64,000 bases of DNA from positions 1-64,000 of the forward strand of contig NZ_JAVBHX010000008.1 in the NCBI RefSeq assembly GCF_030732065.1, in the 5' to 3' direction. This stretch comes from Oceanimonas aquatica. Lineage in GTDB: Bacteria > Pseudomonadota > Gammaproteobacteria > Enterobacterales > Aeromonadaceae. The position numbers and the translations under genes were made by a program. Positions 1 through 64,000 of the stretch are shown here, piece by piece (position 1 is the first letter of the stretch; every line of letters begins with the position of its first letter). Below the pieces are notes generated by a model. The model saw only the letters and a program-made list of their open reading frames with translations. It made no database searches and was not told the DNA's origin.

Positions 1-8
1 GGCTGCGT

Positions 9-36
9 ATTCTACGCAATCCTTGGTGTTCGTCAA
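9..36 (-). promoter_or_regulatory. rRNA operon promoter P2 (leftward)
   Basis: On the minus strand a TTGACG -35 box (31-36) is followed after 16 bases by a TAGAAT -10 box (9-14). It lies about 100 bases downstream of the P1 promoter at 114-141, the tandem P1/P2 arrangement of rrn operons. The rRNA genes themselves would lie beyond the left edge. In E. coli an rrn operon (rrnG) also lies next to clpB. Confidence 0.75.
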
Positions 37-113
37 GCGTTGATTTGAACTTTGTTTGGTTCGCTTTCAACCCTTGTGACCGTTGGCGTGTTGCCCCGTG
101 TCAGTGGAAGCGC

Positions 114-141
114 ATTATAGGGACCGGCCGATTTTGCGCAA
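114..141 (-). promoter_or_regulatory. rRNA operon promoter P1 (leftward)
   Basis: Minus-strand -35 TTGCGC (136-141), a 16-base spacer and a perfect TATAAT -10 (114-119) are followed by a GC-rich discriminator, GCGCTTCC, and then ACTGACACGG. This stretch is nearly identical to E. coli rrn P1 from the -10 through the start site, including the non-optimal 16-base spacer that goes with stringent and growth-rate control. The AT-rich DNA at about 145-215 would be the UP-element/FIS region. Confidence 0.85.
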
Positions 142-206
142 GGGCTTTTTTGACAAAAATAATCGTTCGCTCAAAATTCATACTGAACGTACTTTTTTGG
201 TCAATT

Positions 207-220
207 TTGATCTGATTCAG
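207..220 (+). promoter_or_regulatory. FNR/Dnr-like site upstream of nnrS
   Basis: TTGAT-N4-TTCAG matches the FNR consensus TTGAT-N4-ATCAA at 8 of 10 positions. A perfect TATAAT -10 lies at 242-247, which puts transcription start near 254 and this site about 41 bases upstream, the class II activator position. nnrS genes are typically induced at low oxygen or by NO. The match is by eye. Confidence 0.5.
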
Positions 221-244
221 GTTTTCTATCAGAGCAGGATTTAT

Positions 245-267
245 AATATTCATATTAAATACAACTA
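245..267 (+). promoter_or_regulatory. Candidate NsrR operator over the nnrS promoter
   Basis: Half-sites AATATTCATAT (245-255) and AAATACAACTA (257-267) with one base between them fit the NsrR 11-1-11 palindrome, 8 of 11 positions each. The site overlaps the TATAAT -10 at 242-247 and the expected start point, where a repressor would block transcription. An nsrR gene is present at 50910-51368. Confidence 0.5.
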
Positions 268-279
268 AAGGTAATCCAC

Positions 280-1479
280 ATGCAAATACTGGATGCGCAA
301 AAGGAAAACCAGATCGTGCCCCTGTTCCGACTGGGCTTTCGGGTATTTTTTCTCGGTGGCGCCCTGTTTTCCTGCATTGCCATGGCGCTCTGGCTACTGA
401 CACTCAGGGGAGTACCTACCCTCTCCGGCGTCAGCAATCCCATCTGGTGGCACGCCCATGAAATGATCTTCGGGTTTGGTCTGGCCATCATCGCGGGGTT
501 TGTACTTACCGCCATGCAGAACTGGACCGGCATTCCCGGCGTGCGCGGCTGGCCCCTGGCACTGGTCTCAGGCCTCTGGCTGCTCCCCCGCTTGCTGATG
601 CCGCTACGGGGGGAGCTGAACGGCCTGGTTATATTGCTGGACCTGCTCTGGCTCCCCCTGGTCGCCGGCTTTCTGGCACGGCCGGTGATCCAGGTCAAGC
701 AATGGCGTAACCTGTTTTTTGCTCCCCTGCTGATAGTCATGACGTTACTGAACGCGCTGAGTTATTACGCGGCGTTCAGTAATAACTGGCTGCTGGCCGA
801 ACGGGTGTTTACCACCGCCGGGCTGGCCATTGCCGCCCTGATCACCGTGATGGGCGGCCGGGTCATTCCGTTTTTCACCGCCCGCGCCACCGGCACTGAG
901 AAGCCAACTCCCATACCTGTACTGGAAAAACTGGCACTGGGCTCTATCTGGCTGGCAACACTGGGCTGGCTGCTGCTGCCTAGAACCTCGCTGTTTAATG
1001 GGCTGCTGGCCCTGATGCTGGTAGTCACCGCACTGGCGCACCTGATTCGCCTGTCCCGCTGGAACAACAAACTCACCAAAGGTATTCCCCTGTTGTGGGT
1101 GCTGCACCTTGGCTATCTGTTTATTCCGGCAGGCTTACTGGTCATGGCGGCGGCATTACTGAACTGGGGTATTACCGTATCGCTGGCGAGTCACTGGCTG
1201 ACCGCCGGAGCCATGGGCACGGTGATCCTCGGCATGATCGCCCGGGTGTCGCTGGGCCATTCGGGGCGGCCGCTGGAACTGAAAAAGCCCATGGTGGTGG
1301 CCTTTGTGCTGGTAATTATTGCCGGCCTGGTGCGCGCCCTGCTGCCCATGCTGGCCCCCGGCCTGACCAGCCTGGCCTATGATGTGAGCGCTCTCGCCTG
1401 GATTGCCGCCTTTGGCATTTTTTGCCGAATTTACTGGCCCATACTGACCCAGGCCAGAGCGGATGGTCGTCCGGGTTAA
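280..1479 (+). CDS. nnrS: NnrS family heme-copper membrane protein
   Basis: A 399-residue polytopic inner-membrane protein with about 12 hydrophobic segments. The WWHAHEM motif at residues 56-62 followed by a glycine-rich helix is the NnrS signature; the histidines are candidate heme/copper ligands. NnrS proteins relieve nitrosative stress, protecting against build-up of NO-derived iron complexes, and occur in NsrR/Dnr/FNR regulons. The ATG follows an AAAGGT ribosome site by 6 bases. The gene stands alone, divergent from an rRNA operon and convergent with clpB. The promoter has FNR-like and NsrR-like sites. The family call is firm; the exact biochemical role is unsettled in the family. Confidence 0.9.
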   Translation: MQILDAQKENQIVPLFRLGFRVFFLGGALFSCIAMALWLLTLRGVPTLSGVSNPIWWHAHEMIFGFGLAIIAGFVLTAMQNWTGIPGVRGWPLALVSGLWLLPRLLMPLRGELNGLVILLDLLWLPLVAGFLARPVIQVKQWRNLFFAPLLIVMTLLNALSYYAAFSNNWLLAERVFTTAGLAIAALITVMGGRVIPFFTARATGTEKPTPIPVLEKLALGSIWLATLGWLLLPRTSLFNGLLALMLVVTALAHLIRLSRWNNKLTKGIPLLWVLHLGYLFIPAGLLVMAAALLNWGITVSLASHWLTAGAMGTVILGMIARVSLGHSGRPLELKKPMVVAFVLVIIAGLVRALLPMLAPGLTSLAYDVSALAWIAAFGIFCRIYWPILTQARADGRPG

Positions 1480-1517
1480 TGCGCTCAGACATGAAAGATA
1501 AAAAGTGGAGTAAAAGA

Positions 1518-1550
1518 AAAGGGAGAAGGCCGGGCCTTCTCCCTTTTTTT
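1518..1550. terminator. Bidirectional terminator between nnrS and clpB
   Basis: An 11-base GC-rich stem (1521-1531 with 1533-1543) is flanked by AAAA on the left and a T run on the right, so it can end both convergent transcripts. The innermost pairs cannot close, leaving a loop of about five bases. Confidence 0.85.
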
Positions 1551-1567
1551 CATTTCGTGGTTAGCGA

Positions 1568-4141
1568 TTATTGGTTCAGCACCAGACCATTGTCGTCGGC
1601 ATCCAGTTTCAGCGGCTTGCCGGGCACTACCCGGCCGGAAAGCATGGCCTGAGCCAGGGGATCTTCCACCTTCTGCTGAATCGCCCGCTTGAGCGGTCGC
1701 GCGCCAAACAGCGGATCGAAGCCGGCCGAGGCCAGTTTTTCCAACAGGGCATCGCTGATGCTGACCTGATAATCCATGCTCTCGAGCCGCTCTACCAATC
1801 CCTGCAGCTGAATGCGGGCAATGGCCTTGATCTGCTCCTCGGCCAGGGGATGGAACACCACGATCTCGTCAATCCGGTTGATGAACTCGGGCCGGAACTG
1901 ATACCCCAGCACCTCCATCAGCATCGCCTTCATCTGATCGTAATCCTTGGAGGCGCTGTGCTCCTGGATCAGATCCGAGCCGATGTTGGAGGTCATGATC
2001 ACGACCGTATTGCGAAAGTCCACAGTGCGGCCCTGACCATCGGTGAGACGGCCGTCATCCAGCACCTGCAGCAAAATGTTGAACACGTCCGGATGGGCTT
2101 TTTCCACCTCGTCCAGCAGGATCACCGAGTAGGGCTTGCGCCGCACCGCCTCGGTGAGGTACCCGCCTTCCTCGTAACCCACGTAGCCGGGAGGTGCACC
2201 CACCAGACGGGACACAGAGTGCTTCTCCATGAATTCCGACATGTCGATGCGTACCATGGCGTCGCGGCTGTCGAACAGAAAGTCGGCCAGCGCCTTGCAC
2301 AGCTCGGTTTTGCCCACCCCGGTGGGGCCCATAAACAGGAAGGAGCCCACCGGCCGGTTGGGATCCGACAACCCGGCCCGGCTGCGGCGAATGGCATTGG
2401 CCACCGCATCAACCGCCTCGTTCTGGCCGATCACCTGCTCATGCAGGGTGTCTTCCATGCGCAGCAGCTTGTCCTTTTCCCCCTCCAGCATCTTGGCCAC
2501 GGGAATACCGGTCCAGCGCGACAGTACGTCGGCAATCTCTTCATCGGTCACCCGGTTTTTCAGCAGGTGCTGTTCCTGCATCTCGGCCTGAGCAGCCAGA
2601 TCCAGCTGTTTTTCCAGTTCGGGAATACGGCCGTACTGCAACTCCGACATGCGTGCCAGATCGCTGGCCCGGCGCGCCACTTCCAGCTCCTGACGCACCT
2701 GCTCCAGCTCCGCCTTGATATGCTGGGTGCCGGCCAAGGCCGCTTTTTCAGATTTCCACACCTCTTCCAGCTCGGCGTATTCCTTTTCCTTTTCGGCCAG
2801 CTCGTCGCGAATGAGCTGCAACCGCTTGCGGCTGCCTTCGTCGTCTTCCTTGAGCAACGCCTGCTCTTCCAGCTTGAGCTGAATAATGCGCCGGTCCAGC
2901 CGGTCCAGGGGCTCGGGCTTGGAGTCAATCTGCAGGCGAATGCTGGAAGCGGCTTCGTCGATCAGATCGATGGCCTTGTCGGGTAGCTGACGGTCGGCAA
3001 TGTAGCGGTGGGACAGGGTCGCCGCCGCAACAATGGCCGGATCGGTGATCTGCACATGGTGGTGCAGCTCATAGCGCTCCTTCAGGCCGCGCAGAATGGC
3101 AATGGTGTCTTCCACCGTGGGCTGGTCAATCAGCACCTTCTGAAAACGCCGCTCCAGGGCTGCGTCCTTTTCCACATACTGGCGGTATTCATCCAGGGTA
3201 GTGGCGCCCACACAGTGCAGCTCGCCCCGGGCCAGGGCCGGCTTGAGCATGTTGCCCGCATCCATGGCACCTTCCCCCTTGCCGGCCCCCACCATGGTGT
3301 GCAGCTCGTCAATAAACAGGATCACCCGGCCTTCTTCCTTGGCCAGCTCGTTCAACAGCGCCTTGAGCCGCTCCTCGAACTCGCCACGATACTTGGCGCC
3401 GGCCACCAGGGCGCCCATGTCCAGCGACAGCACCCGCTTGTTCTTGAGTCCTTCCGGCACCTCACCGTTGATAATGCGCTGGGCCAGCCCCTCGGCAATG
3501 GCGGTTTTACCCACACCAGGCTCGCCAATCAGTACCGGGTTGTTCTTGGTGCGCCGTTGAAGCACCTGAATGGTCCGGCGAATTTCATCATCCCGGCCGA
3601 TCACCGGATCCAGCTTGCCCTGCTCGGCTCGCTCGGTGAGATCAATGGTGTATTTTTCCAGCGCCTGGCGGTTTTCCTCGGCATTGGGATCGTCCACCTT
3701 CTGGCCGCCACGAATGTCGTCGATGGCCTGGGTGAGTTTTTCCTTGGACAAGCCCACTCGCTTGAGCAGTTCGCCCAGCTCGCCCTTGTCATCAAGGGAT
3801 GCCAGCAGAAACAGCTCGGAAGAGATATAGGCATCCTTGCGCTGCTGGGCCAGCTTGTCGCACTGGTTCAGCAAACGTCCCAGCACCGGCGACACCTGAA
3901 CGTCCATGTCGCCACCGCTGACCTTGGGCAGGCGGTCGAGGGATTTGTCGAGCTCCACCCGCAGGGCATTGCCGTCCACCCCGGCGGTGGTCAGCAGGGG
4001 TCGTACGGTACCCCCCTCCTGGTTAAGCATGGCCACCAGCAGATGGGCCGGCTCGATATAGGCGTGATCCCGCCCCAGCGCCATCGACTGGGCGTCTTGC
4101 AGGGCGAGTTGGAATTTACTGGTAAGACGATCAAGACGCAT
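1568..4141 (-). CDS. clpB: ATP-dependent disaggregase ClpB
   Basis: Hsp100 unfoldase that threads aggregated proteins through a hexameric ring with DnaK/DnaJ/GrpE. The start at 4141 gives [11 protein letters not shown] and 857 residues, the E. coli length, and has an AAGGAGA ribosome site; a 13-codon longer reading is possible but lacks support. Visible domains: N-terminal Clp repeats (1-145), AAA-1 with Walker A GEPGVGKT near 206, a long coiled-coil middle domain (about 410-525), and AAA-2 with GPTGVGKT near 605 and the pore loop [10 protein letters not shown] sigma-32 promoter precedes it. It is the last gene of the conserved rluD-pgeF-clpB block. Confidence 0.97.
3695..3697 (-). promoter_or_regulatory. 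Possible internal GTG start for short ClpB
   Basis: Codon 149 of clpB is GTG (Val in GGQKVDD). In E. coli a short ClpB lacking the N-domain is initiated at the GTG of Val149. Position and codon are the same here. A purine-rich stretch precedes it, but no strong ribosome site is obvious. Confidence 0.45.
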
Positions 4142-4159
4142 CAGCTTTCTCCTTGAAAC

Positions 4160-4174
4160 GCCCGCCAAGCGGGC
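4160..4174 (-). other. Hairpin in the clpB 5' leader
   Basis: GCCCGC, a three-base loop and GCGGGC form a six-pair GC stem ending about 10 bases upstream of the clpB ribosome site. No T run follows, so it is not a plain terminator. It could protect the mRNA end or modulate translation. Confidence 0.5.
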
Positions 4175-4201
4175 ATGCAAGCTTAAATACTGATACTAAG
4201 A

Positions 4202-4226
4202 ATGGGGCCTTGTGGCCGTTTTTCAA
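4202..4226 (-). promoter_or_regulatory. Sigma-32 heat-shock promoter of clpB
   Basis: On the minus strand TTGAAA (4221-4226), 13 bases and CCCCAT (4202-4207) match the sigma-32 consensus in both boxes and in spacing. The expected start is near 4195, giving a leader of about 55 bases. It lies just downstream of the pgeF stop codon, so clpB can be induced separately from rluD-pgeF. Confidence 0.85.
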
Positions 4227-4246
4227 CCGAGGTTTATCGGTTTTTA

Positions 4247-4972
4247 CTAATCCAGCCAGATCAGCGAGGCCATGCGACCGGTCTGGCCGTCCCGCCGGTA
4301 GGAGAAAAACCGCTCTGGCTCGGAGACGGTGCAATGGTCGCCACCGTAAATGTGGTGCACGCCCGCCGCCGCCAGCCGCAGCCGGGCCAGGTGATAAATA
4401 TCGGCCATCCACTTGTCGCCCTGGGGCGTAAAGGCTTCCTTGGCGAGCTCGGAGTGGGCAATAAAGGCCTCGCGCACCTCACCGCCCACTTCAAAGGCGC
4501 TCGGGCCGATGGCCGGTCCCAGCCAGGCCAGCACTGTTTCGGGATCCACCTTCATTTCCTGCAGGGTGGCTTCCAGCACGCCGGCGGCCAGGCCGCGCCA
4601 GCCGGCATGGGCCGCCGCCACCACAGTGCCTTGCTCATCGCAAAACAGCACCGGCAGGCAGTCGGCGGTCATCACTGCACACACTTGCCCCGGCGTGTGG
4701 CTGACCACGGCGTCGGCGGTGAGGTTGTCGTTTTCCGCCGGTAACGTGAGTACGCGAATGCCGTGCACCTGCTCCAGCCACACCGGCTCGGAGGGCAGAT
4801 TCAGGCAGGCCGCCAGCCGTTCCCGGTTGGTGCGCACCGACGCAGCATGGTCGCCCACATGGGAGCCCAGGTTCAGGCTGTGCCAGGGTGCCTCACTGAC
4901 GCCGCCGGTGCGGGTGCTCTGGGCAGCACAGACATTGGCCGGTGCCGGCCAGTCGGGCAGGATCAGATCCAT
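4247..4972 (-). CDS. pgeF: Peptidoglycan editing factor PgeF (YfiH/laccase-like)
   Basis: A 241-residue DUF152/YfiH family protein. The conserved metal-site residues are visible: His70 (EQVHG), Cys105 (TADCLP) and His122 (AHAGWRG). In E. coli the protein prevents mis-incorporation of L-serine in place of L-alanine in muropeptides; homologues have been reported as polyphenol oxidase or purine nucleoside phosphorylase. The start overlaps the end of rluD, so the two are probably translationally coupled. Confidence 0.92.
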   Translation of the reverse strand: MDLILPDWPAPANVCAAQSTRTGGVSEAPWHSLNLGSHVGDHAASVRTNRERLAACLNLPSEPVWLEQVHGIRVLTLPAENDNLTADAVVSHTPGQVCAVMTADCLPVLFCDEQGTVVAAAHAGWRGLAAGVLEATLQEMKVDPETVLAWLGPAIGPSAFEVGGEVREAFIAHSELAKEAFTPQGDKWMADIYHLARLRLAAAGVHHIYGGDHCTVSEPERFFSYRRDGQTGRMASLIWLD

Positions 4973-5943
4973 ACCAGATCGTCCGGGTGAGCTTCAGTGT
5001 CGGCGCGCAGCACCTCTACCAGCTTCACCATGTCATCGGGAATGGGTGCGTGCCACTCCATCATTTCGCCGGTAATCGGGTGTTCCAGCCGCAGCATGAC
5101 CGCATGCAGGGCCTGGCGCTTGAAGCCCCGCAGAAACTCCAGCAGCTCGGGATCCGCAGCCCGGGGCGGCTTGAGCCGGCCACCGTACACGGGATCGCCT
5201 ACCAATGGGTGCTTGAGGTGGGCCATGTGTACCCGAATCTGGTGAGTACGGCCGGTTTCCAGCCGCAGCCGCAGGCGCGTGTGGGCACGAAACTTTTCCA
5301 TCACCCGGTAATGGGTGACCGCCGGTTTGCCGCTGGGCACCACCGCCATTTGAATGCGCTGGGTGGGATGGCGGCCGATGTTGGCATCCACGGTGCCGCC
5401 GGCTGTCATGTGGCCAATGGCCACGGCTTCGTATTCCCGGGTGATATGGCGGGCCTGCAGGGCACTGACCAGGTGGGTCTGGGCGGGCACCGTCTTGGCC
5501 ACCACCATCAGGCCGGTGGTGTCTTTATCGAGCCGGTGCACAATGCCGGCCCGGGGCACTTCGGCAATGTCCGGGCAGTGATGCAGCAGAGCGTTGAGCA
5601 GGGTGCCGTCGGGGGTGCCGGCGCCCGGGTGCACCACCAGGCCGGCGGGCTTGTTGATCACCAGAATGTCGTCATCTTCATACACGATATTCAGGTCAAT
5701 GGCCTGAGGCTCGAACCTGACTTCGTCTTCCAGCTCGGCGTTCACCACCACCTGCTGGCCGGGCAGCACCTTTTCACGGGGCTTGCTCACCACGGTGCCG
5801 TCCAGTTGTACCTGCTCCTGCTGGATCCAGGTTTTGATGCGAGAACGGGAGTAATCGGGGAACATTTCCGCCAACGCCTGGTCCAGACGTTGACCGTATT
5901 GATGATCGGCAATTACGCCGGTCAGTTCGATATGCTGGCTCAT
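4963..5943 (-). CDS. rluD: 23S rRNA pseudouridine 1911/1915/1917 synthase
   Basis: Isomerises three uridines in helix 69 of 23S rRNA, at the subunit interface. The ATG at 5943 gives 326 residues, equal to E. coli RluD; an in-frame GTG three codons upstream is less likely. An S4 RNA-binding domain covers roughly residues 17-75, and the catalytic Asp139 lies in HRLDKDTTG. It is first in the rluD-pgeF-clpB block and divergent from bamD, as in enterics. The ribosome site is weak. Confidence 0.95.
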   Translation of the reverse strand: MSQHIELTGVIADHQYGQRLDQALAEMFPDYSRSRIKTWIQQEQVQLDGTVVSKPREKVLPGQQVVVNAELEDEVRFEPQAIDLNIVYEDDDILVINKPAGLVVHPGAGTPDGTLLNALLHHCPDIAEVPRAGIVHRLDKDTTGLMVVAKTVPAQTHLVSALQARHITREYEAVAIGHMTAGGTVDANIGRHPTQRIQMAVVPSGKPAVTHYRVMEKFRAHTRLRLRLETGRTHQIRVHMAHLKHPLVGDPVYGGRLKPPRAADPELLEFLRGFKRQALHAVMLRLEHPITGEMMEWHAPIPDDMVKLVEVLRADTEAHPDDLVWI

Positions 5944-6045
5944 GAAGACCACTGGTTACCAAATGATATTTAATTGGTTATTCTAGCGGTTCTTGACGCT
6001 GAGCTTAATCAGTTTCCGAATTTTGCAATCACAATGGACTTTTCA

Positions 6046-6792
6046 ATGGCGAAACAACGAAGCCTATGGCTCACCCTGACACTGACCCTGGCGCTGGCCG
6101 CCACCGGCTGCTCCAGTACCAGCAAGAACGAAGTTCCGGATGAAGCGCCGGAAGTGCTGTACCAGGATGCCCAGGAACGCCTGCAGGCCGGAAACTACAT
6201 TCGCGCCGCCGAACTGCTGGAAGCCATGGATGCCCGCTATCCGTTTGGCGCCTATTCCAACCAGGTGCAGCTCGACCTGATTTACGCCTACTACAAGCAG
6301 GACGATACCGTGCGGGCGCTGGCCAACATCGACCGTTTTATTCGCCTGAACCCCAATCACCCGGCCATTGACTACGCCCGCTACATGCGCGGCCTGACCA
6401 ATATGTCGGCGGACTACAACTTCTTTCAGAGCCTGTTCAACGTAGACAGGGCCGACCGGGACCCCACCTATGCCCGCCAGGCCTTTGCCGACTTTCGCCA
6501 GCTGCTGCGCCAGCACCCCGACAGCGTGTATGCCGCCGATGCCAGGGCCCGCATGATCAGCCTGAAAAACCGCCTGGCCCGTTATGATCTGGCGGTGGCC
6601 GACTATTACGTCAAGCGCAAAGCCTGGCTCGCGGCCGCCAACCGCGCCAAGTTTGTGGTGGAGTCCTACCCCGACACCGAGCAGCTCAAGCCCGCCCTGC
6701 GCATTATGCAACAGGCCTACGATCAGCTCGGCCTGGCCGGCATGGCCAACCACGCCGAAGCCGTGCTCAAGGCCAACTACCCGGCGGGTTAA
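6046..6792 (+). CDS. bamD: Outer membrane assembly lipoprotein BamD
   Basis: Essential lipoprotein of the BAM complex that inserts beta-barrel proteins. The start MAKQRS gives a typical lipoprotein signal ending LAATGC with the lipidated Cys at residue 21 and a total of 248 residues (E. coli 245); the in-frame upstream ATGs give a poor leader. TPR repeats fill the mature part, including YPFGAYSNQVQLDLIYAYYK and the conserved IDRFIRLNPNHP. It is divergent from rluD, as in E. coli, and followed by a strong terminator. Confidence 0.95.
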   Translation: MAKQRSLWLTLTLTLALAATGCSSTSKNEVPDEAPEVLYQDAQERLQAGNYIRAAELLEAMDARYPFGAYSNQVQLDLIYAYYKQDDTVRALANIDRFIRLNPNHPAIDYARYMRGLTNMSADYNFFQSLFNVDRADRDPTYARQAFADFRQLLRQHPDSVYAADARARMISLKNRLARYDLAVADYYVKRKAWLAAANRAKFVVESYPDTEQLKPALRIMQQAYDQLGLAGMANHAEAVLKANYPAG

Positions 6793-6813
6793 GTCGGATC
6801 TACTCTCATAAAC

Positions 6814-6839
6814 AAAAAACCCGCAATCGCGGGTTTTTT
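6814..6839. terminator. Bidirectional terminator after bamD
   Basis: AAAAAACCCGC, a four-base loop and GCGGGTTTTTT form a perfect hairpin with A and T tracts, serving bamD and the convergent gene at 6864-7625. Confidence 0.92.
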
Positions 6840-6863
6840 AATGGCTGAATATCTTTAGAGTTC

Positions 6864-7625
6864 TCAGCCTTGCAACGACTCCAGAAACCGCAAGCTGCGA
6901 ATGCCGTACCAGCACAGGGGTTCGCCGTCGATGAGCACGGCGTCGAGGTGCAGCTCGTTTCTGACGGTTTGCAGTTTGCCGGCGAAGGGATAGGGCTCGC
7001 TGGCACAAAGGAGTACGGGGTTATGCTGCGCCAGCCAGTCCTGGCTTACCTCAGGGTAACGCTTCCCCGGCGTAATGAGCGGCAGGCCCAAATGGATAAA
7101 CAGGGAGTGGATAAAGGTATCGCTTCCCACCGTCATGTACGGCTTGCGCCAGATGAGATACACCCAGGGGCGATCCTCATTGAGCACCGAAAGCTCGCTG
7201 TTTCCGGCATCGGCCAACAGCGGCAGCGTCTTGTGTGAACAGGTGACGGGAACGGTCAGTGCTGACCGGTAACGCTCGGCCAGGTGCCACAGACCTTCGC
7301 AGTCCAGCGCCTGCGCCAGCTGTTCCAGGGCTTTTGGCATGGCCTGCACCGAAGTGACATGGGTCGCCACCCAGGGGTAAGGGCAACTGTCGGCCATGGC
7401 TCTGGTGTTTTCTTCCCGATCGAATACCACCAGATCCGGCGCCAGTGCTGCTACCTTGGGCCAGTCCACATCCTTGGTGCCACCCACTACCGGTATGTCG
7501 CTGACACTGTCGGCGGGGTGCACACAATAACGGGTCCGCCCCACCACTCGCACACCCGCTTCTATCAGGGTTTCGGTCCAGGACGGCACCAGGCAGACTA
7601 CTCTCGGAGGCCTGGCATCACTCAT
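6864..7625 (-). CDS. BtuF-like helical-backbone metal receptor protein
   Basis: 253 residues with the fold of class III periplasmic binding proteins (cobalamin/siderophore receptors): VVCLVPSWTETLIEAG at the start, DIPVVGGTKDVDWPKVAALAPDL near 44-66 and a C-terminal lobe. It has no visible signal peptide or lipobox, and no ABC permease or ATPase lies nearby, so export and transport are unproven. Its start overlaps the gshA stop, suggesting co-transcription with gshA and the M16 peptidase. The ligand cannot be told from sequence. Confidence 0.75.
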   Translation of the reverse strand: MSDARPPRVVCLVPSWTETLIEAGVRVVGRTRYCVHPADSVSDIPVVGGTKDVDWPKVAALAPDLVVFDREENTRAMADSCPYPWVATHVTSVQAMPKALEQLAQALDCEGLWHLAERYRSALTVPVTCSHKTLPLLADAGNSELSVLNEDRPWVYLIWRKPYMTVGSDTFIHSLFIHLGLPLITPGKRYPEVSQDWLAQHNPVLLCASEPYPFAGKLQTVRNELHLDAVLIDGEPLCWYGIRSLRFLESLQG

Positions 7626-9205
7626 TGACCAAAATAGGCCTTGAGAAAATCATCAAAGCTGACGGCGTCGGACTCTTCCAGCTTGCGCTGGCGGGCCTGA
7701 GAGCGGGCGCCTTCCTCATCGAAGTAGTTGTCGTCCCAGTAACGGGGGCGAGCCAGGTTAAAGTGATCCGAATAACGGCGGGACAACTCCAGCCCAAACG
7801 GCAGAATGTCGGTATCGCGTTGTTTCAGCTCGTTCAGCACTCGGGCCGACAGGGTCAGCCCGGGGTCACGCATGGCCGCCAACTGCTGCTCATGGGCCTT
7901 GCCATAGCAGCCCCGGCCGCAGCAGGCATCGAGCAGGCTGGCCACATCCGCCAGCTCGGCAAAATAGCGTTCGCCCAGCTCCGCCAGTGACATGGATTCA
8001 TCACCGAACCGCTCCAGCATCAGGCCGGGCTTGCGCCCTTCCAGCACTACCTTGGTGAAGTTGCGGCGGTTCAGGGCGATTTCGTCTTCTTCCAGCGGTG
8101 CCGACGGGGTGAGCAGGCACCACAGCAAAAAGGTATCGAGAAAACGGATCTGGCCGGGATCGATGCCCACCGGCGAGAAGGGGTTCACGTCTACCGAGCG
8201 TACTTCAATGTATTCCACGCCCCGGGCTTCCAGCGCCTCGGTGGGCTTTTCACCGCTTTCGGCGGTGCGCTTGGGACGAATGGGCGCGTACAGCTCGTTC
8301 TCGATCTGCAGCACATTGTCGTTGAGCTGACGGTATTCGCCGTCCACCTTGACACCAATGCGGGCAAACTCCGGCGCATGGGTGCCAATGGCGCGGCGCA
8401 GGCTGGCCACGTACTCGTCCAGGCTGTTGAGTGAAATATTAAGGCCGGCCTGGGCACTGTTGGTGTAGCCCAGATCCGACAGCCGCAGCGAGGTGGCGTA
8501 AGGCAGGTAGAGGGTGCCCTTGCCCAACCGCTCAAAGGGCAGCTGATGCTCGCGGCCCTGCAAAAAGGAGCCGCACAGGGCGGGCGAGGCACCGAACAGG
8601 TAGGGGATCAGCCAGCCAAAGCGGTAAAAGTTGCGGATCAGGCCCAGGTAGGCGTCGGAGACGAAATCCTGCAGGTAACGGCCGTTGCCTTCCAGCTCGT
8701 GCCACTCAACCCAGAAACTGTCGGGCATGGAAAAATTGAAATGCACGCCGGAGATCACCTGCATGTTGCTGCCGTATCTGTGATGCAGCCCCTGACGATA
8801 CAGGGTCTTCATGCGGCCCACGTTGGAGCTGCCGTATTGCGCCAGCGGTATATGCTCATTTTCCTTCAGCAGGCAGGGCATGCTCAGGGGCCAGAGCTGC
8901 TCACCATCCAGATGACGCACCGTGTAGCGGTGAATGTCGCTGAGCTGGGCCAGCAGGGTTTCCACCGAGTCGGATACCGGGGTGATGAACTCCATCAGGG
9001 ATTCGGAAAAATCAGTGGTGATATGAGCATGGCCCAGGGCCGAGCCCAGCACGGATGGGTGCGGAGTTTGCGCCAGCTGGCCGGCGTGCGTAATGCGCAG
9101 GCTCTCGCGCTCAATGCCGCGCCGAATGCCCTTGATGGCCGGCAGTTTGGACACCGCCCGAAAAGCGCCAAGACGCTGGGCCAGGGTAGATGAGGTGTTG
9201 GTCAT
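7622..9205 (-). CDS. gshA: Glutamate-cysteine ligase
   Basis: First step of glutathione synthesis: ATP-dependent joining of glutamate and cysteine. Conserved blocks of the proteobacterial GshA family are clear: GIRRGIERESLRI near the start, TTDFSESLMEFITPV, and YIEVRSVDVNPFSPVGI in the middle. The ATG at 9205 gives 527 residues, near the E. coli 518; the longer frame to 9268 would run into the preceding peptidase gene. luxS, a frequent neighbour of gshA in enterics, lies separately at 19.7 kb. Confidence 0.93.
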   Translation of the reverse strand: MTNTSSTLAQRLGAFRAVSKLPAIKGIRRGIERESLRITHAGQLAQTPHPSVLGSALGHAHITTDFSESLMEFITPVSDSVETLLAQLSDIHRYTVRHLDGEQLWPLSMPCLLKENEHIPLAQYGSSNVGRMKTLYRQGLHHRYGSNMQVISGVHFNFSMPDSFWVEWHELEGNGRYLQDFVSDAYLGLIRNFYRFGWLIPYLFGASPALCGSFLQGREHQLPFERLGKGTLYLPYATSLRLSDLGYTNSAQAGLNISLNSLDEYVASLRRAIGTHAPEFARIGVKVDGEYRQLNDNVLQIENELYAPIRPKRTAESGEKPTEALEARGVEYIEVRSVDVNPFSPVGIDPGQIRFLDTFLLWCLLTPSAPLEEDEIALNRRNFTKVVLEGRKPGLMLERFGDESMSLAELGERYFAELADVASLLDACCGRGCYGKAHEQQLAAMRDPGLTLSARVLNELKQRDTDILPFGLELSRRYSDHFNLARPRYWDDNYFDEEGARSQARQRKLEESDAVSFDDFLKAYFGQ

Positions 9206-9260
9206 TATCATTCGCTCTGTAGCGCGGCGCCACCAGGGCGCCGCAGGAGGCCGGGCCTCG

Positions 9261-12065
9261 TCACTCAATGGTCAAATCGTGCATGGGAAGATTGAGTTGC
9301 GCCAGCGATTTTTCAAGTTTTGCTTTATCGCCGGCCACCACAATGACCATTTTTGCGGGATCAAGCCATTTTTCGGCCTGTTGGGTGAGGGTCGCAGCGT
9401 CCACTTTGGCCACGATGTGCTGCTGCTGTGACAGGTAATCGGGCGACAACTCCAGCATGGCCAGGTTGAGCAGAAAGCCGGCTTTCTTGCCGAGGGTTTC
9501 ATAGTTCAGGGCATCCTGCTGGGAATAACTGCTCTTGAGATAAGCAAGCTCCGCCTCGGTAGGTCCCTTGCCGGCAAATCCCCGCATTTCCTTGATCACC
9601 TCGCCAATGGCGCCGGCGGTGGCATCACCGCGCACGTCTCCCGCCACCACGAACACGCCCGCATCCCGGTTGCCGCTGAAGTAGGAATAGGCGCCATAGG
9701 TATAGCCCTTGTCTTCCCGCAGGTTCTGGTTGATGCGGCTGTTGAAGTTCCCGCCCAGGTTATAGTTCATCAGCTGACCGTAAAAATAGGGTCCGGTGGC
9801 GTCCACCGGCAGCGCCCGGCGACCCACCCGCAGCACCGACTGCACCGCCCCCGGCATGTCGATAAGGTAAATGCCGGGCTCGGCAGGCTGCTCGGGCACG
9901 GTAACCGCCGGCAGCCTGGCGGCCTCGCCCTGCCACCGAGTGAGAAAGGCAAAGTCCTGTTTCGCCTGCTCGGGGGGCAGGTCACCGGCAATGATCACAT
10001 GGCCATTTTTGGGGTTGTAATAGCGCTGGTAGAAATCTTTTACCTGCTCAAGGGTAATATCCTTCACCGTTTCCGGCAGACCATCGTCGGGCAGCCCCAG
10101 CCGGCTGTCGCCATACATCAGCCGGTTAAAGCCCTGACGGGCCAGCCAGGAAGGCTGGTTACGGCTCTGGGCCATGGACTCCAGCAACCGTGACTTGACC
10201 TTGTCCAGATCCGCCTGGCGCAGACCGGGATGAAACAGCAGTTCCTCTACCAGCGCCAGCGTCTCGGGCAGGGTCTCGGTGAGGCTGGTGACCTCAATCA
10301 GGTTGGTATAAAAGCCATTGCGCACGGTAATGCTGGCGCCGAGGCGCTGTAATGCCTCACTGAAGTCACCGTTGCTAAGCCGCTCGGTGCCCTGGTTCAT
10401 CATGGCGGCGGTAAGCGCGGCCAGGCCGGCTTCATCCTCGGTTTCGGCGCGCTGACCACCGGGCAGGGCCAGGATCACCGACACCGCGGGAATTTCACTG
10501 TTGACCGTGCCCAGCAGCTGAATGTTGTCGCCAATGGTCTGCTGCCACAGGGGCGGCACCGAAATACCCACCGGGTCACCGGCTGTCGGCATTTGGCTGC
10601 GGTCAAAGTCATCCTTTACCGTGCGCAGGGGCAGCTCGTCGATATGCTGCCACTCGGGCAGCTCTCGTTCCGGGACAACATAATCGGGCTCGGCTGCCTG
10701 CCATTCGGTGTTGCCTTTGGGCACCACGCTCAGCACCGCATGGGGCTTGTTTTTAAGGTAACGCTCATAGGCGGCGGTCACTTCATCGGGCGAGGTTTGG
10801 GCCAGTTGCCGCCAGGCATTAATGGCATAAAGTGGATCGTCTTGCAGCACCTGCCCCAGCGACAGTTGCCGGGCCTTGCCCTTGGCACTGTCGAGGCCAA
10901 GAATGAGATCGGCACGCAGCTCGGTCACCGCCTTGGACACGTCCTCAGCCTGAATGCCCCGCTCCACAATGCCGTTGATAATAAGCTCCACATCTTTTTT
11001 GAGCGGGGTCAGATCGCCGTTTTTCGAAGGGTTGGCATAGGCCCAGATGCTGAAGGTACAAGCCAGCTCGGAGCAATAGTGGCCGGCTCCGGTGGAAACC
11101 GCCTTGCCGGTTTCCACCAGCTCCTGATAGAGCAGCGAGCTCTTGCCGCCACCGAGCACATTGGCCAGCACATCGAGAGCGGCCTCATCCTGCTGGCCCA
11201 GCCAGACGGTGGGATAAGACACATACAGCATGGGCATGCGAATGCGGGGGTCTTCCAAGGTCTGGTGGCGGTTGCGTTCAAGTTTTGCCGGCGCCGGCTT
11301 CGCCCGCTCAACGGCGGGGCCGGCGGGAATGGAGCCGAAATATTTTTCCACCCACTCAAGGGTCTGTGCGGTGTCAAAGTCACCGGAGATCACCAGGGTA
11401 GCGTTATTGGGGCCGTACCAGCGTAGAAAGAAGGCCTTGAGATCGTTGACGTCGACCCGATCCAGGTCTTCCACATAACCGATGGTCGGCCAGCTGTAGG
11501 GATGGTCGCGGGGATAGAGCAGCTCGTCCATGCGCTCGCCCACCAGGCCATAGGGCTGGTTGTCGATGCGCTGAGCACGCTCGTTCTTGACCGTGTCCCG
11601 CTGAATTTCGAACTTGCGCTGGCTGACCGCGTCCAGCAAAAAGCCCATGCGGTCGGCTTCCAGCCAGAGCACCTTTTCCAGGTGGTTGGCGGGCACGGTT
11701 TCAAAGTAATTGGTCCTGTCCTGATTGGTGGTGCCGTTCATGGTGCCGCCGGCCTCGTTGATCAGGCGAAAATGCTCCTGATCACCCACGTGCTTTGAGC
11801 CCTGGAACATCATGTGCTCAAAGAAATGGGCAAAGCCGGTCTGATCCGGTTCTTCCCGAGCCGAGCCCACATGATAGGTCACTTCCACATGCACCAATGG
11901 ATCGGACTTGTCGGGATTGAGCAGCACCGTCAGTCCGTTATCGAGCCGGTATTTCTCATAAGGGATCACCAGCTCGTCCTGGCCCCGTTCTAGCCTTTCC
12001 ACCAGAGTGGGGGCGGCCTGGGCCGCAAGCGGACACAACAACAGCAACAAAGACCAATACTTCAT
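9261..12065 (-). CDS. Exported M16 family zinc metallopeptidase
   Basis: 934 residues with a signal peptide (hydrophobic core 4-15, cleavage near AQAA). The inverted zinc motif HFFEH (His80, Glu83, His84) and the third ligand Glu162 in KNERAQR mark an active N-terminal M16 domain. The second half repeats the fold without the HxxEH motif, as usual in pitrilysin-like proteins with one active and one inactive half. It probably degrades peptides in the periplasm. A good AAGGA ribosome site precedes the ATG. It lies upstream of gshA with a 55-base gap. Confidence 0.9.
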   Translation of the reverse strand: MKYWSLLLLLCPLAAQAAPTLVERLERGQDELVIPYEKYRLDNGLTVLLNPDKSDPLVHVEVTYHVGSAREEPDQTGFAHFFEHMMFQGSKHVGDQEHFRLINEAGGTMNGTTNQDRTNYFETVPANHLEKVLWLEADRMGFLLDAVSQRKFEIQRDTVKNERAQRIDNQPYGLVGERMDELLYPRDHPYSWPTIGYVEDLDRVDVNDLKAFFLRWYGPNNATLVISGDFDTAQTLEWVEKYFGSIPAGPAVERAKPAPAKLERNRHQTLEDPRIRMPMLYVSYPTVWLGQQDEAALDVLANVLGGGKSSLLYQELVETGKAVSTGAGHYCSELACTFSIWAYANPSKNGDLTPLKKDVELIINGIVERGIQAEDVSKAVTELRADLILGLDSAKGKARQLSLGQVLQDDPLYAINAWRQLAQTSPDEVTAAYERYLKNKPHAVLSVVPKGNTEWQAAEPDYVVPERELPEWQHIDELPLRTVKDDFDRSQMPTAGDPVGISVPPLWQQTIGDNIQLLGTVNSEIPAVSVILALPGGQRAETEDEAGLAALTAAMMNQGTERLSNGDFSEALQRLGASITVRNGFYTNLIEVTSLTETLPETLALVEELLFHPGLRQADLDKVKSRLLESMAQSRNQPSWLARQGFNRLMYGDSRLGLPDDGLPETVKDITLEQVKDFYQRYYNPKNGHVIIAGDLPPEQAKQDFAFLTRWQGEAARLPAVTVPEQPAEPGIYLIDMPGAVQSVLRVGRRALPVDATGPYFYGQLMNYNLGGNFNSRINQNLREDKGYTYGAYSYFSGNRDAGVFVVAGDVRGDATAGAIGEVIKEMRGFAGKGPTEAELAYLKSSYSQQDALNYETLGKKAGFLLNLAMLELSPDYLSQQQHIVAKVDAATLTQQAEKWLDPAKMVIVVAGDKAKLEKSLAQLNLPMHDLTIE

Positions 12066-12095
12066 GAAGTTTCCTTATAGCAATAACAGCGCCGG

Positions 12096-13028
12096 TCAGC
12101 CCCGCAGCAGCAGCTTGCCGCGGGTATGGCCGGTTTCAATCTGCCGGTGAGCCTCGGCCCCGTCGGCCAGGTCAAATACCTGACTGACCTCCACCCGCAA
12201 CCGGCCTTCGGCCACGGCATCGGCCAGCAGCGCCAGGTGCTCGTGTTCATTTTCCTTGAGCATACCGGTCGCGCGAATACCGCGTTTTTCGGCAGCGGCA
12301 ATCACCTTGTCGGCGGTAATGGTGGGCACGGTCACCACACGGCCATCCTGTTTCACCTGAGACAAAAGTGACTCGCCGGAAGTTCCCCCCACCAGGTCCA
12401 ACAGCAGATCCACCGGCGCAATGGCCGATACCGCCGCGGCATCGTGGTAGTCCACCACCTCGTCGGCACCCAGGGATTTGACAAAGTCGTGGTTGGCCGG
12501 TGACGCCAGCGCCACCACTTTGGCTCCCAGATCTTTTGCCAGCTGCACCGCCAGGTGCCCTACCCCGCCGGCGGCGGCAGAGATCAGCACCCGTTCGCCT
12601 GCCTGTAGAACGCCGTGATCGGTCAGTCCCTGCCAGGCCGTGGTGCCGGCCAGGGCCAGGCCACCGGCCATGTCGTCGGCCACGCCGTCGGGCAAGGGCA
12701 TCATGTCGTCGCAGTTGACCACCAGCTCTTCGCTGTAGGCACCACCTGCGACCAGCCCGAATGCCCGATCGCCGGGCAGAAAACGACAGACCTCGGAGCC
12801 CACTTCCAGCACCTCGCCCATCACTTCAAAGCCCGGTGACCAGGGCAGACGATCCTTGATGGCTTCCGCGCCCCAGCCCAGGCCGGCCCGGGTTTTGGCA
12901 TCGATCGGGTTGACCCCGGCATAATGCATTTTCAGCCTGACCTGGTTGGAAGCCAGCGGCGGATGCTCGGCCTCGACCAGTTGCAGTTGCTCGGGACCAC
13001 CAAAGGCGTTGATAACCAATTGTTTCAT
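12096..13028 (-). CDS. NADP-dependent zinc-free alcohol dehydrogenase/quinone reductase
   Basis: Medium-chain dehydrogenase of 310 residues from MKQLVINAFGG; this ATG has an AAGGAG site seven bases upstream, so the longer reading is rejected. A GroES-like N-terminal domain precedes a Rossmann domain with AAAGGVGHLAVQLAKDLGA near residues 148-166. The structural and catalytic zinc cysteines of zinc-type enzymes are not evident, pointing to the quinone-oxidoreductase/zeta-crystallin branch. The substrate is unknown. It is upstream of the M16 gene on the same strand, separated by 30 bases. Confidence 0.85.
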   Translation of the reverse strand: MKQLVINAFGGPEQLQLVEAEHPPLASNQVRLKMHYAGVNPIDAKTRAGLGWGAEAIKDRLPWSPGFEVMGEVLEVGSEVCRFLPGDRAFGLVAGGAYSEELVVNCDDMMPLPDGVADDMAGGLALAGTTAWQGLTDHGVLQAGERVLISAAAGGVGHLAVQLAKDLGAKVVALASPANHDFVKSLGADEVVDYHDAAAVSAIAPVDLLLDLVGGTSGESLLSQVKQDGRVVTVPTITADKVIAAAEKRGIRATGMLKENEHEHLALLADAVAEGRLRVEVSQVFDLADGAEAHRQIETGHTRGKLLLRG

Positions 13029-13190
13029 GTTGGGCTCCTTCTCCATGTGAGGCTCATGTGGGCTGCACCATAGCACGGCTTTCATCCTGCCCGAAAGGCC
13101 GGTTGGCGTGCAGCCTGGCTCTTGCTACAGTGCAATGAAGCATAGACGACAACCCCTTGTCAGGACCGCCCACCCCGAGGAAGGATTGCC

Positions 13191-13358
13191 ATGACCCGAC
13201 TGTTTCTGCTGCCGCTGCTCCCCGCCTTGCTCTGGTTTTTCTTTCTGCAATATCATCGTATTCCCCTCAAGAAGGGCGCCAGGGGATTTTACTGGATCAT
13301 CGGTCTGGGCTGGGGACTGGCGGGCTTTCTCAGCCTGATGATGGTACTCACCCGCTAA
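13191..13358 (+). CDS. Small two-helix membrane protein (55 residues)
   Basis: A short gene starting MTRLFLLPLLPALLWFFF, with a strong ribosome site (GAGGAAGGA, 4 bases before the ATG). Two hydrophobic helices (about residues 4-20 and 34-53) flank a basic loop with KKGARG, so an inner-membrane protein is expected. I do not recognise the family. It lies in the interval between two minus-strand genes and has its own orientation. Coding likelihood rests on the ribosome site and the membrane-protein pattern. Confidence 0.65.
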   Translation: MTRLFLLPLLPALLWFFFLQYHRIPLKKGARGFYWIIGLGWGLAGFLSLMMVLTR

Positions 13359-13363
13359 CCCCG

Positions 13364-13429
13364 GGGATTAGGGACTCGGGATTGGGGATTAGCTACACCA
13401 GTCTCTATTCCCCAGTCCCGAATCCCTTC
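13364..13429. repeat. GGGATT-type short repeats in inverted orientation
   Basis: Three tandem variants of GGGATTAGGGACTC and GGGATTGGGGATT (about 13365-13392) face an inverted copy (CCCCAGTCCCGAATCCC, 13410-13426), so the region can fold as an imperfect hairpin. It lies between the small membrane protein and fpr and could help end both transcripts. Confidence 0.5.
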
Positions 13430-13431
13430 TT

Positions 13432-14169
13432 TTACCAGTAATTTTCCATCAAGATCTGGCCGGGTTTACGGCGCAGGTGTTTTTGCAGGCCTTTGGCCTT
13501 GAGCTCGGTAATGGTGTCGCGCACCATTTGCGGGTTACCGCAAAGCATGACCCGGCTGTGTTCGGGGGTAAAGGTGAGGTCGGCTTTTTGCTCCAGGCTG
13601 CCATCACGAATGGCGTGAGTGATACGGCCGGCCTGCGCATCCTCGGTGTTCTCGCGGGAAACAAAAGGAATATATTGAAAGTGACTGCGCCCGTCGGTGA
13701 GCTGGGCAATCTGCCGGCGGTAGCCCAGCTCGTCGGCGAAGCGCACCCCGTGCACCAGCACAATGTTCTCGAACTGCTTCCAGCAGCTGCCCTCGGCCAG
13801 CATGGAAACAAAAGGCCCAATGCCGGTGCCGGTAGCCATCAGCCACAAGTCCCGTCCGGGAGGCACTTCATCCAGAGTAAGAAAGCCAGCGGCAGTGCGC
13901 TGCACCAGCAGTTCGTCGCCCACCTTCAGGTCGGCCAGCCAGGGCGTGAGTTGCCCTTCGGGAATGGTGATCAGGTAAAACTCGGGATCCTGCCCCGGCG
14001 CATTCACATAGGAATAGGCCCGGGCCACTTTTTTATCGTCGGTATGCAGGGCCAGTTTGGTGAATTGCCCCGCCTTGAACGGCTCCACCTCGGCGTCTAC
14101 CACCAGTGAAAACAGATTGTCGGACCAGGTTTTGCGGGCCTTCACGCGCCCGGTGATCCAGTCTGCCAT
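13432..14169 (-). CDS. fpr: Ferredoxin/flavodoxin-NADP+ reductase
   Basis: FAD enzyme exchanging electrons between NADPH and ferredoxin or flavodoxin. The start MADWITGRV gives 245 residues (E. coli 248) with a GGAGGG ribosome site; the five-codon extension is discarded. Signature blocks are the FAD site RAYSYVN, the NADP site ATGTGIGPF, CGNPQMVRDT, and the C-terminal ENYW whose aromatic end stacks on FAD. No SoxS-type neighbour is present. It stands alone before the rplI terminator. Confidence 0.94.
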   Translation of the reverse strand: MADWITGRVKARKTWSDNLFSLVVDAEVEPFKAGQFTKLALHTDDKKVARAYSYVNAPGQDPEFYLITIPEGQLTPWLADLKVGDELLVQRTAAGFLTLDEVPPGRDLWLMATGTGIGPFVSMLAEGSCWKQFENIVLVHGVRFADELGYRRQIAQLTDGRSHFQYIPFVSRENTEDAQAGRITHAIRDGSLEQKADLTFTPEHSRVMLCGNPQMVRDTITELKAKGLQKHLRRKPGQILMENYW

Positions 14170-14218
14170 AGTGCGCCCTCCCAAAGTGTTTCTTCCACTT
14201 TAGCCGGAACGCAGACAA

Positions 14219-14250
14219 TAAAAAACCCGCGACAAGCGCGGGTTTTTTTA
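14219..14250. terminator. Terminator of the rpsF-rpsR-rplI operon
   Basis: AAAAAACCCGCG, a five-base loop and CGCGGGTTTTTTT form a strong hairpin just after rplI. It has A and T tracts on both sides, and fpr lies beyond it on the same strand. Confidence 0.92.
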
Positions 14251-14265
14251 AGCCAGAGCCTGATA

Positions 14266-14715
14266 TCAGGCAGCAACCACCTGAATGGTTACAGTGGCTT
14301 TAACATCGGCGTGCAGCTGTACACCGATTTCGTATTCGCCTACGTTGCGCAGAACGCCGTCGTACAGACGAACTTCGCTCTTGGCAACTTCAACACCGGC
14401 AGCGGTGATGGCGTCGGCTACGTCGCGGGCACCGATGGAGCCGAACAGCTTGCCTTCGTCGCCAGACTTGGACTCGATAACAACGGCTTCCAGAGCGGCC
14501 AGTTTGTCGGCACGGGCCTGGGCAGCAGCCAGCTGATCGGCCAGCTTGGCTTCCAGCTCAGCGCGGCGGGCTTCAAAAGCCGCTACGTTGTCTTTGGTGG
14601 CCAGAACGGCTTTGCCCTGGGGCAGCAGGAAGTTACGGGCGTAACCGGACTTAACGGTTACCTGGTCGCCCAGACCGCCCAGCTTGGCGATTTTATCCAG
14701 CAGAATTACTTGCAT
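14266..14715 (-). CDS. rplI: 50S ribosomal protein L9
   Basis: 149 residues, the E. coli length. The N-terminal domain opens [32 protein letters not shown], followed by the long connecting helix (about 41-74) and a C-terminal rRNA-binding domain. L9 binds domain V of 23S rRNA near the L1 stalk. It is last in the operon and followed by a strong terminator. Confidence 0.98.
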
Positions 14716-14755
14716 GATTACCTTTCCTCTTTACAGGTACGAGTTAGGCCGCTGC

Positions 14756-14995
<240 letters not shown>

Positions 14996-15010
14996 CTACT
15001 AAAACGTGAA

Positions 15011-15382
15011 TTACTCGGCAGCGGCTTCGGCGCGAGCATCGTCGCGACGGGGCTGACGCTCTTCCTTGGCCTTGGCCATTTCGGAAGGCTCGGTAACGGC
15101 CTGCTTGGTGCGCATGATCATGTTGCGCAGCACGGCGTCGTTGTAGCGGAAGTTGGTTTCCAGCTCGTCGATCACAGCCTGGTCAGCTTCAACGTTCATC
15201 AGAACGTAGTGAGCCTTGTGCAGTTTGTTGATCGGGTAAGCCAGCTGGCGACGGCCCCAGTCTTCCAGACGGTGGATTTGACCACCGGCGGTGGTGATGG
15301 CGCCGGTGTAGCGCTCGATCATGCCGGGGACCTGTTCACTCTGGTCAGGGTGAACCATAAATACGATTTCGTAATGACGCAT
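15011..15382 (-). CDS. rpsF: 30S ribosomal protein S6
   Basis: 123 residues, with [21 protein letters not shown], the [10 protein letters not shown] strand and a charged C-terminal tail ending AEAAAE, the kind of tail RimK can extend with glutamates in E. coli. It forms a heterodimer with S18. It is first in the operon, with an AAGGAG site, and its leader holds a candidate S6:S18 binding hairpin. Confidence 0.97.
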
Positions 15383-15404
15383 GGATTGCTCCTTACGGGT
15401 TATA

Positions 15405-15438
15405 GCCTCTGCGCGGGCTCAGTCACACCAGCGGAGGC
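15405..15438 (-). promoter_or_regulatory. Candidate S6:S18 autoregulatory leader hairpin
   Basis: In the rpsF leader GCCTC (15434-15438) pairs with GAGGC (15405-15409), enclosing a second short stem and an unpaired CCG-rich 3' side. S6:S18 leader motifs in many bacteria are hairpins with a CCG bulge that the heterodimer binds to repress translation. It lies about 22 bases upstream of the start codon, next to the AAGGAG site. Confidence 0.5.
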
Positions 15439-15476
15439 AAGGAACTTGGGTTTAATGACTGATTTCAAGGCGGCGT

Positions 15477-15505
15477 AGTTTAAGACATAACCGAAGGGAA
15501 AGAAA
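15477..15505 (-). promoter_or_regulatory. Weak candidate rpsF promoter
   Basis: On the minus strand TTTCTT (15500-15505), 17 bases and TAAACT (15477-15482) are followed by a GC-rich discriminator ACGCCGCC. The -35 is poor, but the position before the leader hairpin fits. Confidence 0.3.
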
Positions 15506-15523
15506 GCTTTTAGCTCCAAAGCG

Positions 15524-16387
15524 TCAGCGTAGTCTTCGCTGCAGCCCGATGGCGGCGATCACCACCAGTGCCCCCAGATAAACGTTCCAGTCGGGAAACT
15601 CGCTGAACAGCACCATGCCCATCAGGGTGACGAAAATCAGGCCGGAATATTCGCTGGCGGCAATCTTGCTGGCATCGGCCATGGCGTAGGCCATGATGCA
15701 GATGCCCTGGTAGATAATGCCCACCAGGGTGGCGCCGATCAGCAGCCACCATATGTCGCCGGGAATGGGTTGCCACTCGGGTAATGCCAGGGCCAGGCTG
15801 GCGGGAATGGCCAGCGCCTGGGTCATGAACAGGGTCGCCAGCACAGAGCGGCCCCTGGGCAGCCGGCGCACCAGCACATTGCTGGCGGCCATCGACAAGG
15901 CGGTAAGCAGCGCCACCCAGCCGGCCCAGTGCCACTCGGCCGGATTGAGCACCACCAGAATGCCGCCAAAGCCGAGCAGGCTCACCCCGTATGCGGCCGG
16001 TCGCACCGACTCCCGGCTGAGCAGCACCGCCAGCGGCAGCGTCAGCAGGGGGGCGGCGTAAAACACCGCATTGGCAGTGGCCAGCGGCAGATACATCAGG
16101 CTCACAAACACACAGGCAGAGCCCATGAGCAACAGATGGCCCCGCAGAAAATGAATTTTCCACTGGCCCCAGCCTCGTCGCGCCGGCGCCAGCCGCCACC
16201 AGAATGGCAGCAGCAGCAAAGAGGTCATGGTAAAGCGCAGGAACACATACTGGTAAGGGCTTATCTGACTCTGCCCCATCAGTTTGACCAGCACGTCGCC
16301 GAAGGAGATCATCAGATTGCCGAGCACCAGCAAAAATATCGCCAGCAACTGGCTGTCGGCGCTCAGCCGCGCCTTGATTCGCTCCAT
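15524..16387 (-). CDS. EamA/DMT family membrane transporter
   Basis: 287 residues from MERIKARLS with ten predicted membrane helices arranged as two EamA repeats, as in drug/metabolite exporters of the RhaT/YdcZ type. The ATG at 16387 has a purine-rich AAGGGG site; the longer frame would overlap the end of rlmB. The substrate is unknown. It lies downstream of rlmB on the same strand with a 46-base gap and may be read from it. Confidence 0.85.
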   Translation of the reverse strand: MERIKARLSADSQLLAIFLLVLGNLMISFGDVLVKLMGQSQISPYQYVFLRFTMTSLLLLPFWWRLAPARRGWGQWKIHFLRGHLLLMGSACVFVSLMYLPLATANAVFYAAPLLTLPLAVLLSRESVRPAAYGVSLLGFGGILVVLNPAEWHWAGWVALLTALSMAASNVLVRRLPRGRSVLATLFMTQALAIPASLALALPEWQPIPGDIWWLLIGATLVGIIYQGICIMAYAMADASKIAASEYSGLIFVTLMGMVLFSEFPDWNVYLGALVVIAAIGLQRRLR

Positions 16388-16433
16388 TCCCCTTCCCCGT
16401 TGACGGCCGCTTCTTGCGAGCGGCCCGATGTTA

Positions 16434-17168
16434 TCAACCGCGCTGACGCACCATTTCAAACAGGCAGATGCCGGTGGCCACCGACACGTTCAGGCTGGAT
16501 ACCGACCCCGCCATGGGAATGCTCACCAGCTCGTCGCAGTGCTCCCGGGTCAGCCGGCGCATGCCCTTGCCCTCGGCACCCATCACCAGCGCCAGTGGCC
16601 CTGTGAATCTGGCCTGGTAGATGCCGTGATCCGCCTCACCGGCAGTGCCGACCACCCACACGCCCTTGTCCTGCAGGGCCCGCAGGGTGCGCGACAGGTT
16701 GGTGACCTGAAACAGCGGCACCACCTCGGCGGCACCACAGGCCACCTTGCGCGCCACCGGGGTCAGGCCGGCGGACTTGTCGCGGGGCACGATAACCCCA
16801 TGCACACCGGCGGCATCGGCGGTACGCAGGCAGGCGCCCAGGTTGTGCGGGTCGGTGACACCGTCCAGCACCAGTAATAACGGAGTCTCGGTACGCGCCA
16901 GCAGGGCGTCCAGATCCGCCTCGTTCAGCGCCGGCAGCGCCTTTATCCGGGCCACCACGCCCTGGTGCTGGGCACCACCGGCCTTGCCATCCAGGGTCTG
17001 ACGACCGGCCAGCTGGGCACGCACGCCCACTTCCTGCAACCGGGCCTGCAGCTGTTGCAGACGGGCATCGTCCCGGCCCTTGAGCAGCCAGACTTCCAGA
17101 ATGTTCTCGGGGTGGTTTTCGAGGGCGGCGTTCAGGGCATGAATGCCGAAGATCAGTTCACTACTCAT
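16434..17168 (-). CDS. rlmB: 23S rRNA 2'-O-methyltransferase for G2251
   Basis: SpoU-family SPOUT methyltransferase of 244 residues (E. coli 243). The three motifs are present: [37 protein letters not shown] and the knot [22 protein letters not shown]. It methylates the ribose of G2251 in the peptidyl-transferase loop. It is paired with rnr as in E. coli. Confidence 0.96.
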
Positions 17169-17192
17169 GTTGTTTCTCGGGAATTAGAAGGA

Positions 17193-17220
17193 GGAATGGG
17201 GACTTGAAAGCCCCCATTCC
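17193..17220 (-). other. Hairpin between rnr and rlmB
   Basis: GGAATGGGG (17193-17201) and CCCCATTCC (17212-17220) form a nine-pair stem around a ten-base loop. On the coding strand only a mixed pyrimidine stretch follows, so it is a processing or attenuation site rather than a full terminator. Confidence 0.55.
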
Positions 17221-17226
17221 CTGACA

Positions 17227-19566
17227 TTATGAACGGCGCTTGCGGGAACGGGAGCGGGAACGGGGCTTGTCACTCTTCTCGCCTTTTTCACCCTTGTCGC
17301 CGCCCTTGCCACCGGTGGGCTTGGCACGCTTGCGCGACTTCAGGTTCTTGGCACCCTTGCCGCCGTCAAAGTCACCCTTGGGAGCGTCTTCCACCAGCTC
17401 AAAGTCAATCTTGCGCTCGTCCAGGTTCACCGCCATCACCTTGACCTTGATCTTGTCGCCCAGGCGGTAGCGGCGGCGGAAGTTCTCGCCAATCAACTGC
17501 TGGCGCGCCGGATCGAACTGGTAATAGTCGTTCTGCAGGCTGGAGATGTGCACCAGGCCGTCGATGTGGAACTCGTCGAGACGCACAAAGAAGCCAAAAC
17601 CGGTGACGTTGGCAATGGTACCGCCAAACTCGCTGCCCACGTGATCCAGCATGTACTCACACTTGAGCCAGTCGGCCACGTCGCGGGTGGCATCGTCGGC
17701 CCGGCGCTCGGTCTGGGAGCAGTGCTCACCCATGGGTGCCACCTGGTCGTACTGGTAGGGCACGCCGCCGGTCTTGCTGCGCTCACCGCCGTGCATCTTG
17801 GCAATCTGGGCCTTGATGGCACGGTGCAACACCAGATCCGGGTAGCGGCGAATGGGCGAGGTAAAGTGAGCGTAGGACTTGAGCGCCAGACCAAAGTGAC
17901 CGTTATTCTCGGCCTGATATACCGCCTGCTTCATGGAGCGCAGCAGCATGGTCTGGATCAGCTCGGCATCGGGCCGGTCACGAACCTGCTCGGCAAGCAG
18001 GGCATAATCCGCCGGCTCCGGCTCCAGGCCGCCTTTCAGCTCGAGACCCAGCTCGCCCAGGAAGCTACGGAACCCGGTGAGCTTTTCTTCGCCCGGCTTA
18101 TCGTGCACCCGGAACAGGGCGTGGGCTTCCTGCTTTTCAATAAAGCGGGCAGCGGCCACGTTGGCCATGATCATGCACTCTTCGATGATCTTGTGGGCGT
18201 CGTTGCGCACCACGGGCACGATTCGCTCGATCTTGCGCTGAGGGTTGAACACAAACCGGGTTTCCTCGGTTTCGAACTCCACCGCCCCGCGCTGGTGCCG
18301 GGCCTGCTTCATGGCCTGGTACAGGTTGTTGAGCTCTTCCAGATGCGGTACCAGCGGCGCATAGCGCTCACGCAGCACCTCGTCCCCTTCCAGCATGGCC
18401 GCTACCTTGGTGTAGGTAAGACGCGCATGGGAGTTCATCACCGCTTCGTAGAACTTGAAGCCGGACAGCTTGCCGCTGGCGGACACCGTCATCTCCGCCA
18501 CCATGCACAGGCGATCTACCTGAGGGTTAAGGGAGCACAGGCCGTTGGACAGCACCTCGGGCAGCATGGGAATCACTTGCTCGGGGAAGTACACCGAGTT
18601 GCCGCGCTGGTAGGCTTCGTTGTCGAGCGCCGAGTTCGGGCGCACATAATAGGACACGTCGGCAATGGCCACCCACAGGCGCCAGCCGCCGGAGCGCTTG
18701 GGTTGACAGTGAACGGCATCGTCAAAGTCGCGGGCATCTTCGCCGTCGATGGTGACCAGCGGCAGATCGCGCAGATCCTTGCGGCCCACCTTGGCTTCTT
18801 CCGGCACCTGCTCGGTGAGGTTGGCAATCTGCTGCTTGACCTCTTCCGGCCACACATGGGGAATACCGTGGGTACGCAGGGCAATTTCAATTTCCATGCC
18901 CGGATCCATGGTTTCACCCAGCACCTCAATGACCTTGCCGATACCGGTCATGCGCTTGGTGGGCCGCTGGGTAATGGTGATCACCACCACCTGGCCCATG
19001 CGCGCGCCCATGGTCTCGCCTTGCGGGATCAGAATATCCTGGGCGATGCGGCTGTCGTCGGGCACCACGTAGCTGACGCCGTTTTCCACAAAGTAGCGGC
19101 CCACCACATCCAGGTTACGGGATTCCAGCACACGTACCAGACGACCTTCGCGCCGGCCCCGGGAGTCAAAGCGCAGGGGTTGTACCAGTACAAGGTCGCC
19201 GTGCATGACAGCGTCCATTTCGCGCTGGGCCAGGAACAGATCGTCACCGCCGTCTTCCGGGCGTACAAAGCCAAAGCCTTCACGGTGGCCGATAACCTTG
19301 CCCTTGATCAGGTTCAGCTTGTCGGGCAGGGCGTAACACTTGTTGCGGGTAAACACCAGCTGGCCGTCACGCTCCATAGCGCGCAGGCGGCGGCGCAGAG
19401 CTTCTTCCTGCTCTTCACCGGCAAGATTCAGCTCGGCAAAGATCTCGTCCCGGTTGGCCGGGGTTTTGCGTTGCTTGAGGTGCTCAAGAATAAATTCCCG
19501 GCTGGGAATGGGGTTTTCATACTTTTCGGCTTCCCGTTGCAGGAAAGGATCTTGTTGTTCTGACAT
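17227..19566 (-). CDS. rnr: Ribonuclease R
   Basis: 3'-5' exoribonuclease that degrades structured RNA and takes part in trans-translation. 779 residues: an N-terminal helix-turn-helix region, two cold-shock domains, the RNB catalytic domain with [12 protein letters not shown] (metal-binding aspartates near 275-285), an S1 domain near 640-725 and a basic, low-complexity tail ([11 protein letters not shown] onward, then Ser/Arg) typical of RNase R. In E. coli it follows nsrR in one operon; here nsrR lies 31 kb away. Confidence 0.97.
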
Positions 19567-19625
19567 AAAGAGGTCCGTTTGAGCACTGTACTAAGGGATG
19601 TATATCAACAGAATAAGAATAACAA

Positions 19626-19679
19626 GTGACAAGACGCCCGGTTAAGCCAGTGCTCGCTGTAACCGGGCGTGTCTGTCAC
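19626..19679 (-). terminator. Long inverted repeat after luxS
   Basis: ACGCCCGGTTA (19634-19644) pairs with TAACCGGGCGT (19660-19670), and outer GTGACA and TGTCAC extend the stem. It lies just downstream of luxS and upstream of rnr. The T run on the minus strand is interrupted, so termination may be partial. Confidence 0.6.
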
Positions 19680-19698
19680 CGAGGGAAGCCGGTGGGCA

Positions 19699-20208
19699 TT
19701 ACAGAGATTTCAGCATCTCTTCCGGCAACGCCAGGCTCTGGTTGCTGTTGATACCGATTCCGCGCTCCAGAATATTGCGGGCAATGGCCTTGGCCTCATC
19801 CAGCGAGTGCATCACATAGGTGCCGCACTGATATTCGTTGAGTTCGGGGATCTGTGACTGATTTTCCACCTTGAGCACGTCTTCCATCGCCGCTTTCCAG
19901 GCATTGGCCACCCGCTGCTCGTCGGGTTCACCCACCAGGCTCATGTAAAAGCCGGTGCGGCAGCCCATGGGCGAGATATCGATGATTTCAACGCCGTCGC
20001 CGTTGAGGTGGTTGCGCATAAAGCCGGCAAACAGGTGCTCCAGGGTATGAATGCCCTTTTCGGAGAGAATTTCCTGGTTGGGCAGGCAGAAACGCAGGTC
20101 AAACACGGTAATGGTGTCGTTGTGGGGGGTGGCCATGGTCTTGGCAACCCGCACCGCCGGGGCTTCCATGCGGGTATGATCTACGGTGAAACTGTCCAGC
20201 AGTGGCAT
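19699..20208 (-). CDS. luxS: S-ribosylhomocysteine lyase LuxS
   Basis: Cleaves S-ribosylhomocysteine to homocysteine and DPD, the precursor of autoinducer-2, in the activated methyl cycle. 169 residues, very close to E. coli LuxS. The metal ligands HTLEH (His54, His58) with base Glu57, catalytic Cys83 in [10 protein letters not shown] and ligand Cys in EYQCGTY are all present. It is a single gene with its own terminator-like hairpin. Confidence 0.97.
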
Positions 20209-20282
20209 GGGAATATTTCCTCAATTCAAATTCAATCAACCATTGTGGCAAAAAAACCGGGAGGTTGAAACCAATCCGGTCT

Positions 20283-22251
<1,969 letters not shown>

Positions 22252-22298
22252 GGTCTGTTCGTGGTTCAAAAGGCAATAACCGCCATAGTAATGAAAGA

Positions 22299-22322
22299 CG
22301 GGGGCCTTGTCAGGCCCCCGGC
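22299..22322 (-). terminator. Terminator of the minor-pilin operon
   Basis: GGGGGCCT, a four-base loop and AGGCCCCC are followed on the minus strand by a T-rich TCTTTCATT. It lies just after pilV and before nadE. Confidence 0.8.
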
Positions 22323-22331
22323 GCTTAAGGC

Positions 22332-24371
22332 TCAGTTACAGGTGGGGGTTTTATCGACTGGCCTGTTCTGAGTCAAGATGAGACAACCGCCATTGAGGGT
22401 TGTTGCATTATCAGGCACAGCCACCGTCCAGACTCCATTAACCGGAGAATAAACTTCATATCCACTCGGTACCGTTGCCGACAATGCCGCCGTAGTGTCG
22501 GGATCCGCCTTGCAGTCGTAGTAGATGGTACTCTTGTTTCCCTGAGTCTTGTTGAGCTGACCACAGACCTCATTGCCGACTTTCACAACAACACCCTCCA
22601 GACTGCAGGCTTCTTCCTTCCATGGGCCATTCGCGTTGACTGGTGCAATATAGAGCACACAATACATCTCGCCGGTTATCGAAGCCTTGGCGCTGTTGTT
22701 AACCACAATATCCAGATAGTTACTTTTTATAAACAAGTCTTGAGTTTCAACGGGAGAAATGGCTTCAGAAGAGGTCATGCCACTGTTGCTGCGTTTTATC
22801 TTGGCCATTATCGTACCGGCAGCCCCCGGCGACTTAGCTTCTGCCAGTCCTCGACTGTAAACACCGTAATAGCCGGCATTCGCATTGGTAATGGTTTCGA
22901 CCGGTTCATTTGTCACTGTGAGTGAGCTATCGCCGCTACTCCGTTCCCACTTGGCCAACAAGGTTAAATTAACTTCATTAATGGGAACCAGCGTCAGTAG
23001 ACGCCCAACTTGCTTCTCTGTCAGCTCGGCCAATTCGACTTTCACTTGACCTTCGAGCACTTCATTAAAAATATATTCCCTGTCAGCACTGGAAATCATA
23101 TCGATATAAACACCTCTGGCCATCAACTGTTTTAGCCCTACATCCATGGTGATATCAGTTGTCGCTGGTGAGATGCTTTTCGCAACCAAATAATCATTAA
23201 AAGTATCAGGCTGATAATAAGAGGCAACATCATCCTCAACACCTTTATTTATTTGAGAGAGGATATATTCAACTGCGACTGTCTCAACATAATCCCGATA
23301 GGCACTCGCCACATCACCATTAAGCAGCAGGTCAGCATCAAAAATATTAAGCGCGACCAGGTTCCAGTCGGTGGCTGTTTCATAGTAGCCGTTAATTCGA
23401 ACCATGCGACAGGCTTCAAGATAGTCATCTCCTGTATAAGCCAATGCCGTACCATTATTGTAGTGATCATGATTGTTTATCTTGGCTACGTCATACCAAT
23501 GTTCAAACTTCTCTTCAGGGCCATCAAAGTGGTTCCCGCAGCACTTTGTACAAAGTATGTCTTGCCCGATACTGGCCGGTATACCAGTATTTTTTTCCAC
23601 ATTACTACCAATCTTGTAGTAACCTATTGGCCCTTTCATTTCCCATTGCGCCGGCAGTTTTCCTTCGGAGACGCTTTGCAGGGTACATGAGCAGGAGACC
23701 GTCACCTGATCCCGGCGTTGCTGGGTCACATTGCTGCTGTCATAGGTTACCGTGCTGAATTCCACCCTAGTGCTCTCGCCTTTTTTACTTACTTCAGGCA
23801 AGGGCCGGCTGGTTTCCATTTTCAGACCCGGTGCCAGTTCAATGGACATCACATTGGGAGCGGCTCCCGGATTATGCACTACCTTGGGTCCGCCCTTGCC
23901 AGAGCCGAGATTATCACCATTGGTGCCAAAAGGTCCGCCGCTGGCGGGGGTGTTGGGAGAGATCACCGAATCCAGGGCAAAACTCTGAGCCTCACCGACG
24001 TCGGTCCAGTTAACGGTGACTGCCACCTGCTTTTTACCGGTGTCCTGAACACTCGGCGATGGCGTACCCCAGGCTGAGCTGGCGCTGTTCCAAGCATAGT
24101 CGGTCACCGCCCAGTCACGGTTATAGTCGATATCATCCAGGCTGACGCTGTCGCTGCCATTGGCGATGGCATCAAACCCGGTGCGGCTCTGAAAGCGGCG
24201 CAGCTCGTCCAGCTTGGATTCCGCCAGGCGCATGGCCACTTCCCGGCTGCGGCCGTCCCGGCTGTATTCCAGATAGGTCTTGTTCAGCTGCAGCAAGGTA
24301 CCGGCGGTGGCTGCCACAATAATAAAGGCAAGCATGACTTCAATCAGGCCAAATCCGTGTTGCCGTTTCAT
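22332..24371 (-). CDS. Very large PilV-like minor pilin
   Basis: 679 residues. The type III prepilin leader MKRQHG^FGLIEVMLAF has Glu5 and a following hydrophobic helix, as in PilV-type minor pilins, which are normally under about 200 residues. Beyond residue 150 comes a Gly-rich linker, a region with clustered Cys and His (CSCTL near 227, CTKCCGNHFDG near 272, then HWYDVAKINNHDHY), and a C-terminal Ig-like part (LLAKWERSSGDSSLTV onward). It probably exposes an extra domain at the pilus tip. It is last of four co-transcribed minor pilin genes. The PilV assignment rests on the N-terminus and position only; the large extension is unassigned. Confidence 0.75.
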   Translation of the reverse strand: MKRQHGFGLIEVMLAFIIVAATAGTLLQLNKTYLEYSRDGRSREVAMRLAESKLDELRRFQSRTGFDAIANGSDSVSLDDIDYNRDWAVTDYAWNSASSAWGTPSPSVQDTGKKQVAVTVNWTDVGEAQSFALDSVISPNTPASGGPFGTNGDNLGSGKGGPKVVHNPGAAPNVMSIELAPGLKMETSRPLPEVSKKGESTRVEFSTVTYDSSNVTQQRRDQVTVSCSCTLQSVSEGKLPAQWEMKGPIGYYKIGSNVEKNTGIPASIGQDILCTKCCGNHFDGPEEKFEHWYDVAKINNHDHYNNGTALAYTGDDYLEACRMVRINGYYETATDWNLVALNIFDADLLLNGDVASAYRDYVETVAVEYILSQINKGVEDDVASYYQPDTFNDYLVAKSISPATTDITMDVGLKQLMARGVYIDMISSADREYIFNEVLEGQVKVELAELTEKQVGRLLTLVPINEVNLTLLAKWERSSGDSSLTVTNEPVETITNANAGYYGVYSRGLAEAKSPGAAGTIMAKIKRSNSGMTSSEAISPVETQDLFIKSNYLDIVVNNSAKASITGEMYCVLYIAPVNANGPWKEEACSLEGVVVKVGNEVCGQLNKTQGNKSTIYYDCKADPDTTAALSATVPSGYEVYSPVNGVWTVAVPDNATTLNGGCLILTQNRPVDKTPTCN

Positions 24372-24382
24372 GGCGTCTCCTG

Positions 24383-25534
24383 TTACCAGTCTTTCCAGCT
24401 GCCGGGAATAGTCATCAGGTTTACAAAGGGGTTATTACCATTACCCATGCTGTTATCATCGCAATAACCGATATTACACATAACTTGCTGATCGTATACT
24501 GCATCAAAGGTACCGTTAAGAATGTCGCCACCGTGGTTGGTGGAAATGGCACCAAAGATCTGAGCTCCACCTGTTAGTTGAACCGTATAATCAGGAGCTG
24601 TTGTAGGCTCCGAGTCATAAGAGAACAACAGGCCGTAAAAATAATTACCGCCTGCTGCCTTAATGTTTGCGTTCTTGACTAGAGCAATCACCGGTTCATC
24701 AGCGGATTTGGCAGCAGTATTTGGAATAGAGCCGATGTCACATTCCCCGCCTCCATCGACAATATAAAAGCCCGGTGAATCTATGTTGCTGCAGCTTGAT
24801 ACAATATCTGTTGCCATGGCTTCCAACTTGTCCCATTCATCGGCTCCATAACCAAACACATGGCTGAGCAAATCGGTTGGAAAATCAGCATCTTTGTCTA
24901 CCACGTCCGAGTCAAAGGAAACTGTGCCACCTGTTTTAACACTGATCGTATCGGTACAGTCATTACTACTGTAATCACTCAAATGACAGGTCTGCATGCT
25001 ACCGATACCTGAAATATCCTTTCCTGACCAGACCGAAACAGGCACGCCGTTTCCACCACCATTGGGGTTGGCGACGACAGTCATATTGCCACTGATCCCC
25101 GTACTGGCACCGCCCACCAGCAGCGGCGCCGCCGGTCCGGCATTGGCTGGGTTGAGTATGCTGCGCTCCACCACCTGCACGCTGACCGTGGTGCCGCCAC
25201 CGTTTGGCAAAGTGGCCACCGACTCCAGTTGCCAGGCGTCGGGAATAGGAACGCCTTGTTCCATGGTAACCGTATAGCTCGCACTCGCTGCCGACGTGCT
25301 CAATGAGCCCGATACGCTTGTCGCCGTCGGGTCAACCTTGAGCAGTGCCATGGCATCGGCAATGCCTTTTTCCGCCGCCGCCAGCGCCACCCGGTATTCG
25401 ATTTCGTTAAGGGTAATGCGCTTGTCGGAAATCAGCACCTTGCCAATAAACACCGACACCGCCACCAGCATGGAAACCAGCACCAGGGTAATGGTGAGCG
25501 TGGCGAACCCACTGTCCTTGTTAGTAGCCATCAT
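24383..25534 (-). CDS. PilX-like minor pilin
   Basis: 383 residues with a prepilin-like N-terminus (KDSG^FATLTITLVLVSML) and an N-terminal helix continuing into RVALAAAEKGIADAMALL, as in PilX. Residue 5 of the mature form is Thr rather than Glu, a feature of tip-located (pseudo)pilins such as GspK and PilX. The C-terminal half has cysteine pairs and ends GSWKDW, common in PilX-family proteins. It overlaps the pilW end by 14 bases. The role is inferred as part of the tip-initiation complex. Confidence 0.75.
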   Translation of the reverse strand: MMATNKDSGFATLTITLVLVSMLVAVSVFIGKVLISDKRITLNEIEYRVALAAAEKGIADAMALLKVDPTATSVSGSLSTSAASASYTVTMEQGVPIPDAWQLESVATLPNGGGTTVSVQVVERSILNPANAGPAAPLLVGGASTGISGNMTVVANPNGGGNGVPVSVWSGKDISGIGSMQTCHLSDYSSNDCTDTISVKTGGTVSFDSDVVDKDADFPTDLLSHVFGYGADEWDKLEAMATDIVSSCSNIDSPGFYIVDGGGECDIGSIPNTAAKSADEPVIALVKNANIKAAGGNYFYGLLFSYDSEPTTAPDYTVQLTGGAQIFGAISTNHGGDILNGTFDAVYDQQVMCNIGYCDDNSMGNGNNPFVNLMTIPGSWKDW

Positions 25535-26171
25535 TTCTCAGTTTTATCTCCCGCTGCAGGCTGACCGACAACGCCGGCCGGTTAACATGAGAAGCACTCA
25601 GGCTGAGCCGAATGGTGCGCATGCCGGTGGCGCTGCTGCCGGACACCAGTTCAAAGCGTAAATCATCAACCGAGATTTCCTGCTCGGCCATCAGCGCATT
25701 GCCGGTACCGCAAAGCGTACTCAGTGAGGCACTTACCGAAGCGTCATTTTTTACTTCCAGCCTTTTACTGGAAGAGTCATAACTGTAAACACGAACCACA
25801 GTGGCTACCGGGGACTCGCCGTCATCCTGGTACTTGACGCGAATACAATCGGGAGCACTTGCACCCGTAGAAGTATGAAGATCGGAGGTCGTGGAAAATA
25901 CCAAGGCCTCGGCGGCAGATGCTGCCGAGGCATCACCATTCATCCCCTGAGCGGCACTGGGGTGATACCCCGCCCGCTGAATATCCCGCACCATGATATC
26001 GGTCGCCGATTGGACATCCTGGTTGAGCCGCGACAGCATCAGGGTGGTATTGCCGGAGACGATCACCGAGGAAAATAACGACAGGGCGCCCGCCACTACC
26101 AGTAAGCCGGCCACCAGCGACACCAGCATTTCCACCAGGGTCATGCCCTGCTGACGCTGAGTGACTAGCAT
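25521..26171 (-). CDS. PilW-like minor pilin
   Basis: 216 residues with the leader MLVTQRQQG^MTLVEMLVSLVAGLLVVAGALSLF, Glu5 present, followed by the long helix with DIMVRDIQRAGY, which is typical of PilW. Mature start, length and position between fimT and pilX match the PilW family. It overlaps fimT by 7 bases, indicating tight coupling. Confidence 0.85.
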   Translation of the reverse strand: MLVTQRQQGMTLVEMLVSLVAGLLVVAGALSLFSSVIVSGNTTLMLSRLNQDVQSATDIMVRDIQRAGYHPSAAQGMNGDASAASAAEALVFSTTSDLHTSTGASAPDCIRVKYQDDGESPVATVVRVYSYDSSSKRLEVKNDASVSASLSTLCGTGNALMAEQEISVDDLRFELVSGSSATGMRTIRLSLSASHVNRPALSVSLQREIKLRNDGY

Positions 26172-26647
26172 GAAGGCACTCCCATCAGGCCATTATCGGA
26201 ACAGGAGCGAATGCCACCATAATTGGAGAGTACGGCTTTCATCACATAAGTCCCATTTTTAACCGCGATATTACCGGCAAAAAAAGTGTTTCTTCGTGGT
26301 GTAAAAGTAATATCCGCGCCCACATTTGACTCAACAATAATGCTCGGATAGTTCTGACTGCTAACGCTCTCAATAATGTCTCCGGAGCAGTCATCGGAGT
26401 CATGAAGCGCATAGCTCCAGTTTGCGGCGCCCGAGTTGGTAAAACACACGGTCACTTCCCGGTTGCGCTTGATGGCTTCGCTGCGGGCCAGTTGCAGATC
26501 GGCATACACCGCCATGCCGGCGCTGCGCACCGTGTATTGCTCACGCAGGCTCTGAAAGCCGGGCACGGCCAAGGTGGTGAGTATCGTCATCACCACCAGG
26601 CCAATCAGCAGTTCAATCAGGGTCAGGCCGCGCTGCATTCCGCTCAT
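26165..26647 (-). CDS. FimT/GspH-like minor pilin
   Basis: 160 residues from MSGMQRG^LTLIELLIGLVVMTILTTLAVPGF, a canonical prepilin with Glu5 and then a GspH/FimT domain (LQLARSEAIKRNREVTVC). An upstream in-frame TTG is possible, but the ATG at 26647 has an AAGGA site. FimT binds DNA in some competent bacteria, so a role in uptake is possible but not shown. It is first of the minor-pilin operon and divergent from pilE. Confidence 0.85.
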   Translation of the reverse strand: MSGMQRGLTLIELLIGLVVMTILTTLAVPGFQSLREQYTVRSAGMAVYADLQLARSEAIKRNREVTVCFTNSGAANWSYALHDSDDCSGDIIESVSSQNYPSIIVESNVGADITFTPRRNTFFAGNIAVKNGTYVMKAVLSNYGGIRSCSDNGLMGVPSC

Positions 26648-26739
26648 GCCGGTTGCATCCTTCAAACAGACAGGTCTCCATTGTGGCCCAAACTGGAGTA
26701 AGCTTGAGGCAAAGCATGAGTTTAGACAAGGACATATCC

Positions 26740-27123
26740 ATGCCCAAACAGCAGGGGTTTACACTGATTGAGTTGTTGATCACGGTGGCGGTGCTGGCCA
26801 TTATTACCGCCGTGGCCTACCCCTCCTATTCCGCCTATATGCAAAAAAGCCGGCGTATCGAGGCCATACAGACGCTGTATAAAATGCAGCTGGCTCAGGA
26901 AGACTGGCGCATTTCTCATCCCACCTATACCAGCGCGGCGGCGGATTTAATCAGCCCCACCAGCACCGACAACTATACCTTTGCCGCCGCCGTTTCCGGC
27001 AGCGGCTATACCCTCACCGCCACCGCCAAGGGCAGCCAGCAAAACGACCAGGAAGGCGGCACCGCCTGCTCCCCACTCACGCTGACCCGAGGCGGCAGCA
27101 AGGCCCCGGCCAGCTGCTGGTAA
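26740..27123 (+). CDS. PilE-like type IV pilin
   Basis: 127 residues with leader MPKQQG^FTLIELLITVAVLAIITAVAYPSYSAYMQKSRR, Glu5 present, and a C-terminal Cys pair (ACSPLTL...SCW) that closes the D-loop, as in PilE. The ATG at 26740 has an AAGGA site; the upstream extension is unlikely. It is divergent from fimT and followed by a terminator. The small size suggests a minor rather than the major pilin. Confidence 0.87.
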   Translation: MPKQQGFTLIELLITVAVLAIITAVAYPSYSAYMQKSRRIEAIQTLYKMQLAQEDWRISHPTYTSAAADLISPTSTDNYTFAAAVSGSGYTLTATAKGSQQNDQEGGTACSPLTLTRGGSKAPASCW

Positions 27124-27124
27124 T

Positions 27125-27148
27125 AAAAAACCGCCCCGAGGGCGGTTT
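27125..27148. terminator. Terminator between pilE and ispH
   Basis: AAAAAACCGCCC, CGA, GGGCGGTTT forms a compact hairpin with a short T run, immediately after pilE and before the convergent ispH. Confidence 0.85.
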
Positions 27149-27150
27149 GG

Positions 27151-28095
27151 TCAGGATACCTGCTTTACCTTGAGCTCGGCGGGTACTTCAAACACAATAT
27201 TTTCTTCCCGCCCGGGGTGCTCCACCACGGTATTGCCCCCCAGCGACTGCAGATGAGAGATCACTTCCTGCACCAGCACTTCCGGGGCCGAGGCGCCGGC
27301 GGTGACGCCAATGCGGGCTGCGCCTTCGAGCCAGGCCGGCTCGACCATCTCGACACAATCGATGAGATGCGCCTCGGTGCCGATCTTCTCGGCCAGCTCC
27401 CGCAGCCGGTTGGAATTGGACGAGTTACGCGAGCCCACCACCAACATCAGATCCACCTTGGCGGCCAGCTCCCGCACCGCGTCCTGACGGTTCTGGGTGG
27501 CGTAGCAGATGTCGTCCTTGCGCGGCCCTTCAATGGTGGGAAAGCGTGCCCGCAGGGCGTCGATCACATCGGAGGTTTCATCCACGCTCAGGGTGGTCTG
27601 GGTCACAAAGGTGAGGTTGTCGGGCTGTTTCACCTCAAGGGCCGCCACGTCTTCCGGGTTTTCCACCAGATACATGCCGCCGTCGGTGCTTTCATACTGG
27701 CCCATGGTGCCTTCCACCTCGGGGTGGCCGGCATGACCGATCAGAATGGTTTCAATGCCCTTGCGGCTGGCTCTGTGCACTTCCATGTGCACCTTGGTCA
27801 CCAGCGGACAGGTGGCGTCAAACACCTTGAGCCCCCGTTGTTTGGCCTCTTCCCGCACCGCCTTGGAAACGCCATGGGCGGAGAAGATCACAATATTATC
27901 GTCGGGCACCTGATCCAGCTCATCCACAAAAATGGCGCCCGCGTCCTTGAGCTTGTTGACCACGTAGCGGTTGTGCACCACTTCGTGACGCACATAGATG
28001 GGGGCGCCAAATTTTTCCAGGGCGCTCTGCACTATGCTGATGGCTCTGTCCACGCCGGCACAAAAGCCGCGGGGGTTGGCGAGCAGGATTTCCAT
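27151..28095 (-). CDS. ispH: 4-hydroxy-3-methylbut-2-enyl diphosphate reductase
   Basis: Final step of the MEP isoprenoid pathway, yielding IPP and DMAPP. 314 residues. The three cluster cysteines are visible in [10 protein letters not shown] (residue 12), [10 protein letters not shown] and [11 protein letters not shown], and the substrate histidines in RHEVVHN and GHAGHPEV. It is last in the murJ-ribF-ileS-lspA-fkpB-ispH chain, two bases after fkpB. Confidence 0.97.
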
Positions 28096-28097
28096 GA

Positions 28098-28547
28098 TCA
28101 GGCTCCGTTTTCGTCATCGACGGACAGGATCTCCACCTCAAAGGTGACGTTCTGACCGGCCAGGGGGTGGTTGAAGTCCACGGTCACCGAGTCGCCGGCC
28201 ACACCGCGAATAATGCCGGGGATCTCGGCACCATTGGGCTGGGTGAACGACAGAATCGCGCCCTCTTCCAGCTCCAGATCGGCACCGAAACGGCTGCGCT
28301 CCATGTAGTGAATGTTGTCCGGATTAACCTGGCCAAAGGCGTCGTCCGGGGTCAATTCAAACACCTTTTTGGTACCGGCTTCCAGGCCCAGCAGGCAGGA
28401 CTCAAAGTTATCGGTCAGGCTGCCATCACCCATCTGCAGTCGGGCGGGCTTGCCATGCACCTGGGTGCTGTCGGCCACCGAGCCGTCTTCCAGCTTGATG
28501 GTAAAGTGAAACAACACAGTGCTGTTGGGGCCGATGATATTGCTCAT
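28098..28547 (-). CDS. fkpB: SlpA-type FKBP peptidyl-prolyl isomerase
   Basis: 149 residues (E. coli SlpA/FkpB 149). FKBP strands with the [18 protein letters not shown] opening and [19 protein letters not shown], an insert-in-flap region near 75-125, and the C-terminal [20 protein letters not shown]. It helps fold proteins around proline bonds. Its ATG overlaps the lspA stop (ATGA). Confidence 0.93.
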
Positions 28548-29032
28548 TGGGGGCTGTCCTTTTTGAAGCTGTCGATAATGATCATGGCGGCGCCGACAAA
28601 AATAAAGCTGTCGGCCAGATTGAACGCCGGCCAGTGCCAGTTGCCCACGTAGAAGTCGAGAAAGTCGACCACGTGACCCAGCAGCAAACGGTCGATTACG
28701 TTGCCGATAGCCCCGCCGATGATCAGCGCATAGGCCACCGGCATCCAGCGTGCGGTGCGTGGCGCCTTGTACATCCATATGCTCAGCAGCACGGTCACGG
28801 CAACCGCCAGGCCGGCAAAAAACCAGCGCTGCCAGCCGCCCTGATCGGCGAGAAAGCTGAACGCCGCGCCGGGATTATAAACATGCACCAGGTTAAAGAA
28901 GGGGGCGATTTCCACCCCCGGGTAACCGTAATCCAGGTAGTTCACGGTCAGCCACTTGCTTACCTGATCCAGCACTATGGTGACAATCGCCAGCCACCAC
29001 CAGCGCAGGCCGGTATTCAGCACTGCCCGCAT
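28544..29032 (-). CDS. lspA: Lipoprotein signal peptidase
   Basis: Removes signal peptides from prolipoproteins after Lgt has lipidated them. 162 residues from [13 protein letters not shown]; the longer reading extends into ileS. Four membrane helices and the aspartic-protease motif with NVIDR (111-115), Asp123 and Asp141 (FNLADS) are visible. ATG overlaps the ileS stop by one base. Confidence 0.96.
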   Translation of the reverse strand: MRAVLNTGLRWWWLAIVTIVLDQVSKWLTVNYLDYGYPGVEIAPFFNLVHVYNPGAAFSFLADQGGWQRWFFAGLAVAVTVLLSIWMYKAPRTARWMPVAYALIIGGAIGNVIDRLLLGHVVDFLDFYVGNWHWPAFNLADSFIFVGAAMIIIDSFKKDSPQ

Positions 29033-31857
29033 CAGGCGAACCGGCGAACTTCGCCGTCTCCGGCCACATTGGACACACAACGGCCGCAGATGCCCTCGTG
29101 GCCTTCATGACTGCCCACATCGTCCACATGGTGCCAGCAGCGACCACACTTCTCGGCGTCGCTCTTGGCCACGCCCACCTTGAGGCCGGCCAGCTCGGTG
29201 TCGGTGGCATCAGCGGCATCGGCCAGCGGTGCCACTGTGACCCTGGAGGTCAGCATCACAAAACGCAGCTCCTCGCCCAGTTGTGCCAGTTTGTCAGCCA
29301 GAGCATCATCGGCATACAGGGTAATGTCGGCTTCCAGCGCGCCGCCAATCACCTTGTCACCCCGTGCGCTTTCCAGTGCCTTGTTCACCGCCTGACGTAC
29401 CTTGAGCAGTTCGGCCCAGTAGGCATCACCCAGCTGCTCGCCCTCGGCCAGCCCAAAGAGGCCGTCGTAGAACTCTTCGGTAAACACGAAACGCTCGCGC
29501 TCACCGGGCAGCAGGGCCCAGATCTCGTCGGCGGTAAAGCTCATGATCGGCGCCATCCAGCGCACCAGGGCCTCCACAATGTGGTAGAGCGCAGTCTGGC
29601 AGGAGCGGCGCGCCTGGCTGTCGGCCTTGGCGGTGTACTGACGGTCCTTGATCACGTCCAGATAGAAGGAGCCCATTTCGATGGAGCAGAACTGCATCAG
29701 CTTCTGGGTGACCAGATGGAAGTTGTATTCATCAAAGGCCTGAGTGATCTCCTGCTGAATGGCCTGGGCACGACCCACGGCCCAGCGGTCGATCACCACC
29801 ATGTCTTCCGGTGCCACCATGTCGGTGGCCGGGTTAAAGCCGTTGAGGTTGGCCAGCAGGAAGCGGGCGGTGTTGCGAATACGGCGATAGGCATCGGCGC
29901 TGCGCTTCAAAATCTCGTCGGAAACCGTCATTTCACCGGAGTAGTCGGTGCTCGCCACCCACAGCCGCAGAATGTCGGCGCCCAGCTTGTTCATCACCTC
30001 CTGGGGGCTGACCACGTTGCCGATGGACTTGGACATTTTGCGGCCCTGACCATCCACGGTAAAGCCGTGGGTCAGTACCTGGCGGTACGGGGCATGGCCC
30101 TTCATGGCGGTAGAGATCATCAGCGACGACATAAACCAGCCGCGGTGCTGATCCGAGCCTTCCAGATACATGTCGGCGGGGTGACCTTGAAACTCGGGGC
30201 GCACGTCAACTACAGAGGCATGGGTGGAGCCGGAGTCGAACCAGACATCCAGAGTGTCGAGCACCTTGTCGTACTGACCGGCTTCCTCGCCCAGCAGCTC
30301 GGCGGGGTCCAGATCCCACCAGGCCTGAATGCCGGCCTTTTCCACCCGCTTGGCCACTTCTTCCATCAGCTCGGTGGCGCGGGGGTGCAGCTCCTGAGTG
30401 TCTTTATGCACAAACAGGGCAATGGGCACGCCCCAGGTGCGCTGACGGGAGATACACCAGTCCGGACGGTTTTCCACCATGGACTGAATGCGGTTCTGGC
30501 CCCACTCGGGCACCCACTGAACCTTTTCAATTTCGTTCAGTGCCTGACCGCGCAGACCGGCCTGATCCATGCTGATAAACCACTGCGGCGTGGCCCGGAA
30601 AATGATGGGGGTCTTGTGGCGCCAGCAATGCGGATAGGAGTGGGTGTAGGCTTCGTGATGCAGCAGGGCACCGCGTTCCTTGAGCACTTCCACCACGGCG
30701 TCGTTGGCCTTGAATACGTGCTGACCGGCAAACAGCTCGGTGTCGGGCAGGTAGACGCCGTTGCCACCCACCGGGTTGGCCACTTCCAAGCCGTAGTGCT
30801 GGCCTACCGCGAAGTCTTCCTGGCCGTGGCCGGGGGCGGTGTGCACGGCGCCGGTACCGGAATCGGTGGTGACGTGCTCACCCAGGATCGCCGGCACCTC
30901 AAAGTCGTAGAAAGGATGCTGAAAACGCTTCAGCTCAAGCGCAGCACCCTGACAGTAACCCAGGTTGTGGTAGTGGGTAATGCCGGCCCTGTCCATCACG
31001 TCCTTGACCAGATCCGCGGCTAGGATCAACCGCTCGGGGTTGTCGCCTTCCACCTGTACCAGGGCGTAGTTGAGCTCGGCGTGCAGGGCCACCGCCCGGT
31101 TGGCGGGCAGGGTCCAGGGGGTAGTGGTCCAGATCACCACGGAGATCGGGCCCTGGCCGGTGTGGCCGTCGGCACAGTCAAAGCTGGCGGCCACGGCGGC
31201 TTCATCGGCGGCCTTGAAGCGCACGTCAATGGCCGGCGAGCGCTTGTCTTCGTATTCCACCTCGGCTTCGGCCAGCGCCGAGCCACAGTCGGTGCACCAG
31301 TGCACCGGCTTGGAGCCCTTGTGCAGGTGGCCCTTGTCGATGATCTTGCCGAGGGCACGAATGATATTGGCCTCGGTGTCGAAGTTCATGGTCAGGTAGG
31401 GATTGTCCCAGTCGCCGAGCACGCCCAGACGAATAAAGTCAGCCTTCTGGCCTTCCACCTGCTCCTTGGCATAGGCGCGGCAGGCTTCCCGGAACTCGGC
31501 GGCGGACACCTTGACGCCGGGCTTGCCGACCTTGCCTTCCACCTTCAGCTCAATGGGCAGACCGTGGCAGTCCCAGCCCGGAATGTAGGGAGAGTCGTAA
31601 CCCAGCAGGCCCTTGGACTTGACGATAATGTCTTTCAGGATCTTGTTGACCGAGTGACCGATGTGAATGCTGCCGTTGGCGTAGGGAGGGCCGTCGTGAA
31701 GAATAAAGGGCTTCTTGCCGGCCTTGGCGCGACGCACGGCGCCGTAGAGATCTTCATCAAACCAGCGCTGCAGCATGCCCGGCTCGCGTTTGGCCAGGTT
31801 GCCGCGCATGGGAAACTCCGTTTCGGGCAAATTCAGGGTGTGTTTATAGTCGCTCAT
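29032..31857 (-). CDS. ileS: Isoleucyl-tRNA synthetase
   Basis: 941 residues from [13 protein letters not shown]. The HIGH motif (GSIHIGHS near 60), the KMSKS loop ([10 protein letters not shown] near 605), the large editing insert, and a C-terminal zinc finger with two CGRC pairs (CGRCWHH and CGRCVSNV) are all present. The longer frame would overlap ribF. It is co-transcribed with ribF and lspA. Confidence 0.97.
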
Positions 31858-31862
31858 GGATC

Positions 31863-32810
31863 CTACATTCCGTTCGGTTCTGACACCGCCAGCCCGAACC
31901 ATTGTCGGGCACTGGCGGCATCGCGTTGAATCTGCTCCTTCAACAGCGCAAAGGAAGCGAATTTTTGTTCATTTCGCAGCTTGTGGCACAACTCCACTTC
32001 CACCTGTTCGCCGTACAAATCGCCGGCAAAATCAAACAGATGCACCTCCAGCAGCGCCTTGGTGCCGTTCACCGTGGGCTTGTGACCGATATTGGCCACC
32101 CCGGGGTAGCGCCGCTCGCCACGCTTCAGTTCCACCGCATAGACACCCGCCACCGGGATCACCCGGCGCTTGAGGGCCACATTGGCGGTGGGAAAGCCGA
32201 TAGTACGGCCCAGTTTGGCACCGTGAGCCACCCGGCCGCACAGGCTGAAAGGACGGCCCAGCATACGGGCGGCGTCATTCAAGCGGTCTTCTGCCAGCGC
32301 CCGACGAATAAGCGTGCTGCTGACCCGGCGATTTTCCATGCGCCAGCTCTGGGTGCTGACCACCTCAAAGTCAAAGACGTGCCCGGCCTGGGTGAGCAGG
32401 TTGAAGTCCCCGCCCCGGTTGCGGCCAAAGCGAAAATCGTCGCCCACCACCAGAAAACGCACACCAAGGCGGTCGACCAGCAGGCCGCGAATAAACTCGT
32501 CCGGACTCTGGGCCGCAAACTCGGGGGTAAAACGCACACACAGCAGGCGATCGATGCCAAGCTCGGCCAACCGGGCATATTTTTCCCGCAGGCGGGTCAG
32601 CCGAGGCGGCGCCTCACCACGGGCAAACAGCTCCTGAGGCTGAGGTTCAAACACCATGACGCAGGCGGGCACGTTCAGACGACGTGCTCGCTCTACCAGC
32701 CCGCGCAGCACCGCCTGATGCCCCAGGTGCACGCCATCGAAGTTGCCAATGGACAGCACGCAGCCACGATGCCACGCCTTGATGTTGTGAATGCCGCGAA
32801 TTAACTCCAT
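31863..32810 (-). CDS. ribF: Bifunctional riboflavin kinase/FAD synthetase
   Basis: Makes FMN and then FAD. 315 residues from [14 protein letters not shown]. The N-terminal nucleotidyl-transferase domain shows [10 protein letters not shown], and the C-terminal kinase domain [10 protein letters not shown] and [11 protein letters not shown]. The start at 32810 matches the E. coli start MKLIRGIHN. It lies five bases before ileS. No FMN riboswitch is evident. Confidence 0.96.
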
Positions 32811-32913
32811 AAGTCCTGCTGCCGGGCCCTGCAAATCGGCGGATTATAACTCAGCCGGCCCTCGGAATCAGCCCTTGTTGGGCAAGGGTGCGATTCGGCG
32901 CAACAAGCGGCAC

Positions 32914-34476
32914 TCATGACTCGATGGCCCGGAAGTGGCGCGGCCGCACCCCCAGTACCCCCAGCAGCACGCCATAGCACAGCGCCCCCGCCGCAATATA
33001 ACCCAGCAGGTGCAGTCCGCTTTGCCACAGGCTCCAGCCGGCCCAGGTCTCCAGCGGCGGCGACAGCCACCACAACAGGGCAGCCATGCCGGCGCCGGCC
33101 GCGACCACCTGCGCCATAAAGGCCAGCGTAGTCCGGCTTGGGCTGTATACCGAGCGCTGATGCAGGCCCCAGCCCAGCAGGCCGGCGTTCAGCATACCCG
33201 ACAGCGCCGTGGCCAGCGCCAGGCCCACATACTCCAGAGGAAAGATCAGCACGGCGTTGAAGACCATGTTGGCCACCATGGCGATAATGCCAAAGCGCAC
33301 CGGGGTTTTGGTGTCCTGGCGGGCGTAGTAGCCCGGCGCCAACACCTTGATCAGCATGAAGGCCTGCAGTCCCAGGCCGTAGGCCACCAGGCTTTTGCCC
33401 GCCGCGGCCACTTCTTCCATACCGAACTCACCACGCATAAACAGCACGCGCAGCATGGGCTCGTTCAGCATAATCAGCCCCAGCATGGCGGGAAAGCCCA
33501 TCAGCAGCACCATGCGTACCCCCCAGTCCATGGTGGCGGCAAAGCCGTCTTTGGCCTCGTCCACATGGCGGCTGGACAGCGCCGGCAGGATCACGGTGGC
33601 AATGGCGATGCCAAACAGCCCCAGCGGAAACTCCAGCAGCCGGTCGGAGTAATACAGGTAACTGATGGAGCCAGTGGCCAGAAACGACGCCAGCATGGTG
33701 TCGAACAGCAGGTTGACCTGACTCACCGACACCCCGAACAGTGCCGGAATCATCAGGGTACGGATTTTCACCACGCCAGGGTGGTGCCAGGCCCAGCGCG
33801 GACGCACCAGCAGTTTGAGTTTGGCGAGAAACGGAAACTGAAACAAAAACTGCACCAGGCCGCCGGCAAACACCCCCACCGCCAGGCCGATTTCAGGCTG
33901 GGCCAAGTGAGGCGACAGAAACAGCGCCGCCGCAATGATACAGATATTGAGAAACACCGGGGTAAAGGAGGACACCGCAAACTTGCCAAAGGTGTTGAGA
34001 ATGGCGCCGGCCATGGCGGTAAAGCTGATAAACCACAGGTAGGGAAAGGTGATTTTGAGCAACAGTGAGGCCAGCTCAAACTTGTGGGCTTCGGGGCCAC
34101 CGTTCAGCCACTCCATAAACCAGCCGGCACCGAACAGGGCGGTGACCACCCCTGAGCCCAGCATGCCCGCCAGGGTCACCAGAGTCACAATCAGCCCCAG
34201 GGTGCCCGACACTGCCGCCAGCAGGTCCTGAGTGTCCCTGAAGCTTTTGGTCTGCTTGTATTCGGTCATCACCGGCACAAAGGCCTGGTTAAAGGCGCCC
34301 TCGGCAAACAAGCGGCGCAGAAAGTTGGGAATGCGGTTGGCAAAAAAGAACACATCGGCGGAGGCCCCCGCCCCCATCAGATTGGCGATGACCACGTCCC
34401 GGACCAGTCCCAGCACACGGGAAACCAGGGTCATGGCAGAGACAATCATGCCCGACCGCAACAGCGCCTTGCTCAA
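32914..34476 (-). CDS. murJ: Lipid II flippase MurJ
   Basis: MOP-family flippase of 520 residues moving lipid II across the inner membrane; about 14 helices. Conserved FFANRIPNFLRRLFAEGAFNQAFVPV lies near residues 45-70. The probable start is TTG at 34476 (MSKALLRSGMIVS) with a CGAGG site nine bases upstream; the longer frame is not needed. It heads the block ending at ispH and is divergent from rpsT. Confidence 0.94.
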   Translation of the reverse strand: MSKALLRSGMIVSAMTLVSRVLGLVRDVVIANLMGAGASADVFFFANRIPNFLRRLFAEGAFNQAFVPVMTEYKQTKSFRDTQDLLAAVSGTLGLIVTLVTLAGMLGSGVVTALFGAGWFMEWLNGGPEAHKFELASLLLKITFPYLWFISFTAMAGAILNTFGKFAVSSFTPVFLNICIIAAALFLSPHLAQPEIGLAVGVFAGGLVQFLFQFPFLAKLKLLVRPRWAWHHPGVVKIRTLMIPALFGVSVSQVNLLFDTMLASFLATGSISYLYYSDRLLEFPLGLFGIAIATVILPALSSRHVDEAKDGFAATMDWGVRMVLLMGFPAMLGLIMLNEPMLRVLFMRGEFGMEEVAAAGKSLVAYGLGLQAFMLIKVLAPGYYARQDTKTPVRFGIIAMVANMVFNAVLIFPLEYVGLALATALSGMLNAGLLGWGLHQRSVYSPSRTTLAFMAQVVAAGAGMAALLWWLSPPLETWAGWSLWQSGLHLLGYIAAGALCYGVLLGVLGVRPRHFRAIES

Positions 34477-34499
34477 AATGAAAACCTCGCGGTAAGAAA

Positions 34500-34529
34500 T
34501 TGCTGAACGCAGGTGAATACTGCTAGAAT
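34500..34529 (+). promoter_or_regulatory. rpsT promoter P1
   Basis: TTGCTG (34500-34505), 18 bases, TAGAAT (34524-34529). The expected start near 34536 gives a leader of about 137 bases containing an eight-pair hairpin at 34552-34573. Confidence 0.55.
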
Positions 34530-34551
34530 TCGGCGGACAGTTTAACCCCCT

Positions 34552-34573
34552 GCCCTGTGCCACGCCACAGGGC
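34552..34573 (+). other. Hairpin in the rpsT leader
   Basis: GCCCTGTG (34552-34559) pairs with CACAGGGC (34566-34573) around a six-base loop and is followed by GGTGTTTATTTG. It lies between P1 and P2, so it is only in the long transcript. It resembles a weak attenuator. Confidence 0.5.
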
Positions 34574-34595
34574 GGTGTTTATTTGCACAAATCAA

Positions 34596-34624
34596 TTGAC
34601 AAACTGCGGTGAAAAAGGCATAGT
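34596..34624 (+). promoter_or_regulatory. rpsT promoter P2
   Basis: Consensus TTGACA (34596-34601), 17 bases, CATAGT (34619-34624). The spacing and -35 are perfect; the -10 is 4 of 6. E. coli rpsT also has two promoters about 90 bases apart. Confidence 0.6.
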
Positions 34625-34672
34625 CCACGGCCTTTTATGAGCACTCGCTAAGACAGATTCAGGAGTTTTACC

Positions 34673-34933
34673 TTGGCTAACATCAAGTCTGCTAAGAAAC
34701 GCGCGATTCAGGCTGAAAAGCGTCGCAAGCACAACGCCAGCCGTCGTTCCATGGTTCGCACTTACGTGAAAAAAGTAATTGCTGCCATCGCTACCGGTGA
34801 CAAGGCCAACGCCCAGAAGGCGTTTGATGCCGCTCAGCCGCTGCTGGACCGCATGGCCACCAAAGGCCTGATCCACAAGAACAAGGCCGCTCGTCACAAG
34901 AGCCGCCTGAATGCCCAGATCAAAGCTCTGTAA
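34673..34933 (+). CDS. rpsT: 30S ribosomal protein S20
   Basis: 86 residues, [21 protein letters not shown], with the [16 protein letters not shown] end. Binds 16S rRNA helix 9 and helix 44. The start codon is TTG, as in E. coli, where it limits translation and takes part in autoregulation; the site AGGAG precedes it by 7 bases. Followed by a strong terminator. Confidence 0.97.
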
Positions 34934-34953
34934 GAGTCTTTACTCTGGCATCG

Positions 34954-34980
34954 AAAAAACCGGCTTTATGCCGGTTTTTT
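34954..34980 (+). terminator. rpsT terminator
   Basis: AAAAAACCGGC, a five-base loop and GCCGGTTTTTT form a perfect stem with a T run, 20 bases after rpsT. Confidence 0.92.
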
Positions 34981-34995
34981 GTTGCCTGTTTGACG

Positions 34996-35066
34996 GTGCA
35001 GGCCCGGCTTCAGCCAGGCAACGCAGACGACAGACGATGCCGTTGCCCCGATAAATCGGGGCCTAC
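34996..35066. repeat. REP-like inverted pair (BIME-like)
   Basis: Two palindromic units in opposite orientation: 34996-35022 (GCAGGCCCGG...CCAGGCAAC) and 35042-35066 (GTTGCCCCG...CGGGGCCTAC). Each is itself a hairpin, and both share the ends GTAGGCC and GGGCAAC with a third copy at 50855-50883. The second unit includes the stop codon of the ArsR-type gene. Confidence 0.65.
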
Positions 35067-35401
35067 CGGCAATACAGCCGGTGCAGCAGGGCGATCATTT
35101 CCCGTACTTCCTCACTTTTCAGCGAGTAATACACGGTTTGCGCTTCCTTGCGGGTGCTCACCAGATCGTCATTGCGCAAAATGGCCAGATGCTGAGACAG
35201 GGCCGACTGGCTTAACCCCAGAAACTGGTTCATCTCCCCCACCGACAGTTCGTTGTCGAGCAGGTGACACAAAATGAACAGTCGCCGCTCGTTGGCCAGC
35301 GCCTTGAGCAGCTTGACCGCCTGGGCGGCATTGGCTTCCATGTCCTCAATATTCATTTCTTTGGTCGCGTTCACGTTGAAGCTCTCAGCTGAATTCATCA
35401 T
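35063..35401 (-). CDS. YgaV/BigR-like ArsR-family repressor
   Basis: 112 residues of winged-helix fold with [18 protein letters not shown] and [19 protein letters not shown]. Two cysteines, Cys45 (FILC) and Cys111 (LYCR), match in position the persulfide/redox-sensing pair of E. coli YgaV and BigR/SqrR, in FILC and in LYC-type endings. This suggests sulfide or reactive-sulfur sensing; no sulfide-oxidising partner gene is nearby. Starts at ATG 35401 or 35398 inside the nhaR end; a TTG at 35404 is possible. It is probably co-transcribed with nhaR. Confidence 0.8.
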
Positions 35402-36329
35402 CAAAGGTGGCGGGGGGCGTGACCGCCGAAAAGTCGTCGAGGCCGGAGAACAGTGAGCTGAAGTCGCTTTCGCACAGTCGCTTGACCGCCGGATGCTGGA
35501 TCATGCGCTCGGCGAAGATCACGTAATACTCTTCCTTCAGCTCGGTGGCCCGGCCAATTTCGATCACCGGCTGATACTGAAGTATGGCATCCCGGTAAAT
35601 GGCGGGCGCCACGAAGATACCCTGATTGAAAAAGCCAAAGGCCTTCATCAGCGCTGCGTCGTCAAACTCGCCCAGGATCTGCGGCTTGAGTCCCTGCACT
35701 TCCAGCCAGTGGCGCAGCTGACGGCCCATGGCGGTGCGCCGGCCCGGGATCAGCAGCTTGCGCTCTTCGAGGCAAGCGGGAAAGGGCTTCACCGGCAGCG
35801 GCTCACGACAGTAAAAGCCGATGTCGCATTCTCCCAGCTTTTTCGACAGCAAGCCTGCATGCTGAGCCGAGTCCACCGGGCAGTCGGACAGGATCATGTC
35901 CAGCTTGTGCTCACTGAGCTGCTCCAGCAGCATCTCGTGGGTCGACTCGTAGCAGCGCAGATGAATGGAGCCGTCGTTGGGGATCACCGACAGCAGCACC
36001 CGGCTCGCCAGTCGTTTCGACAGGGCATCAGCAATGCCCACCTCAAACACCAGGTGATCTTCCTTGCGGTAGTTGACGATATCCAGCATCTCGTAAGACA
36101 GGCTGAACATGCGATCCGCATACTGGTACACCAGCTGACCCAGCTCGCTCGCCTCCAGCTGACGGCCCTTGCGCTTGAACAGCTTGCCCCCCAGCCGCTC
36201 TTCCAGCTGACGGATCTGCCCGGTCACGGTCTGGGGGGTCAGAAACAGGGCCTCGGCGGCCTTGGTGACCGAGCCCTTTTTCTGGGTCATCCAGAAATAA
36301 TAGAGGTGGTTGTAGTTCAGATGTGACAA
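35385..36329 (-). CDS. nhaR: LysR-type activator NhaR
   Basis: 314 residues with an N-terminal helix-turn-helix ([38 protein letters not shown]) very close to E. coli NhaR, which activates nhaA in response to Na+. The start is taken as TTG at 36329 ([13 protein letters not shown]) with a GGAGG site about eight bases upstream. It lies directly after nhaA, as in E. coli, and is separated by a terminator-like hairpin. Confidence 0.93.
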
Positions 36330-36365
36330 GGTGTCGCCTCCGCCATGCAATGCCCCATCATAAAG

Positions 36366-36395
36366 AAACCGGCCGGGTTTTTATACCCGGCCGGC
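36366..36395 (-). terminator. Hairpin terminator between nhaA and nhaR
   Basis: CCGGCCGGGT, a short loop and ACCCGGCCGG, followed on the minus strand by TTTCTTTAT. It is strong enough to reduce read-through from nhaA into nhaR. Confidence 0.75.
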
Positions 36396-36418
36396 CCCAT
36401 TCAACTTCGGTGCTTTTC

Positions 36419-37618
36419 TTATACCAGCTGCGTACGCACCGACATCTTACGCCGCTCTGACTCCTTTTGCGGCAGCACCCGTCTCAGCATCACGTAACCA
36501 CTGAGCGCGGCCAGGGTCGAGCCCATCAGAATACCGAGTCGCGACAGGTTGGCCAGCTGGGCCTGATCGGCAAAGGCCAGCGAGGAAATAAAGATCGACA
36601 TGGTAAAACCAATGCCACACAGCACCGAGACCGCAAAGATCTGTTTAAAGCAGACTCCTGCCGGCAACTGAGCATAACCCAGACGCACCGACAACCAGCT
36701 GACCAGGAAGATACCCATGGGCTTGCCCAGCAGCAGACCCGCCATCACACCCAGGGGCAGTGCCGAGGTCAGATCGCTCAGCGACAGCCCTTCCAGCGAC
36801 ACACCGGCGTTTACAAAGGCGAACAGCGGTAATATCACAAAGGCACACCAGGGGTGCAGGAAGTGCTCCAGCTGCTTGGACGGTGAGAAACGATGACCAT
36901 ACAGCGGGATCAGAAAGCCCAGGATCACGCCGGCCAGGGTGGCGTGTACGCCCGACTTGAGCACGGCAACCCAGATAATCCAGCCCAGCAGCAAATAGGG
37001 CACCAGATTGCTTACCCGGGCCCGGTTCAGCCACACCAGACCGATAATACCAAGCAGGCCCACCGCCATGGCGGTGAAGTCGACACCGTGGTTATAGAAC
37101 AGGGCGATAATGATGATGGCACCCAGATCGTCAATGATCGCCAGCGCCAGCAAAAAGACTTTCAGGGTAAGGGGGACGCGCTTGCCCAGCAGGGCCATGA
37201 CGCCCAGGGCAAACGCAATGTCGGTGGCGGCGGGAATGGCCCAGCCACTCTGATTGGCTGGCTCGCCCAGGTTCAGCAGCATAAACCACAGCGCCGGAAA
37301 CACCATGCCGCCGATGGCGGCCAGGGCCGGGAACATGGCCTTTTCGCGGGTAGACAGGGCGCCTTCGACCATCTCGCGCTTGACCTCAAGGCCCACCAGC
37401 AGGAAGAACACCGCCATCATGCCGTCGTTCACCCACAGCAGCAGCGGTTTATCGAGGTTGAGATCACTGATGCGCAGCTGAATGCGCATATTGAGGAATT
37501 CCTGATACATACCAGACAAACCGGTATTGGCCATCATCATGGCGATCAGGGCAGCAATAATTAACAGAATTCCACCGGCCGACTCCATGGCCAGAAAGCG
37601 TTTAAGCACATGAGACAT
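36419..37618 (-). CDS. nhaA: Na+/H+ antiporter NhaA
   Basis: 399 residues, 12 membrane helices. Asp133, Asp163 and Asp164 stand at the E. coli positions ([11 protein letters not shown] and [11 protein letters not shown]) that bind and carry Na+ and H+. Exports sodium in exchange for protons at alkaline pH. An AAGGAG site precedes the ATG. The 176-base AT-rich region upstream (37619-37794) probably holds the promoter and NhaR sites, but I see no clear consensus promoter in it. Confidence 0.97.
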
Positions 37619-37794
37619 ATCGAGCTCCTTCTCAAAGACCAGCCCGAGTGTAATCAGCTTGTTACAGAGGTAATAATCGGTTGTTTCTGATCAACTCCTC
37701 GGGAAAAGCGAAAGAAAGTGCAAAACGACTTACAAATACCGATGAAAATGAAATGTTAAACTAAAGTATAGCTTTATTTACAAACAAAAATCTG

Positions 37795-38589
37795 TCAAAT
37801 GGCCACGGGTGCTTTTATATGAGGATGTGGATGGTAGTCTTCCAGAATAAAATCCTCATATACATATTCAAACAGTGAATCCGGCCGGCGTGCCAGCCGC
37901 ATGACGGGCAAGGCTTTCGGCTCGCGGCTCAGTTGCAGCCGGGTCTGCTCCAGATGATTGCTGTACAGGTGCACGTCGCCGCCGGTCCAGACGAAGTCGC
38001 CCGGCTCAAGGCCGGCCTGCTGGGCCATCATCATGGTGAGCAGCGCATAGCTGGCAATGTTGAAGGGCAACCCCAGGAACACATCACAGCTGCGCTGATA
38101 CAGCTGGCAGGACAACTTGCCGTTGGCCACATAGAACTGAAACAGCGAATGACAGGGCGCCAGCGCCATTTGCTCCAGCTCGCCCACGTTCCAGGCAGAG
38201 ACAATAATGCGGCGACTGTCCGGATTGGTCTTGATGGTCTCCAGCGCCTGGCTGATCTGGTCGATCACCCGGCCGTCGGCGCCCTGCCAGCTGCGCCACT
38301 GCTTACCGTACACCGGCCCCAGGTCGCCGTTTTCGTCGGCCCATTCATCCCAGATACTGACGCCGTTTTCCTTGAGGTAACCGATATTGGTGTCGCCGTT
38401 CAGAAACCACAGCAGCTCGTGAATAATGGATCTGAGGTGACATTTCTTGGTGGTGACCAGCGGAAAGCCCTCGGCCAGATTAAAACGCATCTGGTGACCA
38501 AACACCGACAGGGTGCCGGTACCGGTGCGGTCTTCCTTGCGCTCACCATGATCAAGAATGTGTTGCATCAGCTCGAGATAAGCTTTCAT
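37795..38589 (-). CDS. thyA: Thymidylate synthase
   Basis: Methylates dUMP to dTMP with methylene-tetrahydrofolate. 264 residues, the E. coli length, with catalytic Cys146 in [22 protein letters not shown] and the C-terminal VAI. Its ATG overlaps the lgt stop (ATGA), so it is translated from the rppH-ptsP-lgt-thyA transcript. Confidence 0.98.
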
Positions 38590-39404
38590 GCGGTCTTTGC
38601 TCCGTTACCAAACCAGTGGGGACGACGACAGGCCGCCCATAACATCAATACACCGCCGACCATCATCGGCAGCGACAACAACTGACCCATACTGAAGACG
38701 TCTAGATAGAGACCCAGCTGAGCATCGGGCTGGCGTACGAATTCCACCAGGAAGCGGAACGAGCCGTAGCACAGCAAAAACAGCCCGGAAATCACGCCCC
38801 GGGACGGCCGGGCACGCCAGGCCAGATTGAGAATAAGCAGCAGCACCACGCCTTCCAGCGCGAATTGATAAAGCTGTGAAGGGTGCCGGGGCAGCGCGCC
38901 GGCGGCCGGAAAAATCACGCCCCAGGGCACCTCGGTTACCCGCCCCCACAGCTCGCCATTAATGAAGTTGCCGAGACGCCCGGCCCCCAGGCCAAAGGGG
39001 ATCAATGGGGCAATGAAGTCTGCCACTGTAAAAAAGGTTTTGTTGTACTTGCGGCCAAACAGCCAGAAGGCGGTCAGCACCCCAATCAGGCCACCGTGGA
39101 ACGACATGCCGCCGGACCAGATCTTGATGAGATACAGGGGATCGGCGAGAAAGGTGTCGAACTGGTAGAAAAGTACATAGCCGAGCCGGCCACCCACAAT
39201 GACGCCGAGAAAGCCGTAGAAGAGCACATCGGAAACCTGATCCCTGGTCCAGTCGGAGCCGGGCTGCGCCGCCCGCCGGTTGCCCAGCCACCAGGCAAAC
39301 AAAAAGCCCAGCAGGTACATCAGACCGTACCAGTGCACCGCCAGCGGCCCAAACTGAATGGCCACGGGATCGAAGCCGGGAAACACCCAGTGAGAATCAG
39401 ACAT
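38586..39404 (-). CDS. lgt: Prolipoprotein diacylglyceryl transferase
   Basis: Transfers diacylglycerol from phosphatidylglycerol to the lipobox cysteine, the step before LspA. 272 residues from [14 protein letters not shown]; an earlier start would reach the repeat region. Seven helices, with the Lgt signature [14 protein letters not shown] and [11 protein letters not shown]. Upstream of thyA with an ATGA overlap. Confidence 0.97.
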
Positions 39405-39501
39405 GCGCTTACCCCGAAAAATGGAAAGCGGGTATTGTAAGGCAAATGACGGCGGCTTTCCTCTTCGGGTGAGCATACCCGCATGGATTTGATGAAAGGA
39501 G

Positions 39502-39587
39502 AATTGCCGCTTTGTGGCAATTTGCGGGCGAGCCGCCCGCGCTCCAAAGATGGCGCTGTTTTTCTGGAGCGCAGGTGGCTCGCCTGC
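39502..39587. repeat. Palindromic REP-like element between ptsP and lgt
   Basis: Arms 39524-39546 and 39565-39587 are inverted copies identical at 20 of 23 bases; each arm contains its own small palindrome (GCGGGC/GCCCGC and a diverged counterpart), and the 18-base loop is unrelated. A separate seven-pair hairpin (39502-39508 with 39516-39522) sits beside it. This is a BIME-like structure of a different sequence family from that at 34996. No gene is seen in 39405-39621. Confidence 0.65.
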
Positions 39588-39621
39588 ACTGGCGCCGACA
39601 GGCGCTCAACAGGATGACTCG

Positions 39622-41880
39622 CTACAGCCCCGCCCGCAGCAGTCCACCCAGGCCGCGCTCTTCCAGGTAGCGACCAAAGATCCCCTTAAAGGCGCCAACA
39701 TGCTGATGGCTGAGGGCTTCCTGCAGCAGCTTTTTCAGCTCGTCGGTGCGGGACTGACGCACTATGTACTTGATGCGCATGATGTTGCTGTTGTTCATAC
39801 TGAAGCGGCGGTAGCCCATGGCCATCAGCACCAGCACGCCAATGGGATCCCCGGCCAGCTCGCCACAGATGGACACCGGCCGGGCATGCTGGCGGGCGGC
39901 ATCGATGATCTGCTGCAGCGCCCGCAGCACCGCCGGATGCAAAGAGTCGTAAATGTCCGCCACCCGACCGTTGTTGCGATCCACCGCCAGCAGATATTGA
40001 GTGAGATCGTTGGTCCCCACCGACCAGAAGTCCACCAGCGGCGCCAGCTCGGCCAGCTGATACAGCAGCGACGGCACTTCGATCATCACCCCCAGGCTGG
40101 GGTAGCGAATAATGCCCTGCTCGTCGGCGGTTTCCGCCGAGACCTCACGCCAGGCCCGGTCCAGCAGCCGCCGAGCCACTCTCACTTCATCCAGGCTGCC
40201 GACCATGGGCAGCATGATCGACAGGTTATCAAGGCCGATGCTGGCCCTGAGCATGGCCTTGAGCTGCACCAGGAAGATCTCCGGATGATCCAGGGTCAGA
40301 CGAATGCCACGCCAGCCGAGAAACGGGTTTTCCTCGACAATGGGAAAATAGGGCAGCTGCTTGTCGCCGCCCACATCCAGGGTGCGCATGCACACCGGCT
40401 TGCCCACATAGCTGGTGAGCACCCGCCGGTAGCTGTGCACCTGCTCCTGCTCGGACGGAAAGCGATCCCGCATCATAAAAGGAATTTCGGTGCGAAACAG
40501 GCCGACCCCGTCGGCGGCATCGTTCATGGCAATATCGGCGTCGGCACTGAGACCGGCGTTGAGCAGCAGCGACACCGGCACATCGTCGAGGGTGCGGGAC
40601 GCCTCCTGGCGCACCGTGGCGAACAGCTCGTCCATCTGGGCTTCTTCGACGATCACCCGGCGGTATTCCTTCAGCACCGAGGGGGCCGGCTCCACCAGCA
40701 GCTCGCCGGTGTAGCCGTCCACCACCAGCTGCCGCTCTTCCAGCAGCTCAAAGGAATGATCGATGCCCATCACCGCCGGAATGCCCATGGCCCGGGCCAG
40801 AATGGCGGCGTGGGAGTTGATGGAGCCCTTGGCCGAGACAATGGCCATCAGCTTGCTGCGGGGAATTTCCGCGATCAGGGTGGCGCTGATCTCGTCGGCC
40901 ACCAGAATGATGGGCTCTGACAGGGCCAGCGGGCCGTCATCCTCGTGAATAAGCCGGGTCAGTAACCGCTGGCCCAGATCCCGAATGTCGGCGGCCCGCT
41001 CGCGCAGGTAGGGATCGGCCATGTTGGCAAACTGGGCAATCTGCTTTTCACAGACCCGCTTGACCGCACTGCCGGCGGTCCAGCCGTGTTCGATTTCCTC
41101 ACGGATCAGCCCGATAAACACCGGATCCTTGAGAATGTACTGGTACACCTCAAACACCGCCATCGACTCGCCGGCCTGGGATTCCTTGAAGCGCAGGGCC
41201 ATGCCGTCGAGCTCTTCCTCAACCTGGTGCAATACCTTGTCGAGGCGCCGGTGCTGCACCGGCAGATCGTCGGCCCGGCGAGCCCGCACCCGGTCCAGCT
41301 CCACTTTGGGGCGCCATACCCAGGCCTTGCCGATGGCCACCCCGGGCGAGCCGGCCAGGCCCCGCAGCATGCCGTGCCAGTTGCGGGACTTGAGGTTGCC
41401 CCTGGCCTCGGCGTGGGCGATCACCGTGGCCAGCTGGGCCGCCAGGGTCACCAGAAAGGATTCTTCCCCTTCTTCGAACAGCCGCACCTGCTTTTGCTGC
41501 ACCACCAGCACCCCCAGGGTTTTGCGCTGGTGAATGATGGGCGCACCGAGAAAGGAGCGAAATTCGTCTTCGTGGGCTTCGGGCAGGTATTTAAAACTGG
41601 GGTGGTGCTGGGCATCGGCCAGGTTGATCAGCTCTTCCTTTTCACCAATCAGGCCGACAATGCCTTCACCCAGAGGAATCCGGGCCCGGCCCACCGCCTC
41701 GGGTGCCAGGCCGTCGGTGGCGGCCAGCAGAAAACCGGGCTCGTCGTCGCGTCGCAGATAAATGGAACAGCAATCCACCAGCATGGCCTGACGGGTCTGT
41801 TGTGCCAGCTCTGCCATGGCCTCGTTCAGGTCGGAGCTGGCCGTGACCCGCTGGACGATTTCCCTCAGTTCCCTTAACAC
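39622..41880 (-). CDS. ptsP: Nitrogen-PTS enzyme I (PtsP, EI-Ntr)
   Basis: 752 residues (E. coli 748). An N-terminal GAF domain (1-165) that senses glutamine/2-oxoglutarate is followed by the PEP-utilising enzyme I part, with the phospho-His in GSINSHAAILARAMGIP near residue 356 and the PEP site with GTNDLTQYLLAVDRNN. It starts the phosphorelay to NPr and EIIA-Ntr. Co-transcribed with rppH, 18 bases upstream. Confidence 0.96.
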   Translation of the reverse strand: MLRELREIVQRVTASSDLNEAMAELAQQTRQAMLVDCCSIYLRRDDEPGFLLAATDGLAPEAVGRARIPLGEGIVGLIGEKEELINLADAQHHPSFKYLPEAHEDEFRSFLGAPIIHQRKTLGVLVVQQKQVRLFEEGEESFLVTLAAQLATVIAHAEARGNLKSRNWHGMLRGLAGSPGVAIGKAWVWRPKVELDRVRARRADDLPVQHRRLDKVLHQVEEELDGMALRFKESQAGESMAVFEVYQYILKDPVFIGLIREEIEHGWTAGSAVKRVCEKQIAQFANMADPYLRERAADIRDLGQRLLTRLIHEDDGPLALSEPIILVADEISATLIAEIPRSKLMAIVSAKGSINSHAAILARAMGIPAVMGIDHSFELLEERQLVVDGYTGELLVEPAPSVLKEYRRVIVEEAQMDELFATVRQEASRTLDDVPVSLLLNAGLSADADIAMNDAADGVGLFRTEIPFMMRDRFPSEQEQVHSYRRVLTSYVGKPVCMRTLDVGGDKQLPYFPIVEENPFLGWRGIRLTLDHPEIFLVQLKAMLRASIGLDNLSIMLPMVGSLDEVRVARRLLDRAWREVSAETADEQGIIRYPSLGVMIEVPSLLYQLAELAPLVDFWSVGTNDLTQYLLAVDRNNGRVADIYDSLHPAVLRALQQIIDAARQHARPVSICGELAGDPIGVLVLMAMGYRRFSMNNSNIMRIKYIVRQSRTDELKKLLQEALSHQHVGAFKGIFGRYLEERGLGGLLRAGL

Positions 41881-41898
41881 TGCCGCTCCCCCTTGGTA

Positions 41899-42456
41899 TT
41901 ACCTGTGCCGTCTGCGTCCGTCCCGATGACGTCCCTGCTCCGCCCGCTGGCGGCCTTGGTCGGCCCGGTGACGGCTCTGCTCTGCCATTACGATGGGGGC
42001 AAACTCCCGCAAAACCCGTCGATATACTTCCCGCTTAAAAGACACCACCTGACGTACCGGATACCAATAGCTGACCCAGCGCCAGTCATCAAATTCCGGG
42101 TGCCCGTGGCAGCCGAATTCGATGTGTGATTCATGATCCGAGTCCAATCGCAGCAAAAACCATTTCTGCTTCTGGCCGATGCAGACAGGGTTGCTGTCCC
42201 ATCGCACCAACCGCTTGGGCAGCTTGTACTTGAGCCAGTGACGGGTTACCGCCAGCTGAGTCACGTTCTCGGGTTTGAGCCCGATTTCCTCGTACAACTC
42301 CCGGTACATGGCCTGCTCGGGGGTCTCCCCATCGTCCACGCCCCCTTGGGGAAACTGCCAGGAATGCTGACCATAGCGCCTGGCCCACAATACCTGGCCT
42401 TTGCGATTGCAGATCACTATGCCTACATTGGGACGAAATCCGTCGCCATCTATCAC
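41899..42456 (-). CDS. rppH: RNA pyrophosphohydrolase
   Basis: Removes pyrophosphate from triphosphorylated mRNA 5' ends, starting decay. 185 residues; Nudix box at 38-60 ([23 protein letters not shown]). The tail after residue 155 is Arg/His-rich with a repeated pattern ([19 protein letters not shown]), unlike E. coli RppH, and could aid RNA binding. It is the first gene of the rppH-ptsP-lgt-thyA operon. Confidence 0.95.
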
Positions 42457-42623
42457 GCAATCACCAGACTAAAAGCTAACATGCTATCGATTGTTCCATA
42501 TTCCCCCATTTCCGGCAAATCAAGCCTGTACTTAGTGCTGTCTCCTTCGACCTGAATAACTCGATGTTTTGTCAACACTTATAAACAAAAAAGCTGACTC
42601 CCGACCCCGTTTCCCCCAGAAGG

Positions 42624-42967
42624 TGTGGATAATACTGTGATAAAAGCGGTATAGGCCGTATTCTGTCGTTAATCCGCACAGGGTAAAGGATGTGATCTGA
42701 TTCAAGTTAAAAAATAAAATCACATAATAAACAACAATATAAAAGTTAAAGAAAGGATCGAACTGGATCTTTGATCAGGTTGATCAACACCTGCGATGAT
42801 GTTGATAAGTCACTCCGCTCAAGAATCCATCACTGCCTTGTTATCCACAGCCCCGAACAGGATCCCGTTGATCCTTTTCCAAAAATTTTCGGTTTTTTCA
42901 CCTTTAGGCCAGGATCATGAGACAGCGAAGCAGCAGGGATCCAGTTATCCAGTTTTTCTGTGGATAA
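42624..42967. promoter_or_regulatory. DnaA-box and GATC cluster upstream of mutH
   Basis: The gap 42457-43069 has no gene. It holds three perfect 9-base DnaA boxes: TGTGGATAA at 42624, TTATCCACA at 42841 and TGTGGATAA at 42959. Weaker boxes lie at 42800 (one mismatch) and 42945 (TTATCCAGT), the latter facing the 42959 box. GATC occurs at 42694, 42756, 42766, 42773, 42782, 42861, 42870, 42913, 42938 and 43011, ten in 321 bases against about one expected. An AT-rich stretch (42698-42754) adjoins. E. coli has the DnaA-reactivating element DARS2 beside mutH, so a DARS2-like site is the favoured reading; oriC-like density is the alternative. Confidence 0.7.
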
Positions 42968-43069
42968 GCTTGTGCAACGGCATGTTCATACTTGAGTAAA
43001 ACGGGTATATGATCGTCCGCCGCCCCATTCCTTCAGGCACAGGCCCACTCCACGAAAGGTGATTGAATT

Positions 43070-43747
43070 TTGAACAACCCCATTTCCCGCCCCGACAGTG
43101 TCGCCGCCCTGCTGGAACATGCTCAGCAACTGGCCGGTCTGCCACTCACGGAACTGGCCCGTGAGCTGGGCCTGCCGGTGCCGGCCAACCTGCGCCGGGA
43201 CAAGGGCTGGATCGGCCAGTTGCTGGAGCTGACCCTGGGCGCCAGTGCCGGCTCCAAACCCGAGCAAGACTTTCCCGAGCTGGGTGTCGAACTCAAGACC
43301 CTTCCCCTGGACTCAAACGCCCGACCGCTGGAAACCACCTTTGTGTGCGTGGCCCCTCTGCTCGATATCGCCGGCCTGACCTGGGAATCCAGCAATGTGC
43401 GCAACAAACTGTCCCGGGTATTGTGGGTGCCGGTGATTGGCGAGCGGGACACGCCCCCCGGCGAGCGGCTGATTGGCCAGCCGTTGTTATGGACGCCGAG
43501 TGAAGAAGAGGAATGGCTGCTGCGTCAGGACTGGGAAGAGATCATGGAGCTGATAAGCCTGGGCCGGGTGCAGGATATCACCGCCCGCCACGGCCAGGCG
43601 CTGCAACTGCGCCCCAAGGCCGCCAACGGCCGCGCCCTGACCGACGCCATCGGCCCCGACGGCGGCTACATACAAACCCGCCCCCGCGGTTTTTACCTGA
43701 AAACCGGCTTTACCAAAGCCCTGCTGGCCCGCCACTTTATGCTTTAA
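43070..43747 (+). CDS. mutH: Methyl-directed mismatch repair endonuclease MutH
   Basis: Nicks the unmethylated strand at hemimethylated GATC when activated by MutS-MutL. 225 residues; catalytic Asp67, Glu74 and Lys76 in [10 protein letters not shown] have E. coli spacing, and the [17 protein letters not shown] end is conserved. Starts with TTG after an AAAGG site. The presence of MutH implies a Dam-type GATC methylase in the genome. Confidence 0.96.
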
Positions 43748-43748
43748 A

Positions 43749-44915
43749 TTACGCCGCTACCGCTTCACGGGCGTTCAGCCGCCAAATCAGGGCAAACACC
43801 AGCAAAATCCAGGGCACGGCAAACAGGTTGAGCCAGACCCAGCCCAGCAACACGACGCCCTGACCGGCAAACAGGCTGCCCAGGGCGGCGGCACTGAACA
43901 CCAGAAACTCATTGATGCCCTGTACTCTGGCCTTTTCTGCCGGCCGGTAGCTGAAGGTCAGCAGGTGAGTGGCACCGATAAAGGTGAAGTTCCAGCCCAC
44001 GCCCAGCAACAACAACCCCCACCAGTAATGCCAGAAGCCGGTGCCGGAGAGATTGACCGCCACGCTCAGCAGCAAAGCGCCACAGCCACAGAGGATGACC
44101 TTGCGGGTACCAAAACGGCGGATCAAATGACCGGTAAAAAAGGAGGGTACAAACATGCCCAGCACATGCCACTGGATCACCATGGCGGTAGCGGGAAAAT
44201 CGTGGCTGTGATGTTCCATCGCCAGGGGAGTGGCGGTCATCAGCAGCACCATAATGCCGTAGCCAATCATGCCCGAGGCCACCGCCGCCAGCAGCAGCGG
44301 CTGGCGAAACAGTTCACCATAAGCACGCACTTGCTCACCAGGCTGCACCGGCGTCGCCGCCGGCAGCGGCAACAGCAGGATCAGCAGCAGCGCGACTACA
44401 TAGAGCCCAAACAAACCGTAAAAGGCGCCGCCATAGGGGTTGGGCTGATACCAGGCCTGAGACCACACCGCCAGGTTGGGGCCAATCACCGCCGCCAGTA
44501 TGCCTCCGGCCATCACCAGGCTGATGGCCCTGGCATGCTGGCCGCCGTCACAGGCTTCCAGCGCCGCAAAGCGGTATTGCTGACCGACACCGATGGCAAT
44601 GCCGGTGAGAAAGGTACCGGTGGCAAACAACCCCAGACTGGTGGCCGCCAGCCCCTGCAACGCTACCCAGGCCCCCAGCAGGCCAAACAGGTTACCCAGT
44701 ACAAATCCGGTTTTGCGCCCCAGCCGCTGCATCAGGTGCGCCGCCGGCAGGGTGGCCGCTATCAGGCCGGCAAACTGACAGGCCACCGGCAGGGTGATCA
44801 ACCAGGCCTCATCGGCCAGCTGGCGACCGATCAGCGCCGATACCGACACCAGCAGAATATTGCCCGACGCCAGCAGCGCCTGAGCGATGGCCAGCCCCCA
44901 TACGGTAATCGGCAT
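43749..44915 (-). CDS. Major facilitator superfamily transporter
   Basis: 388 residues with 12 helices and the MFS loop RRFGTRKVI between helices 8 and 9; the first half has the HLMQRLGRKTGF loop. The ATG at 44915 has an AAGGG site, a GTG lies one codon upstream. It is convergent with mutH with one base between the stops. The substrate is not evident. Confidence 0.85.
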   Translation of the reverse strand: MPITVWGLAIAQALLASGNILLVSVSALIGRQLADEAWLITLPVACQFAGLIAATLPAAHLMQRLGRKTGFVLGNLFGLLGAWVALQGLAATSLGLFATGTFLTGIAIGVGQQYRFAALEACDGGQHARAISLVMAGGILAAVIGPNLAVWSQAWYQPNPYGGAFYGLFGLYVVALLLILLLPLPAATPVQPGEQVRAYGELFRQPLLLAAVASGMIGYGIMVLLMTATPLAMEHHSHDFPATAMVIQWHVLGMFVPSFFTGHLIRRFGTRKVILCGCGALLLSVAVNLSGTGFWHYWWGLLLLGVGWNFTFIGATHLLTFSYRPAEKARVQGINEFLVFSAAALGSLFAGQGVVLLGWVWLNLFAVPWILLVFALIWRLNAREAVAA

Positions 44916-44972
44916 CACACACCCTTGGTTACATTAGAAACAGTTAAACCATGATAACCCGCTCGCCCAAAA

Positions 44973-45001
44973 ACAAAAAGGCCCGCAAATGCGGGCCTTT
45001 G
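44973..45001. terminator. Terminator of the rplS operon
   Basis: AAAGGCCCGC, AAAT, GCGGGCCTTT form a perfect ten-pair stem followed on the minus strand by TTTTTGTTTTT. Confidence 0.92.
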
Positions 45002-45019
45002 TTCAACAGCCGGTTCGGC

Positions 45020-45373
45020 TTATTTGGTGGCGAGACGCTCTTTGATACGAGCGGACTTGCCGGAGCGCTCGCGCAGGTAGTAAAGCTTGGCACGACGCAC
45101 GGCGCCACGACGCTTCACTTCCACGCTGCCGATCAGCGGGCTGTGAGTCTGGAAGGTACGCTCAACGCCTTCACCGCTGGAGATCTTGCGAACGGTGAAA
45201 GAAGAGTGCAGACCGCGGTTACGCTTGGCGATAACAACGCCTTCGTAAGCCTGCAGACGCTCTTTGCCGCCCTCTACAACACGTACCTGTACGCGCACGG
45301 TGTCACCCGGTACGAATGCGGGGATGTCGCTGCGCAGTTGTTCTTCTTCAAGCTGCTTGATGATGTTGCTCAT
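45020..45373 (-). CDS. rplS: 50S ribosomal protein L19
   Basis: 117 residues; the L19 pattern [19 protein letters not shown] and [40 protein letters not shown]. It lies at the 30S-50S interface near bridge B8. It is last in rpsP-rimM-trmD-rplS and followed by a terminator. Confidence 0.98.
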
Positions 45374-45405
45374 GATATTTCCTTACCTAGGGTAAACTGA
45401 AAACT

Positions 45406-46152
45406 CTACTGTTTGTCCTGCTGTTCGCGAACAAATTGGGCAAGAAGCTGTTCCTGCTCGTCAGTCAGAGCTAGGTTGTTAAGCAGTTCCGGTCTTCTCA
45501 ACCAGGTACGGCCCAATGACTGCTGCATTCTCCAGCGCGCTATGTCGGCGTGGTTGCCACTGAGCAAGACGTTGGGAACGGCCATTCCCTCCAGTTGCTC
45601 GGGACGCGTGTAGTGAGGATGATCCAGCAAGCCTTCACTGAAGGAATCCTGCTCCGCACTCGCCATGTCGCCCAATACGCCGGGCACCAGACGGGCCACC
45701 GCATCAATCAGCACCATGGCCGGCAATTCGCCGCCGCTGAGTACGTAATCGCCCACCGACCATTCTTCGTCGATATCGGCCTGAATCACGCGCTCGTCCA
45801 CTCCTTCATAGCGTCCGGCCACCAGGATCAGTTTGTCCCGGTTTGCCAGCTCGCGTACGCCCTGCTGATCCAGCTTGCGGCCCTGAGGCGACAGGTAAAT
45901 CACCCTGGCCCCCTCGCCCGCCGCTGTTCGCGCCGCCGCAATGGCATCGCGCAATGGTTGCACCATCATCAGCATGCCCGGTCCGCCCCCGTAGGGTCTG
46001 TCGTCGACAGTGCGGTGTTTGTCCCGGGTGAAATCCCGCGGATTCCAGCTTTCAAATGTCAGCAGACCGTCTTTAACGGCCCTACCGGTGACCCCGTAGT
46101 CACTGACTGCCCGGAACATCTCCGGGAAGAGGCTGACAACCCCTATCCACAT
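45406..46152 (-). CDS. trmD: tRNA (guanine37-N1)-methyltransferase
   Basis: SPOUT knot methyltransferase that prevents +1 frameshifts. 248 residues; knot motifs [41 protein letters not shown] and the C-terminal helices. Starts [13 protein letters not shown]. Essential in E. coli. Lies between rimM and rplS. Confidence 0.98.
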
Positions 46153-46179
46153 GATTCTCTCCGCGCAGGATGACCGGGA

Positions 46180-46701
46180 TTAAAAATCCGGATCCCACTC
46201 TACTTCAATGACTCTGTCCGCAATATTCACGGACTTGATCACCTGTTGTTCCAGAAACGGAATCAACCGTTCCCGTTGACCAAATGCGTCGTTGGCATTG
46301 GCTTTGACCACCAGCACGTCGTTGGAGCCGGTTTCCATCAACTGAGTCACCACGCCAAGGTCGTAACCCCGGGTGTTGCTCACTCGACAACCGACCAGAT
46401 CGCGCCAGTAAAATTCATCCGCCGGCAGCGAGGGCAGAGCCTCGGCGCTGACTGCGATGTCGGCACCGGTCAGTGCCTGAGCCTCTTCACGCTGGTCGAT
46501 ATCGGCCAGCTTGCAAATCAGGCTCTTGTTGTGGCGCTTCCATCCGGTGACCTGAATTTCACGCCAGCCTTTGCCATCTCTTATCAGCCAAGGCCGATAA
46601 TCGAATATGCCATCGGGCTGATCGGTAAAGGAGTTGACTTTCAACCAGCCCTTGATGCCGTAAACGGCGCCCAGGCGGCCTACTATGACAGGTTCACTCA
46701 C
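46180..46701 (-). CDS. rimM: 16S rRNA processing protein RimM
   Basis: 173 residues, with an N-terminal RimM domain ([20 protein letters not shown]) and a C-terminal PRC barrel ([13 protein letters not shown]). Assists 30S head assembly through S19. Part of the rpsP operon. Confidence 0.95.
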
Positions 46702-46724
46702 CTTCTACTCCCTACCCGACTGAC

Positions 46725-46976
46725 TCAGGCAGCGGCTTTGGAAGCGTCTTTGACCAGCTTGGCCACGCGCTCGGAGAGGCTTGCACCCTGGGCTACCCAG
46801 TGGTTGATGCGCTCGATGTCCAGACGCAGTTTTTCTGCCTGGCCAGAAGCGATCGGGTTGAAGAAGCCTACTTTCTCGATGAAACGACCATCGCGAGCGT
46901 AGCGGCTGTCTGCAACTACTACCTGGTAGAACGGACGCTTTTTCGCGCCACCACGTTGTAAACGAATGGTTACCAT
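46725..46976 (-). CDS. rpsP: 30S ribosomal protein S16
   Basis: 83 residues, [25 protein letters not shown]; the E. coli protein has 82. First gene of the operon. Its leader has two small hairpins (47006-47026 and 47028-47044) downstream of a good promoter. Confidence 0.98.
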
Positions 46977-47048
46977 ACCGTCCTCTATTCACTTGAAACA
47001 AACAAGGTTCGCGAACATTGCGAACCCCGGCTTAAAATAAGCCGCGCA

Positions 47049-47076
47049 ATTGTACTCCGATCAGGTGAGAATGCAA
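47049..47076 (-). promoter_or_regulatory. Promoter of the rpsP operon
   Basis: On the minus strand TTGCAT (47071-47076), 16 bases, TACAAT (47049-47054), then GC-rich GCGCGG. The leader to the rpsP start is about 65 bases and contains two hairpins that may be regulatory. Confidence 0.65.
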
Positions 47077-47140
47077 CCAAAAGGGAGGTGCGCGGCCTGC
47101 TCATTCCGCCGACCGTGGCCGGCGCAAATCCATATCAGGA

Positions 47141-48526
47141 TCAGAACGGCCCGCGGCGTCCTCCGCCACCCATGCCACCCGGCCCCATCATACCCTGCAT
47201 CTGGCTCATCATCTTGCGCATGCCGCCCTTGCCGGACATTTTCTTCATCATTTTCTGCATCTGGGTAAACTGCTTGAGCAGCTTGTTCACTTCCTGCACC
47301 TCGGTGCCGGAGCCCAGGGCGATACGGCGCTTGCGGCTGCCCTTGATCAGCTCCGGACGACGGCGCTCCTTGGGGGTCATGGAGTTGATAATGGCCTCCA
47401 TGCGCACGGTCAGCTTGTCGTCCACCTGATCCTTGACGTTGTCGGGCAGCTGACTCATGCCCGGCAGCTTGTCCATCAGGCTCATCATGCCGCCCATGCT
47501 GCGCATCTGCACCAGCTGATCGCGAAAGTCTTCCAGATCAAAGCCCTTGCCCTTTTTGAGCTTCTGGGCCATTTCGGCGGCCTTGTTCTTGTCCACCGAG
47601 CGTTCCATCTGGTCGATCAGCGACAGTACATCGCCCATGCCCAGAATACGCGAAGCCACCCGGTCCGGGTGGAAGGGCTCAAGGGCATCCACCTTTTCAC
47701 CCATACCGATAAACTTGATGGGCTTGCCGGTAATATGGCGCACCGACAGGGCTGCACCGCCCCGGGCGTCACCGTCGGCCTTGGTGAGGATAACACCGGT
47801 GAGCGGCAGCGCCTCACTGAAGGCCTTGGCGGTGTTGGCGGCATCCTGACCGGTCATGGCATCCACCACGAACAGGGTTTCCACCGGATCGATAGCGGCG
47901 TGCAGTTGCTGAATTTCGGTCATCATGTCTTCATCGACATGCAGACGGCCGGCGGTATCCACCAGCACAACATCAAAGAACTTCTTGCGGGCGTAATCAA
48001 CGGCATTGCGGCCGATGTCCACCGGCTTCTGGCTGATGTCACTGGGGAAGCATTCCACTTCCAGATCCGCCGCCAGGGTTTCGAGCTGCTTGATCGCGGC
48101 CGGACGATAAACGTCGGCACTGACCACCAGCACTTTTTTCTTTTCCCGCTCTTTCAGGTATTTGGCCAGCTTGCCCACCGAGGTGGTTTTACCGGCCCCC
48201 TGCAGGCCCGCCATCAGCACCACCGCCGGCGGCGTGACAGCCAGATCCAGGGCCTCGTTGGCCTCGCCCATCACCGCCACCAGCTCGGCGTTAACGATCT
48301 TGATAAAGGCCTGGCCCGGGCTCAGCGACTTGGAGACCTCCTGGCCTACCGACCGCTCCTTAACCCGGTTGACGAATTCCCGTACCACCGGCAGGGCTAC
48401 GTCGGCCTCGAGCAGCGCCATGCGCACTTCGCGCAGGGTTTCCTTGATATTGTCTTCGGTCAGACGTCCGCGGCCGCTGATGTTTTTCAGCGTGCGCGAC
48501 AGCCTTTCGGTGAGATTCTCAAACAT
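47141..48526 (-). CDS. ffh: Signal recognition particle GTPase Ffh
   Basis: Binds signal sequences and 4.5S RNA for delivery to FtsY. 461 residues from MFENLTERL; an N domain, G domain with GLQGAGKTTSVGKLA near 100 and DTAGRLHVDE, and a Met- and Gly-rich M domain ending GGMGGGGRRGPF. Convergent with the rpsP promoter region and divergent from ypjD. Confidence 0.97.
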   Translation of the reverse strand: MFENLTERLSRTLKNISGRGRLTEDNIKETLREVRMALLEADVALPVVREFVNRVKERSVGQEVSKSLSPGQAFIKIVNAELVAVMGEANEALDLAVTPPAVVLMAGLQGAGKTTSVGKLAKYLKEREKKKVLVVSADVYRPAAIKQLETLAADLEVECFPSDISQKPVDIGRNAVDYARKKFFDVVLVDTAGRLHVDEDMMTEIQQLHAAIDPVETLFVVDAMTGQDAANTAKAFSEALPLTGVILTKADGDARGGAALSVRHITGKPIKFIGMGEKVDALEPFHPDRVASRILGMGDVLSLIDQMERSVDKNKAAEMAQKLKKGKGFDLEDFRDQLVQMRSMGGMMSLMDKLPGMSQLPDNVKDQVDDKLTVRMEAIINSMTPKERRRPELIKGSRKRRIALGSGTEVQEVNKLLKQFTQMQKMMKKMSGKGGMRKMMSQMQGMMGPGGMGGGGRRGPF

Positions 48527-48671
48527 GAACAGCGTCCGCAAATGGCGAAAATTGCGACCAGTATAACCAAGTTGGGCTCCGAACTTAAGCGTACCCGGCT
48601 GGCGATGGTCGAGGCCTTGGGGGTATACTGGTCTTTCTTTTTATATTTCCGATAAATGGCTGACATTCATT

Positions 48672-49463
48672 ATGGAACTGCTTGCTGTTCTGGCGATGGC
48701 ATTTTACCTGTTGGCGGCCTTTGCCTGCGTGCACAATCTGCTTAATCCGCACTCAAAAGGGCGCCGTTACGGTCTGCTGGCCGCCCTCTGTGCCCTGTTG
48801 CTGCACGGCGCTTGGCTGGTCAATACGGTGGTGCTGGTGCCGGGGCAGAACCTGAGCATGCTCAACGTGGCGTCCCTGGTCAGCCTGATCGTGGCCAGCC
48901 TGATGACCCTGCTGGTCACCCGCTTCAATGTCTGGGTGCTGATACCGGTGGTGTACGGCTTTGCCTTTTTATTGCTGCTGGCCGATATGCTGCTGCCCGG
49001 CAATTACACCATGCACCTGGAAACCCGCCCCGAGGTGCTGGTGCACATCACCCTGGGGCTGATGTCCTACTCGCTGCTGGGCATTGCCTGCCTGATGGCC
49101 ATTTTGCTGGGCTTTCTCGACCACCGGCTGAAGAAACACAAGCTCACCAACCTGCCCTCCATGCCGCCGCTGATGACCCTGGAGCGCTATTTGTTCCGGC
49201 TGATCTTTGCCGGTGTGGTGCTGCTGACCCTGTCCATTTCCAGCGGCCTGTTCTTTTTGCAGGAAATGTTCAGCCCCGGCAAGGTGCACAAGGCGGTACT
49301 CACCATCATTGCCTGGTGCGTGTATGTGGGATTGTTGTGGGGCCATCACCGTCTGGGCTGGCGTGGCCGCAAGGTAATCTGGACCAGCGTGGCCGGCAGC
49401 CTGCTGCTCACTCTCGCCTATTTTGGCAGCCGCTTTGTACGGGAAGTCCTGATCGGTTCTTGA
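48672..49463 (+). CDS. ypjD: YpjD/CcsA-like inner membrane protein
   Basis: 263 residues, eight helices, of the cytochrome c assembly (CcmC/CcsA) family but without a full heme-ligand set I can identify. It stands next to ffh and before corB as in E. coli, where YpjD has been linked to CorB function in Mg2+ handling. The function here is inferred from context. Confidence 0.85.
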   Translation: MELLAVLAMAFYLLAAFACVHNLLNPHSKGRRYGLLAALCALLLHGAWLVNTVVLVPGQNLSMLNVASLVSLIVASLMTLLVTRFNVWVLIPVVYGFAFLLLLADMLLPGNYTMHLETRPEVLVHITLGLMSYSLLGIACLMAILLGFLDHRLKKHKLTNLPSMPPLMTLERYLFRLIFAGVVLLTLSISSGLFFLQEMFSPGKVHKAVLTIIAWCVYVGLLWGHHRLGWRGRKVIWTSVAGSLLLTLAYFGSRFVREVLIGS

Positions 49464-49519
49464 CAGGCTTTCGGCAAACTCGTAGAAATTGATCAGGTTT
49501 TTTACACAGGACGGTCTGT

Positions 49520-50797
49520 TTGGACGACATATCGACGGGTGCCCTGACCGGCATCCTGATTGCACTGCTGTTTGTTTCCGCCTTTTTCTCCAGCTCCGAA
49601 ACCGGCATGATGTCGCTTAACCGCTACCGGTTGCGGCATCTGGTGCAAAGCCGCCACAAGGCCGCCACCCGGGTTGAAAAGCTGCTGTCCCGCCCGGATC
49701 GCCTGATTGGTCTGATCCTGATTGGCAACAATCTGGTCAACATTCTGGCCTCGGCCATCGCCACCCTGCTGGCCATTCGCCTGTTCGGCGACTACGGCGT
49801 GGCCGTGGCCACCATTGGCCTGACCCTGGCGGTGCTGATCTTCTCGGAAGTCACGCCCAAGACCCTGGCCGCCCTTTATCCGGAAAAAGTCGCCTTTCCC
49901 GCCTCCATTATTCTCAAGCCGCTGATGGTGCTGCTGTATCCGGCGGTGTGGGCCATCAACGCCATCTCCAACGGCCTGCTGGCACTGTTTCGCATCAACC
50001 CCAAGGGCGGGGAAGACACCGCCATCAGCTCCGAGGAATTACGCACCATCGTCAACGAGGCGGGCGGCCTGATCCCGCGCCGCCACCAGGACATGCTGGT
50101 GTCGATCCTGGATCTGGAGAAGGTGACGGTGGACGACATCATGGTGCCGCGCAACGAGATCTACGGCATCGACATCACTCAGGACTGGAAAAGCATCAAC
50201 CGCCGGCTGCTGCAAAGCCCCCATACCAAGGTGCTGCTGTACCGGGACAACATCGATGATGCGCTGGGCTTCATTCACGCCCGCGACGCCCTGCGACTGC
50301 TGGCCAAGGAAGAATTGTGCAAACCCAGCCTGATGCGGGCGGCCCGGGAGCTGTATTTCATTCCCGAGGCGACGCCGCTCAACGTGCAATTGCTCAAGTT
50401 TCAGCGCAACAAGGAGCGCATAGGCCTGATTGTGGATGAATACGGCGATATTCAGGGTCTGATCACCCTGGATGACATTCTGGAAGAGATCGTCGGTGAT
50501 TTCACCACCACCATCAGCCCCACCCTGAGCGACGAGATCAAGCCCCAGGACGACGGCTCCTACCTGATTGAAGGCTCGGCCAGTATTCGGGATCTGAACA
50601 AGGAGCTGAACTGGGATCTGCCCACCGACGGCCCCCGCTCCCTCAACGGCCTGATCCTGGAATACCTGGAAGACATTCCCGAAGCCAATATCGGCCTGCG
50701 CCTGGCGGGTTACCCGATTGAAATTCTGGAAGTGGAAAACAACGTGATCAAGCAGGTACGGGTACAACCCCAGTACTATCTGCCAAGGCATGGGTGA
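49520..50797 (+). CDS. corB: CorB/CNNM family membrane protein with CBS domains
   Basis: 425 residues: a CNNM membrane domain (FFSSSETGMMSLNRYRLRHLV, LIGNNLVNILASAIAT), a CBS pair (about 195-325) and a C-terminal CorC/HlyC domain (DDGSYLIEGSASIRDLN). E. coli CorB (YfjD) affects Mg2+/Co2+ efflux. TTG start at 49520 with AGGA eight bases upstream. It follows ypjD with a 56-base gap. Confidence 0.9.
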   Translation: MDDISTGALTGILIALLFVSAFFSSSETGMMSLNRYRLRHLVQSRHKAATRVEKLLSRPDRLIGLILIGNNLVNILASAIATLLAIRLFGDYGVAVATIGLTLAVLIFSEVTPKTLAALYPEKVAFPASIILKPLMVLLYPAVWAINAISNGLLALFRINPKGGEDTAISSEELRTIVNEAGGLIPRRHQDMLVSILDLEKVTVDDIMVPRNEIYGIDITQDWKSINRRLLQSPHTKVLLYRDNIDDALGFIHARDALRLLAKEELCKPSLMRAARELYFIPEATPLNVQLLKFQRNKERIGLIVDEYGDIQGLITLDDILEEIVGDFTTTISPTLSDEIKPQDDGSYLIEGSASIRDLNKELNWDLPTDGPRSLNGLILEYLEDIPEANIGLRLAGYPIEILEVENNVIKQVRVQPQYYLPRHG

Positions 50798-50854
50798 ACG
50801 GCCACGGAAATAAAAGCGCCTGACGGCGCCAATGCAGGCATCACGGTTTCAGTT

Positions 50855-50883
50855 GGTTTGCCCGGCTGAAGCCGGGCCTACAG
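50855..50883. repeat. REP-like palindrome, same family as 34996
   Basis: GGTTTGCCCGGCTGAAGCCG then GGCCTACAG: a perfect seven-pair stem, with GCCTAC and TTGCCC ends as in the pair at 34996-35066. It lies between convergent corB and nsrR. Confidence 0.65.
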
Positions 50884-50909
50884 AGAGTTACAGCCAGTCA
50901 ATCAACAGC

Positions 50910-51368
50910 TCAGCTCGCGCTGCGGCGCAGACTTTCCGACTCCAGATGGCTGAAAATGGTCATCAGCTCGTCCCGGTTGCCCACCAGATCCGCCAGGGTA
51001 TACCCTTCCATCACCTGTAAAAACGCTTCCATCGCCTGCCCCAGGGCGTTTTTCAGTCGGCAGGCCGGCACCAGCTGACAGGCCGGACTGCCGCAATCAA
51101 TACCCCTGAGGTTGTTTTCCAGCAACCGGATCACTTGGCCGACGTTAATGTCCTTGGCTTCACGGGCCAGACGAATGCCGCCATTCTTGCCGCGCAGGGC
51201 ATGAATGTAGCCTTCCCGGGCCAGCTGGTTGATGACCTTGACCATGTGGTTACGGGAAACATCATACAGCGCCGACACCCGGGCCACGCTGGTCAGCTCG
51301 CCCCGCGGCAGGGTCGCGAGGTACATCAGGGCCCGCAGGCCAAAATCGGTATAGGTGGTCAGCTTCAT
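50910..51368 (-). CDS. nsrR: Nitric-oxide-sensing repressor NsrR
   Basis: Rrf2-family regulator with an Fe-S cluster destroyed by NO. 152 residues from MKLTTYTDFGLRALMYLA; winged helix with SRNHMVKVINQLAREGY and RGKNGGIRL. Cluster cysteines Cys92, Cys97 and Cys103 (CGSPACQLVPAC) match E. coli Cys91/96/102. The longer reading is rejected since MKLTTYTDFGLR is the family start. In E. coli nsrR heads the rnr-rlmB operon; here it is alone. A target may be nnrS at the window start. Confidence 0.93.
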   Translation of the reverse strand: MKLTTYTDFGLRALMYLATLPRGELTSVARVSALYDVSRNHMVKVINQLAREGYIHALRGKNGGIRLAREAKDINVGQVIRLLENNLRGIDCGSPACQLVPACRLKNALGQAMEAFLQVMEGYTLADLVGNRDELMTIFSHLESESLRRSAS

Positions 51369-51426
51369 CGGAACATGTCCAGGTGGAGGGCGAACATATA
51401 TACATAATACACATTCATGCACAAAC

Positions 51427-51441
51427 TGACATTAAATGTCA
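51427..51441. promoter_or_regulatory. 15-base perfect palindrome upstream of nsrR
   Basis: TGACATTAAATGTCA, 59 bases before the nsrR start. It is operator-like in symmetry but fits the NsrR 11-1-11 consensus poorly. A TTGTGC-16-TATATA promoter candidate lies between it and nsrR. The regulator is unknown. Confidence 0.35.
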
Positions 51442-51460
51442 GGTCAAAAAGCGGTGGCCG

Positions 51461-52132
51461 TCAGTACAATAGCTGATGGTTGAGCGCTTTCACCTTGTGC
51501 TCCGGCATACGTGCCGCCAGCCCCTGGCTCAGTCGCTGTGCTTCCTGATAGCGCGCCTGGTCGTCGGTCACGATCTGCTTCAGCCAGAGGTAGGCCTGGG
51601 GATAGTCCAGCGGACTGCCGGCGCCGTCCAGCAGCCAGGCGGCCCAGGTGAACTGGGCCTTTTCCAGCCCCAGGCTGGCGGCTTCCTGCATCAGGGGCTC
51701 GGCCCGCTCCCGGTTTTGCTGCACCAGGGTGCCATCGTAGTAATAGCGCCCCAGTTGCTCCAGCGCCGCCGGCAGGCCCTGACGGGCCGCCGCCCACAGC
51801 ATTTGCAGGCCCCGGCGCGGCTCGGCGGGCACACACACGCCCCAGGCCAGCATGTCGCCCCACAAAAACTGGTAGGACGGCATGCGCAGCACCTCGGCCC
51901 GGGCCTCGATGTCCTGCACCAGCTGGCAGTCATCCCGATCCCGCACCCGCTGCAGATGACGGTTCTGATTAATCAGGCCGATCAGCTCGTTTTCTTCATA
52001 CAGGGGCACCGCCTTGAGCCCGTCCAGCTCCGTCTCAAGGGCAGAGGAGAGATCGGGATCCGTGGCCAGGGGCGTTTCGGCGGCCGAGACCGACAAACAA
52101 CAACACAGCAACATCAGGGGAAAAGGCTTCAT
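51461..52132 (-). CDS. Exported SEL1-like repeat protein
   Basis: 223 residues with a signal peptide (MKPFPLMLLCCCLSVSAAE) and SEL1 repeats from about residue 90 (GLQMLWAAARQGLPAALEQLGRYYYDGTLV, AEPLMQEAASLGLEKAQFTWAAWLL). A perfect AGGAGG site precedes it. Likely a periplasmic scaffold; partner unknown. Divergent from nothing: it lies between mazG and nsrR, same strand. Confidence 0.8.
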   Translation of the reverse strand: MKPFPLMLLCCCLSVSAAETPLATDPDLSSALETELDGLKAVPLYEENELIGLINQNRHLQRVRDRDDCQLVQDIEARAEVLRMPSYQFLWGDMLAWGVCVPAEPRRGLQMLWAAARQGLPAALEQLGRYYYDGTLVQQNRERAEPLMQEAASLGLEKAQFTWAAWLLDGAGSPLDYPQAYLWLKQIVTDDQARYQEAQRLSQGLAARMPEHKVKALNHQLLY

Positions 52133-52186
52133 GGCACCTCCTTTATGTGCCGGTTATCGGCCGGTGCCCGCAAATATTGAGCCGGC

Positions 52187-52990
52187 TCAGCTCTCGCCGC
52201 CCTTGACCAGCTTCCAGTAGCCGTCCAGCTCGTCCAGCGAGCAGGCCCGGCTGTCTTTGCCATCGGCGGCCAGCAACTGCTCCACGGCACGAAAACGGCG
52301 CTCGAACTTGTCGTTGGCCCGGCGCAGCACCGCTTCCGGCTCCTGCTTGAGGTGGCGCACCAGATTGACGGTGGCAAACAGCAGATCCCCCAGCTCGTCG
52401 GCGATGCGGTCTTGATCGCGCTCGGGCTGGTTGACCTCTTCCATGACTTCGTCCAGCTCTTCCAGAATCTTGTCCACCACCGGCGGCAGCTCGCGCCAGT
52501 CAAAGCTCACGGCGGCGCAGCGCTTCTGAATTTTGTGGGCCCGGGTCAGCGCCGGCAGCGCCAGGGGAATGTCGTCCAGGGCACTGGTGGCGTTGGCATT
52601 GCGTTGCTTGCGCTCCTCGGCCTTGGTGGCCTCCCAGTTGGCCTTGATGGCGGCCTCATCGTCGAAGCGGGCATTGCCGAACACATGAGGATGGCGGCTG
52701 ACCAGCTTGGCACTGATGGCCTGCACCACATCGCCGAAATTAAAGCGGGACTGCTCTTCACCCAGGCGGGAATAAAACACCACCTGAAACAATAAATCCC
52801 CCAGCTCCCCGGGCAGTTCGTCCCAGGCCTCACGGGCGATGGTATCGGCCACTTCGTAGGCCTCTTCCAGGGTGTGCGGCACTATGCTGGCGAAGTCCTG
52901 CTTCAGATCCCAGGGGCAGCCGTTTTCCGGATCCCGCAGGGCGGCCATGATCGCCAGCAGATCGGTCAGCGAATATTGGTGTTGTTCCAT
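52187..52990 (-). CDS. mazG: Nucleoside triphosphate pyrophosphohydrolase MazG
   Basis: 267 residues with two MazG domains (ENGCPWDLKQDFASIVPHTLEEAYEV and ELGDLLFATVNLVRHLKQEPE near 200). Cleaves dNTPs and NTPs, and in E. coli lowers ppGpp effects. It directly follows relA by 8 bases; in E. coli it is separated from relA by mazEF, which are absent here. Confidence 0.95.
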   Translation of the reverse strand: MEQHQYSLTDLLAIMAALRDPENGCPWDLKQDFASIVPHTLEEAYEVADTIAREAWDELPGELGDLLFQVVFYSRLGEEQSRFNFGDVVQAISAKLVSRHPHVFGNARFDDEAAIKANWEATKAEERKQRNANATSALDDIPLALPALTRAHKIQKRCAAVSFDWRELPPVVDKILEELDEVMEEVNQPERDQDRIADELGDLLFATVNLVRHLKQEPEAVLRRANDKFERRFRAVEQLLAADGKDSRACSLDELDGYWKLVKGGES

Positions 52991-52998
52991 GTCTCTCC

Positions 52999-55212
52999 CT
53001 AAAGTCGACGGGCTTCCAGAATGTCCGGCAGCTGGCTGATGCGGGCCAGGGTCCGGCTCAGGGTATCGATGTTGTAAACTTCCAGCTCCATGTCGATGGT
53101 GGCGGTCTGCTGCTTGCGGCTGGAGCGGCTGTTCACGCTCATGACGTTGATCTTTTCATTGGCCAGTATGGTGGTAATGTCCCGCAGCAGGCCGGAGCGG
53201 TCGTTGGCGACCACCCTCAGGGTCAGGTGGTAGCCACCGCCGTTGTCTTCGCCCCATACCGCCTCCACCACCCGCTCCGGATGCTGGGCGGTCAGCTCCT
53301 TGAGCTGGTCGCAGTCGGCCCTGTGTATGGAGATCCCCCGCCCCTGGGTAATGAAGCCGATGATCTCGTCGCCGGGAATGGGCTGACAACAGCGGGCGGT
53401 GTTGGTCAGCAGGTTACCGACGCCCTGCACCACAATATGGCCCTTGGGCTTGTTGTCCTGCTGCTTTTTCGCCGCCTTTTGCTCCAGATCCCGCAGCACC
53501 TGCTGATCCTGCTCTTCACTGGTGGGCTTCTTGTGCTGGCTTTGCAGATGATTGAGCAACTGGTTGATGCGCAGATCACCGCCGCCGATACCCGCCAGCA
53601 GATCGTCCAGGCTGGTGACGTTAAAACGCTCCAGCGCCTTTTTGTCCACCTGGGAAAAGGTCAGCCCCAGCCGCTCCAGCTCCTTGTCGAGCAGCTCGCG
53701 GCCGGCCAGTATGTTCTTGTCCCTGTCCTGCTTCTTGAACCAGGTGGCCACCTTGGAGCGGGCCCGGGCGGTGCGCAAAAAGCCCTGGTTGGGGTTCATC
53801 CAGTCGCGGCTGGGGTTGGGCTGCTTCTGAGTGATGATCTCTACCTGATCACCGGTCTGCAGCTGGTAGGTAAAGGGCACGATACGGCCGTCGACCTTGG
53901 CGCCGATGCAGCGGTGACCTACCTGACTGTGTACGTAATAGGCAAAGTCCAGCGGCGTGGCACCGGCTGGCATATCCACTACATCGCCTCTGGGGGTGAA
54001 CACATAAACCCTGTCCTCAAACACCTGGCTGCGCAGCTCGTCCACCAGGGAGCCGCTTTCGGCCATGTCTTCCTGCCAGGCCAGCAGCTTTCTGAGCCAG
54101 GCGATCTTTTCCTCAAAGCCGCCCTGTTTGCCGCTACCGGCGCCTTCCTTGTATTTCCAGTGAGCGGCCACCCCCAGCTCGGCGTCCTGATGCATTTGAT
54201 CGGTGCGGATCTGGATCTCCACCGTCTTGCCCTCGGGGCCGATCACCACGGTGTGAATGGACTGGTAGCCGTTGGGCTTGGGGTTGGCAACGTAGTCGTC
54301 GAACTCCCGGGGAATATGGCGCCACTGGGTGTGTACTATGCCCAGCGCGGCGTAGCAGTCCTGCAGCCGGTGGGTCACCACCCGCACCGCGCGCACATCG
54401 AACAGCTCGTCGAAATCGAGGTTCTTTTTCTGCATCTTGCGCCAGATGCTGTAGATGTGCTTTGGCCGGCCATACACCTCGGCCTCGACCCCGGCCTCTT
54501 TCAGGGCACTGCGCAGCGAGCCGACAAAGTCACTGATATAGGCTTCCCGGGCCAGCCGCTTCTCGTCCAGCAAGTGAGCAATGCGCTTGTAGGTCTCCGG
54601 GTGCAGATAACGGAACGACAGGTCTTCCAGCTCCCATTTGAGCTGGCCAATGCCCAGCCGGTTGGCCAGGGGCGCATAGATATTGGCGATCTCCTTGGCC
54701 ACCAGCACCCGGGTTTCCTCATCGGCGCGCTTGACCTCGCGCAGGCAGGTGATGCGCTCGGCCAGCTTGATCACCACGGCGCGCACGTCTTCCACCATGG
54801 CCAGCAGCATGCGCCGCACCTTGTCGACCTGGGCCTCGTTGCCCTTGTCGCTGTGCACGTGCTGCAGCGAGCGAATGGCCTCCATGTCGGCAACGCCCTG
54901 CAGCAGGCGGTGAATATTGTCCCCGAAGTCTTCCTGTACCCGCTCCGGGCTCAGCACGCCGTGTTCCACAAAGGGGTACAGCAGCGCCGATTTCAGGGTG
55001 TCGGCATCCATACTCAGGGTCAGCAAAATGCCGACCATTTCCACCCCCTGGGCCAGCAGCCGCCCCTGCGCCTCGGCACACAGCTCCAGTTGCTGGCAAT
55101 ACTCGTAAACCGCTGTCAGCCGCGCCCGCTCATTCGCATCCAGCGGCAGGCTGTCGGCCCATTCCCGCAGGCAGAAGGTCGACTTCAGATGTGTTTCGCG
55201 CACGGCAACCAT
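52999..55212 (-). CDS. relA: GTP pyrophosphokinase RelA
   Basis: Ribosome-bound (p)ppGpp synthetase of the stringent response. 737 residues: a degenerate HD domain, the synthetase motif with FDELFDVRAVRVV and YQSIHTVVIGPEG, a TGS domain (about 405-465), a zinc-finger-like part with CCQPIPGD and a C-terminal ACT domain. The HD pair is replaced, as expected for RelA (synthetase-only). The rlmD-relA-mazG order is typical of gammaproteobacteria, with barA divergent. Confidence 0.97.
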   Translation of the reverse strand: MVAVRETHLKSTFCLREWADSLPLDANERARLTAVYEYCQQLELCAEAQGRLLAQGVEMVGILLTLSMDADTLKSALLYPFVEHGVLSPERVQEDFGDNIHRLLQGVADMEAIRSLQHVHSDKGNEAQVDKVRRMLLAMVEDVRAVVIKLAERITCLREVKRADEETRVLVAKEIANIYAPLANRLGIGQLKWELEDLSFRYLHPETYKRIAHLLDEKRLAREAYISDFVGSLRSALKEAGVEAEVYGRPKHIYSIWRKMQKKNLDFDELFDVRAVRVVTHRLQDCYAALGIVHTQWRHIPREFDDYVANPKPNGYQSIHTVVIGPEGKTVEIQIRTDQMHQDAELGVAAHWKYKEGAGSGKQGGFEEKIAWLRKLLAWQEDMAESGSLVDELRSQVFEDRVYVFTPRGDVVDMPAGATPLDFAYYVHSQVGHRCIGAKVDGRIVPFTYQLQTGDQVEIITQKQPNPSRDWMNPNQGFLRTARARSKVATWFKKQDRDKNILAGRELLDKELERLGLTFSQVDKKALERFNVTSLDDLLAGIGGGDLRINQLLNHLQSQHKKPTSEEQDQQVLRDLEQKAAKKQQDNKPKGHIVVQGVGNLLTNTARCCQPIPGDEIIGFITQGRGISIHRADCDQLKELTAQHPERVVEAVWGEDNGGGYHLTLRVVANDRSGLLRDITTILANEKINVMSVNSRSSRKQQTATIDMELEVYNIDTLSRTLARISQLPDILEARRL

Positions 55213-55221
55213 AGGCGTCCT

Positions 55222-56535
55222 TTAACTGAGTTCAAACAGCGCCATCGCTTCGCAATGGGGCGTATGGGGAAACATGTCAATGAGTCCCAGCCGGGCAAGG
55301 CGATAACCGGCGGCGAGCAGCACTTCGCTGTCCCGGGCCAGGGTGGCCGGGTTGCATGACACGTACAGCAGCCGCTCGGGCGCCAGCTCAGCCAGATAGG
55401 GCATAACCTGCTCGGCACCGGCCCGGCCCGGGTCGATCAAGACGCGGTCAAAGCCTTCCTGCGCCCAGGGCTCAATGGTGAAATCGGCGGCCAGATCGGC
55501 CCGGTAAAACCGGGCCTGAGACAGCTGGTTGTCTTCGGCATTGCCCCGGGCCTGCTCCACCATTTCCATCACCCCTTCCACGCCCACCACCGGATGACCG
55601 GCGGCGGCCAGGGGCAGGCAGAAATTGCCGATACCGCAGAACAGATCCAGTACCGACTGACCGGGTTTCGGCGCCAGCCAGTCGATGGCCTGGTGCACCA
55701 TGCGCTCGTTCAGGGCGCCGTTAACCTGAATAAAGTCGCCGGGGGTAAACGAGAGCCTGAGCTTGTCCATTCGGTAATACAGCGGAAACGGCACATGCAG
55801 CGGGCGCCGGGCGTGGTCGTCCTGCAGAAACAACGCCAGGTTTCGCTCCTGGGCAAAGGCCAGCAGGGCATCGAGATCCGCCGCCGGCAGGTTGCCGGTG
55901 TGACGCAGCAACAGCGCCACGCCCTCGGCGGCGTCGTACAATTCCAGGTGGCCCAGCTGGCGCAGGGCCCGCAGCCGGTTCAGCAGCTGTCGCAGCGGAC
56001 CGACCAGGCTCGACAGCACGGTTGTCAGCACGCCACAGCGCTCGATTTCCACCAATTCGTGGGACTGAGGCTGGCGAAAGCCCAGGGCCACACCCTTGCC
56101 TCGGCGGCGAATGGCCAGCCGCGCCACTCGGCGATAACCCTGGCCCTCTCCGTCCAGCCACTCGGGCTCGGGCAGCACGTCGATGCCGTGGCGGGCAAAC
56201 AGCTTGCTCACCGCTGTTTGTTTCAGGGCACGCTGAGCCGCCAGCGGCAGCTGCTGCAGATTGCAGCCACCGCAGTCGGCCACGTGATTGCAAAAGGGTT
56301 TGACCCGGTCGGGCGAGGCCTTGAGCACCTTTTGCAGGGTAGCGGTGGCATAGCGGCTGGTCTGGGTGGTCAGTATTACCCGGACTTCCTCGCCAGGCAG
56401 TACCCCGGCCACGAACAGCGGCTTGCCCTGGTGCCGGGCCACGCCCATGCCGTGACCATTGAGTTCCAGAATGCGAATATCCAGCGGCGTTTTCGCCGGT
56501 ACAGCGGGCTTTTTCACCTTGAAGAACTGAACCAT
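55222..56535 (-). CDS. rlmD: 23S rRNA (uracil1939-C5)-methyltransferase
   Basis: 437 residues: N-terminal TRAM domain, an Fe-S cluster motif CNHVADCGGCNLQQL near 82-95 and a C-terminal SAM domain (DLFCGIGNFCLPLA, catalytic Cys in YVSCNP). Starts the rlmD-relA-mazG transcript, divergent from barA. Confidence 0.96.
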   Translation of the reverse strand: MVQFFKVKKPAVPAKTPLDIRILELNGHGMGVARHQGKPLFVAGVLPGEEVRVILTTQTSRYATATLQKVLKASPDRVKPFCNHVADCGGCNLQQLPLAAQRALKQTAVSKLFARHGIDVLPEPEWLDGEGQGYRRVARLAIRRRGKGVALGFRQPQSHELVEIERCGVLTTVLSSLVGPLRQLLNRLRALRQLGHLELYDAAEGVALLLRHTGNLPAADLDALLAFAQERNLALFLQDDHARRPLHVPFPLYYRMDKLRLSFTPGDFIQVNGALNERMVHQAIDWLAPKPGQSVLDLFCGIGNFCLPLAAAGHPVVGVEGVMEMVEQARGNAEDNQLSQARFYRADLAADFTIEPWAQEGFDRVLIDPGRAGAEQVMPYLAELAPERLLYVSCNPATLARDSEVLLAAGYRLARLGLIDMFPHTPHCEAMALFELS

Positions 56536-56615
56536 AAAACGTGGAGCCCTCGAACCGCCTATGTCATCATAAGTCTACTGTCTATCGAACGCGCATTGTC
56601 CCACATTAGCCCACT

Positions 56616-59312
56616 ATGACCAAATACGGCCTGCGAGCCCGGGTACTGGCTTTTACCATTATTCCGACCCTGATCATCGGCATTCTGCTGGCCGGTTACT
56701 TTTCCGTAAACCGCTACCAGCAGCTGGAAGACGCCCTGATCCAGGAAGGGGTGAACGTTATCGAGCCTCTGGCCCTGGCCAGCGAGCTGGCGCTGTCCGG
56801 CCGCAACCGGGAAGCCCTGAACCGCCTGCTCAGCAACATTCACCGCAACAACAGCCCGCTGGTCACCGCCATCGCCCTGTTCGATACCGATGGCCGGCTG
56901 CTGGTGACCTCCAACTACCACCGGAACTTCAATACCCTGCGTCTGCCCCAGGGGCGGATCATTCCCGCCACCACCAGCGTGGACACCGGTGAGGACGGCA
57001 TTATTCTGCGTACCCCGGTGCTCACCGACAGGGCCCGGGTAGGCGCCCTGTGGGAAGAGTCGTCCACTCAGCCCCTGGGGTATGTGGCCATGCAGCTCAC
57101 CGATGACTCGGCCATGCTGCTGCACTACCGCGACACCTTTTTTGCCGGCCTGATCGTGCTACTGGGGGTGTGCGTCAGCGCCCTGTTCGGGGTCAGGCTT
57201 ATCAAGGGTGTGTCCCAGCCCATCACCGACATGGTGAGCGCCGTGTACAAGATTCGGGAAGGCCGGCTCGACACCCGGGTCAGCGGCGAGTTCAGCGGCG
57301 AGCTGGAAATGCTCAAGAACGGCATCAACGCCATGGCCAAGTCGCTGTCGGAATACCACGACGAGATGCAGCAGAATATCGATCAGGCCACCTCGGATCT
57401 GCGCGAAACCCTGGAGCAAATCGAAATTCAGAACATCGAGCTGGACATGGCCAAGAAGCGAGCCCAGGAGGCGGCGCGGGTCAAGACCGAGTTCCTGGCC
57501 AACATGTCCCACGAGCTGCGCACCCCGCTCAACGGCGTCATCGGCTTTGCCCGCCAGCTGCAAAAGACCAAGCTCACCGCCAGCCAGCTCGACTACCTCA
57601 AGACCATTGAAAAGTCGGCCCAGAACCTGCTTGGCATCATCAATGACATTCTCGACTTCTCCAAGCTGGAAGCGGGCAAGCTGAAGATGGAGCAGATCCC
57701 CTTCTCCCTGCGCGACACCCTGCAGGAGGTGATGACCCTGCTGGCCCCCAGCGCCCACGACAAGGGCCTGGAGCTGTCGCTCAGGGTGGATGCCGCGGTA
57801 CACGACAGCCTGGTGGGGGATCCGCTCAGGCTGCAGCAGGTGCTCAACAACCTGGTGGGCAACGCCATCAAGTTTACCGAGCAGGGCAACGTGGACGTGC
57901 GGGTGGATGCCCGCCCCGCCGGCCAGCCGGAACGCACCGGCCTGTGCATTCACGTGCAGGATACCGGTATCGGCATTTCCGACAGCCAGCGCCGCCAGCT
58001 GTTTCAAGCCTTTAACCAAGCCGACTCCAGCATTTCCCGCCGCTATGGCGGCACCGGCCTGGGGCTGGTGATCACCCAGAAGCTGGTGCACCAGATGGCC
58101 GGCGACATCGAGCTCTATTCCGAGCCGGGCTCGGGCTCGGTGTTCAGTTTTACTCTGGAGCTGGACAAGGCTGCCCTGCCCCTGGCCGAGCCGCTGCCCC
58201 TGGCGGAGCTCACCGGCAAAACTGTGCTCTACCAGGAAGAAGACAGCTTCAGCCGGCGTGCCACCAGCGCCCTGCTGCGGGAATGGGGCATGCAGGTGCT
58301 GTACGAGCCTTCTGCCGAGCAGCCCATCGATGTGGCCCTGCTCGGCTTTGGTCCTCATGCCCTGCCCAGCCAGGTGGAGCAGGAGCTCAGACGTCAGCTC
58401 GCCTTCAGCAACAAGACGGTGATCCTGCTGAGTTCCACCGATCCCACCCTGAGTGACTCCCTGCTGACGGCCGGCGCCGCCCACTGCCTGAGCAAGCCGG
58501 CTCACTACCAGAAGCTGGCCCAGGCCCTGACCGAACAACGCCGGCCCGCCGACGAGCCGGTGGCGCCCATCGCCCTGCCACCGCCCGCCAGCCGCCAGCC
58601 GATGCGGGTGCTGGCGGTGGACGACAATCCGGCCAACCTGAAGCTTATCAGCGCCATGCTCGCCGAGCAGGTCAGCCAGGTGGACACCGGCCGCAACGGT
58701 CGGGAGGCACTTAACCTGGCCACCGTTAACCGTTACGACATCATCTTTATGGATATTCAGATGCCGGTGCTGGACGGGATTCAGGCCACCCAGGAAATTC
58801 GCAGCCAGGGCGGCCCCAATGCCCGCACCCCCATAGTGGCGGTTACCGCCCATGCCATTGCCGGCGAACGCGACCGGCTGCTGGGCCAGGGCATGGACGA
58901 CTACCTGGCCAAGCCCATCGACGAAACCATACTGGCACGCATTATCGGCCAGTTTGCGCAAAAAACCGCGGCTCGGGGCCAGATCGACTGGGCACTGGCG
59001 CTGCAACGGGCCGGCGGCAAAAAAGGGCTTGCCAGGGAAATGCTGAGCCTGTTGCTGCAAAGCTTTGACGAATTCACTCCCCGGCTGGGCGCCGCCCTGG
59101 CCGGCGAGCTGAGGGACGAGGATCTGTACGCTCCCCTGCACAAGCTGCACGGTGGTGCCGTGTATTGCGGCGTGCCTCAGTTGCAGTCGCTGCTGGCCGG
59201 GCTGGAGCAGGCGCTGCTCGACAAACAGCCGCTGGAAAACCTGGAGCCGGAATTGCTGGAGCTGGAAGAGCGGATTGAGCAGGTGCGGGAAGAAGCGAAA
59301 GCTTTTTTGTGA
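56616..59312 (+). CDS. barA: Tripartite sensor kinase BarA
   Basis: Hybrid kinase that phosphorylates UvrY and through CsrB/C controls carbon storage. 898 residues: two membrane helices around a periplasmic domain, HAMP, His299 in MSHELRTPLNG, ATPase, a degenerate receiver (about 530-640), a receiver with Asp713 (FMDIQMPVLDG) and an HPt with His845 (LHKLHGGAV). Divergent from rlmD, as in E. coli. uvrY is not in the window. Confidence 0.96.
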   Translation: MTKYGLRARVLAFTIIPTLIIGILLAGYFSVNRYQQLEDALIQEGVNVIEPLALASELALSGRNREALNRLLSNIHRNNSPLVTAIALFDTDGRLLVTSNYHRNFNTLRLPQGRIIPATTSVDTGEDGIILRTPVLTDRARVGALWEESSTQPLGYVAMQLTDDSAMLLHYRDTFFAGLIVLLGVCVSALFGVRLIKGVSQPITDMVSAVYKIREGRLDTRVSGEFSGELEMLKNGINAMAKSLSEYHDEMQQNIDQATSDLRETLEQIEIQNIELDMAKKRAQEAARVKTEFLANMSHELRTPLNGVIGFARQLQKTKLTASQLDYLKTIEKSAQNLLGIINDILDFSKLEAGKLKMEQIPFSLRDTLQEVMTLLAPSAHDKGLELSLRVDAAVHDSLVGDPLRLQQVLNNLVGNAIKFTEQGNVDVRVDARPAGQPERTGLCIHVQDTGIGISDSQRRQLFQAFNQADSSISRRYGGTGLGLVITQKLVHQMAGDIELYSEPGSGSVFSFTLELDKAALPLAEPLPLAELTGKTVLYQEEDSFSRRATSALLREWGMQVLYEPSAEQPIDVALLGFGPHALPSQVEQELRRQLAFSNKTVILLSSTDPTLSDSLLTAGAAHCLSKPAHYQKLAQALTEQRRPADEPVAPIALPPPASRQPMRVLAVDDNPANLKLISAMLAEQVSQVDTGRNGREALNLATVNRYDIIFMDIQMPVLDGIQATQEIRSQGGPNARTPIVAVTAHAIAGERDRLLGQGMDDYLAKPIDETILARIIGQFAQKTAARGQIDWALALQRAGGKKGLAREMLSLLLQSFDEFTPRLGAALAGELRDEDLYAPLHKLHGGAVYCGVPQLQSLLAGLEQALLDKQPLENLEPELLELEERIEQVREEAKAFL

Positions 59313-59315
59313 AGG

Positions 59316-59378
59316 GTGAGGGGTAAAACGTGAGGGGCATGGAGACGGCGCCAATACGCCTCACTCCACCCCCCTCAC
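59316..59378. repeat. GTGAGGGG repeats between barA and pdxJ
   Basis: Two direct copies of GTGAGGGG (59316, 59330) and an inverted copy CCCCTCAC (59371-59378). The genes converge here, so it may act in termination, though there is no T run. Confidence 0.4.
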
Positions 59379-59387
59379 ACCTCGCGG

Positions 59388-60125
59388 TCACACGCCCTGG
59401 CGGGCCTCGCGCAGCAGCCGCTTCATGTCGCGCACCGCTTTTTCCAGGCCGTCAAAAGCGGCCCGGGCAATGATGGCGTGGCCGATGTTCAGCTCAAGCA
59501 TCTCCGGAATGGCGGCGATGGGCTTGACGTTGTGGTAGTGCAGGCCGTGGCCGCCGTTCACCTTGAGGCCGGCATCGTGAGCATGAGAGGCAGAGGCCGC
59601 AATGCGCTTGAGCTCGGCCAGCTGTTCGGCCTCGCTGGTGGCATCGGCGTAATGGCCGGTGTGAATTTCAATGTAGGGGGCACCGGTGGCCACGGCCGCG
59701 TCGATCTGGGCCCGATCCGCATCGATAAACAACGACACCTTGATGCCCGCCTCGCGCAACCGGGTCACCGCCGCGGTTACTTTGTCGAGCTGACCGGCCA
59801 CATCCAGGCCGCCTTCGGTGGTCACTTCTTCGCGCTTTTCCGGCACCAGGCAGACAAAGGCCGGCTTGATGCGACAGGCGATGTCGATCATCTCCTCGGT
59901 GACTGCCATTTCCAGGTTCATGCGGGTTTGAATGGTCTGGCTCAGGATCTCCACATCCCGATCGATGATATGCCGGCGATCCTCACGCAGGTGCACGGTA
60001 ATGCCGTCAGCCCCGGCCAGCTCGGCCACCGTCGCGGCGTATACCGGATCCGGGTAGCTGGTGCCCCGGGCATTGCGCAAGGTAGCGATATGATCGATGT
60101 TCACACCCAAATACAGTTCACTCAC
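59388..60125 (-). CDS. pdxJ: Pyridoxine 5'-phosphate synthase
   Basis: Condenses aminoacetone phosphate and deoxyxylulose phosphate to PNP. 245 residues, TIM barrel; [25 protein letters not shown] and GHAIIARA. Start is GTG at 60125, inside the recO end, after a GAGAGGAAG site. Last of the lepA-pdxJ block. Confidence 0.97.
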
Positions 60126-60825
60126 TGGGACTTCCTCTCTTTCCTTTGATAAACAGGGCCCGGCTTTTCAGTACCCGCCCCTCCAGATAGGGTGCCAGCG
60201 CAATGCGGCTGAACCGCTTGGCCGCCGCCAGCACCTCGGGCGTATCCAGCTCGAGCTCGGCCAGGGCATGGAGCCAGTCGCCGCGAAAGGCGCCGGGCTG
60301 CCGGCCCTCGAGGGCCACAAAGCCGGCCTCGGGCCGGTAAGCATACCAGCCTCGCGGACAAACGGCTGCCCCGGTCTCGGCATCCTGAGTAAAATCCACG
60401 CCATAACCGAGCACATTCAGCATGTAAAACTCGAAATGACGCAAACAGGGTTCAAGGGCACTGCCATTCGCCAGTTTTTGCAGGGTATCGAGGTAGACGT
60501 CAAACACTTCCTCAAAGGGGGTCTGCACTTCCAGCAGATAATGAATGAGCTCGTTGAGATAGAGACCGCTGTAGAGGGCGGTGCCGGTCAGCCGAATGGC
60601 CGGGCCGGTGGCCTCGGCGCTGTGCAGGGTTTTCAGCTCGCCCTTGCCGGCAAAGGTCAGCCGCAGGGGCACAAAAGGTTGCAGCAGCCCCTTGAGGGGC
60701 GAACGGGGCTGGCGACTGCCCCGTGCCACCAGGCTCTGCCGCCCCTGCTCTTGAGTGAAGACGTCCACCAGCTGGCTGGTTTCCCGGTAGGGGCGGCTGT
60801 GAATGACAAAGGCGGCGTGCGCCAT
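60118..60825 (-). CDS. recO: DNA repair protein RecO
   Basis: 235 residues, with an N-terminal OB fold ([28 protein letters not shown]) and an alpha-helical core. Works with RecR to load RecA on SSB-coated DNA. Two bases after era and overlapping pdxJ by 8, so tightly coupled. Confidence 0.95.
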
Positions 60826-60827
60826 AC

Positions 60828-61733
60828 TCAGTCGTCGCCGTAACCCAGGCTGCGCAGGGCGCGTTCGTCATCGGCCCAGCCGGACTTGACCTTGACCCAG
60901 AGCTCCAGATAGACCTTTTGCTCCAGCAGCCGCTCGAGATCCAGCCGAGCTTCGGTACCTATGGTACGCAGCTTCTCGCCCTTGTTGCCGATCACCATGC
61001 GCTTCTGGCCGCTGCGCTCCACCAGTATCAGGCCGTTGATGTGTACCACGCCCTTTTCGTCCACCTGATAGCGTTCGATCTCCACGGTAATCGAGTAAGG
61101 CAGCTCGTCACCGGTAAAGCGCATCAGCTTTTCGCGAATGATCTCCGCCGCCATAAAGCGGGAAGAGCGGTCGGTGATGTAGTCTTCCGGAAAATAGTGC
61201 AGCGAAGGCTTGAGCCGGGACCGGGCCAGTTTGGCGATGGTATCCACATTGGTGCCCTTCTCCGCCGAGATAGGCACTATGTCGGCAAAGTCCATTTGCT
61301 GGGCCAGCCACTGCATGTGGGGCAGCAGGGCTTCCTTGCTCTCGACGTTGTCGATCTTGTTGATGGCCAGCACCACGGGACAGTTCATGCGCTTGAGCTT
61401 GTTCAGCACCATGTCGTCGTCCTTGGTCCACTGAGTGCCGTCGACCACGAACACCACCATTTCCACGTCACCCAGAGAGCTGGACGCCGCCCGGTTCATC
61501 AGCCGGTTGATGGCACGCTTTTCCTCGATATGCAGCCCGGGGGTATCGACGTAAACGACCTGATAGTCGCCGTCAGTATCGATGCCCATGATGCGGTGCC
61601 GGGTGGTCTGCGGCTTTTTCGAGGTAATGCTGACCTTCTGCCCCAGCAGCCGGTTCAGCAGGGTCGACTTGCCCACGTTGGGACGACCGACGATGGCCAC
61701 AAAGCCGCAATAAGTTTGCTGTTGTTCTGTCAT
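60828..61733 (-). CDS. era: GTPase Era
   Basis: 301 residues (E. coli 301). G1 GRPNVGKST (16-24), G3 DTPGLH, G4 NKID and a C-terminal KH domain ([12 protein letters not shown]-type stretch). Binds the 16S 3' end in 30S maturation. ATGA overlap with rnc upstream. Confidence 0.97.
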
Positions 61734-62398
61734 AACAAAGTTTCCAGGGCCTGCTCGGCCGCCGCCTGCTCCGCCTTTCGGCGGCTGGTGCCCACCCCCA
61801 CCACGGGGTCGGCCAGGCCGTCCACGGTGCAGTGCACGGTAAATTTCTGATTATGGGCTTCACCAATCACGTCGACCACCTCATAGGTGGGCAGTGGTTT
61901 GCGTTTGCCCTGCAGCAGCTCCTGCAGCCGGGTCTTGGGATCTTTCTGCTCCACCCCGGGCTGAATGTCGTTAAGCCGGCTGTCGTACCAGCTCAGCAGC
62001 AGTTCGGTAATGCGTTCGATGCCGCTGTCGAGGTAAATGGCGCCGATCAGCGCCTCTACCGCATCGGCCAGAATCGACTCCCGGCGGTAGCCGCCGCTTT
62101 TCAGCTCGCCGGGCCCCAGGATCAGGTACTCACCCAGCTCAAAGGCCCGGGCCAGCTCGGCCAGGGTCTTTTCCCGCACCAGGGTCGCGCGCATGCGTGA
62201 CATGTCGCCTTCGTTGACCTTGGGAAAACGGTGAAACAGGGCGTCGGCGATCACCATGCTGAGAATGGAGTCGCCGAGAAACTCCAGCCGCTCATTGTGG
62301 CGGGAGCCGGCACTGCGGTGAGTCAGCGCCCGCACCAGCAGGGCCTCATCGTTAAAGGTATGACCCAGTTTTTTTTGCAGAGTATTCGGTTTTTTCAT
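61730..62398 (-). CDS. rnc: Ribonuclease III
   Basis: 222 residues from [15 protein letters not shown] (E. coli 226). Catalytic signature [15 protein letters not shown] (36-50) and a C-terminal dsRNA-binding domain ([18 protein letters not shown]). Processes rRNA precursors, including the kind of rrn transcript starting at the left edge. The start overlaps the lepB stop (TAATG). Confidence 0.97.
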
Positions 62399-63312
62399 TA
62401 ATGAATTGCGCCTATTCGGCTGAAACGCACATCGCTCGGCACCCACTCGGGCAGCCAGCTGTCGGCGTTGCGATCAAACTCAAAGCTTATCCAGATGGCG
62501 ACCGCCTTGCCCACCAGATTGCCCTCAGGCACAAAGCCCCAGAAGCGGCTGTCGGTGCTGTTGTCGCGGTTGTCACCCATGGCGAAGTAGTGGCCTTCCG
62601 GTACCACCCATTCGTTCAGGGCGGTGCCCGGCTGACGGTGATACATGGAGACCCGGTCCGGCAGCAGCGGATTTTGCAGAATATCATGGGGGCGCTCGGT
62701 CAGGCTTTCCTGATAGCGGGCCAGCGGAATGCCCATCTGGGTAAACTCGCCGCTTTGCTCGAACTTCAGTGCCACCGGCGCATAACCGGGGCAGTCGTCG
62801 CCGTCGCAGGCCGGCTTGATAAACAGCTGCTTGTCCCGGTACACGATGTGATCCCCGGGCAGACCGATCACCCGCTTGATGTAATCGATACGGGGATTTT
62901 CCGGGTACTTGAACACCGCGATGTCGCCCCGCTCCGGCTTGCCGGTGGGAATGAGCGTGGTGTTGGTCACCGGCTCCTTCAGCCCGTAGGAGAATTTCTC
63001 CACCAGAATGAAGTCGCCTACCAGCAGGGTGGGCATCATGGAGCCGGACGGGATCTGAAACGGCTCATAGATAAAGGAACGCAGTACCAGCACCGCCGCG
63101 ATCACCGGAAAAATGGACCTGGCCTGCTCGATCCAGCCGGGGGTGGCCGCGGCTTTCGCCAGTGCCGCCGCATCCACCTTGTTGCCGTGGTTGGCTTGCG
63201 CCTCGGCCAGCCGGCGCCCGCGCTGGGGCGCCCAGATCCACTTGTCACAGGCCCAGATGATACCGGTGACCAGGGTCACCAGCACCAGGATCAGGGCAAA
63301 GGTACTTGCCAT
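62398..63312 (-). CDS. lepB: Signal peptidase I
   Basis: 304 residues with an N-terminal membrane anchor (about 4-21) and a second helix near 66-82. Catalytic Ser91 (PSGSMMPTL) and Lys146 (KRVIGLPGD); the C-terminal [20 protein letters not shown] box is complete. Removes signal peptides at the outer face of the inner membrane. Follows lepA by 2 bases. Confidence 0.97.
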
Positions 63313-63314
63313 GG

Positions 63315-64000
63315 TTACTTGTCCTTACCGACGTGCAGAATGGCGAGGAAGGCATCCTGCGGAATATCCACCCGGCCCAGGGACTTCATGCGCTTCTTGC
63401 CTTCCTTCTGCTTGGCCAGCAGCTTTTTCTTACGGCTGACGTCACCGCCATAACACTTGGCGGTCACGTCCTTGCGCAGGGCCTTGACGGTGCTGCGGGC
63501 GATGATCTGGTTGCCGATGGCCGCCTGAATGGCGATATCGAACATCTGCCGCGGGATCAGCTCACGCATCTTCTCCACCAGCTGGCGGCCGCGGAACTGG
63601 GCGTTGTCCTTGTGGGTAATAATGGCTAGGGCATCCACCCGATCGCCGTTGATCATGATATCGAGGCGCACCATGTCGGCCGCTTCAAAGCGCTTGAAAC
63701 CGTAATCCAGCGAGGCATAGCCCCGGCTGGTGGACTTCAGGCGGTCAAAGAAGTCGAGCACCACTTCCGCCATGGGAATGTCGTAGGTCAGCGCCACCTG
63801 ATTGCCGTGATAAACCATGTTGGTCTGCACGCCCCGCTTTTCGATGCACAGGGTGATGACGTTGCCCAGGTATTCCTGAGGTACCAGAATATGGCACTCG
63901 GCGATGGGCTCGTGAATTTCCTCGATGTTGTTCACCGCCGGCAGCTGGGACGGACTGTCGATGTAGATCACCTCGCCGTCGGTCTTGACCACTTCGTACA
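63315..64000 (-). CDS. lepA: Elongation factor 4 (LepA), C-terminal part
   Basis: The last 228 or so codons of LepA; the gene runs off the right edge and its GTPase domain lies outside. The visible part has the EF-G-like domain V and the LepA-specific C-terminal domain ([48 protein letters not shown]). LepA promotes back-translocation or aids initiation in vivo. First gene of lepA-lepB-rnc-era-recO-pdxJ. Confidence 0.96.

Follow-up and report, generated by a model that had tools for sequence, protein, structure and literature searches.

A GATC-rich DARS2 orthologue between rppH and mutH of Oceanimonas aquatica

RESULTS

Gene Context and DnaA Boxes of the rppH-mutH Gap

DARS2 is a DNA site that recharges the replication initiator DnaA. 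In positions 1-64,000 of contig NZ_JAVBHX010000008.1 of Oceanimonas aquatica (the 64-kb stretch of DNA that was analyzed, hereafter the window), the divergent genes rppH and mutH enclose a gap at the position expected of DARS2. The left-hand product has a NUDIX Pfam match, and E. coli DARS2 has the same neighbor; the right-hand product matches Pfam MutH (1.8e-35) and is 90% identical to MutH of O. marisflavi. The order thyA-lgt-ptsP-rppH, gap, mutH of E. coli MG1655 matches that of the window. The features are listed below, with E. coli box names beyond I-III being tentative here.

41899-42456, minus strand: rppH (NUDIX, RNA pyrophosphohydrolase), left flank
42579-42587, plus strand: weak DnaA box TTATAAACA, near-invariant over the aligned orders (column identity 0.98 in the Oceanimonas group)
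42610-42618, plus strand: core A box I TTTCCCCCA, degenerate, two mismatches
42624-42632, minus strand: core A box II TTATCCACA, perfect; 14-bp step from box I as in E. coli DARS2
42636-42644, minus strand: core A box III TTTATCACA, one mismatch; 12-bp step from box II as in E. coli
42694-43014: cluster of ten GATC sites in 321 bp, unmatched in density elsewhere in the window
about 42700-42755: AT-rich segment, predicted IHF position
42756-42785: GATC sites at 42756, 42766, 42773 and 42782
42800-42808, minus strand: weak DnaA box TTATCAACA (column identity 0.82)
42841-42849, plus strand: middle box TTATCCACA (column identity 1.0), probably E. coli box V
42945-42979: core B, a second DARS-core-like triplet of TTATCCAGT (plus), TTATCCACA (minus) and CGTTGCACA (minus), with the same 14- and 12-bp steps
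42985-43013, plus strand: possible mutH promoter, TTCATA-17-TATGAT
43070-43747, plus strand: mutH, right flank

A first-pass annotation of this DNA had reported three perfect DnaA boxes together with weaker ones in a gene-free gap. We located the copies of TTATCCACA at 42624 (minus), 42841 (plus) and 42959 (minus), which are the sole perfect copies in the 64-kb window, and six boxes with one mismatch to TTWTNCACA at 42579, 42636, 42800, 42875, 42894 and 42993. The span that had been given to the feature, 42624-43014, holds boxes and GATC sites as claimed but begins too far to the right: the conserved features start upstream of it, with the weak box at 42579 and core box I at 42610.

Boxes I and II of core A lie head to head with box III beside box II, the three starting at 42610, 42624 and 42636. 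The whole core (42610-42644) reads TTTCCCCCA-5-TGTGGATAA-3-TGTGATAAA, and the E. coli DARS2 core, which was placed via published deletion primers (PMC4585315), reads TTATTCACC-5-TGTGGATAG-3-TGTGAAGAA, with identical steps. Downstream, the high-affinity boxes at 42841 and 42959 are in register with their E. coli counterparts, being 118 bp apart as compared with 119 bp. The distance from the core to the middle box is 231 bp in 17 of 17 Oceanimonas-group gaps, 233 bp in Aeromonas and 217 bp in Vibrio, as opposed to 211 bp in E. coli DARS2 and most enterics.

Conservation of the Gap across Orders

The anatomy of the gap was read from an alignment of 24 sequences from several orders, in which the weak box TTATAAACA, core A, the AT-rich segment, the middle box and the mutH-proximal triplet are in register, a pattern kept in Aeromonas, Enterobacterales, Vibrio and Shewanella. 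The DnaA boxes are the best-conserved columns of the gap, at 0.98-1.0 compared with 0.60 overall in the Oceanimonas group. The first-pass annotation had staked its reading on the boxes recurring in relatives, and they are conserved in the Oceanimonas group, in Aeromonas and in other orders. A motif around GATTGTTCCATATTC (42489-42507), upstream of rppH, is also kept in all aligned orders and is perhaps the rppH promoter or leader; the conservation of the motif beside rppH is 0.96. A search of 42300-43200 against Rfam returned no RNA family.

Conservation of DARS2 as far as Vibrio cholerae and Shewanella has already been published (PMC8682772, PMC4245941). The Oceanimonas DARS2 is a further member of this set, in an order without coverage in accessible texts, and a literature text search for reactivating sequence together with Aeromonas gave no match. 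Some lineages seem to have lost DARS2: the rppH-mutH gap contains no DARS2 in Tolumonas (n = 4) and Idiomarina/Aliidiomarina (n = 2), where it is merely 155-231 bp, or in Bowmanella (n = 3), where it is long and without boxes. As a negative control, the mutH upstream regions of 40 further gammaproteobacterial genomes (rppH was detected beside mutH in one) contained no core-like triplet.

The AT-rich Segment and the Location of oriC

DnaA boxes, AT-rich DNA and a GATC cluster are shared with oriC, and the adjacency of these elements (some of the boxes perfect), together with an oriC-like right edge, led us to suspect a relocated or secondary oriC that would unwind at the AT-rich stretch. GC skew, which the first-pass annotation had suggested for finding oriC, was computed on the 64-kb window and 94 kb of a second contig (C2). 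Within the window the skew stays negative to the left and right of the gap, with no turn, whereas on C2 the cumulative curve turns near 88-90 kb, at mioC-mnmG, where the gap carries three consensus DnaA boxes and 14 GATC sites in 321 bp. The oriC of this genome is mioC-mnmG, and the rppH-mutH gap, which has neither the skew turn nor the gene context of an origin and aligns with the genome's own oriC over no more than 13 bp, is not an origin. Against these findings and the orthology to DARS2, we regard an origin here as hardly credible. The start of the mnmG coding region beside oriC (C2, about 88.2-89.3 kb) is likewise GATC-dense, with up to 16 sites per 600 bp.

The AT-rich stretch itself, already remarked on in the first reading of the sequence, lines up with the part of DARS2 that binds IHF, so that it most likely represents the IHF region, with no need for an unwinding element. 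Matches to the IHF consensus in the window are weak, with two mismatches each, at 42718 and 42729. Relatives carry one-mismatch or perfect matches at a fixed offset of +120 from the core; the best IHF-like motif lies at +120 in most Oceanimonas-group genomes and is perfect in several Zobellella and one Oceanisphaera. In E. coli the consensus matches have offsets of +94 and +110, leaving 3 bp between them, which is the published spacing of IBS1 and IBS2 (PMC4245941). The +120 motif of the Oceanimonas group and IBS2 at +110 are approximately one helical turn apart. A Fis consensus scan gave one perfect match at 42649-42663, outside the expected place, and the consensus is too loose to position FBS2-3.

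Identity of the Element

The gap and E. coli DARS2 have in common the gene position, the steps of core boxes I-III, a predicted IHF region that separates the core from the middle box, the middle box and the mutH-proximal boxes; the enteric block AGTCAAGGCTGTAAAT of DARS2 was not seen in the Oceanimonas gap. Because synteny, core geometry, the offset of the IHF region and the multi-order alignment agree, the earlier suggestion of a DARS2-like locus beside mutH holds up well, and we consider it very probable that the gap is a DARS2 orthologue acting in DnaA reactivation. DnaA of this genome is 82% identical to E. coli DnaA with a nearly unchanged C-terminal region, and the genes for Fis, IHF-alpha, SeqA and Dam are present.

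A locus with many boxes, several of them perfect, could instead serve chiefly as a sink that titrates DnaA without nucleotide exchange, and the middle and right parts of E. coli DARS2 are among the strongest DnaA ChIP peaks (199- and 213-fold, PMC11317965). A simple sink, however, needs neither a fixed head-to-head geometry nor a fixed spacing to an IHF position, and we think this role unlikely.

Box I counts against the DARS2 reading: at E. coli DARS2 it is reportedly essential to the release of ADP (PMC4585315), and here it has two mismatches, being TTTCCCCCA as compared with TTATTCACC in E. coli. The weak IHF motif of this genome and the lack of a position for FBS2-3 count against it as well. 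Box I is TTTCCCCCA or TTGCCCCCA in most Oceanimonas, Zobellella and Oceanisphaera genomes, off-consensus but conserved. Its conservation is 0.90 as opposed to 0.46 for the adjoining 5-bp spacer, and the weak or altered box looks as though it were kept on purpose.

A Second Core-like Triplet beside mutH

Triplets of the core geometry occur in the 64-kb window at cores A and B alone, both inside the gap, and the scan of 94 kb of C2 for core triplets found none. A stringent core pattern gave exactly two matches in the O. aquatica genome, DARS1 and 42945, and the reversed control pattern gave none. The DARS1 orthologue, TTATCCACCATTTCTGTGGATAAGGGTGTGGATTG at C12:145324-145358, lies about 460 bp upstream of uvrB; it has the same head-to-head triplet with equal steps, and core B is 84% like this core over 31 bp. 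DARS1 differs in being a separate locus with a single GATC in 630 bp.

Core B is roughly GTTATCC-N6/7-CTGTGGATAA-N3-TGTG in most DARS2-bearing lineages, with Vibrio as the exception. The mean mismatches to the box consensus for cores A and B are 3.3 and 3.0 in the Oceanimonas group, 5.4 and 3.3 in Aeromonas, 4.0 and 3.5 in Shewanella, 3.0 and 4.8 in Enterobacterales, and 2.0 and 7.0 in Vibrio, where core B is effectively lost. In Aeromonadales, whose core A has a degenerate box I, core B equals or beats core A in its match to the DnaA-box consensus, and core B is nearer consensus in Oceanimonas than in E. coli DARS2. One enterobacterial genome has an rppH-mutH gap of 1134 bp with about 400 extra bases, yet keeps the two cores intact at a distance of 316 bp.

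The boxes might mainly regulate the divergent rppH and mutH promoters, with DnaA as a transcription factor, for which the promoter-like mutH site just to the right of core B and the strong conservation of the motif beside rppH could be cited. The promoter-like match does not exceed chance expectation (one found compared with 1.1 expected in shuffles), and the head-to-head core geometry is that of DARS1 and DARS2. Furthermore, cores A and B keep a distance of 333-338 bp in Aeromonadales, whereas core B lies anywhere between 125 and about 240 bp from mutH, an argument for placing core B with the element rather than with the mutH promoter alone. We therefore hold a mainly promoter-directed role to be quite unlikely.

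Core B is bound by DnaA in vivo in E. coli, where its counterpart lies at about 2969451-2969485 of NC_000913.3 and where the strongest DnaA ChIP-seq peak of DARS2 has the core B boxes as its double box (213-fold compared with 78-fold at the core A peak, PMC11317965); nucleotide exchange at core B is a proposal only. E. coli boxes IV-VI are dispensable in a plasmid assay (PMC4245941), and deletion of the core A boxes only gives a DARS2 phenotype (PMC4585315), so core B alone is insufficient in E. coli. That core B is kept in several orders suggests a function that awaits discovery.

GATC Sites in the Gap and Its Relatives

The ten GATC sites in 321 bases that had been counted in the first-pass annotation span exactly 42694 to 43014, and the runner-up cluster of this length elsewhere in the window has seven. 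The departure from E. coli DARS2 that was noted there also stands, the E. coli gap having 2 sites as opposed to 10. Shuffles, flanks and AT-rich windows served as controls. Dinucleotide shuffles predict 3.1 sites in the gap, and 0 of 200 reached ten. The whole window is GATC-rich, however (370 sites compared with about 217 expected), and for this reason the excess of the single gap is merely modest: after scaling for the richness of the window, 4.8 sites are expected (P about 0.025).

The excess recurs in 12 Aeromonas genomes and in 16 relatives from the Oceanimonas group, giving 29 Aeromonadales genomes that share it, and this recurrence is stronger evidence than the single-gap statistic. The gap has an observed/expected ratio of 3.5 in the Oceanimonas group (flanks 1.7) and 3.8 in Aeromonas (flanks 1.5), a group-level excess beyond flanks of 2.1- and 2.5-fold, respectively, and, taken one by one, almost all Oceanimonas-group gaps and all Aeromonas gaps are over-enriched. 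The ratio is 2.0 in enterics (flank 1.4) and 0.4 in Shewanella (flank 1.15), whose DARS2 gaps (n = 10) hold 0-2 sites, below expectation and the opposite of Aeromonadales. Relatives share a dense cluster of the kind looked for at SeqA-sequestered loci, with most positions turning over. Of the ten sites, five occur in the O. aquatica genome alone, the sites at 42756 and 42766 are kept in 16 of 17 and 17 of 17 Oceanimonas-group genomes, and several Aeromonas sites are kept in 9-12 of 12. That the count stays high while most positions turn over is suggestive of selection for density, alongside which mutational explanations remain.

Elsewhere in the genome, the dnaA upstream region has nine GATC sites within 271 bp. 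The cluster in the gap is weaker than that of the genome's own oriC and similar in density to this dnaA region, which is without DARS triplets. The dnaA promoter is SeqA-regulated in E. coli.

DISCUSSION

The rppH-mutH gap of O. aquatica aligns with DARS2 of several orders, and its GATC excess and its second core-like triplet look to be the two less-known aspects. In the mechanism that we infer, the head-to-head boxes of core A, and perhaps those of core B, would be occupied by ADP-DnaA, and the AT-rich DNA that separates core A from the middle box would be bent by IHF. Contact between DnaA molecules would release ADP, upon which apo-DnaA could take up ATP and regain initiation competence. The Aeromonadales element departs from the usual form in having a degenerate box I in core A, a well-kept core B and GATC sites dense around the IHF position. 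After passage of the fork, hemimethylated GATC sites may bind SeqA, which would keep IHF and DnaA off briefly and delay DARS2 activity.

IHF sites in oriC contain GATC, and SeqA may time IHF there, as has been discussed (PMC10380432). Since seqA and dam are present, timing by SeqA and Dam at the Aeromonadales DARS2 would be a plausible extension from oriC, to which we give somewhat less than an even chance. The odds seem to us about equal that the element is DARS2 and its GATC cluster a by-product of genome-wide GATC enrichment with no timing role. The 1.7-fold GATC richness of the window and the modest corrected P value fit such a by-product, as do the sites unique to O. aquatica and the near absence of GATC from Shewanella DARS2. 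The enrichment beyond flanks in both groups speaks against it, as do the retention of the two sites beside the IHF position and of several in Aeromonas, and the single GATC in the genome's own DARS1 region.

A further model is that the Aeromonadales DARS2 is a two-core, SeqA-gated element, in which core B would be the main site of ADP-DnaA exchange, core A would be weakened, and the GATC sites around the IHF site would delay reactivation until the freshly replicated locus is remethylated. We regard this model as doubtful; if true, such an element ties the DnaA clock to fork passage.

DARS2 helps to set the time at which DnaA is recharged, and hence the time of chromosome replication. The timing of IHF at E. 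coli DARS2 has been described as unknown (PMC10380432), and a naturally GATC-rich DARS2 orthologue is a direct test case for timing by methylation. With its abundance of GATC and its well-kept second core, the Oceanimonas DARS2 may be regulated differently from that of E. coli.
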